DNA from: Acidithiobacillus acidisediminis
Lineage (GTDB): Bacteria; Pseudomonadota; Gammaproteobacteria; Acidithiobacillales; Acidithiobacillaceae
Length of the DNA stretch: 64,000 nucleotides
Direction of reading: 5' to 3'
Assembly (NCBI RefSeq): GCF_023277115.1
Contig: NZ_JALQCS010000001.1
Coordinates: 2,350,001 to 2,414,000 of the forward strand
The position numbers were made by a program, and so were the translations under genes. Position 1 is the stretch's first letter, and the number at the start of each line of letters is the position of its first letter. The notes beneath the pieces were generated by a model. The model was given only the letters and a program-made list of their open reading frames with translations. It was not told where the DNA came from and searched no databases. Positions 1 to 64,000 of this stretch are shown here, in pieces.

Positions 1-488
1 TGTCGATTGCCGCCGCCAACCTGTTCACCCGCAATATTTACCGTGCATATATTCGCCCTAACTGTGATGCACGACAGGAAACGCAAGTCGCAAAACTGGT
101 TTCTCTGGTGGTGAAATTTGGTGCCCTTTTGTTTATTTTGCTGCTCCCCATGCATTTTGCCATCCAATTGCAACTCTTGGGTGGTGTCCTGATCTTACAA
201 ACCCTGCCTGCGATCGTCGGTGGTATTTATACACGCTGGTTTGATCCTCGGGCATTGCTCCTGGCTTGGGCCATTGCCCTGGCTTGGGCAATTTGGGCCG
301 CATCGCTGACCGGCTTTCAAAAGTCGGGCTACGCGTTGCATCTGTTGGGGTGGGTGATCCCCGGGTATATTGGCTTGTATGCATTGCTACTGAATTTTTT
401 GGTGGCGTCTCTTGCTACGCTGGCCCTGCGTGCGAGCGGGCGTCATTCCGTACGTGACCATACCGATACCGCGGCCTATCGAGAGTAA
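1..488 (+). CDS. Sodium:solute symporter family permease, C-terminal part
   Basis: The frame is open from the window edge and ends at 488, giving about 161 residues. It starts with SIAAANLFTRNIYRAYI, the well-conserved intracellular segment of solute:sodium symporters, and continues with about four hydrophobic helices, including the motif LQTLPAIVGGIYTRWFDPRA. This is the end of an SSS-family importer of the monocarboxylate/acetate/proline permease type. The substrate cannot be read from this part. The N-terminal helices lie outside the window. Confidence 0.8.
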   Translation, partial: SIAAANLFTRNIYRAYIRPNCDARQETQVAKLVSLVVKFGALLFILLLPMHFAIQLQLLGGVLILQTLPAIVGGIYTRWFDPRALLLAWAIALAWAIWAASLTGFQKSGYALHLLGWVIPGYIGLYALLLNFLVASLATLALRASGRHSVRDHTDTAAYRE

Positions 489-498
489 AAGTTTGCGC

Positions 499-527
499 TT
501 GACAATGGCTATCCACCCCCGAACAAT
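499..527 (+). promoter_or_regulatory. Candidate sigma-70 promoter for folD
   Basis: A perfect -35 hexamer TTGACA at 499-504 is followed after 17 bases by AACAAT at 522-527 (4 of 6 matches to the -10 consensus). It lies in the 137-base gap between the symporter gene and folD. Predicted from sequence only. Confidence 0.35.
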
Positions 528-625
528 CTCGATCACTATTCCATACCTTACCCATAGAGGGATTGCATGCACGCCCTAGATCGCCCACTTGCTCCGCGCC
601 TTCCGGTTTCTGAGGAGGTCGGCAA

Positions 626-1489
626 ATGACCGCGATCCGAATCGATGGCAAGGCGGTTGCGCAACGGCTGCGCGAGCAAAGCAGGGGTGCGGTGGAAGCC
701 TTCCGCGCCCGGCATGATCGGGCACCCGGCCTTGCCGTGATTCTGGTGGGCACCGATCCCGCCTCGCAGATCTACGTACAACACAAGCAAAACGCCTGCA
801 AACAGGTGGGTATCGAGTCCCATGCTCAAATTCTCGCCGGCGATAGCGACCCCGCACAGTTACTGGCGGAAATTGCGCGTTGCAATGCCGATGATCATAT
901 CGATGGCATTCTGGTTCAGCTCCCTTTGCCCGCACAGTTCGACGCCGAGGCGATGATTGAAGCCATCTCCGTCCACAAGGATGTCGATGGATTCCATCCC
1001 TACAATGTCGGGCGCTTGGCGTTGCGTGCGCCCACCCTGCGCTCCTGTACCCCCGCCGGGATCATGACGCTGCTGGCGGAATATCAAGTCCCGGTCAAAG
1101 GGCGGGAAGCGGTCATTGTTGGCGCCTCCAACATCGTCGGGCGGCCCATGGCGCTGGAATTGTTGTTGGCGGGAGCGACGGTAACGGTTTGTCATCGCTT
1201 TACCGAAAATCTTGCCGCCCATGTCGAGCGCGCCGATATTGTTGTCGCTGCGGCGGGCAAGCCAGGACTGATTCGTGGATCGTGGATCAAACCGGGAGCA
1301 GCGGTGATTGATGTCGGCATCAATCGTTTGGCAGATGGGAGCTTGGCCGGAGATGTCGAGTTTGCCGAAGCGGCGGAGCGCGCGGGATGGATCACCCCGG
1401 TCCCCGGCGGCGTTGGCCCGATGACCGTCGCCACGCTGCTCCAAAACACCGTGCATGCCGCGCAAACACGTCTCGAGGGCAAGGTATGA
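626..1489 (+). CDS. folD: Bifunctional methylenetetrahydrofolate dehydrogenase/cyclohydrolase FolD
   Basis: A 287-residue protein of normal FolD length that interconverts 5,10-methylene-THF and 10-formyl-THF in the cytoplasm, using NADP. The catalytic Tyr50 and Lys54 (YVQHK), the QLPLP motif near 98-102, KDVDGFHP near 118-125 and the nucleotide-binding GASNIVGRP at 166-174 are all present. The ATG at 626 follows the strong ribosome site GAGGAGG. Its stop overlaps the ppk1 start (ATGA), so the two are likely co-translated. It feeds one-carbon units to purine, methionine and formyl-Met synthesis. Confidence 0.97.
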
Positions 1490-3567
1490 CGGAGACCCCT
1501 ACCCCCTCTCTCAGCGACCCCAGTCTCTATTTCAATCGTGACCTGAGCATCCTGGAATTCAATCGTCGCGTCCTCGCCCTCGCCGATGATGATCAGATCC
1601 CCCTGCTGGAACGATTGCGTTTTCTCACCATCGTCTCCAGCAATCTTGATGAATTCTTTGAAGTGCGTTTTGCTGGGGTCATGCAGCGGCGCAAATATGG
1701 TGCTGGCCCCCTGGGTCCGGATGGTTTGGGTCCGGAAGAGGAAATGCGAGCCGTATCGGCGGTGGCCCATCAAATCATTGCCGCACAATACCGATGCTTG
1801 AATGAACGGCTCATTCCCGCCCTCAGTTCTGAGGGAATTCACTTGCTGCGTCGGCGCGAATGGAAGGCGGCACAGAAACGCTGGGTGGCGGAGTATTTTC
1901 GCGCCGAGGTTCAGCCGCTTCTAACGCCGTTGAGTCTGGATCCGGCGCATCCCTTTCCCAAGGTCCAGAATAAGGGACTGAATTTTGCCATCGTGTTGGA
2001 AGGGGATGACGCCTACGGCCGGCACAGCCCCATCGCCATCGTACAGGCGCCCCGCATTCTGCCCCGCATCATCCAATTACCCAAGGAAATCGCAGGAGCG
2101 ACGGATTTTGTCTTCCTCTCCTCGGTAATCCACGAAAACATCGATAGCCTGTTCCCGGGCTTGGAAGTCAAGGGCTTCTATCAGTTCCGCGTTACGCGCA
2201 ACAGCGAGCTTTTTGTCGATGAGGAAGAAGTCGACAATTTACTCGATGCGATTGCCGACGAACTCACTACCCGGCCTTTTGGCGAAGCCGTGCGCTTGGA
2301 GGTGGCCAATAACTGCCCCCCTGCCGTCTACGAATATCTCTTGCGCCATTTTGACCTGGGGGCAGAAAACCTCTACACCTTGAGCGGTCCAGTCAATCTC
2401 TCCCGCATGGCGGCCATCATCGACATGGTGCCCCGCCCGGATCTGCTCTATCCCACCTTCCTGCCCGGAACGCCAGACCGTTGCCTGCGCAGTGAAGAAA
2501 TCTTTACCCAACTGCAGCGTGGCCCACTCCTGCTCCATCACCCCTACCAGAGCTTCTCGCCGGTGATCGATTTTGTGCGTCAGGCCGCCGCCGATCCGCG
2601 GGTATTGGGCATCAAGCAAACCCTCTATCGCACGACGAACGATTCCGCCATCATCCAGGCCCTCATGGATGCTGCCGTGGCAGGCAAGCAGGTAACGGCG
2701 GTAATCGAACTCAAGGCGCGCTTCGATGAAGCCAACAACATTCATCTTGCGGAGGAGCTGGAGAGCGTTGGCGTACAGGTAGTTTATGGCGTCGTCAAAC
2801 ATAAGGTCCATGCCAAGATGATCCTCGTCCTGCGGCGTGAGGACGATGGTCTGCGCCTCTATGGTCATTTAGGGACGGGCAATTATCATCCTCGCAATGC
2901 CCGTATCTATACCGATTTCAGCCTCCTGACCGCAGATCCGACCATTACCGCAGATATGAATGCCTTGTTCATGCATATCACCGGGATTGGTCAGGCGCCG
3001 CGTCTGAAGCAACTGCTGCAAAGCCCCTTCACGCTGTTCAGCGGCATGCGCGAACGGATTGCGGCGGAAACAGCCCTCGGTCCGCGCGGACGCATTCTCA
3101 TCCGCGTCAATGCTCTCATCGATCCTGATTTGATTGGCGATCTTTATCAGGCTTCCCAGGCCGGCGTAAAGATTGATCTCATCGTCCGGGGCGCATGTGC
3201 CCTCCGACCGGGGATCCCGGGTGTATCAGAGAATATTCGCGTCATTTCCGTTGTGGGTCGCTTCTTGGAGCACAGCCGGGTATTTTATTTCGGCGGCAAC
3301 GGGAGCCCGGAGATCTGGATTTCCAGCGCTGACTGGATGGGGCGGAATTTGTTCCGGCGCCTGGAGGTTGCCGTTCCAATCCGCGACCCGGACCTCAAAA
3401 AACGTATTCAGCGGGAGGGCTTGGACTACTATCTCAAGGATCACTGCAACGCCTGGGAGATGCACAGCGATGGTAGCTACCAGTCACTGCGACGTATCGA
3501 TGATGATTGTTTCAGCGCGCAGCAGGCCTTACTGAATCAATACGCGCGAGGGACCAGTGGTGGCTAA
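1486..3567 (+). CDS. ppk1: Polyphosphate kinase 1
   Basis: A 693-residue protein of normal PPK1 length that reversibly polymerises the ATP gamma-phosphate into inorganic polyphosphate. N-terminal [13 protein letters not shown], the central KHKVHAKM segment whose His442 matches the autophosphorylated histidine, and [19 protein letters not shown] are typical of the family. I place the start at the ATG that overlaps the folD stop; an upstream in-frame extension lies inside folD. The next two genes overlap it in turn, and the fourth gene carries a polyphosphate-binding type CHAD domain. This points to a polyphosphate operon. Confidence 0.97.
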
Positions 3568-4207
3568 GGAACACTGCCGCATCTTGGTGCTGAATAGCAA
3601 AGGTGGGGCTGGGAAGACCACGCTGTCCACGAATTTGGCCAGCCTTTTGGCACTACGCGGTTCGGTGCTGCTGGCCGATCTCGACCCGCAAGGCTCGAGC
3701 ATTGCCTGGGGCAAAAGGCGCCCCGAAGCGTTGCCGAAAATCGTGCTCATGGACGACCCCGAGCGGGATTTCCGAGGCTATCCCGCCAGCGACTATGTCG
3801 TTTTCGATGCGCCCGCGGGGCTCAAACGTAGTCGTTTGGAGGATATGCTGGGAGAAGTCGAGGTCCTGCTGGTACCCATTACCCCATCCCCCTTCGATAT
3901 AGACGCCAGCAAGCTCTTTCTGCAACGTCTGGACGAAATCAAACGCTTTCGCAAAGGCAAGGTACGCATGGGCGTAGTTGCCAACCGCGTCAAGATGCGC
4001 AGCCAGGCGGAAAGGCTCCTGACGCAGTTTTTGCAGGAGCTCGATCTCCCCTTGGTGGCCACCCTGCACGACAGCCAGATCTACGTACGCGCCGCCCTGC
4101 AGGGCACTGGCTTGGCAGACCTGCGCGCCGCCGAGGCACGCAAGGAATTGCCGCAGTGGGCGCGAATTCTGCGCTTCGTGCAAACGGGAGAACTCTATGG
4201 AGCGTGA
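3557..4207 (+). CDS. ParA/MinD-type P-loop ATPase
   Basis: A 216-residue protein with a deviant Walker A motif NSKGGAGKTTLSTNL near residues 13-27, the switch sequence ADLDPQGSS near 40-48 and VVFDAPAG near 80-87. These are the marks of ParA-family ATPases that position DNA or protein cargo. It is short and solitary, with no ParB partner next to it, and resembles the VirC1/orphan ParA group. The start is GTG at 3557 (or 3560), inside the end of ppk1, and its stop lies inside the next gene. The location suggests a role in placing polyphosphate granules or a complex of the neighbours, but that is inference. Confidence 0.85.
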   Translation: MVAKEHCRILVLNSKGGAGKTTLSTNLASLLALRGSVLLADLDPQGSSIAWGKRRPEALPKIVLMDDPERDFRGYPASDYVVFDAPAGLKRSRLEDMLGEVEVLLVPITPSPFDIDASKLFLQRLDEIKRFRKGKVRMGVVANRVKMRSQAERLLTQFLQELDLPLVATLHDSQIYVRAALQGTGLADLRAAEARKELPQWARILRFVQTGELYGA

Positions 4208-5657
4208 GATCAAACTCGAAGTCCTCCATCCCGAGCTGTGGCAGGAAATCCTTCTCCATCCGCTGATTGAACTGGACAAGACGCCCGCGCAAAAGCTGCA
4301 CGCAATCTATTACGACAGTGCAGATGGGGCCTTGCGCGCAGCCGGGATCGCCTATCGGGTCCGTCGGGAAGGACGACGCTGGGTGGCAACGGTGAAGCTG
4401 GCCGGGACTGCCGAGGGGGGATTGCACCAGCGTCCAGAGTGGAACGTCGCAGTACGCAAGCACGATCCTGATCTGCAGATCTTTGATGCCGAACCACTCA
4501 AAACCTTGCTCGCGCCCTTTTTGGGCCTGCACTTGCTGCCGGTATTGGAAACCGTCTTCCAGCGGCGAGAGAAAGAAATTTCCTATCACAGTGCGCGGAT
4601 CTTGCTCGCGGCGGATTGGGGGAAAATCCGGGCTGCGGGAAAGACACAGCTCATTCACGAGATCGAGCTCGAGCTTGCCGAGGGAGAGCTTGCCGATTTA
4701 TTGCAATTGGCCAGTGCGCTCTGCGCTAGTTTGCCACTCTGCCCCGATGACGCCAGCAAGCTCGCGCGGGGTATGGCCCTGCTGGGGGAAGCCGCGCGCG
4801 TCGACACGTCGAAGGTACCTGTCCTGCGCGGACGCGCGGCAGCCGGGAGCACACTCAGCGCGGTCCTGATCGCGGCAGCACACAGCATCCTCAGTGGCCT
4901 GGTCCAGCGGCAAATGGATAGCAGAACCGACTTGCATGCCCTACGTAAGGAGGTGCGTGCCCTGCGTGCCCTGCTGCGCTTTTGCAAGGGTATGGACCCT
5001 GACGACCGACTACGTGGGGTGCGCAACGGCCTTGCGGTATGGTTTCATGAACAAAGTTTGCAGCGCGACGTTGATTCCCTCGCCGAACACTGGGTGGCTA
5101 TTGCCCCGCGCCTCGGGCAAATCTCCAGCCCCTTACCAGAGACATTATCCTATTCTCGCCTGTCTGGCCGCGACCCGCGGGTAGATTCCCGCGCACGTCT
5201 AGCCGCAGAACTCCTCGTCCTCTGGTCTCAACTCTTGCGCCATCCCTTGGCCGACGACGAAACCGTACGCAGCTATGTGGAAGAGCGATTGCAGCGCATG
5301 GACGAACATTTGACCTACGTAGATCCCGAGCAGGTCGCCGAATTTCATCGCCTACGTATCGCCCTCAAGACGCTGCGCGATGTGCTACTGTCTTTGCAGG
5401 AACTGTGGCCAGCTAAGGATACCAAGCCTTATACCAAAGCCCTGCATGCCGTACTCGAGATCGTCGGCATGATCCGGGATGCACAGATCGCACAACAACA
5501 CCTGCCGCAACTAATCAGCGGCGGCAATGCTGCGAGCGACTTGGCCTTTCATGCCGGAATTTTGCTCGGTTATTTACAGGCGCGACGGGAACGGGAGAGC
5601 AAGCGCTTGCGCAAACACTGGGAACGCTTTCGCCAGGCCACCCGTCCCTGGACCTGA
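4197..5657 (+). CDS. CYTH and CHAD domain protein
   Basis: A 486-residue cytoplasmic protein. The N-terminal 200 residues are a CYTH (triphosphate tunnel) domain, shown by the ExExK signature at residues 2-6 (EREIK) and alternating charged strands. Residues about 215-480 form a helical CHAD domain rich in Arg, Lys and His, including LHALRKEVRALRALLRF and HRLRIALKTLRD. CYTH domains hydrolyse triphosphates, in some cases inorganic tripolyphosphate. CHAD domains bind polyphosphate and are found on polyphosphate granules. Linkage to ppk1 two genes upstream supports polyphosphate metabolism here. Confidence 0.9.
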   Translation: MEREIKLEVLHPELWQEILLHPLIELDKTPAQKLHAIYYDSADGALRAAGIAYRVRREGRRWVATVKLAGTAEGGLHQRPEWNVAVRKHDPDLQIFDAEPLKTLLAPFLGLHLLPVLETVFQRREKEISYHSARILLAADWGKIRAAGKTQLIHEIELELAEGELADLLQLASALCASLPLCPDDASKLARGMALLGEAARVDTSKVPVLRGRAAAGSTLSAVLIAAAHSILSGLVQRQMDSRTDLHALRKEVRALRALLRFCKGMDPDDRLRGVRNGLAVWFHEQSLQRDVDSLAEHWVAIAPRLGQISSPLPETLSYSRLSGRDPRVDSRARLAAELLVLWSQLLRHPLADDETVRSYVEERLQRMDEHLTYVDPEQVAEFHRLRIALKTLRDVLLSLQELWPAKDTKPYTKALHAVLEIVGMIRDAQIAQQHLPQLISGGNAASDLAFHAGILLGYLQARRERESKRLRKHWERFRQATRPWT

Positions 5658-5672
5658 GCGGAACACAGGACC

Positions 5673-5975
5673 TCAGCAGTCGTCCAGACCTTCCCGTATG
5701 CGCTCGACCCGGCGTGCCAACAGGGCGATATGGTGCGCCAGACAATATTCGTCATGGCTCACTTCCCACTCCCGCGCCTGCTCCTCGTCGACCTGGAGAT
5801 CTGCACAGAGTTTGCGCAACGCCTCACAGTTGTTGCTGTCGAATAAAAATCCAGCTAGTTCAGTCACTTGATCATTCTTGTTGTTCGCACCCAGGACTGC
5901 ATAGGCCGCATCCAGGCATGTATCGTCTCTTCTGGCCAAGGCCTGTTGTAATGTCTCGTCCCCTTCGATCTTCAT
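5673..5975 (-). CDS. Small acidic protein of unknown function
   Basis: A 100-residue protein I do not recognise. It has no signal peptide or membrane helix, is rich in Asp, Glu and Leu, looks mainly helical and has scattered cysteines (DDTCLDA, SNNCEALRKLCADL, HDEYCLAHH, final Cys). I choose the ATG at 5975 because AAGGAG stands six bases before it; the ATG two codons earlier directly abuts that ribosome site. It follows pepN closely on the same strand and is likely the last gene of that run. The helical pattern and reading-frame quality make it likely real. Confidence 0.6.
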   Translation of the reverse strand: MKIEGDETLQQALARRDDTCLDAAYAVLGANNKNDQVTELAGFLFDSNNCEALRKLCADLQVDEEQAREWEVSHDEYCLAHHIALLARRVERIREGLDDC

Positions 5976-5995
5976 TTTCATCTCCTTTTGCTTGA

Positions 5996-8599
5996 CTATG
6001 CGAGCGAACGCTCCAGAATTTCCCCCAAATCCCGGGAGAGATTTTTTTTGCTGCGCAAATCTGCCATGGCGGCAAGCATTTTTTCCTGGCGGTTTTTGTC
6101 GTAGCGTCCCCAACGGCTAAAGACCGTGGCCAGGCGTGCGGCCGTCTGCGGGTTCAAATCGTCCAGTCGTCGCAATTGCTGGGCATAGAAGTGATAGCCC
6201 GACCCATCTGTCGCGTGGAATACCGGCAGATTCGCGGCAAAGGCGCCCAGAACGGCACGCACTCGGTTGGGCACGCGCCAGGAAAATGCCGGATGCGACA
6301 AGAGTGCCTCGGCGCGTTGGAGCGTATCTGCCGCTACCCGCCCCAGTTGTAGGGAAAACCAACGATCAACGATGAGCGGATGATGCTGCCACTGTTCATA
6401 AAAATCGTCGAGCAGGGCTTGGGCATCGTAGTCTGGAGTAAAGGTTAGCAGCTGTAGCGCCGCAAGCCGGTCGGTCATGTTGTCCGCAGACCGGTACTGG
6501 CTCTCGGCCCAGGCACGTGCCTGGTCTCCCTTGTCGCCAGCCAAGGCATAATACAAGGCCAGATTGCGCAAACGACGCGCGCCCATGGCACGACCATCGC
6601 GCCGGTATGGTGCCGCCAGCCCTTGATAGAGACGTGCCCAGTCACCGCCAAATTCCGTACCCAGTTGCGACCGCAGCGCCTCCCGCGCTCGGTGAATGCC
6701 GTCCACATCGACACAATCCATCTGCTGTCCAATGGCCTCTTCTGTCGGTAGGCTCAAGAGCTCGGCGGTGAACGCCGGATCCTGCTCGGCCTGGGCCAGG
6801 GCAGCAGCAAAGGCCGCGCGCAGTTCCCCTGTCACCGGGGTTGCAGAGGGCTCCTGCACGGCGGACAGGAGCATTTTCTGCGCGATGCGTTGCAAGCTGT
6901 CCCAACGATTGAAGGGATCATCATCGTGTTGCGCGAGAAAGGCATCAACTACCTCCGCATCACTGCGCTTGAGCTGTACCGGCGCGGAAAAGTCGCGCAG
7001 CAAGGAAGGTAGGACCGGCGCAGAAAAGGGGCCAAACACCCAGTCTTGCGCAGCATCTTCGAGGAGAAGCACGGTTTCTCGCTCTCCCGTCGGCAAGAAC
7101 GCCGGGCGTCCATCCGCAAAAAAGAATGCCAGCCGCACCGGGATGGGCACCGGTAGTTTCTTCTCTTGGCCCGGCGTTGCCGGGGTATGCTGCTGCAAAC
7201 GCAGCAGATATCGCCCGGTGCCCGCATCAAAGTGCCCATCTGCTTGCAAACGCGGCGTGCCTGCTTGGGCGTACCAGCGCAAAAAGCCGGAAAGATCGCG
7301 CCCACTGGCCGTGGCAAGGGCATCGAGGAGCTCTTCGATCCGCACCGCCTGCCCATCGTGACGCTGAAAATACAGATCCGTGCCTGCGCGGAATGCCGCT
7401 GCACCGAGCAGGGTGTGCATCATGCGGATCAGTTCTGCCCCTTTCTCATACACGGTGGCCGTGTAGAAGTTGTTGATTTCCTTGTAGGATTCAGGGCGCA
7501 CCGGATGTGCCAGAGCGCTGGCATCCTCGGCAAATTGGGCACTGCGCAAGCGGCGCACATCGCCAATCCGCTGCACGCCGCGAGAATTCATATCGGCAGA
7601 GAATTCCTGATCGCGGAATACCGTCAAGCCTTCCTTGAGGCTCAGTTGAAACCAATCGCGCAGGGTAACGCGATTGCCGGTCCAATTGTGAAAATATTCG
7701 TGCGCAATGACCGATTCGATCCCTTGGTAATCACTATCGGTAGCCGTTTCGGGACTGGCCAGGACATACTTGGAATTGAAGATGTTCAGGCCCTTGTTTT
7801 CCATAGCCCCCATATTGAAGCTGTCCGTGGCAACGATCAGATAGCGATCCAGATCATATTCGCGCCCATAGACCTGCTCATCCCAGGCCATGGCCTTCTG
7901 CAGACTCTGCAGGGCTTGCGCACAGGCATCGCGATCCCGCTCCGCGACATAGAGCTCCAAGCCAACCTGCCGTCCAGACTGGGTAATGAAATGATCCTTG
8001 GCGCAATGAAAATTCCCGGCAACCGCGGCAAAAAGATAGCAGGGCTTGAGAAACGGATCTTCCCAACGAGCCCAATGCCAGCCATCGGGCTCTTCCCCCG
8101 TCGCTATACAGTTGCCGTTAGAGAGCAGAATGGGGCAAGACGATTTCGGCGCGTGCAGAGTGACGGTAAAACGCGCCAGGACATCCGGTCGATCCAAGTA
8201 CCAAGTGATGCGGCGAAACCCCTCCGCCTCGCATTGGGTGAGAAAGACTTCATCTGCGTAATACAGGCCAGATAGAGCGGTATTCGCTTCCGGTTGGATA
8301 TGCACTCGGCTTTCGAGGGTAAAGGCATCCGGAACCGAATGAATCCATAATCTACCATCCTCTAGCGTATATCGATCCGTCGCCAGACTTTCCCCATCCA
8401 GAGACAGGGAGAGCAGTTCCAAGCCTTCTCCATCGAGAAGCAGATCTTGCGTCTGCGGATCCACGCGGCGTACTGAGAGCCGGGAGTGGACCTCCGTCAG
8501 CGTGGGCCGCAGAAAAATATCCAGAGCGACTTGATCAATAGCAAACGGTGCTGGCCGATAGTCCTGACGATGAATGGTGATCGCGCTGGAGTCCATCAT
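5996..8599 (-). CDS. pepN: Aminopeptidase N (M1 family)
   Basis: A zinc metallopeptidase of 867 residues, the usual length of the bacterial PepN group, that removes N-terminal residues from peptides in the cytoplasm. The exopeptidase motif GAMEN and the zinc site HEYFHNW (His300, Glu301, His304), with the third ligand Glu in SLKEGLTVFRDQEF, are intact. The ATG at 8599 overlaps the stop of the preceding gene and has GGAGGG nine bases upstream. A GTG at 8605 is closer than usual to that site. Confidence 0.95.
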   Translation of the reverse strand: MMDSSAITIHRQDYRPAPFAIDQVALDIFLRPTLTEVHSRLSVRRVDPQTQDLLLDGEGLELLSLSLDGESLATDRYTLEDGRLWIHSVPDAFTLESRVHIQPEANTALSGLYYADEVFLTQCEAEGFRRITWYLDRPDVLARFTVTLHAPKSSCPILLSNGNCIATGEEPDGWHWARWEDPFLKPCYLFAAVAGNFHCAKDHFITQSGRQVGLELYVAERDRDACAQALQSLQKAMAWDEQVYGREYDLDRYLIVATDSFNMGAMENKGLNIFNSKYVLASPETATDSDYQGIESVIAHEYFHNWTGNRVTLRDWFQLSLKEGLTVFRDQEFSADMNSRGVQRIGDVRRLRSAQFAEDASALAHPVRPESYKEINNFYTATVYEKGAELIRMMHTLLGAAAFRAGTDLYFQRHDGQAVRIEELLDALATASGRDLSGFLRWYAQAGTPRLQADGHFDAGTGRYLLRLQQHTPATPGQEKKLPVPIPVRLAFFFADGRPAFLPTGERETVLLLEDAAQDWVFGPFSAPVLPSLLRDFSAPVQLKRSDAEVVDAFLAQHDDDPFNRWDSLQRIAQKMLLSAVQEPSATPVTGELRAAFAAALAQAEQDPAFTAELLSLPTEEAIGQQMDCVDVDGIHRAREALRSQLGTEFGGDWARLYQGLAAPYRRDGRAMGARRLRNLALYYALAGDKGDQARAWAESQYRSADNMTDRLAALQLLTFTPDYDAQALLDDFYEQWQHHPLIVDRWFSLQLGRVAADTLQRAEALLSHPAFSWRVPNRVRAVLGAFAANLPVFHATDGSGYHFYAQQLRRLDDLNPQTAARLATVFSRWGRYDKNRQEKMLAAMADLRSKKNLSRDLGEILERSLA

Positions 8600-9441
8600 T
8601 GACACTTACCCTCCGCGTCGAAGCTTCCGATCCCAGAGAGGAACTTGCCCAAATTCTGCGCCATACCATGGCTGATTTCCGCCTTTCCCTTTTTGCTGCA
8701 ATAGAGAATCGTGGGTGTGGCAACCTCACCGCTGTCTTGCAAGAACTGGGTGTTTTTCTGCAGCTCTGCCAATACGGCGGGACTGGGATTGGCATCTGGG
8801 TGAATGGCGCCCTCTTCGGTCTCTGTATTGAACCCCTTTTCATTCTTCGCCATCGCTGCAATCGGGTCCTTGGCCGACAGAATTGCTGCCGCCTTGCCTT
8901 CACTGGAGGGCTTCAAGAAGGCAACGACCACATAGCGCACCCGCAACTTTCCGGCGGCAATCAGGGGTTTGGCATCCTCGTAGAACTTATGGCAGAAGAT
9001 ACAGTTGGGGTCGACAAAGGCAATCAACTCCGGTCCCTTGGTCCCAAGCACGAAAGACTTGGCTTGACTGGCGGTCTGCTCCGCCAGCTGCGCTGCCGGC
9101 TTGGGCTTGGGTAATAGCCCCGCCTCCTCAGCATTCTTGCGAATCACGTTCTCACCCGCGCTGTTGATGATCGCCTGGGCCAGGATCAGATACTTACCAT
9201 CCGGGCTGGCATAGGCAAGGGACTTGTGGCCCTGATCTTCCACCACGATTGCCGTCAATCCGCCTGGCCCAGCCAACACCTTGTCCACCTGGGCCTGATC
9301 GTGGGTGACGGCACTCACCAACTGCTGCGCGGCACTTTTCGAGAGTACCTTACCGGAGCCGTCCTGTCCTGGTACCGGGTGACTCCCTGCACAGCCGGAA
9401 AGAAGCAGGGCGGCGGCTAGGACAAGAACGCGTACACGCAT
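8596..9441 (-). CDS. DsbG/DsbC-like thiol:disulfide interchange lipoprotein
   Basis: A 281-residue exported protein. The N-terminus is a lipoprotein signal (LLLSGC, lipidated Cys17), followed by a dimerisation-like region and a thioredoxin fold with FVDPNCIFCHKF; Cys147 and Cys150 form the CxxC pair. A downstream ATPTIL supplies the cis-proline. This resembles DsbG, a periplasmic isomerase/reductase that rescues oxidised cysteines, but with CIFC rather than CPYC and with a lipid anchor. It is translationally coupled to pepN and lies just downstream of clpB, so a shared protein-quality context is plausible. Confidence 0.82.
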   Translation of the reverse strand: MRVRVLVLAAALLLSGCAGSHPVPGQDGSGKVLSKSAAQQLVSAVTHDQAQVDKVLAGPGGLTAIVVEDQGHKSLAYASPDGKYLILAQAIINSAGENVIRKNAEEAGLLPKPKPAAQLAEQTASQAKSFVLGTKGPELIAFVDPNCIFCHKFYEDAKPLIAAGKLRVRYVVVAFLKPSSEGKAAAILSAKDPIAAMAKNEKGFNTETEEGAIHPDANPSPAVLAELQKNTQFLQDSGEVATPTILYCSKKGKAEISHGMAQNLGKFLSGIGSFDAEGKCQ

Positions 9442-9491
9442 AGGAATACTCCTGGATCACTGGGCAAAAAAGTAATGGCCATCATACGCAA

Positions 9492-9522
9492 TTCGCCCGG
9501 ACTGGCGCCAGTCGCGGGCGAA
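9492..9522 (-). terminator. Hairpin after clpB, weak terminator or palindromic site
   Basis: Arms TTCGCCC (9492-9498) and GGGCGAA (9516-9522) enclose a perfect inner palindrome at 9500-9513 (GACTGGC/GCCAGTC). It lies in the 101-base gap after clpB. No long T tract follows on the reverse strand, so termination is uncertain. Confidence 0.35.
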
Positions 9523-9542
9523 ACTGCCTCTATGACCAAGAA

Positions 9543-12143
9543 TTACGACAACGGTTCAGCGTGAAAAGCGAAGGCATCCTCCTCCAGATCGACGTGAATC
9601 AGCTCGCCGCCACGGTAGTCGCCCCGTAACAGGCGCTGCGCCAGCGGATTCTCGATCTCCTGCTGAATGGCGCGCTTGAGCGGCCGCGCCCCGTAGACGG
9701 GATCAAAGCCAATCTCCGCCAGACGATCGATCGCGGCATCGCTAAGCACGAGATCCATATCGCGTTCCCGCAGACGAGCCCGCAGCCCCTGCATCTGGAT
9801 CTCGGTAATGGCACGGAGCTGCCGCGCATCCAACGGATGAAAAATGACGATTTCGTCGATCCGGTTGAGGAACTCCGGCCGGAAGTGAGCCTGCACCACG
9901 GCCATCACTGCCGTACGCATGGAATCCTCATCTCCACTGCGGCTGTACTCCTGAATCCGATCGGAGCCGAGGTTGGAGGTCATGATGATCACCGTGTTGC
10001 GGAAGTCCACCGTCCGCCCCTGGCCATCCGTCAATCGCCCATCATCCAACACTTGCAGGAGGATATTGAAGACCTCCGGGTGGGCCTTTTCCACCTCGTC
10101 CAAGAGCACGACGGAATACGGTTTACGGCGCACCGCCTCGGTCAGATAGCCCCCCTCCTCGTAGCCCACATATCCGGGGGGCGCACCAATGAGGCGGGCG
10201 ACAGAGTGCTTCTCCATGAATTCGCTCATGTCGATGCGTACCATCTGCTCGTCACTATCGAAGAGGAACTCCGCCAGTGCTTTGCTGAGCTCGGTCTTGC
10301 CCACGCCGGTGGGCCCCAGGAAGAGAAAAGAGCCATTGGGCCGCCGCGGATCGGAAAGGCCAGCGCGAGAACGACGGATGGCATTACTTACCGCCTGCAC
10401 CGCTTCGCCCTGCCCGACCACCCGCGCCTGCAGCCGTTCCTCCATCTTCAGTAGCTTCTCCTTTTCCCCTTCCAGCATCTTCGCTACCGGAATCCCGGTC
10501 CAGCGGGCAATGACCTCAGCAATCTCCTCTTCCCGCACTTCAGTACGTAACAGGGTGGGGGCCTTGCTCGTCGCTCCCGCCTCTTGTTGTTCAGCTTGCT
10601 GCAGTCGCGCCTCCAGCTCGGGGATCAGACCATACTGGATTTGTGCCATACGGTCGTAGTCCGCCGCGCGGCGCGCATTGTCGAGCTCGATACGCAGGCG
10701 ATCAATTTCCTTCTGAATCTGCGAAGTCCCCTCGATGACCAGCTTTTCCGCCTTCCAAACCTCTTCCAATTCCTGAAATCTGCGTTCGGCCTCGGCAATC
10801 TGCTCTTCCAGAACTTCCAGGCGCTTTTTGCTGGCTTCGTCCTTTTCCTTCGCCAAGGCCACCTTTTCGATATTGAGCTGGATCAGACGACGCTCCAGCT
10901 CATCCAGGGCCTCGGGCTTGGAATCGATTTCCATCTTGATGCGCGACGCGGCTTCATCGACCAGGTCGATGGCCTTGTCGGGCAAATTCCGATCGCTAAT
11001 GTAGCGATGCGAAAGCTGGGCCGCCGCGACCAACGCCGGATCGGTGATGCGCACCCCGTGGTGCGCCTCATAACGCTCTTTCAAGCCGCGCAGGATAGCG
11101 ATGGTGTCCTCAACCGAAGGTTCATCGACGAGCACCCGTTGGAATCGGCGTTCCAGCGCTGCGTCCTTTTCGATGTATTGGCGGTACTCGTCCAGGGTCG
11201 TGGCACCGATGCAGTGCAGCTCGCCCCGCGCCAGGGCGGGTTTGAGCATATTGCCGGCATCCATCGAACCCTCGGCCTTGCCTGCCCCTACCAAAGTATG
11301 AATTTCATCAATAAAGAGAAGGATTTGTCCCTGACTTTTCGCGAGATCATTCAATAACGCCTTCAAGCGTTCTTCAAACTCCCCACGAAATTTAGCGCCA
11401 GCAATCAGTGCGCCCAGATCCAGCCCTAAGAGGCGCTTGTTGCGAAGAGAGTCCGGCACCTCACCGTTGATGATGCGTTGCGCCAACCCTTCGACAATGG
11501 CGGTCTTACCGACCCCAGGTTCGCCAATCAAGACGGGGTTGTTCTTGCTGCGCCGCAATAACACCTGAATGGTGCGCCGAATCTCGTCATCGCGGCCGAT
11601 GACCGGGTCCAGCTTGCCTTGGGCAGCCCGCTCCGTGTAATCGATAGTGTATTTTTCCAGCGCTTGCCGCTGTTCTTCGGCGTTCGGATCGTTGATCTTT
11701 TCCCCGCCATGCAAGGCGGTAATCGCCGCTTCGAGATCCTTGGCCGTTGCCCCGGACTCTTTCAGCAGGCGTCCTGATTCCCCTTTATCCTCCAACAGGG
11801 CAAGGAGAAAATGCTCCGTGGAGATGTAGCCGTCGCCGCGCTTCTGGGCGATCTTGTCGGCCAGATTGAGTAGATTGACCAGATCACGTCCAAATTGTAT
11901 CTCTCCCGGCTGGCCTCCCTGGACCTTGGGCAAATTGTTGACTGCGCGCCCAAGCTCGTTGCGCAGGGCATCCACCCGCACCCCCGCTTTACTGAGCAAG
12001 GGGCGAGCGATTCCACCGTCCTGGTCGAGAAAGGCAGTCAGTAGATGTAAGGCATCGACCTGTTGCTGATCATTGCCGAGGGCGAGGCTTTGCGCCTCCT
12101 GCAGGGCTTGTTGAAACTTTGTGGTGATTTTATCACTGCGCAT
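9543..12143 (-). CDS. clpB: ATP-dependent disaggregase ClpB
   Basis: An 866-residue Hsp100 chaperone that, with DnaK/DnaJ, pulls proteins out of aggregates. Order seen: N-domain ([20 protein letters not shown]), first AAA+ module with GEPGVGKT, Tyr pore loop [11 protein letters not shown], a long coiled-coil middle domain rich in Glu, Lys and Arg, second AAA+ module with GPTGVGKT and pore loop GYVGYEEGG, and a C-terminal oligomerisation domain. The middle domain and the lack of a ClpP-binding loop distinguish it from ClpA/ClpC. Confidence 0.97.
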
Positions 12144-12185
12144 CTGGCGACTCCTTTGTCGGATGATGTGCAGGAGATGGGCGCC

Positions 12186-13358
12186 TCAGGCGAATTTTTC
12201 AAGAGCCGGCTGGCGACGAAACATCCCAAGCAAAAACAAAGTCGCGACAGCGGCGAGGATGCCGGCAGCCAAAAAGGCGCCACTTCCACCCCAACGCGAC
12301 CAGGCCCAGCCCGCTGCCAGCGCCCCGATGCCTCCACCCAGGCCATAGACCAGGCTGGCATAGAGGGCCAAACCGCGGGCCCGCAGGGCGCGGGGAAAAC
12401 GCGCAAACACCCAGTGAATGGCGGCCAGATGAAAGGCGGCATAACTTGCCGCATGCAAGACCTGAACGAGTACGATCCAAGTGAAATCCGGCCACCAGGC
12501 AATCACCATCCAGCGCAAGGCGGTCAGGATAAATGCGGCAACAAAGACCAGCGTGGTGCCGAGCCGGCGCAATACTCGATCGCCGAACCAGAAAAAAACC
12601 ACTTCGGCGAGGACTGCAAGCGCCCAGAGCAGACCAACGCTGAGACTGTCATAACCATGCGCCTCGACGTAGATGGAATAGAATGCGTAATACACGCCAT
12701 GACTGGCCTGCTCCAATAGTCCCGCGAGCAGAAATAACCACAGGCGTGCGTCACGCAATTCCAGCCAGAAGAGCGGTGCCTTGCCTGACTGCTCGGCATC
12801 GTGCGGATCAACGGCAAAGGGTAGACCACGGCTCACCCACCAGGTGAGCAGCAGAAACAGCGCTATCCCCGGCAGAAAGCTGCGCAGCCCCCAGCGGGCC
12901 AGCAACGCACCCATCCCCAAGGAAAGGGCGATAAAGCCGAGGGATCCCCAGAGACGGATACGGCCATAGCGTCGTCCCTGCTGTTCTGCCCAGGCCATGG
13001 TGATGCCATCCACCAAGGGCAAGGTTGCTGCCCAGAAAAAAGAAAACAGTAGGGTGATGAGAAGTAGCGGCAGAAAATGTGCGCTGCCGCTAAAAAGCAG
13101 GAGAAAACTCATGAGGGCTGCAAGGCCACCCCAGGGTATCAGTCGCCTGGCCGGCTGATAGTGCAAGAGCCAACCCCAAAGGTTTGGCGCCAGCACCTTG
13201 CTGAACTGAACAGCTGCCGTCAACACACCGATGGCAAATGCGTCCTGACCTTCGCTGCGTAGCCAAGGGCCCCAATAGGGCATGAAGGCGCCCAGGGCAC
13301 AAAAATAGAAGAAATAATACGCAACGAGGGATTGTCCCTCGTAACGTCGATTCAACAT
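12186..13358 (-). CDS. MFS permease of the HcaT/LacY-like (MFS_1_like) group
   Basis: A 390-residue integral membrane protein with about 12 hydrophobic helices. It starts with [19 protein letters not shown] and carries [18 protein letters not shown] in a late helix, features of the 3-phenylpropionate/nucleoside symporter-like MFS branch. Substrate unknown. Its 5' end overlaps the end of aroC by seven bases and clpB begins 42 bases after it, so it sits inside the long reverse-strand gene run. Confidence 0.8.
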
Positions 13359-14449
13359 TGCGTGGGGATGGGAGGAATTGGCGCGACGACGTCGGCATTC
13401 TGCGCCCGCTGGCGCAGATAGTGATCCATCAGGGTAAGGGCCAACATGGCCTCGACAATGGGCACGGCGCGAATACCCACACAGGGATCGTGGCGCCCAG
13501 TAGTGACGATTTCAATGGCTTGCCCATATAGATCGATACTGGGCCGGGGGATACGAATGCTAGAGGTCGGTTTGATGGCGACTGAAAACCGCAAGTCCTG
13601 GCCACTAGAAATGCCCCCCAGCACCCCGCCGGCGTGATTACTGGCAAAGCCGCCCGGGGTCAGAGGGTCCCCATGCTCGCTACCACGCTGCTCCACGACT
13701 GCAAAACCATCACCAACGGCGACTGCTTTGACTGCATTGATACTCATCAGAGCCTTGGCGGCATCGGCCTCCAGACGATCAAAGACAGGCTCACCCAAAC
13801 CGATGGGCATGCCAGTCACCCGCACATCGACACGGGCGCCGATGGAGTCGCCTGCCTTGCGCAACTCGTCCAGATACCCTTCCATGCGGCTTGCCGCCTC
13901 GGCATCCGGGCAGAAAAATGGGTTCTGATCAATCTGCTCTTCTTCGAACACCTGCGCGCGGATCGGCCCCATCTGCGCCAGCCAGGCGCGGATCTCCGTG
14001 CCCAGACGCTCACGCAGGTACTTCCGCGCGATGGCACCGGCCGCAACCCGGGTCGCCGTTTCCCGCGCCGAGGAACGCCCGCCACCGCGGTAATCGCGCA
14101 GGCCGTATTTCTGCAAATAGGTATAGTCCGCATGACCCGGACGAAAACTGTCCTTGATCTTGCTGTAATCCTGGGAGCGCTGGTCGGTATTGCGAATCAG
14201 CAGGCCAATCGGCGTCCCCGTGGTTACGCCCTCGAAGACCCCAGAGAGAATTTCCACCTGGTCGGCTTCCTGGCGCTGCGTTGTGTGGCGCGACTGCCCT
14301 GGGCGGCGGCGATCCAGTTCGTGCTGAACATCTGCCGCGCTGAGAGAAAGGCCTGGCGGACAGCCATCCACCACTGCGCCAATAGCCGGGCCATGGCTCT
14401 CACCAAAGGTACTGACGCGAAAAAGCTCACCGATACTGCTACCAGCCAC
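13352..14449 (-). CDS. aroC: Chorismate synthase
   Basis: A 365-residue enzyme that converts 5-enolpyruvylshikimate-3-phosphate to chorismate with reduced FMN, the last shikimate step. Diagnostic motifs are [15 protein letters not shown] near the start, the [20 protein letters not shown] region near 125-145 and the RIPRPSIDL segment. The start is GTG at 14449, which matches the family N-terminus (MAGxxIGxLFRV). folE2 ends three bases upstream. Confidence 0.97.
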
Positions 14450-14452
14450 GGG

Positions 14453-15247
14453 TTATTTTTCTCCCTCGATGTAGGCGTAGGCAGAATGGTTGTGGATCGA
14501 TTCGAAATTTTCCGAGGCAACCGAATAACGCCGTACCCGCGGGTCATTTTGCAAGCGCAGGGCAACGTCACGCACCATGTCCTCGACAAATTTGGGGTGG
14601 TCGTAGGCGTATTCTGTCACATACTTTTCGTCCGGTCGTTTGAGTACCCCATAGAGCTGTGAGGACGCCTCCTCCTCGACCAAGTCGATGAGGTCCTCGA
14701 TCCATAGCGTTTTGCTTGCCTCGACCTGCACGGTTACCCGCGAGCGTTGATTGTGTGCGCCATATTCCGAGATGCTCTTGGAGCAAGGACAGAGGCTGGT
14801 AACCGGGACATGGACGATCAGAGAAGAATGGGGATCCTGACCGGCGATCTCGCCATTCCACTCCACCTCATAGTCGAGATAGCTTTCTACGCCAGAAACG
14901 GGTGCCTTCTTGCGGACGAAGTACGGGAACTGCAATTCAATACGCGCACTCTCCGCCTCTAAGCGCTCCTGGGTTCGGTACAGTAGCTGATCCAGGGTAG
15001 TGACACTCAATGGCTCCGTCTGCTCCTGCAGAATCTGCAGGAAACGGGACATGTGCGTGCCTTTCAAATGGGCTGGCAAGCCAACATACATATTGCAGAA
15101 TGCCGCCACGTGCTGGCTGTGGCCAGCGCGATCAACGACCTGCAGCGGGTGACGCACCGCTTTCACCCCCACCCGCTGAATGGGGATGGCACGTGGATCG
15201 GCGCGCCCCTGCACGTCTTCCAAAACATCTGCAGCACAATCTCTCAC
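14453..15247 (-). CDS. folE2: GTP cyclohydrolase FolE2 (type IB)
   Basis: A 264-residue protein of the zinc-independent GTP cyclohydrolase family, making dihydroneopterin triphosphate for folate and queuosine-type deazapurines. Motifs include [30 protein letters not shown] and [18 protein letters not shown], which contains the active-site Cys and the family histidine. The GTG at 15247 has GAGG upstream and fits the usual N-terminus. It lies between dxs and aroC on the same strand. queF, a later deazapurine gene, lies about 9 kb away. Confidence 0.95.
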
Positions 15248-15285
15248 AAGAACCTCGGCGAATGCTTGACTAGTTTAGTCAGATA

Positions 15286-17154
15286 TTACGCGCCACCTTC
15301 CCGGGCGGCAAGGCGCGCGAGCAATTCCTCGCCAGATCGACGAATCCCTTCTGCATCCAGCCCCAATTCCGCGACCCACAATGCTGCCTCGCCGTGTTCG
15401 ATGAATTGATCCGGTAGGCCAAGGATTTTCAGGAGGGGCTGCTGCCCCTGATCGAGGAGAGCCTCGGCCACGGCACTGCCCGCCCCCCCCATCCGCACGC
15501 CCTCTTCCACCGTCAGGAAGGCATCATGGGTGGCAGCAAGCTGCTGGAGCAGCGCCTGATCCAAGGGCTTGACGAAACGCATGTTCACCACCGTGGCGTC
15601 GAGCTCATGACCGGCCTGCAGGGCTGCCTCCGCCCGCGTACCGAAGGACAGAATGGCGAGGCGCTTTCCCTCGCGCAGAGTTTCTGCGCGCCCTACTGGG
15701 ATCTGCCGCTGCAGATCACCGTCGCCAATATTTCCGTGGGCCGCTCCGCGCGGATAGCGCACGATCACTGGCCCAGGGTGGGCGTAACCCGTGTTCAGCA
15801 TGTCGCGCATCTCTTGGGCATCCTTGGGGGCCATGATGACTACGTTGGGGATGCAACGCGCATAGGCGATATCGAAGGCCCCCTGATGCGTTGCACCGTC
15901 GGCACCTACCAGACCTGCCCGATCCACGGCAAAGAGCACCGGTAGATTTTGGATGGCAACGTCGTGCAAAAGCTGGTCATAGGCACGCTGCAGGAAGGTC
16001 GAGTAAATGGCCACGACGGGATGATAGCCCTCACAGGCCAGCCCGGCGGCGAAGGTCACGGCATGCTGCTCGGCAATACCAACGTCGAAGTAGCGTTCAG
16101 GAAAAAGTTGCTCGAAGCGCACGAGGCCCGAACCCTCGCGCATGGCCGGCGTGATGGCGACCAGTTTTGCTTCTTTGGCCGCCTTGTCGCAGAGCCAGTC
16201 CCCAAAGACCTTGGTATAGCTGACGGTAGAGGACTTGCGCATGGCGCCGCTGACGCGATCGAAGGGTGTGACCCCATGATAGGTGCAGGGGTCCTTTTCT
16301 GCCGGCGCATAGCCTTTGCCCTTGCGGGTGATCACATGCAGTAGTCGCGGCCCGCGGATCTTTTTCAGGTTTTCGAGTGTCGGAATCAGGACATCGAGAT
16401 CATGGCCATCGATAGGCCCGTAGTAATTGAAGCCCATTTCCTCAAAGAGCAAGCCCGGCGAAACCAGGCCCTTGACCCCTTCTTCTGCCTTTTTCGCCAG
16501 CTCGCGCAGCGGCGGCACAAAGCTCAGGGCCTGCCCGGCACCCTCCCGCACGGTGTTGTACAGGGGATTGGACAAGAGACGAGTGAGATACTGCGACACC
16601 GCACCGACGTTGGGCGAGATCGACATCTCGTTGTCGTTGAGCACCACCAGCAGATCGGCATCCAGAACACCACCATTGTTGAGCGCCTCATACGCCAAGC
16701 CGGCGGTCATGGCTCCATCACCAATGATCGCCACTACCTGGCGACGCTGGTGATCAAGGGATGCCGCCACCGCCATTCCCAGCCCGGCACTGATCGAGGT
16801 ACTGGAATGCCCGGCACCAAAGGCATCGAAAGGGCTTTCATCCCGCTTCAGAAAACCCGAGAGGCCGTCCTTCTGGCGCAGGCTCGGAAATTGTGGACCC
16901 CGGCCGGTCAGGACCTTATGCGGATAGGCCTGGTGTCCTACATCCCAGATCAGACGATCCTCTGGAGTCTGGAACACTGCATGCAGGGCCACGGAAAGTT
17001 CCACGGTCCCCAAGCCAGAAGAAAGATGGCCACCGGTTTCGCTGAGAGTTTCGATGAGGAACTGGCGCAAGCGCTTCGCAACCTGCTTGAGCTCGCCACG
17101 GGACATGCCACGTAAGGTTTCCGCATCTGGAATTTGCTGCAACAAAGAATTCAT
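15286..17154 (-). CDS. dxs: 1-deoxy-D-xylulose-5-phosphate synthase
   Basis: A 622-residue thiamine-diphosphate enzyme that condenses pyruvate and glyceraldehyde-3-phosphate, the entry step of the MEP isoprenoid pathway. [16 protein letters not shown] near 70-85, the diphosphate motif IGDGAMTAG with downstream [12 protein letters not shown], and [13 protein letters not shown] in the pyrimidine domain are intact. Its ATG overlaps the ispA stop (ATGA), so isoprenoid precursor and chain-elongation enzymes are co-translated. Confidence 0.97.
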
Positions 17155-18056
17155 CGGTTACGCTCGACAATCAATCGGGCCAAGGCGCGGAGATGCTCCG
17201 CCTCACTGCCCCAGGAATCCAGCTCACGTAGCGCTTCTTCCAAAAGGTTGCGGGCGTAGTCTTGTGCCTGCTTGAGGCCCAGCAAAGAGACGAAACCAGG
17301 TTTCTCGCGCTCGCGGTCGGCACCTTGCTTAGCCTTACCGGTTTGGCTGATGTCACCGATTTCGTCGAGGATGTCATCTTGCACCTGAAACGCCAGTCCG
17401 ACGCGATCGGCAAAGCGAATCAGCGCTGCACCTTGGCGCGATTGTTCTGCCACGGCTGCAGCCGCAAGACCCAGTTGAATCGCACAGCGGATCAACATGC
17501 CAGTTTTGAGCAAGTGCATTTGCTCCAGGGCCGGTTGCGCCAACTGATGCCCCACCGCGGCCAGATCGATGGCCTGCCCACCTACCATGCCATGGGAACC
17601 CGCTGCTTGCGCCAGCGTCGCAATCATCTGCAGCTGTAGAGGGGGCGGCAGACCAGCAGGTTCCGCCAAGATCCGAAAGGCTTGGGTAAGCAAGGCATCA
17701 CCCACCAGGATAGCAGTCGCCTCGTCATAGGCCTTGTGGCAGGTAGGCTGCCCACGACGCAGGTCGTCGTTATCCATGGCAGGCAGATCATCATGCACCA
17801 AGGAATAAGCGTGGATCATTTCCAGCGCCGCTGCGGGCCGGTCGAGCAGAGACTCGTGCACACCCAGCGCGAAACCCGTTGCGTAGACCAGCAGAGGCCG
17901 CACCCGCTTACCACCGCCCAAGGCGCTGTAACGCATGGCCTCATGCAATCGGGCTGGGAATGCATTTTCTGCGGGCAAGTAGGTGGCAAGACACTGCTCC
18001 GTCCGTGCCACAATGCGCTCACGGAAGGACGCAAAGGATTCCGGCTTGTTTGTCAT
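17151..18056 (-). CDS. ispA: Polyprenyl (farnesyl) diphosphate synthase
   Basis: A 301-residue trans-prenyltransferase that extends DMAPP/GPP with IPP. The first Asp-rich motif [14 protein letters not shown] and the second, [12 protein letters not shown], bind the magnesium-diphosphate substrate; [14 protein letters not shown] supplies the basic substrate site. Length and a two-residue insertion in the first Asp motif fit bacterial farnesyl diphosphate synthase. xseB ends three bases upstream and dxs overlaps downstream, the common xseB-ispA-dxs order. Confidence 0.95.
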
Positions 18057-18059
18057 AAT

Positions 18060-18323
18060 TCAGTCCTCCTCGGCATCGCTTGCCATGGGAGTCGCTTCGC
18101 CACCGAGGAGGATTTCCACCTTTTGGCGCGCCTCACTTAGTTGTCTTTCCGCCCGCTGTGCCAGCTTCATTCCTTGTTGAAAGAGGGTGACGGACTCTTC
18201 GAGACCCAACTGTCCCCCTTCCATTTTTTCTACGACGCCCTCCAAAGAGCGTAAGGTGTCAGAAAAACTTTCGGGCGGCGGCTGGTCTACTGCTTGCTCT
18301 GGGGAATCTTTGGATACAGTCAT
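18060..18323 (-). CDS. xseB: Exodeoxyribonuclease VII small subunit
   Basis: An 87-residue protein with the family core FSDTLRSLEGVVEKMEGGQL followed by LEESVTLFQQGMKLAQRAER, two helices that bind the XseA large subunit. The complex degrades single-stranded DNA. It is the first gene of the reverse-strand isoprenoid run and probably carries its promoter in the 140-base gap at 18324-18463. Confidence 0.93.
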   Translation of the reverse strand: MTVSKDSPEQAVDQPPPESFSDTLRSLEGVVEKMEGGQLGLEESVTLFQQGMKLAQRAERQLSEARQKVEILLGGEATPMASDAEED

Positions 18324-18463
18324 GGTCGCAATTAAACACTAGGCCCCGGCCTTGGGGCAAGCCACTGTATGCAGCGATTCGGTCTTGCTGCTCCACTCAG
18401 GATACCTACTGGACGGTATGCTTTGTGAACCGTAGACTACGCGCTTCCGTAATCGGAGTGTCT

Positions 18464-19678
18464 ATGTCCAGCATCGTCCGCGAAAAATCCCTGCCGCAGC
18501 GCCGGCCGAAATCCCCCACCCGCTTCGATGTCCTCGGCGCGATCAGCGTGTCGCACTTCTTGAACGATAGCATCCAGTCGCTGATGCTGGCGGTATATCC
18601 CCTGTTTCGCAGCAACTTCCATCTCAGCTTTGCGGAAATTGGTCTGATTACCCTGGCCTATCAGCTGACCGCGTCGATTATTCAGCCGCTGGTTGGACGT
18701 TATACAGATCGCCACCCGCTGCCGTGGTCCTTGCCCTTGGGTATGGTGTCCACCTTTGCTGGTCTGCTGCTCCTTTCCATCGCCCCCAATTACGGCATTC
18801 TGCTGCTGGCAGCGGCCCTGGTGGGATTGGGTTCTTCGGTATTTCATCCAGAGTCTTCACGAGTTGCACGCATGGCCTCGGGAGGACGTTTTGGCTTGGC
18901 CCAGTCCATCTTTCAGGTGGGCGGCAATGTCGGTACTGCGGTGGGTCCGCTTCTCGCGGCCTTTCTGGTCATGCCCAATGGACAACACAGTTTGTCCTGG
19001 TTTTCACTCTTTGCCCTCGCTGCCATCGTGATCCTGAGTTTTGTTGGGCGCTGGTACCAGCATCAGCATCGACAACCAAAAAAGATGGCAACCGTAGAGA
19101 CGCCGACCCTACCCAAGAGTCTGGTGCGCCGCAGCATGGTCATTTTGGTGGTATTGATGTTCTCCAAGTTCATTTACTTGACCAGCATCAGCAGCTATCT
19201 GATTTTTTATTTGATGCACCGCTTTGCCATCCCGGTACGCGAGGCACAATTGCATCTGTTCATTTTTCTGGCGGCGGTTGCCGCTGGCACCCTGCTCGGC
19301 GGGCCGATCGGAGATCGCATCGGTCGCAAACGGGTCATCTGGGTTTCCCTACTGGGCATTGCGCCTTTCACCCTCGCCCTACCCTATGTCGGGCTGACCC
19401 TAAGTGCGCTGCTGACCATAGTCATTGGTTTTTTGTTGGCCTCCGCCTTTCCCGCGATCGTTGTCTACGCGCAGGAATTGGTGCCGGGTAAGGTCGGCGC
19501 GATCTCTGGCCTTTTCTTTGGTCTTGCCTTTGGCCTGGGTGGCATCGGCGCCGCAGTGCTGGGCCAACTGGCGGATGTCTGGGGCATTGATACCGTTTAT
19601 CAGATCTGCTCCTTCTTGCCGTCACTGGGCGTTCTGGCCGCATTCCTGCCCCACCGACCGCAAGAGCAAGCGGCCTAG
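18464..19678 (+). CDS. fsr: Fosmidomycin-resistance-type MFS exporter
   Basis: A 404-residue 12-helix transporter matching the Fsr family: DVLGAISVSHFLNDSIQSL in helix 1, YTDRHP after helix 2, LGSSVFHPESSRVARMASG and RFGLAQSIFQVGGNVGTA. I choose the ATG at 18464, which has GGAG five bases upstream; an in-frame GTG at 18425 has no good ribosome site. In E. coli Fsr exports the MEP-pathway inhibitor fosmidomycin. Here the gene is divergent from xseB-ispA-dxs. The natural substrate is unknown. Confidence 0.85.
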   Translation: MSSIVREKSLPQRRPKSPTRFDVLGAISVSHFLNDSIQSLMLAVYPLFRSNFHLSFAEIGLITLAYQLTASIIQPLVGRYTDRHPLPWSLPLGMVSTFAGLLLLSIAPNYGILLLAAALVGLGSSVFHPESSRVARMASGGRFGLAQSIFQVGGNVGTAVGPLLAAFLVMPNGQHSLSWFSLFALAAIVILSFVGRWYQHQHRQPKKMATVETPTLPKSLVRRSMVILVVLMFSKFIYLTSISSYLIFYLMHRFAIPVREAQLHLFIFLAAVAAGTLLGGPIGDRIGRKRVIWVSLLGIAPFTLALPYVGLTLSALLTIVIGFLLASAFPAIVVYAQELVPGKVGAISGLFFGLAFGLGGIGAAVLGQLADVWGIDTVYQICSFLPSLGVLAAFLPHRPQEQAA

Positions 19679-19736
19679 GTCTGCCAGAAAACCCTGTTAT
19701 ACTTGCCACGCCGATTGGAAACGATACGAGGAACGC

Positions 19737-20426
19737 ATGGCCCTGGCCATTTTTGATCTCGACAACACCCTGCTCGCCGGAGACTCCGATCATGCTTGGC
19801 TGGAATTTTTAAGCACCCTCGGCATCGTCGATGGTGAGGAGTTGCGCAAGGCCAATGATCGGTATTACCGCGATTATCTGGACGGGAAACTGGATATGCA
19901 GGATTTCCTGCGCTTTGTCCTCGCACCCATGGCGCAGCATCCCCGCCGCCTGCTGGACGAGTGGCATGGCCAATACATGCGGGAGCGTGTCCTGCCCATG
20001 ATCACCGAGGCCTCTCGCGCACTGGTGCACAAACACGCCGTAGCAGGAGATACGCTGCTGATCATCACGGCGACCAACCGCTTTGTGACGGGTCCGATTG
20101 CCGTTGAACTGGGCGTGCCGACCCTCCTCGCCACCGAAGCGGAATGCGACGAAAACGGTGAATTCACCGGACGCTCCTTTGGTATTCCCTGCTTCCAAAA
20201 GGGAAAAGTGGAGCGTCTACGGCAATGGCTGGACGCCCGCGGAATGCCCTGGGAAGAGAATCTGGCAAGCGCCTATTTCTACAGCGACTCCCACAATGAC
20301 CTGCCTTTGTTGGAATTGGTCGGCAATCCAGTGGCTGTCGATCCCGATCCCACCCTCGCGCAGGTGGCGGAAGAGCGCGCCTGGCCCATTCTCAGCCTGC
20401 ATGGTCCTTGTCACCCACTACACTGA
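19737..20426 (+). CDS. HAD superfamily IB phosphatase (SerB-like)
   Basis: A 229-residue protein with HAD motif I at the N-terminus (FDLDNTLL, nucleophile Asp), motif II in LLIITATNR and motif III/IV in FYSDSHNDLPLL. The helical cap between them matches the SerB-like IB subfamily (TIGR01490 type). It may act on phosphoserine or another small phosphomonoester. The start ATG at 19737 follows GAGGA. Its last 35 bases overlap the 3' end of smc on the other strand. Confidence 0.85.
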   Translation: MALAIFDLDNTLLAGDSDHAWLEFLSTLGIVDGEELRKANDRYYRDYLDGKLDMQDFLRFVLAPMAQHPRRLLDEWHGQYMRERVLPMITEASRALVHKHAVAGDTLLIITATNRFVTGPIAVELGVPTLLATEAECDENGEFTGRSFGIPCFQKGKVERLRQWLDARGMPWEENLASAYFYSDSHNDLPLLELVGNPVAVDPDPTLAQVAEERAWPILSLHGPCHPLH

Positions 20427-23400
20427 GTGATTCCTCCGCGAGGATAGCGGCGACATCCACGGCGACCGTACTGGATATTCCGGGTTCCGTCATCGTCACT
20501 CCTATGAATTGCTCCGCCACCTGCAAAGTCAGATGGCGGTGGCTGATGAGCAGAAATTGCGTCTGCTGCGCCAACTGCCGTAGCAGACGACAGAATCGCT
20601 CGATATTGGCGTCGTCCAGCGGTGCATCGACTTCGTCGAGAATGCAGAAGGGAGCCGGGTTCAAGGCGAAGATGGCAAAGACCAGAGCGATGGCCGTGAG
20701 TGCCTTTTCGCCGCCGGACAATTGCTGCAGGGTACCGTTGCGTTTTCCTGGCGGTTGCGCGCGCAGGAGCAATCCAGCCGCCAGCGGATCCCCCGCACAG
20801 CGTTCGAGACCGGCCTGACCGCCACCAAAGAGTTCGGCAAAATATTCCTGCAGCTTCTGGTTCACCTGCTCCAAGGTGTGCTGAAAACGTTCCAGGGTCT
20901 CGGCATCCATCGCCGCCATGGCACTCTCCAGACTGATCAGCGCCTGATCGACGTCCGCGACTTGCTGCGCCAGATCCCCCTGACGACCCTGCAATTCGGC
21001 GAGCTCCTCTTCCGCGGCCAAATTGACATTACCAAGGCGGGCAAGGGCCGCCTGCACGCGCTGCAATTCTGCTTGCGGCTGGTGGTTTTCCGGCATTGGA
21101 CCGGGATTCTCCCCAAGAATCGCGGCCATTTCCTGAGCATGTAGCAGAAGTTCCTGGCGACGCTCCTCGAGATGATCAGATCGCGATTCCTGCTTGGCCT
21201 GTTCTATTTCCTGCTGGCGTTGCTGTGCCTGGAGGGCTTGTCGTTGCTGATCCAGGGCGCGTTGCCGCTGATGTAGCTCGTCGCCCTGCCCCTGCAGGGA
21301 GATGAGTGTTTGCTGGGCCGCCTCGCGCTGCTCCCGCTGTGCTGTGCGGCGTTGCTCGGCGCCGGGGAGCGCTCCCTGCCAGCTTTCCCAGTCCCGCTCA
21401 CGTTCCTCCGCCTGCTGTGCGATCCGCCGCTCCTCTTCAGCCAAGACCTGCAGGCGTTCTCTTGCACTGGTCTGTTCATTTTCCAGGCGCTGGCGTTCGA
21501 GTGCCCTGCGTTGCCCTTCCTCGCGCAAACGACCATAGCGTTGCCGCTGCTCCTGCTGCGCGCACTGGCGTTCCGCCACCGTCCGCCGGCTCTCCTGCTC
21601 CTGCTGCTGCAGGCCGGAGCCACGGGCGCGTTGACGCTGTAGTTCCTGATCGAGCGCTTGGTGACGCGCCTGGAGGCTTTGCAACTCCTGCTCGAGACGC
21701 TGCAATTCGTCCGTTTCTTCCCGCGCGCGCTGCGCCTCGGCCGCAAGGATGCTTTCCCATTGCCCCAGTTTCTCCCGCGCCTGCACGAGTTCCTGCTGCG
21801 CCGCCTGAGTCTGACGGCGCAAATCCTGCTCCTGAGCACGGACCGTGCCCAGACGCCCGCGCGCTACTCGGAGCGCCTCTTCCGCGGTCTGCACGCGAGC
21901 CTCGAGATCCGGCAGGATACTCGCAATTTCCTGAAGTTCCCGCTGAACCCGCAGCCAACTGGCATCATCGCCCTCCCGCCCCAAACGCCAGAGGCCCGAT
22001 CTGGAGCGCAACTCGCCCCGCGGCGTGATCCACTGCTCGCCTGCGCACAACTCTTCCATGCGCGCCTCGGCAAGCAGCAGATCTGGGATGCAACGCAAAC
22101 CCCAGAACCACGGCAGCAGCGCGCGATGCCAATCGGCATCCAGCTGCAGATGGTGCCAGAGCGCGTCGTCAGGCAACCCCTGCGCCTGTAGCCCCGGCGC
22201 TGGGCAGAGCCAACTCCCGCTTCCCTCTACCCCGTCGATGGCATCCACCAGTAAGGCATGGAGGCGATCGCCAAGTACCCACTCAACACACTGCTCCCAA
22301 TCTGGATGAACGCGCAGGATGGCGCTCAGGGACGTGGCCGTGCTAGGCCGTTCCTCTTTTTGCAGTCCGCGACAGAGGCGCTGCAAGGCCTCGCGCTGGG
22401 CACGCAGATGCTGTGCCTGATCGCGCACTGTCTGCCATTCGTCTTGCAGTTTTTCGCTGTCGCCCACGAGCGCGACGCCAAGCTGCTCTGCCGCGAGCAG
22501 ATCTGCCTGAACCTGTTGGGCACGCTGCTCCGCGTGATGGAGTCTTGCTTGTCGCTGCTGCAGTTCTCCCTCCTTTGGCTGTGGACGATTGGCAAGGCGA
22601 TTCCGCCGTCCCTCCATCTCGATAATGCGCGGTTGTATCTCGCGCCATTGGGTCTCCAACACGTCGACCTGCCGACGCCAGTCCTGCACCTTGTCATGCA
22701 GGGCGGTCTGTGCGGCCTCGGCGGCGCGGAGCTGTTGCTCCAGGGCATCTCGCTCAGAACGCAGTTTGCCTTCTTCCTCCGCGTGTACCCGCTCCTGCTC
22801 TGCCAGGACCTGCAAGCGAGCCTGCGCCTCCTCGAGCTGACGGGTCCGTCTTGCCATTTCCTCGTCATGGCGCACCCGACTCTCCTGCACCTCCTTGCGC
22901 GCCCGCGCCAGACGTTTCCCATCCTCCTGCAAACGTTGCCATTCCTGCTCTGCCAGCGCCTGTTCCGCTTGTGCGGCATACTGCGCTCCCTGGGCCTCGC
23001 GCAGCTGCTCTTCTTGGCTCTGCATTGCCTTGCGCAGGGCATCCAGAGAACTCAGTACCGCCATCTCCTCCGCTTGGTGCTGCTGCAACTGTTTTGCGCC
23101 AATCTGCAATTGTTCTTGCAGATGCGCGCGTTCGGCGTCCAATTCCGCCAGATGGAGCGTCAGTTCCCACCACTGCCAGCGCCGCTCTTCTGCCCGCAGC
23201 GCACGCAGGGTACGAGCTTGTTCTGCCTGACGGGTGAGGCGCTGGAACTGCTGCTCCATTTCCCCGTGGATGTCCCGCAAACGCTGCAAATGTTCGCGCG
23301 TTTCGGCGATTCGCTGCTCGGTTTCACGCCGTCGCTCGCGGTACCGACTGATGCCAGCGGCCTCTTCTAGCATGGCGCGCAAGTCTTCCGGCCGACTTTC

Positions 23401-23859
23401 GACAATCCGCCCAATGGTGCCCTGCTCAACGATGGCATAGGCACTCGCGCCCAGACCTGTGCCGAGAAAGAGATCACCCACGTCGCGCCGGCGACAGCGC
23501 GCATCGTTGATGCGATATTGGCTGTCGCCATCACGGGAGAGCTGGCGTTGCACCCGAATTTCCGCGGTGGCCGTCCAGGGTGCCGGGGCCTGACTGGCGG
23601 CATTGTCGAAGAGCAACTCGACTACCGCCTGTCGCGCTGGCGCATGCTTGTCTGCACCGTTGGAAATCACATCGGCCATGGCGCCACCACGCAACTGGCG
23701 CGCCGAGGACTCGCCAAGAACCCAACGAATGGCATCAATGATGTTGGACTTGCCGCAACCATTCGGGCCAACGATGGCCAAGGGGTTACGCTGGATGTCG
23801 ATGCGGGTCGCGTTGCGGAAGGATTTGAAACCGTGCAGGTGGATGGCGGAGAGACGCAT
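20392..23859 (-). CDS. smc: Chromosome condensation ATPase SMC
   Basis: A 1155-residue structural maintenance of chromosomes protein. The N-terminus has HLHGFKSF and the Walker A GPNGCGKSNIIDAIRW. Long Glu/Gln/Arg-rich coiled coils surround a hinge near residues 500-650. The C-terminus holds the ABC signature LSGGEKALTAIAL and Walker B FCILDEVDAPLDD. It compacts and segregates the chromosome with ScpA/ScpB, which are not in this window. It ends convergently with the HAD gene. Confidence 0.97.
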   Translation of the reverse strand: MRLSAIHLHGFKSFRNATRIDIQRNPLAIVGPNGCGKSNIIDAIRWVLGESSARQLRGGAMADVISNGADKHAPARQAVVELLFDNAASQAPAPWTATAEIRVQRQLSRDGDSQYRINDARCRRRDVGDLFLGTGLGASAYAIVEQGTIGRIVESRPEDLRAMLEEAAGISRYRERRRETEQRIAETREHLQRLRDIHGEMEQQFQRLTRQAEQARTLRALRAEERRWQWWELTLHLAELDAERAHLQEQLQIGAKQLQQHQAEEMAVLSSLDALRKAMQSQEEQLREAQGAQYAAQAEQALAEQEWQRLQEDGKRLARARKEVQESRVRHDEEMARRTRQLEEAQARLQVLAEQERVHAEEEGKLRSERDALEQQLRAAEAAQTALHDKVQDWRRQVDVLETQWREIQPRIIEMEGRRNRLANRPQPKEGELQQRQARLHHAEQRAQQVQADLLAAEQLGVALVGDSEKLQDEWQTVRDQAQHLRAQREALQRLCRGLQKEERPSTATSLSAILRVHPDWEQCVEWVLGDRLHALLVDAIDGVEGSGSWLCPAPGLQAQGLPDDALWHHLQLDADWHRALLPWFWGLRCIPDLLLAEARMEELCAGEQWITPRGELRSRSGLWRLGREGDDASWLRVQRELQEIASILPDLEARVQTAEEALRVARGRLGTVRAQEQDLRRQTQAAQQELVQAREKLGQWESILAAEAQRAREETDELQRLEQELQSLQARHQALDQELQRQRARGSGLQQQEQESRRTVAERQCAQQEQRQRYGRLREEGQRRALERQRLENEQTSARERLQVLAEEERRIAQQAEERERDWESWQGALPGAEQRRTAQREQREAAQQTLISLQGQGDELHQRQRALDQQRQALQAQQRQQEIEQAKQESRSDHLEERRQELLLHAQEMAAILGENPGPMPENHQPQAELQRVQAALARLGNVNLAAEEELAELQGRQGDLAQQVADVDQALISLESAMAAMDAETLERFQHTLEQVNQKLQEYFAELFGGGQAGLERCAGDPLAAGLLLRAQPPGKRNGTLQQLSGGEKALTAIALVFAIFALNPAPFCILDEVDAPLDDANIERFCRLLRQLAQQTQFLLISHRHLTLQVAEQFIGVTMTEPGISSTVAVDVAAILAEESLSVVGDKDHAG

Positions 23860-23914
23860 GGACGCCAGTTTTTGCTATCATGGTGGCAGAATTCGCAATC
23901 TTGAGGAGATCTTG

Positions 23915-24340
23915 ATGCCCAGTCAACCAAGCCGCGAGCTGCAGAGCTTCCCCAACCCGCAGCCCCATCGGGACTATCTGGTGCATATGGACTTGCCGGA
24001 GTTTACCTGCCTCTGCCCGCTGACCGGGCAACCCGATTTTGCCCATTTTCTGCTCGATTTCATTCCCGACCAGCGCAACGTTGAGCTCAAGTCCCTCAAG
24101 TTGTATCTGTGGAGCTTTCGCGACGAAGGGGCTTTCCATGAAGCGCTGACCAACCGCATCGCCGATGAATTGGCGCAGCTGCTTGAACCGCGCTATTTGC
24201 GTCTGCTGGGCCGTTGGTATGTGCGCGGGGGTATCAGTACCGATGTGCTGGTGGAACATCGCCAGCCAGGCTGGGACAATCCGCATCTGCTGGCACAGCT
24301 TGGCCCGGCGCCGTGGACTCGGCATCAGCCGGGCTACTGA
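23915..24340 (+). CDS. queF: NADPH-dependent preQ0 reductase QueF
   Basis: A 141-residue unimodular (type I) QueF that reduces 7-cyano-7-deazaguanine to preQ1 in queuosine biosynthesis. The catalytic Cys lies in EFTCLCPLTGQPDFA and the QueF motif is VELKSLKLYLWSFRD; RWYVRGGISTDV near the C-terminus is also typical. The ATG at 23915 follows GAGGAG. It is divergent from smc. The last 107 bases lie under the 3' end of the convergent dipeptidase gene. Confidence 0.95.
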   Translation: MPSQPSRELQSFPNPQPHRDYLVHMDLPEFTCLCPLTGQPDFAHFLLDFIPDQRNVELKSLKLYLWSFRDEGAFHEALTNRIADELAQLLEPRYLRLLGRWYVRGGISTDVLVEHRQPGWDNPHLLAQLGPAPWTRHQPGY

Positions 24341-25085
24341 CGCGTCCGTAGACGGCATGCGGGGCGCCTCGGCGCCATGCCCAGAGCTGATCCCCCAGAG
24401 AGAAGTGCCACCATTCTCCCGGGTGCTGCACAAAACCTTGCACAGCGAGGACATCGCGTAGGCACAAGCGGTTTTGATGCGCCTGGGCACCGGCAGAAGC
24501 GGCTGGCGCGCTAGCGAAGTACTCGGGATCAGCCCGATCACTGAAGTCATCGATCGGCCCCCCCATCGGGACTGCCGCGCCAGCCTCATCGAGCAGCGTG
24601 CAATCGAGGGCCGCCCCCGTACTGTGCGGTGGCGGGTGGAGGGGGTCTGGATTGGCAATACCCCAAAAGCGATAGACGCACTCGGCCAATTTCTCATACA
24701 GGATGGGATCCCGTCGCAGCAATTCCGCCGGCGTATTGCAGGCATTCACCGCTAGGAGCGCCTTTTCGCCCTGCTGTTCCGCCTCTTGTTGAAATTGTCG
24801 CCAGACCATGTAGGCCTGCACCTCGAGGGGGCGCCAGGCATCAAAAATAGCGATCTGCCAACCGGGGAAGCGTTGCTCCAGATCGGCCTGTGCTCGCTCC
24901 AACGCAGCGATGACTCCCGTCCGTAACCGCCAAGGAGATCCTCCCGCGTAGGGGGCGCCAGCAAGGAGATAGGGGTGCGGCATCAGACGTGGGAGGCGCG
25001 GCGGAATTTCGCGCAAGGCTTCGCCGTTGTCCCGAATGGGAATCCGCCCGTAGCTGGCATGTATCCCTTCACTGCCCGTTGCCAT
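24234..25085 (-). CDS. D-alanyl-D-alanine dipeptidase (VanX/DdpX, M15D family)
   Basis: A 283-residue protein, longer than the roughly 200 residues of VanX or DdpX. The zinc and catalytic residues are visible in FDAWRPLEVQ (substrate Arg), HSTGAALDCTLLD (His and Asp ligands) and GEWWHFSLG (catalytic Glu, His ligand). It hydrolyses D-Ala-D-Ala, normally for peptidoglycan recycling. No secretion signal is evident. The C-terminal 36 residues overlap queF and look low in conservation. It starts 14 bases after a DadA-like oxidase gene, so the D-alanine it releases could be oxidised. Confidence 0.85.
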   Translation of the reverse strand: MATGSEGIHASYGRIPIRDNGEALREIPPRLPRLMPHPYLLAGAPYAGGSPWRLRTGVIAALERAQADLEQRFPGWQIAIFDAWRPLEVQAYMVWRQFQQEAEQQGEKALLAVNACNTPAELLRRDPILYEKLAECVYRFWGIANPDPLHPPPHSTGAALDCTLLDEAGAAVPMGGPIDDFSDRADPEYFASAPAASAGAQAHQNRLCLRDVLAVQGFVQHPGEWWHFSLGDQLWAWRRGAPHAVYGRVSSPADAESTAPGQAVPADADCPSLAGDVPPAHRY

Positions 25086-25099
25086 TGCCTGTTCCTCGC

Positions 25100-26353
25100 T
25101 TAATTGTCGAAGCGCTCTGGTCGGTAGGGCCAGGGGTCAACAAAGGGGTGGGCATCCTGTTCAAGCATCTGCGCGACCAGGCGGCCGGTACTGGGGCCCA
25201 TGGTCAAGCCCTGATGACAATGGCCGAAGGCCAGGAACAGGCCCGGCTGCCGCTGTAAGGGACCAATGATGGGGAGCATATCGCCGGTACAGGGACGGTG
25301 CCCCAGCCAAGGCTGCGCATCCAAGGCCACACCCAGGCCTGGATACAGTCGCCGGGCAGCAGCCTCCGCCAGTTGCAACGGACGCGCGGAGGGCAAGTCG
25401 TCGCGACGGGCAAACTCCGCCCCGGTGGTCAAACGCAGGCCTCGCCGCATCGGGGCCAAGACATACCCCGCTTCGCTATCGAGTACCGGCAAGGGCAGAT
25501 CACTACCGCCGCTACTGCTGTAATGCTGATGATAGCCCCGTTTGACGAAGACCGGGGCCTGATAACCCAGGGGCTTGGTCCAGTCCGCCGTCCATGCACC
25601 CATGGTAAGAATCAGCCACGGCGCCTCACTCTGCTGGTGGTCTCCCTGTACCCGCCAACCCTGTGATGTTTTTTTCAACCCATGAATGCCCTCGAGAACG
25701 AATTCCCCGCCCTGCTGTTGAAAGGTTCGCAGATAGGCTTGGGATAGTGCTATCGGTTCACTCAAGGCGAGGGGTTGCGTCCAGTGCACGGCGCCCGCCA
25801 AGCCGCTTCGTAACATTGGCAAACGCCTCTCCAACTCTGCCGCGTCCCAGGCTGCATATTCCACATCGAAATGCAGCCGTTTGTACGCTGCCGCCTCGAG
25901 TTCAGCCTGCAGGTGCTGTCCCTCCTGAAATACCTGTACCCAGCCCCCCGGACGATACAACTCCGAAGCGTTAGTGAGAGCGGCCAGGGCCAGGTGATCC
26001 TCGAGGCAATGGCGAATGAGAGCACCGTAGGCCTTGGCGCTCTGCTGCAGACGATCTGGCCGGGAAGCGCGCCAATAGCGCAGAAAAGCGGGCGCCAGGG
26101 GTGGCAAGGCCTTGAAGCGATACTGAGCGCGACTGCTGCGATTACCCGCATATCGCCAGAGCTCGTGGAGATCGCGGGGAAAGGGCTGCGGAAAGACCGC
26201 CTCACGCTGGATAAGCCCGGCATTACCGTAGGAGGTGCCCTCCCCCGCCGGTTGCCGATCCCACAACTGCACCTGCCAGCCACGGAGCTGCAATTGCAGG
26301 GCAACGGACAACCCCACGATACCCGCACCCACGACGATCACGGACTTTGCCAT
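25100..26353 (-). CDS. FAD-dependent D-amino-acid dehydrogenase-like oxidoreductase (DadA-like)
   Basis: A 417-residue flavoprotein. The N-terminal FAD motif VIVVGAGIVGLSVALQLQLRG, the SYGNAGLIQ segment and the C-terminal FGHCHQGLTMGPSTGRLVAQ match DadA and related DAO-fold enzymes that oxidise D-amino acids to keto acids. I choose the ATG at 26353 (MAKSVIVVGAG) over an upstream start because the Rossmann motif should be near the terminus. It is co-directional with the D-Ala-D-Ala dipeptidase, which suggests D-alanine as substrate; glycine oxidase-type activity is an alternative. Confidence 0.8.
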   Translation of the reverse strand: MAKSVIVVGAGIVGLSVALQLQLRGWQVQLWDRQPAGEGTSYGNAGLIQREAVFPQPFPRDLHELWRYAGNRSSRAQYRFKALPPLAPAFLRYWRASRPDRLQQSAKAYGALIRHCLEDHLALAALTNASELYRPGGWVQVFQEGQHLQAELEAAAYKRLHFDVEYAAWDAAELERRLPMLRSGLAGAVHWTQPLALSEPIALSQAYLRTFQQQGGEFVLEGIHGLKKTSQGWRVQGDHQQSEAPWLILTMGAWTADWTKPLGYQAPVFVKRGYHQHYSSSGGSDLPLPVLDSEAGYVLAPMRRGLRLTTGAEFARRDDLPSARPLQLAEAAARRLYPGLGVALDAQPWLGHRPCTGDMLPIIGPLQRQPGLFLAFGHCHQGLTMGPSTGRLVAQMLEQDAHPFVDPWPYRPERFDN

Positions 26354-26486
26354 CGACTTGCCCCAAAGCAGAAATCCCGTTGCAAGCGTAGCACAGGACG
26401 CAGGCGAGAGCGCCTTACCTGCAGACAGCGCCAGGTCAGGACTCCAAAGACCCAGGCAGGAGACCATTGACTTCTCTTTCCGTTTT

Positions 26487-26505
26487 GATAATCATTCGCG
26501 TTATC
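26487..26505. promoter_or_regulatory. Fur-box-like operator
   Basis: GATAATCATTCGCGTTATC matches the 19-base Fur consensus at 14 positions by my count, with flanking TGATAA/TTATCA symmetry. It lies between the DadA-like gene and the Nramp gene, 33 bases before the Nramp start, and may repress one or both when iron is sufficient. Confidence 0.55.
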
Positions 26506-26538
26506 ATTTTTACGAACGTTAGATGAGGTACGCAGAAT

Positions 26539-27801
26539 ATGGCAACCGTTGGGGCACCGCGCACGGCAACGCCAGCGAACAAACGCCGACTTGGCACTTT
26601 CCTGGCTGTACTGGGTCCTGGCTTGGTGGTCATGCTTGCCGATACCGAGGTCGGCAGCATCATCACTGCGGCACAAAGCGGAGCCCAGTGGGGTTATCGC
26701 CTGCTCCTGCTGCAGCTGGTGCTGATGCCGATCCTGTACGTTGTGCAGGAACTGACGGTACGCTTGGGAATTTTTACCGGCAAAGGTCATGGCGAGCTGA
26801 TTTCCGAGTGCTTTGGCAAGGGCTGGGCCTATCTCTCCGTCAGCGGATTGAGCATCGCCAGTGCCGGCGCCTTGCTGACAGAATTTTCCGGCTTGGCCGG
26901 GGTCAGCGAACTTTTTGGCTTGCCCCGCGCCGTGGGCGTGGTTCTGGGCGCTGGCGCCCTGCTGTTCATCGTCATCACTGGCTCTTACCGCCGGGTGGAG
27001 CGCATCGCCCTGATTTTTGGCGCCTTCGAAGTCGTGTTTTTTGGTATTGCCTGGGCCGCACATCCCAATCTGAGCCAGCTTTTGCATGGCCTGACCCAAG
27101 TGGAACTGGGGAACCATGACTACATGATGCTGGTCGCTGCTAATATTGGTGCAGTCATCATGCCGTGGATGATTTTCTATCAACAATCAGCCGTGGCCGA
27201 CAAAGGGCTGCAACCAGCAGATTATCCCCTCGCCCGTTGGGATACCGGCATTGGCTCGGTGGTTACGCAGCTGATCATGGCTGCGGTCTTGATCGCCGCC
27301 GCTGCCACCATTGGGCGCTCCAATCCCAGTGCGCCCTTGAATACGGTGCAGCAGCTGTCCGAGGCGATTACACCGTTTTTGGGTACAGTCTGGGGAGGGA
27401 TCGTCTTTTCCTTGGGCATCGCGGGCGCTGGTATGATTGCCGCCATCGTCGCCACTCTGGCCGCGGCGTGGGGTTGGGGCGAGGTGACCGGGTTCAAGCA
27501 CTCCCTGGAGCACCATCCCCGTGAGGCACCGTGGTTTTATGGTACCTACACCCTCGTCTTGATTGCTGGCGCCGTTGCGGTGATCTTCATCCCCAATCTC
27601 GTAAGCCTGGACATTGCCGTAGAGGTGATGAATGCCCTTCTGCTTCCCCTGGTGTTGGGTTTTTTGATTGCCTTAGCGGTGAAAGCCCTGCCCAGGGAAC
27701 ATCGTTTGCGGGGCTGGTATTTGTGGCTGGTGCTGGCCTTAGGTGGCATCAGCGCGGGACTCGGAGTGTACGGTGGCATTACCAGCATTCCCGGTCTGTA
27801 A
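26539..27801 (+). CDS. Nramp-family divalent metal transporter, atypical
   Basis: A 420-residue protein with about 11 membrane helices in the Nramp fold: helix 1 GPGLVVMLADTEVGSIITAA and helix 6 GAVIMPWMIFYQQSA. In canonical metal transporters helix 1 carries DPGN and helix 6 carries MPH. Here they read DTEVGS and MPW, so the Asp and Met are kept but the Pro-Gly-Asn and His are lost. Metal selectivity may therefore differ from Mn/Fe. A Fur-like box lies just upstream. The ATG at 26539 has a GAGG about ten bases before it. Confidence 0.82.
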   Translation: MATVGAPRTATPANKRRLGTFLAVLGPGLVVMLADTEVGSIITAAQSGAQWGYRLLLLQLVLMPILYVVQELTVRLGIFTGKGHGELISECFGKGWAYLSVSGLSIASAGALLTEFSGLAGVSELFGLPRAVGVVLGAGALLFIVITGSYRRVERIALIFGAFEVVFFGIAWAAHPNLSQLLHGLTQVELGNHDYMMLVAANIGAVIMPWMIFYQQSAVADKGLQPADYPLARWDTGIGSVVTQLIMAAVLIAAAATIGRSNPSAPLNTVQQLSEAITPFLGTVWGGIVFSLGIAGAGMIAAIVATLAAAWGWGEVTGFKHSLEHHPREAPWFYGTYTLVLIAGAVAVIFIPNLVSLDIAVEVMNALLLPLVLGFLIALAVKALPREHRLRGWYLWLVLALGGISAGLGVYGGITSIPGL

Positions 27802-27822
27802 CGACGGTTTGCCGCAAATGAG

Positions 27823-27839
27823 GGAGCATTTTATGCTCC
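27823..27839 (+). terminator. Hairpin between Nramp and MFS genes
   Basis: GGAGCAT (27823-27829) and ATGCTCC (27833-27839) form a perfect seven-base stem with a three-base loop, ending only four bases before the next start codon. No T run follows. It may be a weak terminator or may shield the start of the MFS gene, which has no clear ribosome site. Confidence 0.35.
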
Positions 27840-27843
27840 TCCG

Positions 27844-29307
27844 ATGACGAAACGCAGGGCCAATACGCAGTTACATCCCCACCATCAGGCAATGGCGGGG
27901 ATTCTCGATGCGGCAAGCCTGTCCGCGGTGCATTACCGCCTCTGGCTGCTCGCCACTGCCGGTCCGCTACTGAGCGGTGTCAGCATGATGGTGCTGGGCA
28001 TCAGTTTGCCCCTATTACAGGGCAGGTTCCTGCTCAGCCCGAGCCTCATGGGCCTGGCAGCGGCAAGTTTGATGGGTGGGACGGTCATCGGGGCGCTCCT
28101 CAGTGGGCATCTGGCGGATCGCTTCGGGCGCCGCCCCCTACTCATTGCCAATGCCCTCGGCCTGCTGTTGGCAGGCATCTGGCTCAGTCTCACGCCCAAT
28201 ACCGTCCTTTTGATCGTCGGCGAGCTGTTACTGGGCATTGCGGTGGGCGGAGATTTTCCGGTGGGGAGCAGCTACATCTCCGAATTCATGCCACAGAATC
28301 ATCGCGGTCGCTTACTCGCGGCATCCATGGCCTTGCAACCCCTTGGCATGCTGCTGAGCGCCGGAATCGCCCTGCTTCTTCTGCCCCAGGGTGGCACGGT
28401 TTGGCGCTGGCTGATGGCCTCGCAGGCTATCCTCGCCCTGCCCTATTTTTTTGGCCGCTGGCGTCTACCGGAGAGTGTGCGGTGGCTGATGGCGCATGGA
28501 AAAAATCAACTCGCGGCGCGGGAACTGACCCGCTTTGCGCCCCAGCGCAGCGCTGAATTACAACGGATGGCAGCCGAACTCGGCCGCAAGAAACACGAGG
28601 TCAGCAAGATTCCCCTGCATGTCCAGGCTGGCTGGCGCATCCTGTTTTCCGCTGAGTACCTGCGCCGCACGCTGCTCGTTACCATGCCCTGGTTCTTGAT
28701 GGATATGGCCACCTACGGGATTGGTCTGTTCACGCCCCTGCTATTAGGCTCCATCAGCGCAGTGGCCACGGGGGTTGCGCCGTGGCACAAGGACTGGATC
28801 AACACCTTGCATACCGGCGGTATTGATCTCTTCCTGCTTGGCGGCGCCATCACCGCACTCTGGCTCGTACCGCGTTTTGGCCGCATGCAGGTACAGATTC
28901 AGGGCTTTTTCGGCATGGCTGCAGGACTGGTTCTGGTTTGGCAAGCCTCAGCCGCACACTGGCCCTTCGTCGCCCTGCTGGCGGGCTTCGCGCTGTATAA
29001 CTTCGCCATGACAGTGGGTCCCAATGCCACCACTTTCATCTTACCGACGGAGATGTACCCCACCCAGGTGCGCGCCTTGGGCGCGGGCTTTGCCGCTGCC
29101 TTCGCCAAGATCGGTGCCACCCTGGCCGTTTTTCTCCTGCCGATACTGCAGCAGGATCTAGGGGTGGAGATCCTCCTACTAGGGATGGCCCTGTTGAGTC
29201 TGCTCGGCGGCATCTTGTCCTATACTTTCCGCGTGGAGGGTCATGGGCTAACCTTGGAGGAACATCATGGGCCGTTACTCCTACGCTCTCGCCAACTGGA
29301 CCGATGA
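27844..29307 (+). CDS. MFS transporter, sugar/organic-acid porter type
   Basis: A 487-residue permease with 12 predicted helices. The loop motif GHLADRFGRRPL after helix 2, GGDFPVGSSYISEFMPQNHRG and RLPESVRWL match the sugar-porter and related MFS families; the second half has LPTEMYPTQVRALGAG. The substrate is unknown. It leads the central-carbon gene run (phosphotransacylase through enolase), so a sugar or organic acid that feeds glycolysis is a reasonable guess. Confidence 0.8.
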   Translation: MTKRRANTQLHPHHQAMAGILDAASLSAVHYRLWLLATAGPLLSGVSMMVLGISLPLLQGRFLLSPSLMGLAAASLMGGTVIGALLSGHLADRFGRRPLLIANALGLLLAGIWLSLTPNTVLLIVGELLLGIAVGGDFPVGSSYISEFMPQNHRGRLLAASMALQPLGMLLSAGIALLLLPQGGTVWRWLMASQAILALPYFFGRWRLPESVRWLMAHGKNQLAARELTRFAPQRSAELQRMAAELGRKKHEVSKIPLHVQAGWRILFSAEYLRRTLLVTMPWFLMDMATYGIGLFTPLLLGSISAVATGVAPWHKDWINTLHTGGIDLFLLGGAITALWLVPRFGRMQVQIQGFFGMAAGLVLVWQASAAHWPFVALLAGFALYNFAMTVGPNATTFILPTEMYPTQVRALGAGFAAAFAKIGATLAVFLLPILQQDLGVEILLLGMALLSLLGGILSYTFRVEGHGLTLEEHHGPLLLRSRQLDR

Positions 29308-29352
29308 TACGGGCCTTACGAGCAAAACGCTGTTCACATAACGGAGAATTGC

Positions 29353-30273
29353 ATGCCTTATTCTCATTTTGACGCGATCCTGCAGCAGGTTGCCCCCCTC
29401 GACGACATTCCTGTCGCGGTGGTGGATGCGGGGCAAAAGGAGGTGCTAGAAGCCGCCTGTGCCGCCAAGGTGCAGAGCATCGTCGAGCCGATACTGCTGG
29501 GCAAGCAAGTAAAAATCGAAGCGCTATTGCAAGAATTGCACGCCGAGACGGGCTCCTGCCCGTCTTTTCGCATCATCGACCTCCCCAACAGCGAAGCGGC
29601 GGCGGAAGAGGCGGTGCAGATGGTCGAGCGCGGAGAGGCGGCAGCGATCATGAAAGGGCACATCCATAGTGATGCCTTTCTCCATCCGATCCTGGCCAGA
29701 TTGCGCACGGAACGGCGGCTTTCCCATGTCTTTGTCGCCGAGCTGAGCAATTATCCCAAACCGCTGCTGATCACCGATGCCGCCATCAACATCAGCCCCG
29801 ATCTGCTGACCAAGGCGGCGATCCTCCAGAATGCCATTGATCTGGCGCGTATCCTGGGCGTGGAGCAACCCAAGGCGGCGGCCCTGTCGGCGGTAGAGAC
29901 GGTCAACCCGGCCATCGTCTCGACAGTGGATGCCGCCTGCCTGGCAAAAATGGCGGAACGGGGACAGATTCAGCACGCCATCGTCGATGGCCCCCTGGCC
30001 TTCGACAATGCCATCTCGGCACAATCCGCTGCCATCAAGGGCATTCAGAGCCCGGTCGCGGGGGCGGTGGACATCCTTCTTGTACCCGATCTCGTCTCCG
30101 GCAACATCCTCGCGAAGGATCTGGAATACCTGGCCAACGCCAGCTTGGCGGGTATCGTCATGGGCGCCAGGGTGCCCATCATCCTCACCTCCCGCGCCGA
30201 TCCGCCGCGGGCGCGCCTGGTTTCGGCGGCGCTGGCAGCCCTGCTGCATTACGCTCAGGAATCCGCCGCATGA
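29353..30273 (+). CDS. Phosphate acetyl/butyryltransferase family enzyme
   Basis: A 306-residue protein of the PTA_PTB family that transfers acyl groups between CoA and phosphate. Conserved pieces include AAIMKGHIHSDAFLHPIL, the RRLSHVFVAE segment, ITDAAINISPDL and PVAGAVDILLVPDLVSGNIL. It lacks the long N-terminal domain of E. coli Pta and matches the compact Ptb or enoyl-CoA-hydratase-associated form. GGAGAATTGC precedes the start. Its stop overlaps the start of the sugar kinase gene. Confidence 0.85.
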   Translation: MPYSHFDAILQQVAPLDDIPVAVVDAGQKEVLEAACAAKVQSIVEPILLGKQVKIEALLQELHAETGSCPSFRIIDLPNSEAAAEEAVQMVERGEAAAIMKGHIHSDAFLHPILARLRTERRLSHVFVAELSNYPKPLLITDAAINISPDLLTKAAILQNAIDLARILGVEQPKAAALSAVETVNPAIVSTVDAACLAKMAERGQIQHAIVDGPLAFDNAISAQSAAIKGIQSPVAGAVDILLVPDLVSGNILAKDLEYLANASLAGIVMGARVPIILTSRADPPRARLVSAALAALLHYAQESAA

Positions 30274-31235
30274 CTGCCGATACCGCGTGCCACCCTTGTG
30301 CGGATATTGTCACCCTGACCCTGAATCCAGCGGTGGACGTCAGTTACGAATTCGATCATCTGCAGGCCGATCAGAAGACCCATGCCGACAGCACCCGCTT
30401 CGATTCCGGAGGCAACGGCATCAATGTCGCCCGCGCCCTGAAGGAGCTCTTTGTCTGTGCCCACAGTTGCTGCGTGGTGGCCGGACACATCGGTCGCCTG
30501 TTGCAGACCCTGCTGCGCCACAGTCTGGATGATCCCCACTGCATCGAGGTCATCGGCGAGACGCGGATCAACGCGACACTGCTACAGCGGGAGCCGGCAC
30601 GGCAATATGAGGTGACCGGCCCTGGCCCTCTGCTCTCGCCCATGGCCTTACAGGAAGTGCGAGAAAAGGTGGCGAGTCTGGCAGGAACCGGCATCGCGGT
30701 ACTGACCGGTTCGCTACCGCCAGGGGTGCCCCAGGATTTTTACGCACAGATGATCGAGACGTTACGGCACCAGGGCGCGCGAGTAGTACTGGATGCCCAT
30801 GGCGAGGCCTTGCAGCACGGCATTGCCGCACGACCCTTTCTGATCAAACCCAATGCCTTCGAGCTGAGCCAACTCGTGGGTCGGGACCTGCCTCGTCAGG
30901 AGGATCTGGTGCAGGCGGCGGTCCTGCTCCAGCGGCAAGGGGTGCAGGTTGTCTGCGTCTCTCTGGGGGGGGACGGCGCCCTGCTGGTAGGGCCTGAGGG
31001 TATCTTTCATGCCCGTGCCCCGGCCGTCCGCGTCCGTTCCACGGTGGGGGCCGGGGACTCCATGGTCGCAGGCCTGGTCGCCGCCTTTGCCCAAGGGCAA
31101 CGCCCAGAAGAGGCCTTGCGCCTGGCTATCGCCTGCGGCAGCGGTACGGCTGCCCAACCCGGTACAGGGATCTTTTCCCATAATGACCTCGATCCCTTGT
31201 TACGAGAGATCGCGGTGGAGACGCTCAACGTCTGA
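30270..31235 (+). CDS. PfkB-family phosphofructokinase
   Basis: A 321-residue ribokinase-fold kinase. TLTLNPAVDVSYEFD at the N-terminus, SGGNGINVARAL near 48-59, LTGSLPPGVP and the C-terminal anion-hole motif STVGAGDSMVAG place it with 6-phosphofructokinase II and 1-phosphofructokinase. Flanking aldolase, pyruvate kinase and enolase genes support fructose-6-phosphate as substrate, giving fructose-1,6-bisphosphate. 1-phosphofructokinase or tagatose-6-phosphate kinase remain possible. Start and upstream stop overlap (ATGA). Confidence 0.87.
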   Translation: MTADTACHPCADIVTLTLNPAVDVSYEFDHLQADQKTHADSTRFDSGGNGINVARALKELFVCAHSCCVVAGHIGRLLQTLLRHSLDDPHCIEVIGETRINATLLQREPARQYEVTGPGPLLSPMALQEVREKVASLAGTGIAVLTGSLPPGVPQDFYAQMIETLRHQGARVVLDAHGEALQHGIAARPFLIKPNAFELSQLVGRDLPRQEDLVQAAVLLQRQGVQVVCVSLGGDGALLVGPEGIFHARAPAVRVRSTVGAGDSMVAGLVAAFAQGQRPEEALRLAIACGSGTAAQPGTGIFSHNDLDPLLREIAVETLNV

Positions 31236-31247
31236 AAGGAGAACCGT

Positions 31248-32159
31248 ATGAACGCACAACGCAACGCCCCTCTGGGCATTAGCAAGACCGCTGCCAGCCG
31301 CTGGCAGGAAAATTACGAACGCATGACCCAGGGCTCTGGTCATTTGTTCCTGATGGCTGGGGACCAGAAGGTGGAACATCTCAATGATGACTTCGTTGGC
31401 GGGCAAGTAGATGCAGCGGATGCCGATCCGGAACATCTCTTTCGCATTGCCAGCCGCGCCCCCGTGGGATGCTTCGCCACCCAGTTGGGGCTGATCAGCC
31501 AATACGGGCGCGATTATCCCGAGATCCCCTACCTCCTCAAGCTCAACAGCAAGACCCATCTCCTTCCGGGCGCTGAACACGACCCGCGTAGCCGTCAATG
31601 GCAGAGCATGGCCCAGGTTGCAGAGTTTTTGGAGCACGCTGAAGTGCCCGTAGTGGGGGTAGGCTACACCATCTACCCCGGTTCTGAATTCGAGGCGGAG
31701 ATGATGACCGAGGCCGCCCAGCTAATTCATGACGCCCATCAGCTGGGGTTGGTGACGGTGATCTGGGCCTATCCCCGGGGGAAGGCAATTGGCAAGCGCG
31801 AACACGACCCACATCTGATTGCCGGGGCGGCCGGGTTGGTAGCCTGCCTCGGGGCAGACTTCGTCAAGGTCAATCCACCCCTCAACAACGCCGGCGTTGC
31901 CGAAGGGAAACTGTTGGGCGAGGCGGTAGCCGCGGCGGGCAGGACCCAAGTCGTCTGCGCCGGCGGCTCTGAGGTTGCCGGAGAGGCCTTCCTGCGCCGT
32001 CTGGACGAACAGTTGCGCGAGGGCGGCACGGCGGGTTGCGCCACGGGCCGCAACGTCCATCAGCGCAGCGAGGCCGAGGCCATTGCCCTCTGTCGTGCCA
32101 TCCACAGTCTGGTGGTAGAGGGCAAAGGGCTGGACGCCGCCTTGGCAGCGTTGGGCTGA
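31248..32159 (+). CDS. Class I fructose-bisphosphate aldolase, archaeal/DhnA type
   Basis: A 303-residue (beta/alpha)8 enzyme of the DeoC/FbaB/LsrF superfamily. LMAGDQKVEHLND near the N-terminus, VIWAYPRGKAI in the middle, GADFVKVNPP with the probable Schiff-base lysine and VVCAGGSEV as phosphate-binding loop are visible. It likely cleaves or forms fructose-1,6-bisphosphate. AAAGGAG precedes the ATG. It lies between PfkB and pyruvate kinase. Confidence 0.85.
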   Translation: MNAQRNAPLGISKTAASRWQENYERMTQGSGHLFLMAGDQKVEHLNDDFVGGQVDAADADPEHLFRIASRAPVGCFATQLGLISQYGRDYPEIPYLLKLNSKTHLLPGAEHDPRSRQWQSMAQVAEFLEHAEVPVVGVGYTIYPGSEFEAEMMTEAAQLIHDAHQLGLVTVIWAYPRGKAIGKREHDPHLIAGAAGLVACLGADFVKVNPPLNNAGVAEGKLLGEAVAAAGRTQVVCAGGSEVAGEAFLRRLDEQLREGGTAGCATGRNVHQRSEAEAIALCRAIHSLVVEGKGLDAALAALG

Positions 32160-32161
32160 GC

Positions 32162-33634
32162 ATGGGTCTCTTGCCCCGCCACAAGAGCAAGATCGTCTGC
32201 ACCATTGGTCCCGCCTCGGACAAGGCGGCGGTCCTGGAGGCCATGATCCGCGCTGGCATGACGGTGGCGCGGATCAACCTCGCCCACGGCGATATTGTTG
32301 AACACAGACAGCGTATCCGCCGTATTCGCAGCGCAGCGGAGCGAGTCGGCAAACGGGTGGCCATCCTGGCGGACCTGCCCGGACCCAAGATCCGCATCGG
32401 CCAGCTACCTCAGGCCATCATCCTGAAAAAAGGCGAACGAGTTACCTTGGGGCCGGGAGCATACGCTACAGGAAACGGGGCGACGCAGATCCCCTTGGAA
32501 CTACCCGAGCTAGCGCGCCCCCTGCGCCGCGGGGATGACATCTTCCTTGCCGATGGCTTTCTGCATCTGCGGGTGGAGGCTCACGGGCCGGACAATACCA
32601 TCCACTGTCGCGTCGTGATCGGTGGTGAGTTGCGCTCCCACAAGGGCGTCAACCTGCCCGGACTGATGCTGGCGGGCAGCGCTCTCACCCAGCAGGACCG
32701 TGAGCTACTGCGCGCCATTCTGCCCTGCGGGGTCGATGGCATCAGTGTCTCCTTCGTCGAAAATGCCGAGGATCTGCACAACGCCCGCCACCTGGCTGCG
32801 GAACTGGGCTATGCACCCTTTCTGGTGGCCAAGATCGAACGCCAGCGGGCAGTGCGCCATCTGCCAGAGATCCTGGATGCCTGTGACGGCATCATGGTAG
32901 CGCGGGGGGATCTCGGCGTAGAAACGCCCATTCCGAGCATTGCCCGGCAACAGAAACGCATCATCCATCAGGCCCGGGAGGCTGGCAAAGCGGTGATCAC
33001 CGCCACCCAGATGTTGGAATCCATGGTACAGAACGCTCGTCCGACCCGAGCCGAGGTGACGGATGTCGCCAATGCCATTCTCGATGGCAGTGATGCGGTA
33101 ATGCTCTCGGAAGAATCGGCCATGGGACAATATCCCGTGGACAGCGTGCGCATGATGGCCCGTATTGCCCGGGATATCGAAGGGTCGGAATTCTCCCCGC
33201 GCGGGCTGCCTTGCCCCAAAGGCAGCAACGTAGCCGTGGAGGCCGTGATTGCCTGCGATGTGCGCTCGGCAACCCAGATGCTGCGGCCGATCTTCATTGT
33301 CACCCCCACAGAAACCGGCGCCACGGCGGCACGCATCGCCCGCCTGCGTCCTGACGCCTGGATCCTGGCCCCCAGCCGCCATCCGGAAACCTGTCAACGC
33401 CTCTGTTTCTACGCCGGCGTCTACCCCCTCGATTTGGATCCGGGCAGTGACGGGTGGGAACCTGCTGTGCGCAGCTGGCTGGCAGAACAGGGCTGGCGGC
33501 AGGGGCGCATCCTCCTCACCCAGGGACCGAGCCTGGGTCACCCGGGGGGCACCAATCGTCTCGAGGTCATTGACCTCGCCATCCCGGAATACCCCGTCTA
33601 CAGCAATGGAGATGCCCATGGAAAGCCTGATTGA
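32162..33634 (+). CDS. pyk: Pyruvate kinase
   Basis: A 490-residue enzyme converting PEP and ADP to pyruvate and [16 protein letters not shown] at the N-terminus, [11 protein letters not shown], the signature [23 protein letters not shown] with the catalytic-loop region and a full C-terminal allosteric domain are present. The family sequence around NFSHGD reads INLAHGD here. I start at the ATG at 32162, three bases after the aldolase stop. Its 3' end overlaps the enolase start. Confidence 0.95.
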
Positions 33635-34913
33635 AGACATCATCGCCCGCGAGATTCTGGATTCTCGCGGTAATCCCACCGTCGAGGCGGAGGTTTTGCT
33701 CACCGATGGCAGCCGTGCTCGCGCCGCCGTGCCCTCGGGTGCCTCGACGGGAAGCCGTGAGGCCCTGGAACTGCGTGACCAGGACCCGGCGCGCTATGGC
33801 GGTAAAGGGGTGCGGAAGATCATCGAGCACATCGAAGAGGAAATTGCCCCCAATCTCATCGATCTCGACGCCAGTGCCCAGAAGATGATCGACGATACCC
33901 TGCTGGGTCTCGACGGGACCGCCAACAAGTCACGCCTTGGGGCCAATGCGCTGTTGGCCGTTTCCTTGGCCTGCGCGCGCGCCGCCGCCGAGAGCAAGGA
34001 TCTGCCTCTCTACGCCTACCTGGGTGGCCCCAGTGCTACGCGCCTGCCCGTGCCCTGCCTCAATGTCCTGAATGGCGGTGTGCATGCTCACTGGCAGGGG
34101 GCGGATTTTCAGGAAACCATGCTCGTGCCTTATGGTGCTGATTCCTTCCGCGAGGCCATCCGCTGGGGCGCGGAGATCTACCACACCCTGCAGAGTCTGC
34201 TCCTGGAAAAGCACCTGAGCGTGGGCGTTGGCGACGAGGGCGGCTTTGCACCGGCGGTGCAGTCCAATCACCAGACCCTGGATCTCTTGCTCAGCGCCAT
34301 CGAAAAGGCGGGCTTCACCCCTGGCAAGGACTGTGGCATCGCTATCGATCCGGCATCGTCGGAGTTCTACCGCGATGGGAAATATCAACTCCACACGGAA
34401 AATCGCGCCGTCAACAGCGAGGAAATGGTCGAATACTACGTCAAACTGGTCAACGACTACCCCATCGTCCTGCTGGAAGACGGTCTGGCCGAAGACGATT
34501 GGGCGTCGTGGAAAACCCTCAATGCCCGCCTCGGCGATCGGATCGAGCTGGTGGGGGACGATATCTTCTGCACCAACCCCGAGATCATCGCCCGCGGCAT
34601 TGCGGACAATATCGCCAACTCGGTACTGATCAAACTCAACCAGATCGGCACCGTCAGCGAAACCTTCGCCGCCACGCGCCTGGCCCAGTTCCATGGCTGG
34701 GGAGCCTTCGTTTCCCACCGCTCCGGGGAGACCACCGATGACTTCATCTCCGATCTCACCGTCGCCCTCGACACCGGGCACCTCAAATCCGGCGCCCCCT
34801 GTCGTGGCGAGCGGGTGGCGAAATACAACCAGCTCCTGCGCATCGAGGAAGAACTGGGTACCGCTGCGACCTATGCGGGCGCCCGGGCCTTTGTCCGTCC
34901 GCCCCGCAGCTAA
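33618..34913 (+). CDS. eno: Enolase
   Basis: A 431-residue enzyme interconverting 2-phosphoglycerate and PEP. Catalytic and metal residues are kept: GAST loop, GGVHAH histidine, DFQET glutamate, GDEGG, AIDPAS, LLEDGL, LVGDD, LIKLNQ lysine and SHRSGET. The usual HADNN after the first His reads HAHWQ, so it is somewhat divergent. The ATG at 33618 has GGAG six bases upstream; the gene overlaps the pyk 3' end by 17 bases. It closes the forward glycolytic run. Confidence 0.95.
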
Positions 34914-34938
34914 ACCTCAGCTCGACCCGGCCCCTGCC

Positions 34939-36318
34939 TCAAAAAAGGCTACGGGCCGCCTTGCCAATCCCTTCCGCCGACATCGGGTGTTGATCGGCAA
35001 AGCGCGCCAGATCATAGGCTGTCGCCCCCATCTGCAGGGCGGTGCCAAGCTGGCCGATCAGGTTGCCCGCATCGATACCCACAACCCAGGCACCCAACAA
35101 GCGCAAGGAGTCTGTCTCGAAGAAGAGGCGGATCTCCCCCTCCGTTCGGTCCAGAATCTGGGCACGGGAATCTTCGGCAAACGCGTAGTGCCCCTCGAGC
35201 AGATCTTTCCCTTCCACCTTGGCGGGGGTCATGCCGATGTACGCCGCTGCTGGAAGGGTGAAGATCGTCGTCGGCACGGTATGAAAATCGGCATAATCCT
35301 GGGGCACATTGCCGGCCAGAATGTTGTGCGCCGCCACCAAAGACTGACGTACTGCAGCGTGAAACAAAGGCACTCGACCATTCACGTCGCCAGCCGCATA
35401 GATATGGGGATAGCGGGTCTGTAGGCTCGCCGCGACCTGGATGCCATGCCGATCGTGGGCAATCCCCAGGTAATCGCAGCCCTCCGGCACCACGGGGGAG
35501 CGACCCACGGCGAGGAGCACCACCTCGGCCTGGGCATGTTCCTCTGGCCCTCCGCGCTTCCAGACCACCGTCCGCAGCGCACCCTGTGCCTCGATGCGTT
35601 GCACGTCCACGTCGGTCAGAATCTGCAGGGATGCTGGCAATAAGGGCTGCAGCAACGCGACCATGCCGGGGTCCATGCCGTTCAGGATCTGCTCGCCTTT
35701 CTGCAACAGGGTCACCTGACTACCGAGCTGAGCAAAAAAGGACGCCGTTTCGAGACCAATATAACCGCCGCCGATGACGATCAGACGCGGGGGCAGCTTG
35801 CGTAGCGCCGGCTCCGGCTTGTAGAGGTCATGACTGGTCAGACAATATTCTGCCCCAGGAATGGGCGGCACAAAGACGTCTGAGCCACTGGCAATCAAAA
35901 TGTGCGCACAATGAATCTTCTCGCTGCCTTGGTCATCATTAATCTGGACCGTGTGCGGATCCAAGATACGGACAACGCCCTTGCGCAAGGTAATATTGGG
36001 TGCTGCGGCAAGCTCCTGGGCATGCTGATCATAGCGGCGTTGCTGTACTCGATCTTTGTGTTCGATGATGGCTGCGTAGTCTGCCTTGACCGTCATCAAA
36101 CCAAGTTGCGGGTGGAATCGCTGGACGTCGGCAGTCAAGTTGGCCATCTCGCGCACTGCCTTGGATGGGACACAGCCTTCGTAGAGGCAATTGCCGCTCA
36201 TTACTCCCTTGGGGTCGACCATCAGCACCTTCCGCCCCGCCCGCGCGAGACGAAAGGCTGCGGGATAGGCCGCGCCCCCTGCCCCAATGCACAGTAGATC
36301 CACCTGCCGCTCGCTCAT
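34939..36318 (-). CDS. Dihydrolipoamide dehydrogenase-like pyridine nucleotide-disulfide oxidoreductase
   Basis: A 459-residue FAD enzyme. The N-terminal FAD motif is CIGAGGAAYPAAFRLARAG, the redox-active pair lies in GNCLYEGCVPSK, the NAD motif is VIGGGYIGLETASFFAQLG and the C-terminal dimer segment has QHPMSAEG. The family usually reads HxHPxxSE, so the first His is absent while the catalytic His-Pro and Glu remain. It could be Lpd, a mercuric-reductase-like or a CoA/thiol reductase. No lipoyl-complex subunits are adjacent. The ATG at 36318 follows AGGAGATCAGGA. Confidence 0.8.
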   Translation of the reverse strand: MSERQVDLLCIGAGGAAYPAAFRLARAGRKVLMVDPKGVMSGNCLYEGCVPSKAVREMANLTADVQRFHPQLGLMTVKADYAAIIEHKDRVQQRRYDQHAQELAAAPNITLRKGVVRILDPHTVQINDDQGSEKIHCAHILIASGSDVFVPPIPGAEYCLTSHDLYKPEPALRKLPPRLIVIGGGYIGLETASFFAQLGSQVTLLQKGEQILNGMDPGMVALLQPLLPASLQILTDVDVQRIEAQGALRTVVWKRGGPEEHAQAEVVLLAVGRSPVVPEGCDYLGIAHDRHGIQVAASLQTRYPHIYAAGDVNGRVPLFHAAVRQSLVAAHNILAGNVPQDYADFHTVPTTIFTLPAAAYIGMTPAKVEGKDLLEGHYAFAEDSRAQILDRTEGEIRLFFETDSLRLLGAWVVGIDAGNLIGQLGTALQMGATAYDLARFADQHPMSAEGIGKAARSLF

Positions 36319-36336
36319 TCCTGATCTCCTGATCTG

Positions 36337-36342
36337 ATTATA
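36337..36342 (-). promoter_or_regulatory. Candidate -10 box for the Lpd-like gene
   Basis: On the reverse strand TATAAT occurs 19 bases before the start codon, within an AT-rich stretch. No good -35 is seen 16-18 bases away, so this is weak. The same 107-base gap must hold the divergent glgP promoter. Confidence 0.25.
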
Positions 36343-36425
36343 CACTATACACCATAGCATTCTTTGCCATGCGCTGCTGACGGTCTGTTCTACACTTACA
36401 GTGCGAGTATAAGGAGGATTCGACC

Positions 36426-38951
36426 ATGAAAATTACGCCGTCCTATGTATTGCCGGACATGCCCGAGGCCTTGGACGGATTGACGGAATTGGCGTTGGAT
36501 TTGCGTTGGTCCTGGAGCTATCGCAGTGATGTGCTCTGGGAGCGCCTCGATCCAACACTCTGGGAACGGACCAGAAATCCCTGGCTTTTATTGCAGAATC
36601 TGGAGGCGAACACGGTTGACCGTCTCGCCCGCGATCGCGAGTTTCTGGACCTGTTACAAGAGCAACTGCAACGACATCGGCAAGAAAATCGTGGGGAGCA
36701 TTGGTTCCAAAAAACGTTTCCGGCGTCCTCCCTGCAGCAGGTAGCCTATTTCAGCATGGAATTTGGCTTGTCTGAAGCCCTACCCATCTACTCCGGCGGC
36801 CTGGGTATTCTAGCCGGAGACGTCCTCAAAACCGCCAGCGACCTGGGAGTACCCATGGTCGGGATCGGAATCCTCTGGCAGCAGGGATATTTTCGCCAAA
36901 GCCTCGATGCCTGTGGCCGGCAGCTCGAACTCTACCCCTATAACGACCCCACACAGCTGCCCATCGTCCCCGTACGTGACAGCGAAGGCCAGTGGTTGCG
37001 TCTGGAACTGCCTTTTCCCGGCCGCAAGGTGAATCTGCGCGCTTGGCAGGCACAGGTGGGCGGGGTTCCGCTCTACCTGCTCGACAGCAACGACCCACTG
37101 AATAGCCCCGCCGACCGCGGTATCACGGCAGAACTTTATGGCGGTGGTTCGGAAAACCGCCTGCAACAGGAGATTTGCCTGGGGGTCGGCGGCTGGATGT
37201 TGCTGCGCCACCTAGGCATAGAGGTCGATATCTGCCATCTGAATGAGGGGCACGCCGCCTTTGCCATATTGGCGCGCACATACAGCCACATGCAAGATCA
37301 TGGCAGCGACTTTCAATGTGCCCTGAACGCCACCCGCGCGGGCAATGTATTCACCACTCACACGCCGGTGGCGGCGGGCTTTGATCGCTTTGCACCAGAA
37401 CTCATCACCCGCTATGTCGAAGGGGCACCGGCAATCTTCGGGGTCGATCTGCAACACATTCTCGCCTTGGGACGGGCCAATCCCGATGATGTCCAGGAAC
37501 CCTTCAATATGGCCTGGCTGGCGATCCACGGCAGTATTGAAGTCAACGGGGTCAGTGAACTGCACGGCGCCGTGAGCCGCCAACTTTTCCAAGCGCTCTT
37601 TCCGCGCTGGCCAACGAACGAAGTCCCGGTTTCCTCCATTACCAATGGCGTGCATGTTCCCTCCTGGGATAATGCCGAGGCCGATACCCTGTGGAGTCGG
37701 CACTGTGGCGAGCAACGTTGGCTGGGAGATCTGCAAGAGATCAGCAGCAAGTTTGCGCAGGTGACTGATGCCGAGTTGTGGCAACTGCGGGCACAGGGAC
37801 GCCAACATCTGATTGAATTTGCCCGTCGTGTCCTGCAACGCCAACTCGCCATAGCGCATTATCCGCAGCAGGAAATCGACGCCGCCTGCTTGGTTCTCGA
37901 CCCCAATACCCTGACCATTGGTTTTGCGCGTCGCTTCACCGCCTACAAACGCCCCAATCTCCTGCTCAGCGACCCTGATCGGCTATATCGCATCCTCAGT
38001 GATCCCCGTCACCCGGTGCAATTGCTGATTGCTGGCAAGGCCCACCCGCGCGATGGCGACGGCAAGGCGATGATCCAGGAATGGACGCAGTTCATCCGTC
38101 GCCACCCTGACATTTTTCACAAAGTCGTGTTCCTTGCCGACTATGACATGCTGGTAGCAGAACAACTCGTGCAGGGGGTCGACGTCTGGATCAATACCCC
38201 GCGCCGCCCCTGGGAGGCGAGTGGCACCAGTGGCATGAAGGTCTTGGTGAATGGTGGCCTGAATTTTTCCGAACTGGATGGCTGGTGGGCGGAGGCATAT
38301 AGCCCCGATGTCGGCTGGGCCTTGGGAGATCGGCAGGAGCACCCAGCGGATCCGGCCTGGGACTTGCAGGAAGCCGCCCAACTCTATCAGACGATCGAAC
38401 AAGAGATCGCGCCGCTCTTTTATCAAGCGCGCGATGATAATGGTTGTCCCTGTGCTTGGGTGGCGAAAATGCGGGCCAGCATGGCCAACTTGACGCCGCG
38501 TTTCAGCAGCCACCGCATGTTGCAAGAGTATGTTCAGAAACTTTATCTACCCGCCGCAAAACGCGTCCGCGAGCGCGCATCCTTGAAAACGTTGCAAGAC
38601 ATTTGTACGTGGCAGAACCATCTACGCGCCCACTGGCACGGATTGCGTTTTGGCGAGCTGCATTGCGACGACAGTGGAGAAGAATTGCAGTTTCAGATGC
38701 ACGTCTATCTGGATGACATTCCACCCGAGATGGTCCGGGTAGAGCTGTTTGCCAATGGCTTGGAAACTTCTACGCCAGAGCTGCATCCCATGGAGCGTCA
38801 CGAGACCTTGAGTGGCGCTGTGCATAGTTACAATTATCGCTGCCAAATTCCGAAGCGCCGCCCGGTTTCAGATTTCACCCCGCGTATTGTACCCCGGCAT
38901 CCGCTCTGTCTGGTGCCGCTGGAAAACAATGCGATTCTCTGGTACCGATAA
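36426..38951 (+). CDS. glgP: Alpha-glucan (glycogen/maltodextrin) phosphorylase
   Basis: An 841-residue GT35 enzyme of the short, DUF3417-containing subgroup that releases glucose-1-phosphate from glycogen. It has the N-terminal LALDLRWSWSYRSDVLW, YFSMEFGLSEALPIYSGGLG, NEGHAAF, and the pyridoxal-phosphate segment EASGTSGMKVLVNGGLNF with the cofactor lysine. AAGGAGG precedes the ATG. A fructokinase gene follows after three bases, so this pair likely mobilises stored glucan. Confidence 0.95.
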   Translation: MKITPSYVLPDMPEALDGLTELALDLRWSWSYRSDVLWERLDPTLWERTRNPWLLLQNLEANTVDRLARDREFLDLLQEQLQRHRQENRGEHWFQKTFPASSLQQVAYFSMEFGLSEALPIYSGGLGILAGDVLKTASDLGVPMVGIGILWQQGYFRQSLDACGRQLELYPYNDPTQLPIVPVRDSEGQWLRLELPFPGRKVNLRAWQAQVGGVPLYLLDSNDPLNSPADRGITAELYGGGSENRLQQEICLGVGGWMLLRHLGIEVDICHLNEGHAAFAILARTYSHMQDHGSDFQCALNATRAGNVFTTHTPVAAGFDRFAPELITRYVEGAPAIFGVDLQHILALGRANPDDVQEPFNMAWLAIHGSIEVNGVSELHGAVSRQLFQALFPRWPTNEVPVSSITNGVHVPSWDNAEADTLWSRHCGEQRWLGDLQEISSKFAQVTDAELWQLRAQGRQHLIEFARRVLQRQLAIAHYPQQEIDAACLVLDPNTLTIGFARRFTAYKRPNLLLSDPDRLYRILSDPRHPVQLLIAGKAHPRDGDGKAMIQEWTQFIRRHPDIFHKVVFLADYDMLVAEQLVQGVDVWINTPRRPWEASGTSGMKVLVNGGLNFSELDGWWAEAYSPDVGWALGDRQEHPADPAWDLQEAAQLYQTIEQEIAPLFYQARDDNGCPCAWVAKMRASMANLTPRFSSHRMLQEYVQKLYLPAAKRVRERASLKTLQDICTWQNHLRAHWHGLRFGELHCDDSGEELQFQMHVYLDDIPPEMVRVELFANGLETSTPELHPMERHETLSGAVHSYNYRCQIPKRRPVSDFTPRIVPRHPLCLVPLENNAILWYR

Positions 38952-38954
38952 AGC

Positions 38955-39833
38955 ATGCAAGAGCCGTGGATCCTCTTTGGCGAGGTACTCTTTGACGTCT
39001 TTGCCAGTGGCAAGCGCCTGGGGGGCGCCCCCTTCAACGTCGCCTGCCACTTGGCTGGACTTGGGGCGACGCCGCTCTTCGTCAGCCGGGTGGGGACAGA
39101 CGCCGATGGCGATGCGGTCTGCACCCAGTTGCGACGCTTGGGGATGAGCAATATCGGGCTACAGCGAGACTCCCATCTGCCTACGGGACAGGTTCTGGTG
39201 CATGAGGATGCATCCGGACACCAGTTCGAGATCCTCCCCGACCAGGCCTATGACGCGATTGAGCCTTCCCTGCTGGGCACGGCTCTGGCGCAAAAACCCT
39301 CCCTACTCTATCACGGAACCCTGGCCCTGCGCGGTGCCTCCCGCCATGCCTGGCGCTCATTGTGCGCGGAGATTCCGCAGCGTTTTGTGGATATCAACCT
39401 GCGTGCCCCCTACTGGGATCGCGCCCTACTGGAAGAGATCTTACCAGAAACACAAACGCTCAAGCTCAATCGCGAAGAACTCGCTATCGTCAGCGAGCTG
39501 TTCGGGTATCGGGAAGCGGGCATCGAGCCCCGTCTCGCCGCTATCGCGCGCCAGTTCGACATTGGCGAAATCCTCCTGACGCAAGACAGCGACGGCGCCA
39601 CCTACTGGAATCCGCAACAGGTTCTGCACGCCCCCTCCCACGTCCGCAACATCCTCAATACGGTCGGCGCTGGCGACGCCTTTGCAGCAGGTTGGTTGTA
39701 TGCCCGTGCCCAAGACCAAGACCCGCAGGCGGCGCTGCAGTTTGCGAACCGCATGGCTGCAGCGGTCTGCGCGTTACCCGGTGCACTGCCGGAAGACGCG
39801 CAGTTTTACACTCAATTGCACGATTTTTGCTAG
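38955..39833 (+). CDS. PfkB-family sugar kinase (fructokinase-like)
   Basis: A 292-residue ribokinase-fold kinase. FGEVLFDVFASGKRLGGAPF, NVACHLAGLG and FVSRVGTDADGDAV at the N-terminus and NTVGAGDAFAAGWLYA with the catalytic Asp near the C-terminus match bacterial fructokinases. It lies three bases after glgP in one transcript and is followed by a strong terminator. Confidence 0.87.
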   Translation: MQEPWILFGEVLFDVFASGKRLGGAPFNVACHLAGLGATPLFVSRVGTDADGDAVCTQLRRLGMSNIGLQRDSHLPTGQVLVHEDASGHQFEILPDQAYDAIEPSLLGTALAQKPSLLYHGTLALRGASRHAWRSLCAEIPQRFVDINLRAPYWDRALLEEILPETQTLKLNREELAIVSELFGYREAGIEPRLAAIARQFDIGEILLTQDSDGATYWNPQQVLHAPSHVRNILNTVGAGDAFAAGWLYARAQDQDPQAALQFANRMAAAVCALPGALPEDAQFYTQLHDFC

Positions 39834-39853
39834 ATCATGATTGACAATGGCGT

Positions 39854-39890
39854 CCTCGCTTCTGCCCCGCGGAAGCGAGGTTTTCTTTTT
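39854..39890 (+). terminator. Intrinsic terminator between the fructokinase and nasS genes
   Basis: CCTCGCTTC (39854-39862) pairs with GAAGCGAGG (39872-39880) and is followed by TTTTCTTTTT. It ends the glgP-fructokinase unit. Only 21 bases separate it from nasS, too few for a separate promoter, so it could also act as a nasS attenuator. Confidence 0.85.
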
Positions 39891-39911
39891 CAGGCTGGCG
39901 AGGATCAGAAC

Positions 39912-41069
39912 ATGAAGGACGATGAGATTTCCCTGGGCTATGTGGCGTTGGTCGATTGCGCGCCACTCATCGTTGCCCAGGAGCTGGGTTTCTTCGATCG
40001 GGAAGGTTTGCGGGTGCGCTTGCAGCGCGAGCCGTCCTGGGCCAGCCTGCGCGACCATCTGCTCTTTGGCGACCTCGTTGCCGCTCACGCCCTGGCGCCC
40101 CTGCCCATGGCCGCCACCCTGGGGGTCGCTTCCCCCAAAATCCCCGTTATTGCTGGCCTGGTCCTGTCCCTCAATGGCAATACCATCACTGTCAGCAACG
40201 CCTTGCACAACCTGCTCTTGCAGGCTGGCATGCACAGCGCGGGCGATCCCCTGGCCGTCGGCAGTGCCCTGCAACGGCTGCGGCGCGAGGCCCCTGCCCG
40301 CTTTCCCCTCCGCTTTGCCGTGGTCTCGCCGGTATCCAACCATCACTATCAGTTGCGCCACTGGCTGCGCAGCACGGGCCTGGACCAGGAGGCCGATGCA
40401 CAGATCGTGGTCGTCCCGCCGCGCTATATGGTCGATGCCCTGCGCAATGACGAGATCGACGCCTTCTGCGTGGGTGAACCCTGGGGCAGCCTGGCTGCCA
40501 TGGAGGGGGTCGGCCACCCGGTCGTCAGCAGTTATGCTTTGTGGAACAATGTGATGGAAAAGGTCTTGGCGGTACGCGAAGACTGGTCTGCCCGAGAACC
40601 CGAGCAACATCAGGCCCTCCTGCGCGCCTTGTTGGCGGCTGGCCGCTGGCTCGACCAGGACGCCCAACGCCTGCAGGCTGCCCCCTGGATCGCCCAGGCC
40701 ATTGAGGTGCCAGTAGCGGCCGTTTCCGCTGCCTTGGGTGGCGCGGTACCGGGCTTGCCAGCACAGGCGGATTTTCATGTATTCCACCGCTACGCCGCCC
40801 AATATCCCTGGCTAGAACATGGGCTCTGGCTCGCCCAACAGATGCAGCACTGCGGCCAGTGGCCTGCTGGCGCAGTGCCAGAGGCCGTCGTCGCACAAGT
40901 ATATCGGGGGGATCTGTACCGCGAGGCGGCAGCAGCGGTGGATGCGCCCCTACCCATCAACGAAGACTCGGGATTGGGGAGCCATGCCTCAGGGTGGAAA
41001 TTGGCGGGCCGGGAGCGGGACATTCCCATGGGTGCGACGCAATTCTTTGATGGGAGCAGACTTTCCTAG
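39912..41069 (+). CDS. nasS: Cytoplasmic nitrate/nitrite sensor NasS
   Basis: A 385-residue NrtA/CmpA-type ligand-binding protein: LGYVALVDCAPLIVAQELGFF, then MAATLGVAS, VPPRYMVDALRNDEIDAFCVGEPWG and LLRALLAAGRWLD. Unlike the periplasmic transport proteins it has no signal peptide or lipobox, which is the hallmark of NasS. NasS holds the antiterminator NasT until nitrate or nitrite binds. A nasT gene is present at 57932. I start at the ATG at 39912, after the terminator; an upstream in-frame ATG would put the terminator inside the gene. narK follows. Confidence 0.85.
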   Translation: MKDDEISLGYVALVDCAPLIVAQELGFFDREGLRVRLQREPSWASLRDHLLFGDLVAAHALAPLPMAATLGVASPKIPVIAGLVLSLNGNTITVSNALHNLLLQAGMHSAGDPLAVGSALQRLRREAPARFPLRFAVVSPVSNHHYQLRHWLRSTGLDQEADAQIVVVPPRYMVDALRNDEIDAFCVGEPWGSLAAMEGVGHPVVSSYALWNNVMEKVLAVREDWSAREPEQHQALLRALLAAGRWLDQDAQRLQAAPWIAQAIEVPVAAVSAALGGAVPGLPAQADFHVFHRYAAQYPWLEHGLWLAQQMQHCGQWPAGAVPEAVVAQVYRGDLYREAAAAVDAPLPINEDSGLGSHASGWKLAGRERDIPMGATQFFDGSRLS

Positions 41070-41227
41070 GGGCATCAAAACGCTCTGCAACCGCCCATTA
41101 TGGGGCCCCAAATGAGGGCAAACGCACTATCATTGTGCTCTCTATCGCCATCCCCCACATACGCTGCTACGTCTTGAGAACCTAAAAAATCCCTATTTTT
41201 ATGGTCTGTCTGGCCTTTTCCGCGTGA

Positions 41228-41243
41228 TGGCATGACTTCTGCT
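41228..41243 (+). promoter_or_regulatory. Sigma-54-type promoter for narK
   Basis: TGGCATGACTTCTGCT has the -24 GG and -12 GC separated by exactly ten bases and matches the sigma-54 consensus TGGCACG-N4-TTGCW closely. Transcription would start near 41254, just before the leader hairpins. NtrC-type control by nitrogen status is expected; NtrC sites were not resolved. Confidence 0.65.
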
Positions 41244-41257
41244 TAATCTACTCTAAG

Positions 41258-41299
41258 CATCATTCAACGCAGAATGATGATACGGGACGAAGGCGTCCC
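41258..41299 (+). promoter_or_regulatory. Predicted NasT (ANTAR) antiterminator hairpins in the narK leader
   Basis: Hairpin 1 is CATCATTC (41258-41265) and GAATGATG (41272-41279) around the hexaloop AACGCA. A at loop position 1 and G at position 4 are the hallmark of ANTAR target RNAs. Hairpin 2 is GGGACG (41284-41289) and CGTCCC (41294-41299) around AAGG. The 3' arm of hairpin 2 is part of the 5' arm of the following terminator, so the two structures exclude each other. Confidence 0.72.
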
Positions 41300-41329
41300 T
41301 GATCGGCAACGGTCAGGGACGCCTTTTTT
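41291..41329 (+). terminator. Leader terminator upstream of narK
   Basis: AGGCGTCCCTGA (41291-41302) pairs perfectly with TCAGGGACGCCT (41313-41324) and runs into five further Ts. It lies between the sigma-54 promoter and narK, so it must be bypassed for narK expression. Confidence 0.88.
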
Positions 41330-41353
41330 ATTGGTCGATGGCTGGAGGAATTC

Positions 41354-42757
41354 ATGCAACCCCTACTCTCCCAACTGCGTGCAGGAAACTGGCACGCCCT
41401 ATTCGCCAGTTTTCTGTATTTTGATACGGGTTTCACCGTCTGGCTCTTATATGGCCCACTGGCACCGTACATGATGCACAGCCTGCATCTTTCGCCTATG
41501 CAACAGGGCTATCTGGTAGCCGTGCCGGTCTTGGCCGCGGCGATTTTGCGGATTGGCTTCGGCAACCTATATCAGGCGGTGGACGGTCGCTGGCTAGCCT
41601 TGATCGGCATCGCCCTTTCCGCCATCCCCCCACTGGTCTTGGCTCTGTACCCCGGCGCACTGAGTTACGAAGCCTTGATTCTCCTTGGGGTACTCCTGGG
41701 TGTGGGCGGAGCGAGCTTTGCCGTGGCCTTGCCCATGGCCGGCAGCAATTATCCGCCCAAAATCCAAGGCACGGTTTTGGGCTTGGCCGCCGCAGGCAAC
41801 ATTGGCGCGGTACTTGATGGCTTCCTGTTTCCGCCCTTGGCGGATGCCTACGGCTGGACCCATGCCGCCGCGGCGGTGCTGCCTTTGCTGGGCTTGGCCG
41901 CCCTTACCCTCTGGTTCTGGGGCAAGGATTGTGGCGCCAAGACCGGGAAAGTCGCCCCAGCGGCCTGGGGCTGGGGGCTGACGCTCTTCGGCCTGATGAT
42001 ACTGGCCGTTGCCACTCCCCTGGGCTGGCTAGGCTTGCACGGCAAGGCCGCACTGCTGATGCTGCCGTTCTACGGGGTGATCCTCTCTCTGCTCTTTCTG
42101 CCGCGCCGCTACTTTCCCGTATTACGCGAGCGGGATACCTGGGCGTTGATCCTGGTCTATGCGATTACCTTCGGTGGATTTGTCGGCATGTCGGCCTTTG
42201 TCAGCCTGCTCTTGGTCTCCCTCTATCATCTGCCCAAAATAGATGCGGGGATGCTGATGGGGCTCTTTGCCTTTACCGGTGCCATCCTGCGGCCAATGGG
42301 AGGACTGATTGCCGACCGCATCTCCGGAGCGCGGGCTTTACTGATCTTTCTTGCGGCAATCTGCGTCATTGATACCAACTTCGCCCTCTGGACGCCTACG
42401 CTTGCCATAAGCATCGGCTTGTTTTTAGTGCTCTACGCAGCTTTTGGTCTGGGTAATGGCGCCACCTTTCAGCTCGTTCCCTTGCGTTGGCCAGAAAAGA
42501 CCGGCCTGATGACCGGCATCATCGGTGCTGCCGGTGGCGTGGGCGGTTTTTATCTGCCGGTGGCACTGGGTATTGCCAAAGAACAAACCGGCAGTTACCA
42601 CTGGGGCTTTGGGATCTTTGCCGGGCTCAGTGGAACCGCGCTATTGCTCGTGCTTACCCTGAGCCCATACTGGCTGCATTGGTCCCGGCCCGCACATAGT
42701 CCGCAGCCTGTGGGGCACCCCCAGCAGATCAACCAGCCGAACCCGGCCACCGACTGA
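41354..42757 (+). CDS. narK: Nitrate/nitrite MFS transporter NarK
   Basis: A 467-residue protein with about 12 helices. It has the NNP-family motifs: GVGGASFAVALPMAGSNYP in helix 5, followed by QGTVLGLAAAGNIGAVL, and a second nitrate-signature-like segment GIIGAAGGVGGFYLPVALG in helix 11. GGAGG precedes the ATG. It probably imports nitrate for NasA. A porin gene follows. Confidence 0.92.
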   Translation: MQPLLSQLRAGNWHALFASFLYFDTGFTVWLLYGPLAPYMMHSLHLSPMQQGYLVAVPVLAAAILRIGFGNLYQAVDGRWLALIGIALSAIPPLVLALYPGALSYEALILLGVLLGVGGASFAVALPMAGSNYPPKIQGTVLGLAAAGNIGAVLDGFLFPPLADAYGWTHAAAAVLPLLGLAALTLWFWGKDCGAKTGKVAPAAWGWGLTLFGLMILAVATPLGWLGLHGKAALLMLPFYGVILSLLFLPRRYFPVLRERDTWALILVYAITFGGFVGMSAFVSLLLVSLYHLPKIDAGMLMGLFAFTGAILRPMGGLIADRISGARALLIFLAAICVIDTNFALWTPTLAISIGLFLVLYAAFGLGNGATFQLVPLRWPEKTGLMTGIIGAAGGVGGFYLPVALGIAKEQTGSYHWGFGIFAGLSGTALLLVLTLSPYWLHWSRPAHSPQPVGHPQQINQPNPATD

Positions 42758-42780
42758 TCCCCTTCCCGATTTCTCTTCCT

Positions 42781-42802
42781 GCAGCGGCGTCCACGCCGCT
42801 GC
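42781..42802 (+). terminator. Perfect hairpin between narK and porin genes
   Basis: GCAGCGGCG (42781-42789) and CGCCGCTGC (42794-42802) form a nine-base GC-rich stem with loop TCCA. No T tract follows, so it may stabilise or partly terminate the narK transcript rather than end it. Confidence 0.45.
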
Positions 42803-42831
42803 CCAGCCCCCCTTTGCCTCTGGAGTGCACC

Positions 42832-44073
42832 ATGACCAAAACCTTCCGCTGCCATCCTGTGCTGTTTACCGCCCTTGCCTCTGTCCTCGCCCTGTCAGCG
42901 ACCAGCGCCTTCGGGGACACCCTAGCGAGCGCCATCCGCGGCGGCAGCGTCAGCCTGGATTTCCGCCCGCGTTATGAGTTCATGTCCCAAGCCGGAAAAC
43001 GCGATGCCAACGCCTTTACGGTACAAACCCTACTGGGCTTGGCGAGCAAACCCATCGACGGCTTCAGCGCTGACCTGCAGTTCATTGATGTGGCGGGTAT
43101 CGTCAATGACTACAACAGCTTGCGAAATGGTAAAACCGCCTATGCAGTGATTCCCGATCCCGAAGAGGCCAACGTCAACCAGGCTTACCTGCAGTACCAG
43201 GGCCTAGGTGGGCTGACGGTGCGGGCGGGGCGCCAAGAGATCAATCTGGACGATCAGCGCTTCGTTGGCGCGGTCGGCTTTCGGCAAACCCCCCAGAGCT
43301 TTGATGCGGTCTCCGTCGCTGAAAATCCCACGTTCAATATTGGGCTATATGGCGCCTACATCTGGCGCATCAAAAACATTCTCAACGAGAATGTGCCCGC
43401 CAAGACCTTCCTGGGCGAAGCGCACTGGCAACCCTCTCCTCTCTTCCATGCCCAGGCCTTTGGCTATTGGTATGGGGATCAGGCCAAGAGCATCATTCCG
43501 GGTGCGGCGGCCTGTTTTCTGGCGGGAAATGCGCAGGTCTGCAATAGCCAGACTCTGGGGGTCCGGGTGCAAGGCAGCATTCCTGTCGCTGCCAAAATGC
43601 AGATTCCTTATGATGCCAGTTATGCCAAGCAGCTTCCCTATGATGCCGGGAGTTCCTTGATCAATGCCCAGTATTATCATCTGAGTAGCGGCCTGCGCTG
43701 GTCGGGAATTGGGCTGCTGGCCAACTATATGGTCATGGGCAGCAACCACGGCCACTATGGCTTCCAGACGCCCCTGGCTACCAAGCACGCCTTCAATGGT
43801 TGGGCAGAGGTCTTTCTTACCACGCCCACGGCGGGGTTGCGCAGCCTGTATTTTACTCTGGAAGGCAAAGTCCTGGGCACCGCCCTACAGGCCACCTATT
43901 ATGATTTCCGCAGCGCCTATCAGAGCGAGGCCTATGGCCATGAAGTGGACCTCTCCGCTATTCATCACTTCAACCCCCACTGGAGTGCCGGCGTGCAATA
44001 TGCGGATTATGTGCGCAGTCACTACGGGGTGAATACGCAAGGCGCGTGGGTCTTTGTGACGGCGGCTTTTTGA
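42832..44073 (+). CDS. Outer-membrane porin (beta-barrel, alginate-export-like)
   Basis: A 413-residue protein with a Sec signal peptide (LFTALASVLALSATSAFG, cleavage near residue 27) and then alternating amphipathic strands ending in aromatic residues, closing with WVFVTAAF, a C-terminal Phe typical of outer-membrane barrels. LTVRAGRQEINLDDQRFVG resembles alginate-export/DUF1302-type porins. Placed directly after narK, it may let nitrate cross the outer membrane. The ATG at 42832 follows TGGAG; an in-frame ATG six codons earlier is less suited. Confidence 0.75.
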   Translation: MTKTFRCHPVLFTALASVLALSATSAFGDTLASAIRGGSVSLDFRPRYEFMSQAGKRDANAFTVQTLLGLASKPIDGFSADLQFIDVAGIVNDYNSLRNGKTAYAVIPDPEEANVNQAYLQYQGLGGLTVRAGRQEINLDDQRFVGAVGFRQTPQSFDAVSVAENPTFNIGLYGAYIWRIKNILNENVPAKTFLGEAHWQPSPLFHAQAFGYWYGDQAKSIIPGAAACFLAGNAQVCNSQTLGVRVQGSIPVAAKMQIPYDASYAKQLPYDAGSSLINAQYYHLSSGLRWSGIGLLANYMVMGSNHGHYGFQTPLATKHAFNGWAEVFLTTPTAGLRSLYFTLEGKVLGTALQATYYDFRSAYQSEAYGHEVDLSAIHHFNPHWSAGVQYADYVRSHYGVNTQGAWVFVTAAF

Positions 44074-44097
44074 GGAACCCCCCGCAGAGGATAGCCA

Positions 44098-44601
44098 TCA
44101 ACGCAACAGGCCCTTGAGATCTTTGAGCATGAGGAAGAGATGGTAAGGATCGGTGGGGCTCGGCTCGAATTCCCACCTTTCGTACCAGTAACGTGCAGCA
44201 TCGTCCTTGGCATGTACCAGCAGGCAGCGAATGCCAGCGATCTCGGCGGCTTGGGCGGTACGCAACAGCGCATCCTTGAGCAAGGCTCGACCCAGACCTT
44301 TGCGCTGATGCGCTCCGTCCACCGCAAGCCGGGCCAGAATCATGACCGGAACCGGATGACACCCAAGCCCCTTCACAACCCTTGACGGCGCCGCCATCGG
44401 ATCGGCGCTGCCGACCGCGAGACTGTAAAAGCCGACCACCACTTCACCAGTACAACACACGTAGGTCTGCGCGCTGTTGGCCCTCTGGTTGACGAGCGCG
44501 TAGCGTTGCAGGAATTGATTCAGGGCAGCATCGCCACAATCGAAAGCCTCAACCTGATCAGACGCAGCCAACTTGCGAACTGGTGCGTAGCCATTGCTCA
44601 A
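44098..44601 (-). CDS. GNAT acetyltransferase toxin (TacT/AtaT-like)
   Basis: A 167-residue GCN5-type acetyltransferase: LNQFLQRYALVNQRAN near the start, AVGSADP, LARLAVDGAHQRKGLGRALL as acetyl-CoA-binding motif A, and YWYERWEFEPSP at the C-terminus. This pattern is that of toxins that acetylate charged tRNAs. Its start overlaps the stop of the DUF1778 gene upstream, the standard antitoxin-toxin order. The acetyl-CoA site looks complete, so it may be active. Confidence 0.9.
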   Translation of the reverse strand: MSNGYAPVRKLAASDQVEAFDCGDAALNQFLQRYALVNQRANSAQTYVCCTGEVVVGFYSLAVGSADPMAAPSRVVKGLGCHPVPVMILARLAVDGAHQRKGLGRALLKDALLRTAQAAEIAGIRCLLVHAKDDAARYWYERWEFEPSPTDPYHLFLMLKDLKGLLR

Positions 44602-44870
44602 TCCAGCAGTCCAGGCTCGTTCAACAATTTCTTCAAACGCGGCTTGCTTTGTACTGGCCTATCCAGCGCTTCTTGGAATGCCTGCCATTGCGTCTCATCA
44701 AGCACGAACTGACGGCGACTTGCCAGCGCCTGCTGTGCCGCCGTCACACCGGCGTCGAGCAAGAACTCGCTCACATTTTTGTGGCAGGCACGCGCAGCTT
44801 CCTGCAGCAGTTGTTTGACCAGCGTGCTTGCACGAACGTCAATACGCTCAGTCTTGGAAATATTCACCAT
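44598..44870 (-). CDS. DUF1778 ribbon-helix-helix antitoxin
   Basis: A 90-residue protein beginning SKTERIDVRAS, the DNA-binding beta strand of the DUF1778 group, followed by two helices. The C-terminal tail (FQEALDRPVQSKPRLKKLL) is the toxin-binding region. It should repress its own operon and neutralise the GNAT toxin. A likely operator lies in the promoter upstream. Confidence 0.9.
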   Translation of the reverse strand: MVNISKTERIDVRASTLVKQLLQEAARACHKNVSEFLLDAGVTAAQQALASRRQFVLDETQWQAFQEALDRPVQSKPRLKKLLNEPGLLD

Positions 44871-44907
44871 ATTCTCGGCGCCTCCCGGACAGACCTTGGA
44901 TATCTGT

Positions 44908-44937
44908 ATTGTAGGTGTCCTGATATCGTCCTGACAA
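44908..44937 (-). promoter_or_regulatory. Promoter and operator of the DUF1778/GNAT operon
   Basis: On the reverse strand TTGTCA (44937-44932) and TACAAT (44913-44908) are 18 bases apart. Two direct copies of TCAGGAC, 11 bases apart, lie within and beside the spacer (forward GTCCTGA at 44917-44923 and 44928-44934). One-helical-turn spacing suits a ribbon-helix-helix repressor. Confidence 0.5.
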
Positions 44938-45049
44938 CAAGGGGGCTTTTTTATGCCGCCGCCCGCCCCTCGAATAAGTTGACCAGAGAACTGTCGATTT
45001 GGCTGACCTCACCCACCAGGGTGCCAACGATTGCTGTGTAGAGGGCCAA

Positions 45050-45086
45050 GTTTCAATCCGCGCCCGGCGATTAGGCCGGGCGATAC
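45050..45086. CRISPR. Solitary CRISPR-like repeat (no array)
   Basis: A 37-base unit begins GTTTCAATCCGCGCCCGGC, continues with GATTAG and ends GCCGGGCGATAC. On the reverse strand it ends in GGATTGAAAC, the common 3' end of many type I repeats, with an internal GCCCGGC/GCCGGGC stem. Only one copy is visible, so there is no array. It may be a remnant; the length does not fit a type I-E repeat (28-29 bases). Confidence 0.45.
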
Positions 45087-45174
45087 GCCCAGTGCTGAAA
45101 TGCAGAAGGCGGTATTGGGTCGACTTCGTTCACAGTGCTAACATCCTCATGAGTCAATCGATTGAGAGTGGAAT

Positions 45175-45438
45175 ATGGCCATCACCCTCGCAGACATCGA
45201 AGCGCAGGCGCTGCAACTGACAACCCGCGAGCGCAGCGAACTCGCCCATCGCCTAATTGTGAGCCTTGAAGGTCCGGTAGAAGATACACCGGAAGCGATT
45301 GCCCAAGCCTGGGACGAGGAAATCGCGCGGCGCGTGGCAGACATGGAAGCAGGACGCACGCAGTGGATACCCGCAGAAGAGGTATTCAAGGAAATCGACA
45401 AAAAGATTGCCGCAGCGCGCAACCGGATTCGCAGATGA
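45175..45438 (+). CDS. Putative addiction-module antitoxin, orphan
   Basis: An 87-residue protein matching the TIGR02574-type addiction-module component: LADIEAQALQLTTRERSELA, then DTPEAIAQAWDEEIARRV and the tail WIPAEEVFKEI. Such proteins normally sit before a RelE/ParE toxin. Here the overlapping downstream frame (ATG at 45435) runs only 31 codons and has no toxin features, so the toxin seems lost. Confidence 0.75.
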   Translation: MAITLADIEAQALQLTTRERSELAHRLIVSLEGPVEDTPEAIAQAWDEEIARRVADMEAGRTQWIPAEEVFKEIDKKIAAARNRIRR

Positions 45439-45577
45439 TTTGCTATGACGGTAGAACTCAAAATAACCCCACTCATCGTACTGTCTCATCTTGCTCGGTA
45501 TTTGGCCTTGCCCAAAGGCAGCAGAATTAGCAGGTCAGAGTCAAGATCTAGATGCTACAATAATAGGGAGATCATTC

Positions 45578-46348
45578 TTGCTACCTGAAGAATTGGAACT
45601 TGAACGCCTAGAGCGCGAGCTATCCTCCATTCGTGATATCGTTGCTGATAAGGAACTGGCATTGGAAACGACTAAATGCGACCTCGCCCGTTTCCGAGCT
45701 TGTTATCAATCAGAAATAGTAAATCTGTATGTGATGATTGATCGGCTTGATGCCATCATTGCAAGGATTGATGCGGGCGAAAATCCTGATGATATAGAAG
45801 CTCAAGCGCGAGCAGAAGAAGCAAAACGTAAGGCTGAAGAATCGGCAAGGGAGGCAGGGGCTAGTTCAGAAGAGATGAAACAGCTATCCGGTCCTCCCAA
45901 AGAACCGACACGAGAGGTTAAGCAGGCGTTTCGCACGGGGGCAAAGATGATGCACCCAGACCTTGCTACCGACCAAACAGAAAAGGAACGACGCCATACC
46001 TTTATGACCAGGTTAAACCTAGCCTATGAGCGGTGTGACTTGGCAACCATCCAGACCATAATTACGGAATTCGGAGAGGACCCTGAAAGTATCAGGGGTG
46101 AAGATGTTGGATCTAGGATGATAAAGGTCATCAGAAAGCTCGCACAGATGCGTCGTCGCATTGATGAGATTAGCGGAGAACTTGAGGCCATCCATGCTGA
46201 TGATTATTATATGCTGATGAAAAAGGTTGAGGAGGCCGATGCGGATGGCGGCGATGCTCTCGCAGATCTTTCTGTGACACTTATGCAGCAAATATCAGAG
46301 CGCAAGATCACTTTAGAAGAGTGGCGCCAGAAGCAGGCCAAATCATGA
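45578..46348 (+). CDS. J-domain-like coiled-coil protein
   Basis: A 256-residue protein. Residues 1-100 are highly charged and likely coiled coil (LELERLERELSSIRDIVADK). Residues about 112-160 hold a J-domain-like helix-loop-helix with MMHPDL, HPD at 126-128, then LNLAYERCDLATI. HPD normally stimulates Hsp70 ATPase. The TTG at 45578 has AGGGAG seven bases upstream; the in-frame ATG at 45491 lacks one. A possible -10 TACAAT lies at 45556-45561. Its stop overlaps the next start (ATGA). Low GC relative to neighbours suggests transfer. Function unknown. Confidence 0.75.
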   Translation: MLPEELELERLERELSSIRDIVADKELALETTKCDLARFRACYQSEIVNLYVMIDRLDAIIARIDAGENPDDIEAQARAEEAKRKAEESAREAGASSEEMKQLSGPPKEPTREVKQAFRTGAKMMHPDLATDQTEKERRHTFMTRLNLAYERCDLATIQTIITEFGEDPESIRGEDVGSRMIKVIRKLAQMRRRIDEISGELEAIHADDYYMLMKKVEEADADGGDALADLSVTLMQQISERKITLEEWRQKQAKS

Positions 46349-46947
46349 ATAGATTATGGATAATTATCGTTTTTGGGTTTGTAGCCTACTTCTGCATTCG
46401 ATACTACCAGAACCGTCGAAAAAAGAAGTTGAAGGTTATGGTTTGTGAACCACCAACACAGCAGAAGATTAACCCCATTGACCAAACGATACAGTTTTTG
46501 AACGCGCGCATTGAAAAAGCTGATTGTATTAGGGCAGAGGCTGAAATTTGGGCGAAGAGATGGGGCGACGCACGAATGCCCGTGATCGACGCCATGAGCG
46601 GAACAGAATTTGAGGACTATCTCGATGGACTTTTCACCGCCATGGGCTATTTGGTAAAGCAGACACCCGCCACAGGTGATTTTGGTGGAGATTTGATCCT
46701 AACCAGAAATGAGCGACGCATCGTTGTGCAAGCCAAGCGTTGGCAAGGAACGGTTGGGGTAGATGCAGTCCAGGAGGCGCTATCAGGAAAATCCTTTTAT
46801 GGCTGCCAAGATGCCTGGGTTGTTACCAACTCCACATTTACAATAAAGGCTAGTGAATTGGCATTCAAGACTGGTGTATCCTTAATAGATCGAAAAGGCC
46901 TTTCAAAAATGATTGGTGACCTTCAAGGCAAGGTGAAACATGACTGA
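46345..46947 (+). CDS. Membrane-anchored Mrr-type restriction endonuclease-like protein
   Basis: A 200-residue protein. Residues 4-20 are one hydrophobic helix followed by RRKKK, which would keep the rest in the cytoplasm. Residues 85-190 form an Mrr_cat PD-(D/E)xK-like domain: GTEFEDYLDGLFTAMGY (Glu90), GDFGGD (Asp116) and VVQAKRW (Gln129, Lys131). Mrr-type nucleases cut modified or foreign DNA. The start overlaps the J-domain gene and its end overlaps the Sel1 gene, so the three are translationally coupled. Confidence 0.82.
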   Translation: MNRLWIIIVFGFVAYFCIRYYQNRRKKKLKVMVCEPPTQQKINPIDQTIQFLNARIEKADCIRAEAEIWAKRWGDARMPVIDAMSGTEFEDYLDGLFTAMGYLVKQTPATGDFGGDLILTRNERRIVVQAKRWQGTVGVDAVQEALSGKSFYGCQDAWVVTNSTFTIKASELAFKTGVSLIDRKGLSKMIGDLQGKVKHD

Positions 46948-48178
46948 CAATAGTATGGTTGTGAAACCGAGTGGAGGCCTAACAACAGATAACAAGACTT
47001 CGACGTTAGCCTCTCGTGGATTGGCGGATTTATATAGACTAAAGGAAGTAGAATCAGAAATTATAATATCTCATCGGCAACTAGATATATGGTATGATGA
47101 AGGTATAAAATATTTCAAGGTAAGGGATTATAATAATTCTATAATATTGCTGCGAAAAGCGGCAGATCTAGGACACATCGGGGCACAATATAGTATTGGA
47201 TACTGTTACGGAAAAGGATTTGGCGTTCCCCAGGATCACGAACAAGCTGTAGCCTGGTACCGCAAGGCAGCTGAGCAGGGACATTGCTGGGGTCAAAGAG
47301 AGCTCGGTAACTGCTATAGCCTTGGGCAGGGCGTATCTCAGAACCACGAACTGGCAGTAGTTTGGTACCGAAGGGCAGCAGAGCAAGGAGACGTGAATGC
47401 GCAATTGTATCTGGGAATTTCTTTTGAAACTGGTGAAGGCGTGCTTCAGGATCATGAGCAAGCTGTAGCCTGGTACCGAATGGCGGCAGAGCAAGGAGAT
47501 TATCACGGGCAATTCAGGCTGGGGGGTTGCTATGATTTGGGTCTAGGTGTACCTCAGGACTGCGAACAGGCTGTAGTCTGGTACCGCAAGGCAGCTGAGC
47601 AGGGACATGCGGGCGCGCAATATAATCTAGGTTTGTGCTATGCGGGTGGAGAAGGCGTTCCTCAGAACCACGAACTGGCAGTAGTTTGGTACCGAAGGGC
47701 AGCAGAGCAAGGAGACGCGAATGCGCAATTGTATTTGGGACGTTCTTTTGCAAGTGGTAAAGGCGTACCTCAGGACTACGAACAAGCTGTAGTCTGGTAC
47801 CGCAAGGCAGCAGAGCAGGGATACGCGGTGGCGCAAAATCATCTAGGTGTGTGCTATGCGAGTGGAGAAGGCGTTCCCCAGGATTATGAGCAGGCTGTTG
47901 CTTGGTTTCGAAAGTCGGCAGAGCAAGGAGATGAGGTCGGACAAATGAGTCTGGGGTATTGCCATCATTATGGTCTAGGCGTACCTCAGGACTACGAAAA
48001 AGCTGTAGTCTGGTACCGCAAGGCAGCTGAGCAGGGATACGCGGAGGCGCAATATGATCTAGGCGTGTGCTATGCGAATGGAAAAGGCGTTCCTCAGGAC
48101 GACGAGCAGGCCGAAGCTTGGTACCGCAAGGCGGCAGAGCAGGGACATGTCGCGGCGCAAAGCAATCTCAACGGTTGA
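46940..48178 (+). CDS. Sel1-repeat protein
   Basis: A 412-residue protein with an unmatched N-terminal 80-90 residues and then about nine Sel1/TPR-like repeats of 36 residues (for example GVPQDYEQAVVWYRKAAEQG). No signal peptide is seen, so it probably acts in the cytoplasm as a protein-protein scaffold. The ATG overlaps the end of the nuclease gene. It is the last gene of the three-gene operon. Sel1 proteins occur as partners in signalling and defence loci, but its own role is unknown. Confidence 0.85.
   Translation: MTDNSMVVKPSGGLTTDNKTSTLASRGLADLYRLKEVESEIIISHRQLDIWYDEGIKYFKVRDYNNSIILLRKAADLGHIGAQYSIGYCYGKGFGVPQDHEQAVAWYRKAAEQGHCWGQRELGNCYSLGQGVSQNHELAVVWYRRAAEQGDVNAQLYLGISFETGEGVLQDHEQAVAWYRMAAEQGDYHGQFRLGGCYDLGLGVPQDCEQAVVWYRKAAEQGHAGAQYNLGLCYAGGEGVPQNHELAVVWYRRAAEQGDANAQLYLGRSFASGKGVPQDYEQAVVWYRKAAEQGYAVAQNHLGVCYASGEGVPQDYEQAVAWFRKSAEQGDEVGQMSLGYCHHYGLGVPQDYEKAVVWYRKAAEQGYAEAQYDLGVCYANGKGVPQDDEQAEAWYRKAAEQGHVAAQSNLNG
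47215..48170 (+). repeat. Tandem 108-base repeats coding for Sel1 units
   Basis: Nucleotide units of 108 bases recur about nine times within the Sel1 gene. A 57-base segment starting CTCAGAACCACGAACTGGCA is identical at 47337-47393 and 47661-47717, exactly three units (324 bases) apart, which suggests a recent block duplication. Confidence 0.85.
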
Positions 48179-48368
48179 GACAAGGACGCCCCTGCAACAA
48201 TCAAAATGGCGGCTGAGATAACCTGACTATTCCTCGGACTACGCGCCATTGCCAAGACATAACCCTGATGGGATGGGCCCACGCACCGAATGTCTTCTTC
48301 CTATATATTTATGATACAGATTCTTCCAAAGTAAATCTCTTAGTGTCAGCCTATTAAGGAAGGAGTTA

Positions 48369-48396
48369 TTGACAAAATAATGCCCTATTCTATCAA
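48369..48396 (+). promoter_or_regulatory. Candidate promoter of the small AT-rich gene
   Basis: TTGACA at 48369-48374 and TATCAA at 48391-48396 are 16 bases apart, about 44 bases before the start at 48440. The rest of the 261-base gap from 48179 is AT-rich and shows no gene. Confidence 0.35.
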
Positions 48397-48439
48397 CCAG
48401 AGATATATTCCAACCTATTTAATAAAGAGGAAATATACT

Positions 48440-48679
48440 ATGTCAAAACATTCCATCACTCTACAGAGAAGCGGAATTAATGGATTCTTGTCAACACAAA
48501 CAATTGGAACAGATGCGCTTAACGCTCTACACACGATTTCAATTATAAATGACGTACAAATCGTTCGCGAGTCAAATGACCAAGTCGAACTAACCTATTC
48601 ATTAGTCGGCGACGGTAACCCTATAAATATAGGCGATATTTTGGACAAGTTCGGTCTTGCCCGCGTCGATACCGAATAG
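48440..48679 (+). CDS. Small hypothetical protein
   Basis: A 79-residue protein I do not recognise, starting MSKHSITLQRSGINGF and rich in Asn, Ile and Asp, with no membrane helix. The ATG at 48440 has AGAGG nine bases before it; an in-frame ATG 20 codons upstream is less likely. Base composition is AT-rich and unlike the housekeeping genes. It converges with the remains of a PIN toxin gene. Confidence 0.5.
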   Translation: MSKHSITLQRSGINGFLSTQTIGTDALNALHTISIINDVQIVRESNDQVELTYSLVGDGNPINIGDILDKFGLARVDTE

Positions 48680-48716
48680 TTTTGGCTTCCCGGAATCTAG
48701 GCGCCTTCAGTGAAGC

Positions 48717-48785
48717 CACATCCATTCGCTCAACACGAGCCAGTGCAATCAATGGCCCGGTGTCGGCGACGATCAGCCTATTCAA
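48717..48785 (-). pseudogene. Truncated PIN-domain (DUF3368-like) toxin
   Basis: A TTG overlapping the antitoxin stop opens a frame reading LNRLIVADTGPLIALARVER. That is the N-terminus of DUF3368/PIN toxins with the first metal-binding Asp. After about 23 residues the similarity ends and the sequence runs into unrelated DNA, so more than 100 residues are missing. No active nuclease can result. Confidence 0.6.
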
Positions 48786-49101
48786 AATCAGCCAGCTCTG
48801 CTTCGAGCTCACCGGGTTCGGGCCGCGCTATCGCAATGTTCAGGCTCCCCAGCAAGTCGATAAACCCGGAGTGGCTCATGCCCGCCAGCTTGACCGCCTG
48901 CCCGAGACTGATCCGGGATTCTTCGAACAGCCGAACCGCCAGCGCCGTATTGACCCCACTTTGCAGCAGGCGATCGTCGAAAGGCACTGCCACAAACACC
49001 GGCTGCCCATGCTTGGTGACAATGGAAAGCTTGCCCGCCTCGGCCTCGCGCACCAGCTCGCCGGTGCGGTCGCGCAGGTCGCGGATGGTGAAGGTTTGCA
49101 T
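48778..49101 (-). CDS. Phd/YefM-UPF0175 fusion antitoxin
   Basis: A 107-residue protein. Residues 1-45 are a Phd/YefM antitoxin fold (MQTFTIRDLRDRTGELVREA then PVFVAVPFDD). Residues 55-95 match UPF0175, with the helix-turn-helix-like SLGQAVKLAGMSHSGFIDLL. The ATG at 49101 sits after GGAGG. The usual downstream PIN toxin is truncated, leaving this antitoxin without a partner. Confidence 0.78.
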   Translation of the reverse strand: MQTFTIRDLRDRTGELVREAEAGKLSIVTKHGQPVFVAVPFDDRLLQSGVNTALAVRLFEESRISLGQAVKLAGMSHSGFIDLLGSLNIAIARPEPGELEAELADFE

Positions 49102-49201
49102 GACACCTCCTTGAGAATATACAAACACTTATGGGCATATTAGACTTTCTGTAGACCAGCGCCAAGCTCCGGGTCTGATATGGACTGGATCAGACACAAG
49201 C

Positions 49202-49840
49202 TCAAGACACCGGCACCACCGACAGCAACCCCAGCCCCATTACCTTACCGTGGCCGATGCCGGATTCCAGCGCGACGCGGAATCGCACCGGGTTGGCCAC
49301 GGTCAGACGACCTTCGAATAGCGCCGAATACACCCGGATCGCGTTGCCGCCATGCTGCTTGCCTCTGAGCAAGGTCTCGTTCGTGGTGCGGACATCGGGA
49401 AATGCACGGCCCTCGGGACTCTGGCTGAAATCAAGGTAATCGGGTATGACGGATTCCGGCAAGGTAAAACCGTGCTGCTCGCCCTTGCGCACCAGCCATT
49501 CACGCTGCGGGTCGGGGTTAACCAGTCCCTGCCGCTTGCCCTACACGGTCTTGCAGGGGTTGGCGCGCAGGCGAAAGCGAAAAGTCTGCCCGGCTTGCAA
49601 AGCATCGAGCACGAGTTTTTGCACGAGGTCAATGCCGGATTCGGCCTGCGCCAGCCAATCGGGGGCGGGAATCCGCGACCAATCGGGCATGGCGCGGGAT
49701 TGAATCAGGACGCGCGGACAACCGTCGCGGTTGGTTTCCGGTTCCTGTCGCCACAACAATGCGCCCGGCGGGCACGCGGTTTCCGGCGGAAAGAACGCGC
49801 GGCACAGCCGGAATGACCCCGCAAGGGGTCAGAGAGATTC
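49202..49840 (-). pseudogene. cas6e: Decayed type I-E Cas6e (CasE) gene
   Basis: About 210 codons on the reverse strand match Cas6e: LCRAFFPPE, LLWRQEPETNRDGC, VLIQSRAMPDWS, RFRLRANPCKT, then RVYSALFEGRLTVANPVRF and the Gly-rich C-terminus GHGKVMGLGLLSVVPV. Cas6e cuts CRISPR precursor RNA in type I-E systems. An in-frame TAG at 49541-49543 interrupts it after the RANPCKTV motif. Near the N-terminus the frame shifts: LSDPLRGHSG is in one frame and the RAFFPPE continuation in another. No other cas gene is next to it. Confidence 0.8.
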
Positions 49841-50094
49841 GCATTCGCCGACCCCTGATTCAGTACTATTTGCGCTTGATGCAGATCGAGCCAAGGTGCC
49901 TGCACGAGACCCCGCAGGTTCAGCAGATTGTCCTGCTCACCCCCAAGGAGGCATTACCCCTCTGGGACTAGCTCGCCCTCCGTAAACACCCAAATCGCAC
50001 CATAGCAGTGCGCAATGCACCACGCCCTGCACCACCACACGGCGCCGCAGCCGCCCGCCAATTTCCAACTAACTGTTTTCTATGAAAAGACAAC
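49841..50094. other. 254-base stretch with no gene I can support
   Basis: Several short overlapping frames occur, one forward frame ending at 49971, but none resembles a known protein. It may contain the degraded start of cas6e and the edge of the accessory island. The nirB promoter begins at 50095. Confidence 0.5.
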
Positions 50095-50111
50095 TTGGCA
50101 TCTAAATTGCT
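50095..50111 (+). promoter_or_regulatory. Sigma-54-type promoter for nirB
   Basis: TTGGCATCTAAATTGCT has the -24 GG and -12 GC exactly ten bases apart and fits the sigma-54 consensus. The predicted start is near 50122, just before the leader hairpins. The same arrangement is seen at narK. Confidence 0.7.
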
Positions 50112-50124
50112 CCGATATCCATGA

Positions 50125-50171
50125 AACAATCTCCCTGATTGTTGGCATGTGACACGGCAAAGGCGTCGTCA
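50125..50171 (+). promoter_or_regulatory. Predicted antiterminator hairpins in the nirB leader
   Basis: Hairpin 1 is AACAATC/GATTGTT (50125-50131, 50137-50143) with loop TCCCT, which lacks the A1/G4 hexaloop. Hairpin 2 is TGACACG (50150-50156) with CGT-C-GTCA (50164-50171, one bulge) around GCAAAGG. Its 3' arm shares bases with the following terminator. The core AAGGCGTC is common to this and the narK leader. Confidence 0.5.
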
Positions 50172-50200
50172 GCATTTATGGCTGACTACGCCTTTTTTCT
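50160..50200 (+). terminator. Leader terminator upstream of nirB
   Basis: AAGGCGT and GTCAGC (50160-50166, 50168-50173) pair with GCTGAC and ACGCCTT (50081-type positions 50181-50186 and 50188-50194), with one mismatch and a seven-base loop, then a T run to 50198. It lies between the promoter and nirB. Confidence 0.85.
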
Positions 50201-50216
50201 TTGGAGAACGGGCACA

Positions 50217-52655
50217 ATGGGCAACACGGCACGAAAAGCGCGCTTGGTGGTGATCGGGAACGGCATGGCCGGCATTCGCACGGTGGAAGAGCTGCTGAAG
50301 ATGGCGCCGGAGCTCTACGACATCACGGTCTTTGGTGATGAGCCCCATCCCAACTACAACCGTATTCTGCTCACTCCGGTACTGGCGGGGGAGATGCGCC
50401 TGGAAGACACCATCCTCAATGATCACGGCTGGTATGCGGAACATGGCATCACCCTGCGCACGGGCAGCCCCGTAGTACAGATCGATCGGGTGCGGCGTCA
50501 GGTCATTACTGCGGCAGGCGAATGCACCCCCTATGATCGCGTCCTCATTGCTACTGGCGCGGCGGCGGCCATGGCCCCCATTCCCGGCAACGATCTGCCC
50601 GATGTCTACAGCTATCGCGACATGCGCGATGTCGAAGCCTTGACCCAGGTCAGTGCGGCGGGGGGCGACGCGGTCATCATTGGCGCCGGCCTGCTCGGCC
50701 TGGAGGTGGCTCACGGCCTGAATGCCCGGGGGATGCGGGTAACAGTGGTACATCGCCGCGCCTGGCCCTTGGACAAACAGCTCGACGCCCGAGGTGGCGC
50801 CATGCTGCAACAGGCTATGGAGGCACGGGGCATCCACTTTTTGCTGGAGCGGGAAAGTGCTGCCGTACTTGGCGCGGATCACGTCGAAGGGCTGCGTTTT
50901 CAGGACGGTAGCGAGATACCCGCCCGCATCGTCGTGATGACCGTCGGTATCCGCCCACGCATCGACCTTGCTCAAGCTGCGGGCCTGGCCTGCGCTCAGG
51001 GCATCCTGGTCAACGATACCCTGCAAACCTACGACCCGCGCATCTATGCCGTTGGGGAGTGCGTACAGCACCGGGGCATGACCTACGGCCTGGTTGCCCC
51101 CCTTTTTGAGCAGGCCAAGGTCGCGGCCAATCACTTGGCCGAGTATGGGCGGATGCGCTATGAGGGTTCGATCACCAGCACCAAGCTCAAGGTGACGGGG
51201 ATCGAGTTGTTTTCTGCCGGAGATTTCTTGGGGGGTGAGGGTAGCGAGGAGATCACCCTCCTCGACGCCCACCAAGGCATCTATAAAAAAGTGGTTTTGC
51301 AGGACCATAAGATCAAGGGCATTTTGCTCTATGGGGACACCAGCATCGGGCCCTGGCTCTTTGAACACCTGCGCGACGACACCGATGTCTCGACCCTGCG
51401 CGAGCACCTCTTGTTTGGCGAAACCCATCTGGGCGATGCCGGCCATGCGGGCGCCAGTCAGGCTGCTCGACTGTCCGACACCGCCGAGATTTGCGGCTGT
51501 AACGGAGTGAGCAAAGGCCAGATCGTTCACGCCATCCGCGAAGGGCTCTTCACCCTGGAAGAGGTACGCAAGTGTACCAAGGCCAGCGCCTCCTGTGGTT
51601 CCTGCACCGGCTTGGTCGAGCAGTTGCTGGTCAGCACTCTGGGCGGCGTTTACGACAGCAGTCCGCGTAAAAAGGCCCTCTGTGCCTGCACGGATTTTAG
51701 CCATCAGGAAGTACGCGAGGCGATTCAGAAGGAGAAGCTGCTCTCTACTCGCGCAGTCTTTCAGTTTTTGCAGTGGCGCCATCCTGGCGGTTGCGCCACC
51801 TGCCGCCCGGCGGTCAACTACTATGTGCGCACCGCCTGGCCCGCCGAGGGGCAGGATGATGCCAGTTCCCGCTTCATCAATGAGCGGGCCCACGCCAATA
51901 TCCAGAAGGACGGCACCTACTCCGTCATCCCCCGCATCTATGGCGGCGTCACCACGCCCGCCGAGCTGAAACGGATTGCTGAAGTGGCCGAGCGCCATGC
52001 CGTACCCATGGTCAAGTTCACCGGTGGGCAACGCCTGGATTTGCTGGGGATTCCCAAGGAGAAATTGCCGGCCATCTGGGCCGAATTGGACATGCCTTCG
52101 GGGCACGCCTACGGCAAGGCCCTGCGCACGGTGAAATCCTGCGTAGGTCAGGAGTTTTGCCGCTTTGGCGTGCAGAACAGCACCCAGCTGGCCATTGATC
52201 TGGAAAAGAACCTGGAGCGGATGTGGGCCCCGCACAAGGTCAAACTAGCGGCCTCGGGCTGCCCGCGCAACTGTGCCGAGAGCACCATCAAGGATGTGGG
52301 GGTGATCGGCGTCGATTCGGGTTGGGAAATCTATGTGGGCGGCAACGGCGGCATGAAGGTGCGGGCTGCGGATCTCCTGGCCAAGGTCAAAAGTGAGGCC
52401 GAGGTCATCGAGATCAGCAAGGCCTTTTTACAGATGTACCGCGAGGATGCCCAGTACCTGGAACGCACCGCTCCCTGGGTGGAGCGCGTGGGCCTGGAGC
52501 GGATCAAGGCACGGGTCATCGACGACCTGACCCAGCGCAAGGAGCTGGCGGAGCGGCTGGACTTTGCCATCGCCCAGGAACGCGATCCCTGGGCCGAGGC
52601 CATCGCCGGCCGCTTGGACATTCATGCCGCACCCCTGCGGCGCATTTCGGCCTAA
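50217..52655 (+). CDS. nirB: Assimilatory nitrite reductase large subunit NirB
   Basis: An 812-residue NAD(P)H-dependent enzyme reducing nitrite to ammonium. Order: FAD/NAD module (VVIGNGMAGIRTVEELL; VIIGAGLLGLEVAHGL), two BFD-type [2Fe-2S] segments (CGCNGVSKGQIVHAIREG with CGSCTG, then CACTDFSHQEV with CATC), and the siroheme/[4Fe-4S] domain with CVGQEFCRFG and ASGCPRNCAES holding the four cluster cysteines. I choose the ATG at 50217, after the leader terminator; an earlier in-frame ATG lies within it. nirD follows after 12 bases. Confidence 0.97.
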   Translation: MGNTARKARLVVIGNGMAGIRTVEELLKMAPELYDITVFGDEPHPNYNRILLTPVLAGEMRLEDTILNDHGWYAEHGITLRTGSPVVQIDRVRRQVITAAGECTPYDRVLIATGAAAAMAPIPGNDLPDVYSYRDMRDVEALTQVSAAGGDAVIIGAGLLGLEVAHGLNARGMRVTVVHRRAWPLDKQLDARGGAMLQQAMEARGIHFLLERESAAVLGADHVEGLRFQDGSEIPARIVVMTVGIRPRIDLAQAAGLACAQGILVNDTLQTYDPRIYAVGECVQHRGMTYGLVAPLFEQAKVAANHLAEYGRMRYEGSITSTKLKVTGIELFSAGDFLGGEGSEEITLLDAHQGIYKKVVLQDHKIKGILLYGDTSIGPWLFEHLRDDTDVSTLREHLLFGETHLGDAGHAGASQAARLSDTAEICGCNGVSKGQIVHAIREGLFTLEEVRKCTKASASCGSCTGLVEQLLVSTLGGVYDSSPRKKALCACTDFSHQEVREAIQKEKLLSTRAVFQFLQWRHPGGCATCRPAVNYYVRTAWPAEGQDDASSRFINERAHANIQKDGTYSVIPRIYGGVTTPAELKRIAEVAERHAVPMVKFTGGQRLDLLGIPKEKLPAIWAELDMPSGHAYGKALRTVKSCVGQEFCRFGVQNSTQLAIDLEKNLERMWAPHKVKLAASGCPRNCAESTIKDVGVIGVDSGWEIYVGGNGGMKVRAADLLAKVKSEAEVIEISKAFLQMYREDAQYLERTAPWVERVGLERIKARVIDDLTQRKELAERLDFAIAQERDPWAEAIAGRLDIHAAPLRRISA

Positions 52656-52667
52656 GGAGCAAAGCAC

Positions 52668-52988
52668 ATGTCCTGGTTCCCTCTTGGTAAGGTCAGTGAA
52701 GTCCCCCTGGGTGGCGGTCGTTATGTAGATACCCCGGCGGGGCAGATTGCCGTTCTGTGCAACGAAGAAGGCGCCCTCTTTGCCGTCCGCAATCGCTGCC
52801 CCCATCGTGGCGGCCCCCTCTCCGAGGGCTTTGTGTCAGGCAAAACGGTATTCTGCCCCCTCCATAATTGGCAGATCGATCTGGAAAAGGGCGAGGCCCT
52901 GCCACCCGATGTCGGCTGTGTGCGCACCTTCGCACTCAAGACCGAGGGCGACGAGATCTGGTTGGATCTGCCGGAGATTGGGTCGTGA
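52668..52988 (+). CDS. nirD: Nitrite reductase small subunit NirD (Rieske)
   Basis: A 106-residue Rieske [2Fe-2S] protein with CPHRGGPLSEG and CPLHNWQIDL, giving the Cys-His/Cys-His cluster ligands. It partners NirB. AAGGAG precedes the ATG. Its stop overlaps the GTG start of nasA. Confidence 0.95.
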   Translation: MSWFPLGKVSEVPLGGGRYVDTPAGQIAVLCNEEGALFAVRNRCPHRGGPLSEGFVSGKTVFCPLHNWQIDLEKGEALPPDVGCVRTFALKTEGDEIWLDLPEIGS

Positions 52989-55747
52989 ACGCGCCCACCC
53001 AGACCAGCAAATCCGTCTGCCCCTACTGTGGTACCGGCTGTGGTGTGCTGATCGAGCACGACGGGCAGCAGGTTCTGGGCGTGCGCGGCGACCCGGAGCA
53101 CCCCGCCAATTTTGGCCAACTCTGCAGCAAGGGGATAACCCTGGCGCAAACGGTGCACGGCCCGGGCCGCGCCCTCGTCCCGCTGCAACGCCAGCACGGC
53201 GAAGGCTGGCAAGACCATAGTTGGGACGATGCTCTGGCCGCCATTGCCCGGCGCTGGGCGCAGCTTTACCGGGACCGGGGGCCGCAGGCCTTGGCCTTTT
53301 ATGTCTCCGGGCAGCTACCCACCGAGGACTACTACGTCGCCAACAAACTCGCCAAGGGCTTTCTCGGCACCAACCATATCGACACCAATTCCCGACTCTG
53401 CATGGCCTCGGCCGTCACCGGCTACAAACGCAGCTTGGGCATGGACTCCGTGCCCTGCAGTTATGAAGACCTGGAGTTGACGGACTGCCTCTTCATCGTC
53501 GGCGCCAATGTCGCCCATGCCCATCCCATCCTCTTTCGTCGCATCGAGGCCGCCAAGGCTCAGCGGCCGGAGCTGCGCATCATCGTTGTCGACCCACGTC
53601 GCACAGCCACGGCCAGCCTGGCAGACCTGTTTCTCCCCATTCTCCCCGGCAGCGACGTGGCCCTTTTTCACGGCATCCTGCATCTGCTGATCTGGCAGGA
53701 ACAGATCGACCCCGATTTCATCGCCCAACACACCCAGGGCTGGGCGGAACTCAAGCAGCGGGTGCAGGAATACACCCCCCAGCGGGTGGCCGAGATCTGC
53801 CAGATCCCCGAAGCTGATCTCCGAAAGGCGGCGGACCTTTTTGGTGCCGCGTCCAGGGTACTCTCCCTCTGGTGCCAAGGGCTGAACCAATCGGCCCACG
53901 GCACCGACAACAACGTGGCGCTGATCAATCTGCATCTGGCCACTGGGCAAATCGGCCGCCCGGGCGCCGGCCCCCTCAGCCTGACCGGCCAGCCCAATGC
54001 CATGGGCGGGCGGGAAACTGGCGGCATGCCGGCCCTGCTACCGGGGCATCGGGAAATCGCCAACCCCGCGCATCGCGCCGAGATGGCCCAGATCTGGGGC
54101 ATCGATGCCCTGCATCCCGAACCCGGTCTCACGGCAGTGCCCCTGTTTCAGGCCTTGGGCCGCGGCGATGTGGCTGCCCTCTGGATCGTCTGCACCAATC
54201 CGGTGCTCTCCCTCCCCGACCGCCAAGCCGTGGAGCGTGCCCTGAGTAGCGCAGAGCAGGTGGTGCTGCAGGAAAGCTATCTGGATGGCGAGACCATGCC
54301 CTTTGCCCATTGGGTACTGCCCGCCGCCAGCTGGGGCGAGCGTGAGGCCCTGGTGACCAATTCCGAGCGACGTATCTCCCATCTGCACGCTGCTGTCCCC
54401 GCCCCGGGGCAGGCGCGCCCCGACTGGCAAATCTTTTGTAATTTTGCCCACGCCTTGGGTAGCGCCCTGGACCAGTTGGCCGTGCCCCTACCCGACGCCC
54501 AGGACCGCTCTTGGCAACAACGCGCCGCGCGGATGTTCCCCTTTACCGATACCGCCAGCATCTTCGCTGAGTATCGGCGTTGCACCGTGGGGCGAGACCT
54601 GGACATCAGCGGCCTGGACCTCGCCCTGCTCGATCAACGCGGACCCCAACAGTGGCCTTTCCCCCAGGGCGCAGTGGCGGGACAACAGCGGCTCTATACG
54701 GATGGTCATTTTCCAACACCCAGCGGTCGCGCCCAGTTCTATGCTCCGGCCCACCTAGGCGTGGTCGAGGAAGTCGATGCCCGCTACCCTCTGCGTCTGA
54801 CCACTGGCCGTCTGCGCGACCAATGGCACAGCATGGCGCGTACAGGCCGCGTCGCCAGCCTCTTTGCCAGCGCCGAAGAGGCCTATTTGCACATCCATCC
54901 CCAGGATGCGCAGCAATTTGCCCTGCAAGACGAGCAACTGGTGCGGGTCACGAGCCGTCGTGGTCAAGCCCTCTATCGCCTGCGTTTGGACGACACGCTG
55001 CAACGCCGCTTGCTCTTTGCCCCCATGCATTTTGGTGCGCGCCATGCCCCGGCAGCCTTATGTAACAGTGTCACCTTGCCGGCCATCGACCCCTATTCCG
55101 GTGAGCCCGAGTTCAAGCACAGTGCAGTACGCATCGAAGCCGCCGCCCTCCCCTGGGAGGCCGCCGCCCTTTTGGTCGCCGCCAATCCCGACGAGGACTA
55201 CGGCCAGCGCCTGCGCCAGCTGGCGCAGGGGTTCCCCTATGCCCGTATCACGCCCTTGGTTGGCAACCCCCAGCCGGCGCTGCTGCTGCAGGTGGCAGCG
55301 GAACGCGCCCCCGACCCCACCCTCGCCCAACACTGGGACGCGGCCTTGGACTTGCTGGGGCCAGACAGCCTCCTCTACGAAGACCCCAGCAACGGGCTCA
55401 GCAAACGCCTACGGATTCAGGCGGGCCGCCTCACCGCCCTACGCTTGTGGGGTGGCCTGCAGACCTTGGACTGGTTGCGCCAGTTGCTCCTCGAGGGCAG
55501 TTCCGTAGAGGCCTTTCGCTTGGCACTCCTGGCACCGCGGGTACCCGCCAACCTGGGAGCCTGGGAACGTGCCCATGGCATCTGTGTCTGCAAGGGCGTG
55601 GATGAAAGGCGCATTCGCCAATGTCTGGACAGCGGGGCCAACACCCTGGAAGACGTCATGCGCCTCTGTGGCGCCGGCACGGAGTGCGGTTCCTGCAAGC
55701 CGGAGATTCAGCAATTACTCCAGCATCGCTTGGCGGAGGCCTCATGA
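52985..55747 (+). CDS. nasA: Assimilatory nitrate reductase catalytic subunit NasA
   Basis: A 920-residue molybdenum bis-MGD enzyme reducing nitrate to nitrite. The N-terminal [4Fe-4S] motif CPYCGTGCGV with LCSKG, molybdopterin segments such as GQLPTEDYYVANKLAKGFLG and NSRLCMAS, and LTGQPNAMGGRETGG are typical of NasA/NarB. The C-terminus adds a BFD-like [2Fe-2S] domain (CVCKGVDERRI, CGAGTECGSCKPEIQQLL), as in NADH-linked Nas enzymes. No separate reductase subunit is adjacent. The GTG at 52985 overlaps nirD. Confidence 0.95.
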   Translation: MNAPTQTSKSVCPYCGTGCGVLIEHDGQQVLGVRGDPEHPANFGQLCSKGITLAQTVHGPGRALVPLQRQHGEGWQDHSWDDALAAIARRWAQLYRDRGPQALAFYVSGQLPTEDYYVANKLAKGFLGTNHIDTNSRLCMASAVTGYKRSLGMDSVPCSYEDLELTDCLFIVGANVAHAHPILFRRIEAAKAQRPELRIIVVDPRRTATASLADLFLPILPGSDVALFHGILHLLIWQEQIDPDFIAQHTQGWAELKQRVQEYTPQRVAEICQIPEADLRKAADLFGAASRVLSLWCQGLNQSAHGTDNNVALINLHLATGQIGRPGAGPLSLTGQPNAMGGRETGGMPALLPGHREIANPAHRAEMAQIWGIDALHPEPGLTAVPLFQALGRGDVAALWIVCTNPVLSLPDRQAVERALSSAEQVVLQESYLDGETMPFAHWVLPAASWGEREALVTNSERRISHLHAAVPAPGQARPDWQIFCNFAHALGSALDQLAVPLPDAQDRSWQQRAARMFPFTDTASIFAEYRRCTVGRDLDISGLDLALLDQRGPQQWPFPQGAVAGQQRLYTDGHFPTPSGRAQFYAPAHLGVVEEVDARYPLRLTTGRLRDQWHSMARTGRVASLFASAEEAYLHIHPQDAQQFALQDEQLVRVTSRRGQALYRLRLDDTLQRRLLFAPMHFGARHAPAALCNSVTLPAIDPYSGEPEFKHSAVRIEAAALPWEAAALLVAANPDEDYGQRLRQLAQGFPYARITPLVGNPQPALLLQVAAERAPDPTLAQHWDAALDLLGPDSLLYEDPSNGLSKRLRIQAGRLTALRLWGGLQTLDWLRQLLLEGSSVEAFRLALLAPRVPANLGAWERAHGICVCKGVDERRIRQCLDSGANTLEDVMRLCGAGTECGSCKPEIQQLLQHRLAEAS

Positions 55748-56760
55748 AGCACTGGAAGCAGATGTTGAGCCGCGTCGCCCGCGGCCGCGAGCACGCCGAG
55801 GATCTGCCACGGGAAGAAGCCGCCGAGCTTTTCGGGGCTTGGCTGGATGGCAAGCTGCCAGAGCTCTTTGCCGGTGCCTTCTGGGTGGCCTATCGCATCA
55901 AGGGCGAGAGCCTGGACGAACTGCAGGGCTTTCATGACGCCGCACGGGCCCGGATGACGCCGCTGCAGCGCAGCAACCGCCTGCGTCCGGTGGTGTTTGC
56001 CAGCTACAATGGGACACGACGGCGCGCCAATCTCCTCCCCCTCCTGGCCTTGACCCTCACCCGCTGTGGCGTACCGGTCTTGATCCATGGTCCGGACTTG
56101 GACGCCCCGCCCAGCGGCCCCTCTCCAGACCATTCTCCAGCAGGGCGCGTTCATAGCGTAGAAATCCTCCAGCAGCTGGGGTTGGCGAGCCCAACCAACC
56201 TCGCCCAGGCCGACACCCTGCTGCAGATGCAGGGCCTGAGCTATCTGCCCCTTTCGGCCTGGCAGCCCGGCCTGGCACGCCTGCTGGCCCTGCGCGAAAC
56301 CCTGGGTATCCGCTCCAGCGTCCACACCCTGCTGAAAATCCTGCACCCCTTCGCCCCCCAAGACGCCATCGTCAGCGCTGCCGTCACCCATCCGCCCTAT
56401 CTGGACCGTCTGCAAGCCTTCTTCGTCCAGACGGGCATCCCTGCCCTGTGCTTTCGTGCCACCGAGGGCGAGCCCTTTGCCAACCCCCAGCGCCGCCCCG
56501 ATCTCTTTGTCTGTCGCCAAGGCCAGAGCGAGCTGTTCTTGGGCAAGGACGCCTCCCCACTAACACAGTTGCCGGAACTCCCCGAGAACAGTGCGACGGC
56601 CACCGCCGCCTTTACCTGGGACGTGCTGGAAGGGCGCAGCGCCCTTCCCCGCGCCCTGGCCGAACAAGCCGCCACCCTGCTGCAACTCAGTGGCCGCTGT
56701 AGTGACCTTGCCTCCGCCCGTGCCCTGTTGCGGCACACATTTGCGCGCATTGCCGCGTAA
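55744..56760 (+). CDS. YbiB/TrpD2-type glycosyltransferase-family protein
   Basis: A 338-residue protein with the anthranilate phosphoribosyltransferase fold: FAGAFWVAYRIKGESLDELQGF, then YNGTRRRANLLPLLALTL, LIHGPDLD and SVHTLLKILHPF. The anthranilate-binding features of true TrpD are not evident and no trp genes are near. YbiB-type relatives bind nucleic acids. It overlaps nasA (ATGA) and precedes the siroheme genes, a location I have seen recalled for nitrate assimilation operons, but its job there is unknown. Confidence 0.8.
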   Translation: MKHWKQMLSRVARGREHAEDLPREEAAELFGAWLDGKLPELFAGAFWVAYRIKGESLDELQGFHDAARARMTPLQRSNRLRPVVFASYNGTRRRANLLPLLALTLTRCGVPVLIHGPDLDAPPSGPSPDHSPAGRVHSVEILQQLGLASPTNLAQADTLLQMQGLSYLPLSAWQPGLARLLALRETLGIRSSVHTLLKILHPFAPQDAIVSAAVTHPPYLDRLQAFFVQTGIPALCFRATEGEPFANPQRRPDLFVCRQGQSELFLGKDASPLTQLPELPENSATATAAFTWDVLEGRSALPRALAEQAATLLQLSGRCSDLASARALLRHTFARIAA

Positions 56761-56772
56761 AGGATCTCCGCC

Positions 56773-57570
56773 ATGCTGACTTCGACCGCTTCTCCCTTGG
56801 TCTCTCTGGTGGGCGCTGGCCCTGGCGATCCCGATCTCCTGACCCTGCGCGCCGCGCGCCGTTTGGGCAGTGCCGAGATCCTCTTTTACGATGCCCTCGC
56901 CAATCCCGACATCCTCAGCCTGACCTCGGCACAGTGCCAGTGCATCGATGTGGGCAAACGCGGTGGCCAGCCCTCTACCCCCCAACTGCGGATTCATGAA
57001 CAGATGATTCGCGCCGCCCGGCAGGGCAAGCGCGTGGTGCGTCTGAAGGGTGGCGATCCCCTGCTCTTTGGCCGGGGCAGCGAAGAATGTCTGGCCTTGC
57101 GCGCCGCCGGTATCGATTACGAGATCGTCCCCGGCATCACCAGCGGCATGGGCGCCGCCGCCTACGCGGGCATCCCCCTCACCCATCGCCAACTCAGCCG
57201 GTCTGTCCTGTTCTGTACCGGACAGCAGGCCCGAAATTCTGCCCCCATCGATTGGACCCGCTATGCCCAAGCCGCCGATACCTTGGTCATCTACATGGGA
57301 ATTGCCCCCATCGCTGCCATCTGTGCCGACCTGCAAGCCGGGGGCATGGCGCCCGACACCCCAGCTGCAGCCATTCAGTGGGCCACCTTGGAACAACGCC
57401 AACTGCGCTGCACCCTGGCCGAATTGCCGGCAGCCGTCGCCCGCACCAGCCTCGGCAGCCCCGCCATCCTGATCATTGGCGCGGTGGTAGAGCTGGGCGA
57501 TATCCTCGCCTGGCTACCCCAGTCGGAGCCCGTCCCGAGCGTGCCCTCGGTGCACGCCCGCAGCCAATGA
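56773..57570 (+). CDS. cobA: Uroporphyrinogen-III C-methyltransferase (siroheme)
   Basis: A 265-residue SAM-dependent enzyme making precorrin-2. VSLVGAGPGDPDLLTLRAAR near the start, VRLKGGDPLLFGRGSEE and EIVPGITSGMGAAAYAGIPL are the SUMT signatures. It supplies siroheme for NirB. It lacks the CysG dehydrogenase/ferrochelatase domain; the next gene provides a chelatase. Confidence 0.95.
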   Translation: MLTSTASPLVSLVGAGPGDPDLLTLRAARRLGSAEILFYDALANPDILSLTSAQCQCIDVGKRGGQPSTPQLRIHEQMIRAARQGKRVVRLKGGDPLLFGRGSEECLALRAAGIDYEIVPGITSGMGAAAYAGIPLTHRQLSRSVLFCTGQQARNSAPIDWTRYAQAADTLVIYMGIAPIAAICADLQAGGMAPDTPAAAIQWATLEQRQLRCTLAELPAAVARTSLGSPAILIIGAVVELGDILAWLPQSEPVPSVPSVHARSQ

Positions 57571-57926
57571 TCCAGCCCGTACAACTGCTCCTCGCCCACG
57601 GTTCCCGCGACCCGGAATGGCGTCGCCCGTTTGAGACCATGGCCGAGGCCTTACAACGCGCCCACCCGGAGCGCAGGGTCTATCTCTGCTACTTGGAACT
57701 GTGGACGCCCAGTCTGGCGGAGGCGATCACGATGGCCTACGCGGAGGGGCAAAGACGGTTCCGCATTACGCCACTGTTCTGGAGCCGCGGACGCCATCTC
57801 CGCGAAGATCTGCCCGAAATCGTCGATGGCGTATTGAGGGAGTTGCCCGGTTGTGAGATCGTCATCGATCTTCCTGTGGGCGAATCCGAAATCGTGCAAG
57901 CTGCTGTACTCCGTCTGCTGTCCTGA
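57567..57926 (+). CDS. cbiX: CbiX/SirB-type sirohydrochlorin chelatase
   Basis: A 119-residue short chelatase: LLLAHGSRDPEWRRPF with the metal-binding His near residue 11, YLCYLELWTPSLAEAI, and FRITPLFWSRGRHLREDLP with a second His. It inserts iron (siroheme) or cobalt. Position after cobA and downstream of nirB favours iron. The start overlaps the cobA stop (ATGA). Confidence 0.88.
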   Translation: MIQPVQLLLAHGSRDPEWRRPFETMAEALQRAHPERRVYLCYLELWTPSLAEAITMAYAEGQRRFRITPLFWSRGRHLREDLPEIVDGVLRELPGCEIVIDLPVGESEIVQAAVLRLLS

Positions 57927-57931
57927 TTGTC

Positions 57932-58501
57932 ATGTACCGCATTGTCCTGATTGATGACGACAACGCGCGGGCGCAGATCCTGCGCGATGCCCTGACCACG
58001 GAGGGACACCAGGTGCCCGCAACCCTGTCGTGGAAGGCGCTGTCCTGGCAGCGGGTCGAGGAATGCCAGGCGGAGGTGATCATCGCCGATGCCAGCTCTC
58101 CGGAGCGCGATGTCCTGGAGCACATCGTTTTCCTCAGCGAAACCCTGGAGTTGCCCGTCGTGGTGCTGGGTGCGCCGGAAGATGAAGACACCATGCGTCG
58201 CGCCATCCGCGCTGGGGTGGCCGCCTATGTCGCTCACGGCATCGCCGCCCGGGACATCGCCCCCATCCTGAAGGTCGCCGCTTTCCGCTATGCCGAATAT
58301 CGGCAACTCCGGCAGGAGCTGCACAGCACGCGTGGCGCCCTGCAAGAGCGCAAGATCGTCGAGCAAGCCAAAGGCATTCTCATGCGCGACTTCCAGATTG
58401 ATGAAGCCGAGGCCTACAAGCGCCTGCGTCGACTGGCCATGAATCAGGGGAAAAAGCTGGGTGACATCGCCGCGACGATTGTCGAGATGGACCAGCTATA
58501 A
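57932..58501 (+). CDS. nasT: ANTAR-domain antiterminator NasT
   Basis: A 189-residue protein. Residues 1-115 are a receiver-like domain (RIVLIDDDNARAQILRDAL, VIIADASSPERD). Residues 125-189 are an ANTAR RNA-binding domain (RKIVEQAKGILMRDFQIDEAEAYKRLRRLAM). NasT binds two-hairpin leaders and prevents terminator formation when NasS releases it. Two suitable leaders are at narK and nirB. It starts five bases after cbiX, so it is probably transcribed with the nir-nas operon it controls. Confidence 0.92.
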   Translation: MYRIVLIDDDNARAQILRDALTTEGHQVPATLSWKALSWQRVEECQAEVIIADASSPERDVLEHIVFLSETLELPVVVLGAPEDEDTMRRAIRAGVAAYVAHGIAARDIAPILKVAAFRYAEYRQLRQELHSTRGALQERKIVEQAKGILMRDFQIDEAEAYKRLRRLAMNQGKKLGDIAATIVEMDQL

Positions 58502-58524
58502 TCATTCGCTGGACCAAGATCAGT

Positions 58525-60600
<2,076 letters not shown>

Positions 60601-60709
60601 TTATTTCCACCATATAATCTAACTGGATGAATTTGCGCAAGGACTTGGTAAACGGGTTGCGCGCCCCCATAATGACCTTGGAGTGAGCGGTATTTATCAG
60701 GAGCAGACG

Positions 60710-61408
60710 ATGAATTACGACCAAAAGCCTTACCAATTCCCTGACGGCATGAGCCCTTACGGGGATAACGCCCCGGCCCTCAGCCGTGGCGGTCTCATGG
60801 CCAAGACCTATGGCCTTCTCGCGGCCACGCTTGGGGTGTCGGCCATCGCCTCCGTCTATGGCATGAGTTCTCCCTTTGCCTATCAGCATCCCATTCTGCT
60901 GATGATTGGCTCCTTCATCCTGCTCTTTGCGGTGCAATACACTGGTGCCCACCGCAGCCCGTTTGCCGTGCCCTTGGTCTTTGCTTTTGCGGCAGGTATG
61001 GGGATGATGATGGGACCGGGCATCGCCATGTATCTGCGCATGCCCGATGGACCACAGATCATTGCTACTGCCCTCGGCACGACGGCGGTGATGTTCATCG
61101 GTCTCTCGGCATACGCCATGACCACCCGCAGAAACTTCAGCAACATCGCCGGCTTCCTGATGACAGGACTGATCCTCGCCATTCTGGTTTCATTGCTGAA
61201 TATGTTCCTGCTGCACATGCCCGCCCTACAGTTGGCCATTGCCGGCGTGCTGGTCATCGTTTTCAGTGGCCTGATCATCTTTGATACTCAGCGCATGGTG
61301 CAAGGCGGCATCCAGGAGCCAGTGCTGCTGGTCGTCGGCCTGTATCTGGATATCATCAACCTTTTCATGGCGCTGCTGGAGATCTTTGGCGGTACCAGCC
61401 GGAATTAA
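60710..61408 (+). CDS. Bax inhibitor-1/YccA family membrane protein
   Basis: A 232-residue protein with seven hydrophobic helices. MAKTYGLLAATLGVSAI, the GTTAVMFIGLSAYAMTT segment and the C-terminal VIVFSGLIIFDTQRMVQGG with an intramembrane Asp are the family marks, as in YccA/YbhL. Relatives modulate FtsH or conduct calcium. The ATG at 60710 follows AGGAG. A -10-like TATAAT lies at 60613-60618. Confidence 0.9.
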   Translation: MNYDQKPYQFPDGMSPYGDNAPALSRGGLMAKTYGLLAATLGVSAIASVYGMSSPFAYQHPILLMIGSFILLFAVQYTGAHRSPFAVPLVFAFAAGMGMMMGPGIAMYLRMPDGPQIIATALGTTAVMFIGLSAYAMTTRRNFSNIAGFLMTGLILAILVSLLNMFLLHMPALQLAIAGVLVIVFSGLIIFDTQRMVQGGIQEPVLLVVGLYLDIINLFMALLEIFGGTSRN

Positions 61409-61420
61409 TCAAGCCCAAGA

Positions 61421-61438
61421 CCGAGGCTCACGCCTCGG
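61421..61438 (+). terminator. Hairpin between the BI-1 and GGDEF genes
   Basis: CCGAGGC (61421-61427) and GCCTCGG (61432-61438) form a perfect seven-base stem with a four-base loop. Only a short T run (TTTT at 61451-61454 region) follows after a gap, so it may be a weak terminator. Confidence 0.45.
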
Positions 61439-61453
61439 GACTTGGCTGATTTT

Positions 61454-62497
61454 ATGCCTATAGTGGATTACCCTAACCACAGTGGTCGTATCGACGCGGA
61501 GTGCTCGGAGATTCTCCAGTCCCTGGTCGATGCAGTTACCCAGAGTGAGCGATTCGAGCAGTTGGTGCAGAGTCTTCTGCGTTTACTGGCCAAGATCAGT
61601 GAATTTGAAAATACCTTTTTAACCGTTATTGATCATGGAGAGCAGTCGCAGAAGGTTCTGTACTCCTTTGCCACTGGGGATTTTGGCCTGCCGGTGGGAA
61701 CCTCTTCTCCTTGGGAGGAGACCCTGTGTAAGCGTTGTCTCGAAGAGCGGTTGCAAACGGCGGTTGATGTGCCAACGCACTGGCCCGATGCAACGCTCGC
61801 CTTATCGCTGGGAATCCGCAGTTATGTCTCGGTACCCATTCTCGTCGAACCACAAGGACTGACCGGCACCCTGTGTGCTATCGATCGTCAGGCAAGCTCC
61901 CTGCAACCACCTCAATATGCACTCCTGGAAATGATGGCCAAGCTCATTGGTCGACAATGGGAGCATGATTTGCTCATGCGTCGACTGGAAGCGGAAAATC
62001 TCTCTCTACGCGGCGATGCTCACGAAGACTCCCTCACCGGCGTTGCTAATCGGCGGGCACTCCTGGCCGACTTGGGTCGCACCCTGGCGAATGCCGCACG
62101 CAAAAACAATCGTGTCCAACTAGCCTTCATTGACCTCGATCATTTCAAGGAAATCAATGATCAGCATGGGCACCAGGTTGGCGATGCATTCCTCCGCCAA
62201 GTAGCGCATCGCTTGCGCACAAGTTTACGACAGGGAGACTTCCTCGGTCGCTATGGCGGAGATGAGTTCGTTGTCTATGGCTGGGCGCCGGAAGCCACCG
62301 ACGATGACCTCTCCTCGTGGCAGCAGCGCATCGAGAACTGTGTTGAGGGCATCTATAACATCGGGCCGGTGAATATTGCCTATCGTGGCGCGAGCGTGGG
62401 GGTTGTTCTCTCCCAACCCGATGAAACTGCCGAAGATCTTCTCAATCGTGCAGATCACCTCATGTATTACCGCAAGATCCTTCGACGCTCAAAATGA
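61454..62497 (+). CDS. GAF-GGDEF diguanylate cyclase
   Basis: A 347-residue cytoplasmic protein. Residues 15-170 form a GAF-like sensor domain ([33 protein letters not shown]). Residues 185-345 are [33 protein letters not shown] and the intact active site RYGGDEF (268-272). RQGD ahead of it fits the inhibitory RxxD site, so it should make and sense cyclic di-GMP. I prefer the ATG at 61454; a TTG at 61442 is also possible. Its stop overlaps mutS. Confidence 0.9.
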
Positions 62498-64000
62498 GTG
62501 TTGTTCCAAGCCACACCCCCGTCATGCGCCAGTATCTGGCCCTCAAGGCGGAGAACCCCGATGCCCTGCTCTTCTTTCGTATGGGGGACTTCTACGAGCT
62601 TTTCTATGCCGACGCCGAACGGGCTGCCGCCCTGCTGGGCATTGCCCTGACCACCCGTGGCCAGAGCGCTGGCGCACCGATCCCCATGGCGGGCGTTCCC
62701 ATCCATAGTGCCGAAGGCTATTTGGCGCGTTTGGTTCGTGCCGGGCTCACGGTCGCCATCGCGGAACAGATTGGTGATCCCGCCCTGGCCAAGGGGCCGG
62801 TGGAGCGATCCATCTCTCGCGTACTGACACCGGGCACTCTGGTGGATAGCTCCTTGCTCGAGCCCGAGCAAGAAGCCCTGCTTGCCGCGATCCACGCTGA
62901 TGCTGGGGGTGCCTTAGGGCTGGCGATCCTGGCTGTGGCGAGCGGCGAACTACGGGTTCAGGACTTTACCGACTCCGCCAATCTCGGCGACCGCTTGCGT
63001 CAGCTTCAACCAGCGGAAATTCTGGTGCCGGAAGGAATCCAGGGATGGTCAGATCTGCCGATGGAAAGATGCCAATCCCTTCCCACAAGCGCTTTTCAAG
63101 CCAATAGTTGCGAGCGCATCCTCGGGCGCTATTTCGGCTCCCGTCTGGGAGGCTTTGGCGTCAACAGTCACCCCCTCGCTCTGCGCGCTGCGGCCGCGCT
63201 CCTCGACTATGCCGAGTCGCGACTCAAGGCGCCGCTCAGTCAGGTACAGTCCATCATTCCCGAACGTCCCAGTGAAACGCTGGGCATGGATGCCAATGCC
63301 CTGCGTGCCCTGGAGATCTTCTCTGGCCGCGATAGCGAGGGACCCAGCCTGTGGAAGCTGTTGCAACATTGCCAGACGGCCATGGGGGCACGGCTCCTGC
63401 GCCGCTGGATGTTGCGCCCGTTGCGCCAGGGAGAAGGCCTCTTCGACCGCCACCGCGCGCTAGCCAGCTTGGTGGAGGGAGCTCGTTACCGCGCTCTGCA
63501 GCAAGCCTTGCACGGCCTTGCCGATGCTGAGCGAGTCCTGACCCGCATTGCCCTGGAGCGTGCCAGTCCACGCGATCTTGCGCAATTGCGTGAATTTTTG
63601 CAGCGCCTGCCTGCAATTCAGGCGGCTGTGGAGGGACTGACAGAGCATGGCCTGCCTGCTCGACTCTCCCTGCAGCAGGTCGACTTTTCGGCTGTACACC
63701 AGCTCCTGCATCGGGCCTTACAGGACGAAGTCCCGCTGAGTCAGCGCGATGGCGGCTTTCTACGCGACAGCTACGACGAGGAGCTGGCCAGTCTTCGCCA
63801 TATCGAACAACACGTCGCCGGCGAACTGGCCGCCCTGGAAGAGTACGAGCGGGAACGCAGCGCTATTCCGCAATTGCGCGTGCAATTCAATCGCGTGCAT
63901 GGCTATTTTTTCGAGATTCCGCGCAGCCATGCAGGACCAATTCCACCCGACTATCAGCGTCGTCAAAGCACCAAACATGCCGAGCGCTTCAGTAACCCTG
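62494..64000 (+). CDS. mutS: DNA mismatch repair protein MutS, N-terminal part
   Basis: The first 502 codons of MutS; the rest lies beyond the window. [20 protein letters not shown] and [11 protein letters not shown] carry the mismatch-binding Phe33-x-Glu35 motif. The connector, lever and clamp regions follow, with [13 protein letters not shown] near the end. The ATPase domain is not in view. The ATG overlaps the GGDEF gene stop (ATGA), which is an unusual partner. Confidence 0.95.

Follow-up and report, generated by a model that had tools for sequence, protein, structure and literature searches.

A three-gene operon in Acidithiobacillus acidisediminis, encoding a J protein, an Mrr nuclease and a Sel1-repeat protein, represents an operon type that is real, recurrent and apparently undescribed. 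It lies in the window, by which we mean the whole stretch of 64,000 nucleotides that was analysed (contig NZ_JALQCS010000001.1, positions 2,350,001 to 2,414,000), and the feature coordinates below are counted from the first letter of that stretch. Judged from gene content across the loci compared, the constant core is the J protein together with a partner that carries a short N-terminal tag. Our leading but tentative explanation, drawn from sequence comparison, is that the operon would be a modular intracellular three-part conflict system, most likely directed against phages or plasmids.

The operon and its surroundings

Reading the open reading frames of the window placed three genes on the + strand between 45578 and 48178, overlapping by 4 and 8 bp, and the coupled operon of the original prediction was confirmed in its coordinates, overlaps and domains. 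The features are as follows.

45578..46348, + strand: J protein gene, TTG start, 256 residues (ORF, Pfam and family profile)
46345..46947, + strand: Mrr protein gene, 4 bp overlap with the J gene, 200 residues
46940..48178, + strand: Sel1-repeat protein gene, 8 bp overlap with the Mrr gene, 412 residues
45565..45571, + strand: AGGGAGA, probable ribosome-binding site of the TTG start of the J gene, six bases upstream (by eye)
45953-45961, + strand: HPD of the J protein, residues 126-128 (ORF translation)
47000..47023, + strand: tag core STLASRGL, residues 21-28 of the Sel1 protein (partner alignment and leave-one-out profile)
47222..48149, + strand: tandem 108-bp units encoding 36-aa Sel1 repeats (DNA periodicity)
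44098-44870: TacA-like antitoxin and GNAT genes
45175-45438: addiction-module component gene
48778-49128: Phd/UPF0175 gene
45050-45086: single solitary CRISPR-type repeat near the operon

The GC content was 0.478 in the bin 46001-48000 and 0.545-0.658 in the remaining 31 bins of the window, which agrees with the lower GC that had been claimed for the operon, and the toxin-antitoxin genes said to share its island are present (TacA-like with GNAT, addiction-module component, Phd/UPF0175). The "CRISPR remnants" claimed alongside them came down to the one solitary repeat at 45050-45086, and the plural did not hold as far as the scans show; an array of 47 repeats resembling this one sits elsewhere in the same genome. 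Scans of 44900-48700 found no + strand promoter-like site upstream of the J gene and no + strand terminator-like site. A second copy of the J and Mrr genes lies on the same contig at about 248-250 kb, where insertion sequences have cut it; two pieces remain, which cover J and Mrr incompletely and have 96.6 and 98.5% DNA identity.

The J protein and the Mrr nuclease

The J protein is made up of an N-terminal helical or coiled-coil part, a short J domain and a long C-terminal helix, the helices being read from a poor single-sequence structure model (mean pLDDT 52) in which the flanks of the J domain are helical. Its match to the Pfam DnaJ model (E=4.4e-4) is under the curated cut-off and covers model positions 11-51 of 63. 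The family profile found 19 PDB sequences at E<=0.1, with auxilin at the top; they were named auxilin, DnaJ/Hsp40 homologues, dnj-12, SIS1 and HscB, and one just "HCG3 gene". By name, 18 of the 19 are J-protein entries, SIS1 included, and SIS1 and 2ej7 are J proteins. The J assignment is firmer than the sub-threshold Pfam match would make it, because the family profile finds J-protein PDB entries. With HPD at residues 126-128, the HPD-bearing coiled-coil protein that had been predicted was thus recovered. The motif is kept in 20 of the 22 J proteins compared, that of the window included, and lost in two; the TTG start of the window gene yields MLPEE, which begins 19 of the same 22. In the J-protein tree, for which the G1246 protein was trimmed to its first 290 residues, one of 19 inner branches reached the tool's own mark, and the Granulicella and G1246 proteins formed long branches. 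The Paraburkholderia J protein grouped with that of G1240 (92/97, under the tool's own mark).

The second protein has a hydrophobic N-terminal stretch (residues 4-22), lysines, a conserved linker and a catalytic domain (residues 81-190) that matches Pfam Mrr_cat over the complete domain (1.4e-28). Asp116, Gln129 and Lys131 are invariant in 11 of 11 aligned rows and give the D...QxK pattern of PD-(D/E)xK nucleases. An inactive NA-iREase was ruled out because these residues are kept in all 11 rows; the only NACHT-related match of the window proteins is NA-iREase1, a relative of Mrr. A PDB search with the window Mrr by itself gave nothing useful.

The original prediction had called this nuclease membrane-anchored. 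Its intact catalytic residues and hydrophobic N-terminus were found, and the anchor is borderline in the window and absent from 9 of the 11 rows. Segment 4-22 has a Kyte-Doolittle mean of 1.56, which is borderline transmembrane-like, and the Paraburkholderia segment reaches 2.40, which is transmembrane-like. In the 9 other rows the N-terminus is short and less hydrophobic (-0.80 to 1.10), and in four of these it is amphipathic (moment 0.50-0.75). Membrane contact by Mrr N-termini may be common, and a true membrane anchor, judged from these hydropathy values, is not conserved.

A shared N-terminal tag on unrelated partner proteins

The third protein matched Pfam Sel1 at 5.4e-115 in 10 stretches, and together with the 108-bp DNA period this confirms it as the Sel1-repeat protein that had been proposed. 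Its N-terminus carries a tag that recurs in the partners of other J proteins. The tag consists of about 30 N-terminal residues with a core at its end, x-L-x-(G/A/S)-R-G-L-x-x-I/L (consensus xLxGRGLxAI), and precedes unrelated domains: Sel1 repeats, leucine-rich repeats (LRR), small helical proteins and Paraburkholderia-type proteins. Leucine-rich repeats follow it at L073, in two tandem genes, and at L141; a small helical-looking protein at L069 (twice) and L138; a short cysteine-containing protein at L140; and a duplicated domain with no passing Pfam match at L003. The L138 protein matched part of an LPD38-annotated protein with 43.7% identity over residues 137-203. In G1276 a four-gene chain runs Mrr, tagged small protein, tagged Sel1 and J.

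Profiles made with one partner left out were searched against 6634 ORFs and recovered 11 of the 12 partners tested, which are the 16 tag rows less the three from L069 and the second from L073. The window tag was found at E=7e-4 by a profile made without it, an LRR protein at 1.4e-4 and the Paraburkholderia partner at 0.0058. The Granulicella tag was not recovered among the 6634 ORFs by the profile that omitted it, so it is identified by eye only. A search of plasmid records with a 60-aa tag peptide gave nothing useful.

Linkage, gene order and co-occurrence

Twenty J loci were readable: the window, L003, L035, L042, L063-L069, L070, L072, L073, L100-L103, L105 and L106. Two loci whose partner was lost at contig ends were excluded (L071 and L104, the latter with a Sel1 ORF touching J), as were the broken J copies L006, L037, L074 and L107. 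A tagged or Sel1 protein is encoded on the strand of J in 20 of 20, and in 18 it directly touches J (overlap, or gap of <=8 bases), assuming the family start; the J start in L073 is uncertain. The exceptions are L003, with a gap of 219 bases, and the window, where Mrr lies in between. More distant J-type proteins had a tagged or Mrr neighbour in 0 of 23 loci within the surroundings examined (6.5-13 kb in 16 and 2-4 kb in seven, counting L040); they come from 13 other genomes, from G017, G020, G840 and G1001, and from six places in the order search. Because neither such an Mrr nor a tagged neighbour occurs in these 23 stretches, distant J-type proteins were left outside the system.

Gene order varies. 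The window has J-Mrr-Sel1. Paraburkholderia and the other loci with Mrr have Mrr-tagged-J, interrupted by additional genes in L067 and L069; where Mrr is missing, the order is Sel1-J in the g432 genomes and J-Sel1 in Granulicella. The set stays together while the order is reshuffled, and the overlapping start and stop codons are kept. Linkage that survives reordering is a usual sign of joint function, which suggests that the genes act as a unit, as had been predicted. Rarity of the three families together in other genomes had been named beforehand as evidence against the prediction; they recur, with 20 loci examined.

Co-occurrence was compared in 19 genomes with J and 19 without, the latter hand-picked from unmatched rows of the family searches and not random. 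The tag profile matched 18 of 19 and 2 of 19, respectively (Fisher p=2e-7), a comparison that is partly circular because the 16 rows of the profile derive from J-positive loci. The one J-positive genome missed was G1351, which has a J fragment only; the two J-negative matches were G1252, with two LRR proteins, and G1167 (E=0.0155, probably chance). Full-length Mrr of this type, at a cut of at least 150 bits chosen after the scores were known, occurred in 9 of 19 against 0 of 19 (Fisher p=1e-3). Under the limit set by the search itself, where a match to the catalytic part alone suffices, the counts were 10 of 19 and 1 of 19 (p=3e-3). Intact Mrr genes of this type number 10 across these genomes; nine sit directly beside a tagged gene and the tenth is 1.2 kb from one. 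Tagged genes with no J nearby were found on J-free stretches of G1240 and G1245.

Nuclease modules

Mrr is present in 10 of the 20 readable J loci (window, L003, L065, L066, L067 in shortened form, L068, L069, L070, L100 and L105); it is therefore an exchangeable nuclease module, and its candidacy as a constant core was rejected on the same count. A further one of the 20 loci has a different nuclease-like domain fused to J: the G1246 genome has no Mrr of this type, and its J protein is 434 residues long, with residues 292-425 matching the end of the PADLOC candidate-defence model PDC-S68 (2.2e-39). This C-terminal domain had no Pfam match; from its motifs we take it to be another PD-(D/E)xK domain. 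At L068, J is followed by another ORF, which contains an IECKR motif and had no match in Pfam, NCBIfam or PADLOC. Five of the remaining parts likewise had no NCBIfam match.

In six species of genus g432, J and Sel1 lie beside the same downstream ATPase gene, and the six genomes (of which G1355 is 79% complete) have no Mrr of this type anywhere. By its gene content, this form is the strongest argument for a core of J and tagged partner with an optional nuclease, and it argues against pure defence, since it more closely resembles a resident function of the cell.

Distribution

The distribution is patchy across distant lineages. None of seven same-genus genomes has the operon, and 56 relatives, besides the organism's own genome, gave two distant J-type proteins only. 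Plasmid records yielded relatives on a Paraburkholderia phymatum megaplasmid (J 44.5%) and on a Granulicella tundricola plasmid. A search across the window's class (369 genomes) returned G1050 and two distant matches. In the order of G1050, which we presume to resemble methane oxidisers, 15 of 151 genomes matched: nine of the close type, the diverged G1246 and five distant. Within single families, J matched in 16 of 221 genomes in the family of G1050 and 2 of 38 in a second, both overlapping the order sample. The family of G377 (398 genomes) holds one J copy, which is broken, and decayed J copies occur in G798, G1351 and G1276. Neither the J protein nor its initial alignment gave anything useful in scans of genome contigs.

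Genes resembling integrase, AlpA or primase, named by eye, adjoin several loci. The link to mobile elements rests on these neighbours, because phage records and viral contigs gave no homologue of the system.

Comparison with known systems

In the open-access literature, whose coverage left out preprints and most subscription papers, no description was found of a set of J protein, Mrr and tagged partner. PADLOC matched the J and tagged parts weakly, through repeats and coiled coils, and its matches are limited to single domains, in keeping with the earlier view that the operon fits no nameable defence system. We regard the composition as new, since each named system compared fails a defining feature; this rating concerns the composition and not an established function.

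The Mrr catalytic domain is shared with Zorya ZorD (C-terminus, 2.6e-18) and with type IV Mrr enzymes (mREase_IV C-terminus, 1.8e-6; PADLOC), whereas the match covers the nuclease end of these models alone and the window protein has 200 aa. Zorya type I was rejected because the protein matches positions 940-1061 of 1071 in ZorD only, with no full SNF2 helicase and Mrr; a type IV restriction enzyme, which would be full-length with an N-terminal recognition part, was rejected because the match is limited to model positions 404-528 (length 544) or 174-290 (length 317).

As set out in the part of the source that covers it, bNACHT25 requires DnaJ, with its HPD/DnaK function, for phage sensing, and DNA degradation follows (PMC12169576). 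The likeness would lie in J-protein chaperone function, through HPD and DnaK stimulation, upstream of DNA degradation; that system, however, combines host DnaJ with a NACHT ATPase sensor (PMC12169576), whereas J here is operon-encoded. None of the three operon proteins matched NACHT in Pfam. The GAP1-N2 GTPase conflict systems, in the section of the source devoted to them, include HSP70, GrpE and DnaJ-fused proteins (PMC7159879). They are alike in their proposed Hsp70/J machinery and TPR-type repeats (same section of PMC7159879), and unlike in that here J stands alone and a nuclease is present; neither GAP1-N2 nor HSP70 was found by Pfam in the three overlapping proteins. The AbiU2 operon likewise places a Sel1-repeat gene beside a proposed abortive-infection effector, but that effector is a HEPN protein, and the passage of PMC3710099 names no J protein or Mrr. 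A dynamin-like protein beside BDLP1, as presented in an excerpt of PMC6104087, has a DnaJ-like domain within a bacterial multi-gene membrane system, whereas the three window proteins have no dynamin match in Pfam. The tagged helical protein of L138 partly matches an LPD38-annotated protein, but its domain stands solo behind the partner tag, unlike in LPD38 polyvalent proteins as outlined in a section of PMC5512222.

Discussion

In the conflict system that we tentatively propose, the tagged proteins would be interchangeable sensors or recruiters, built on Sel1 repeats in this operon and on LRR or other domains at other loci, and the N-terminal tag would dock them to J or to the nuclease. J would pass the sensor complex to host DnaK, and chaperone occupancy or the binding of a foreign protein would alter the complex. 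The altered complex would then release the nuclease, either Mrr or the J-fused nuclease-like domain, to cut DNA. In favour of this reading are the gene linkage, the tag on unrelated domains, the retained catalytic and HPD residues, the exchange of modules, the PDC-S68 match in G1246, the patchy distribution and the bNACHT25 precedent. Against it stand the weak PADLOC matches of the J and tagged parts, the Mrr-free g432 loci, the two J proteins that have lost HPD, the Granulicella tag that its profile did not recover, the tagged genes found apart from any J, and the negative searches of phage records and viral contigs. Phage sensing by the operon, as the original prediction had suggested, would be a reasonable role. 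A more specific version, which we consider doubtful, is a new portable-tag immune class in which Sel1, LRR and other domains plug into a J hub, Hsp70 occupancy switches a separate or fused nuclease, and the cell would in this way read foreign proteins via its chaperone machinery.

The nuclease-free loci bear on a different explanation, a chaperone-assisted stress or protein-quality system in which J and tagged scaffolds would deliver selected clients to DnaK. The nuclease would on this view be an add-on of certain lineages, there for instance to clear damaged DNA. This explanation fits the J and Sel1 genes kept without Mrr in six g432 species and the constancy of J, and repeat proteins of the Sel1 and LRR kinds serve generally as scaffolds for interactions. 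However, so patchy an occurrence (16 of 221 genomes of the family) is unlike housekeeping, and so are the broken copies, the partner domains that are swapped or stand in tandem, and the presence of two sorts of nuclease module, and we judge this explanation, the role it gives the nuclease included, to be unlikely. Delivered effectors have a layout like that seen here, a common N-terminal tag ahead of variable C-terminal domains. The tag could accordingly be an export or chaperone-binding signal, Sel1 and LRR proteins the effectors and J their dedicated chaperone, but 10 of the 20 loci include an Mrr nuclease of intracellular type, which makes this improbable, and by eye the surroundings hold no secretion genes and the tags no long hydrophobic stretch.

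The original prediction also offered a membrane-located DNA-entry complex, in which an anchored Mrr would cut incoming DNA and J and Sel1 would be assembly factors. The hydrophobic N-terminal segments of the window and Paraburkholderia Mrr and the amphipathic ones of four others are consistent with it. The idea is weakened because the anchor is not conserved, with a transmembrane-like segment in those two of 11 rows only, and Mrr is missing from 10 of the 20 readable J loci; we set DNA entry aside as the core function and give it a low probability. Very unlikely, in our estimation, is selfish linkage, with J, Mrr and Sel1 as cargo of a decaying mobile cassette and no joint function. The IS-broken second copy, the decayed J genes in G798, G1351 and G1276 and the surrounding toxin-antitoxin genes would suit it, but the catalytic and HPD residues are conserved, the start/stop overlaps are kept through reordering and a common tag is present.

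If the conflict system that we propose is real, bacteria would possess a co-chaperone dedicated to an immune nuclease, a counterpart of the host DnaJ on which bNACHT25 relies. Diverse recognition domains would join one effector by a simple rule, the possession of an N-terminal tag about 30 residues long, and searches with the tag only could reveal new sensor domains. The idea of a chaperone guard would then be directly testable with three small genes.

Broken copies and relatives of the J gene

A second copy of the J gene (a small coiled-coil DnaJ-type protein with an HPD motif) and the Mrr nuclease gene in the same genome (L006:6068-10296) has a transposase-like gene (346 aa) on both sides, the two being on the same strand, and a third element interrupts it. 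The operon's Sel1 gene had no match at this second copy. The broken J copy of genome G798 (L037) adjoins transposon genes and a pair of genes identified by eye as dynamin-like or GTPase-like, and in genome G1351 (L107:4080-8194) a helicase-like gene, also recognized by eye, separates a shortened Mrr from a J fragment.

Two J relatives (L070:968-1732 and L106:8176-8913) have lost the HPD motif, now FPD and SPD, and both retain the tagged Sel1 neighbour. A wider J-type family of larger proteins (about 330-500 aa; L007, L008 and L022-L034) was found in genomes of the window's phylum, with no tagged or Mrr neighbour within the surrounding stretches examined. The small tagged protein L138:206-874 partially matched, at 43.7% over residues 137-203, a protein annotated with LPD38 on a Parabacteroides plasmid.

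Surroundings of the operon

Toxin-antitoxin genes lie beside the operon in the window:

44098-44870, GNAT and TacA-like antitoxin pair
45175-45438, addiction-module component
48778-49128, Phd/UPF0175 antitoxin-like gene

The operon starts ~490 bases downstream of a solitary CRISPR repeat (window 45050-45086; Rfam CRISPR-DR9, 45.3 bits). Similar repeats (n = 47), mostly 84% identical, were located elsewhere in the same genome (C1:1870679-1874035). Orphan CRISPR repeats may have a regulatory role.
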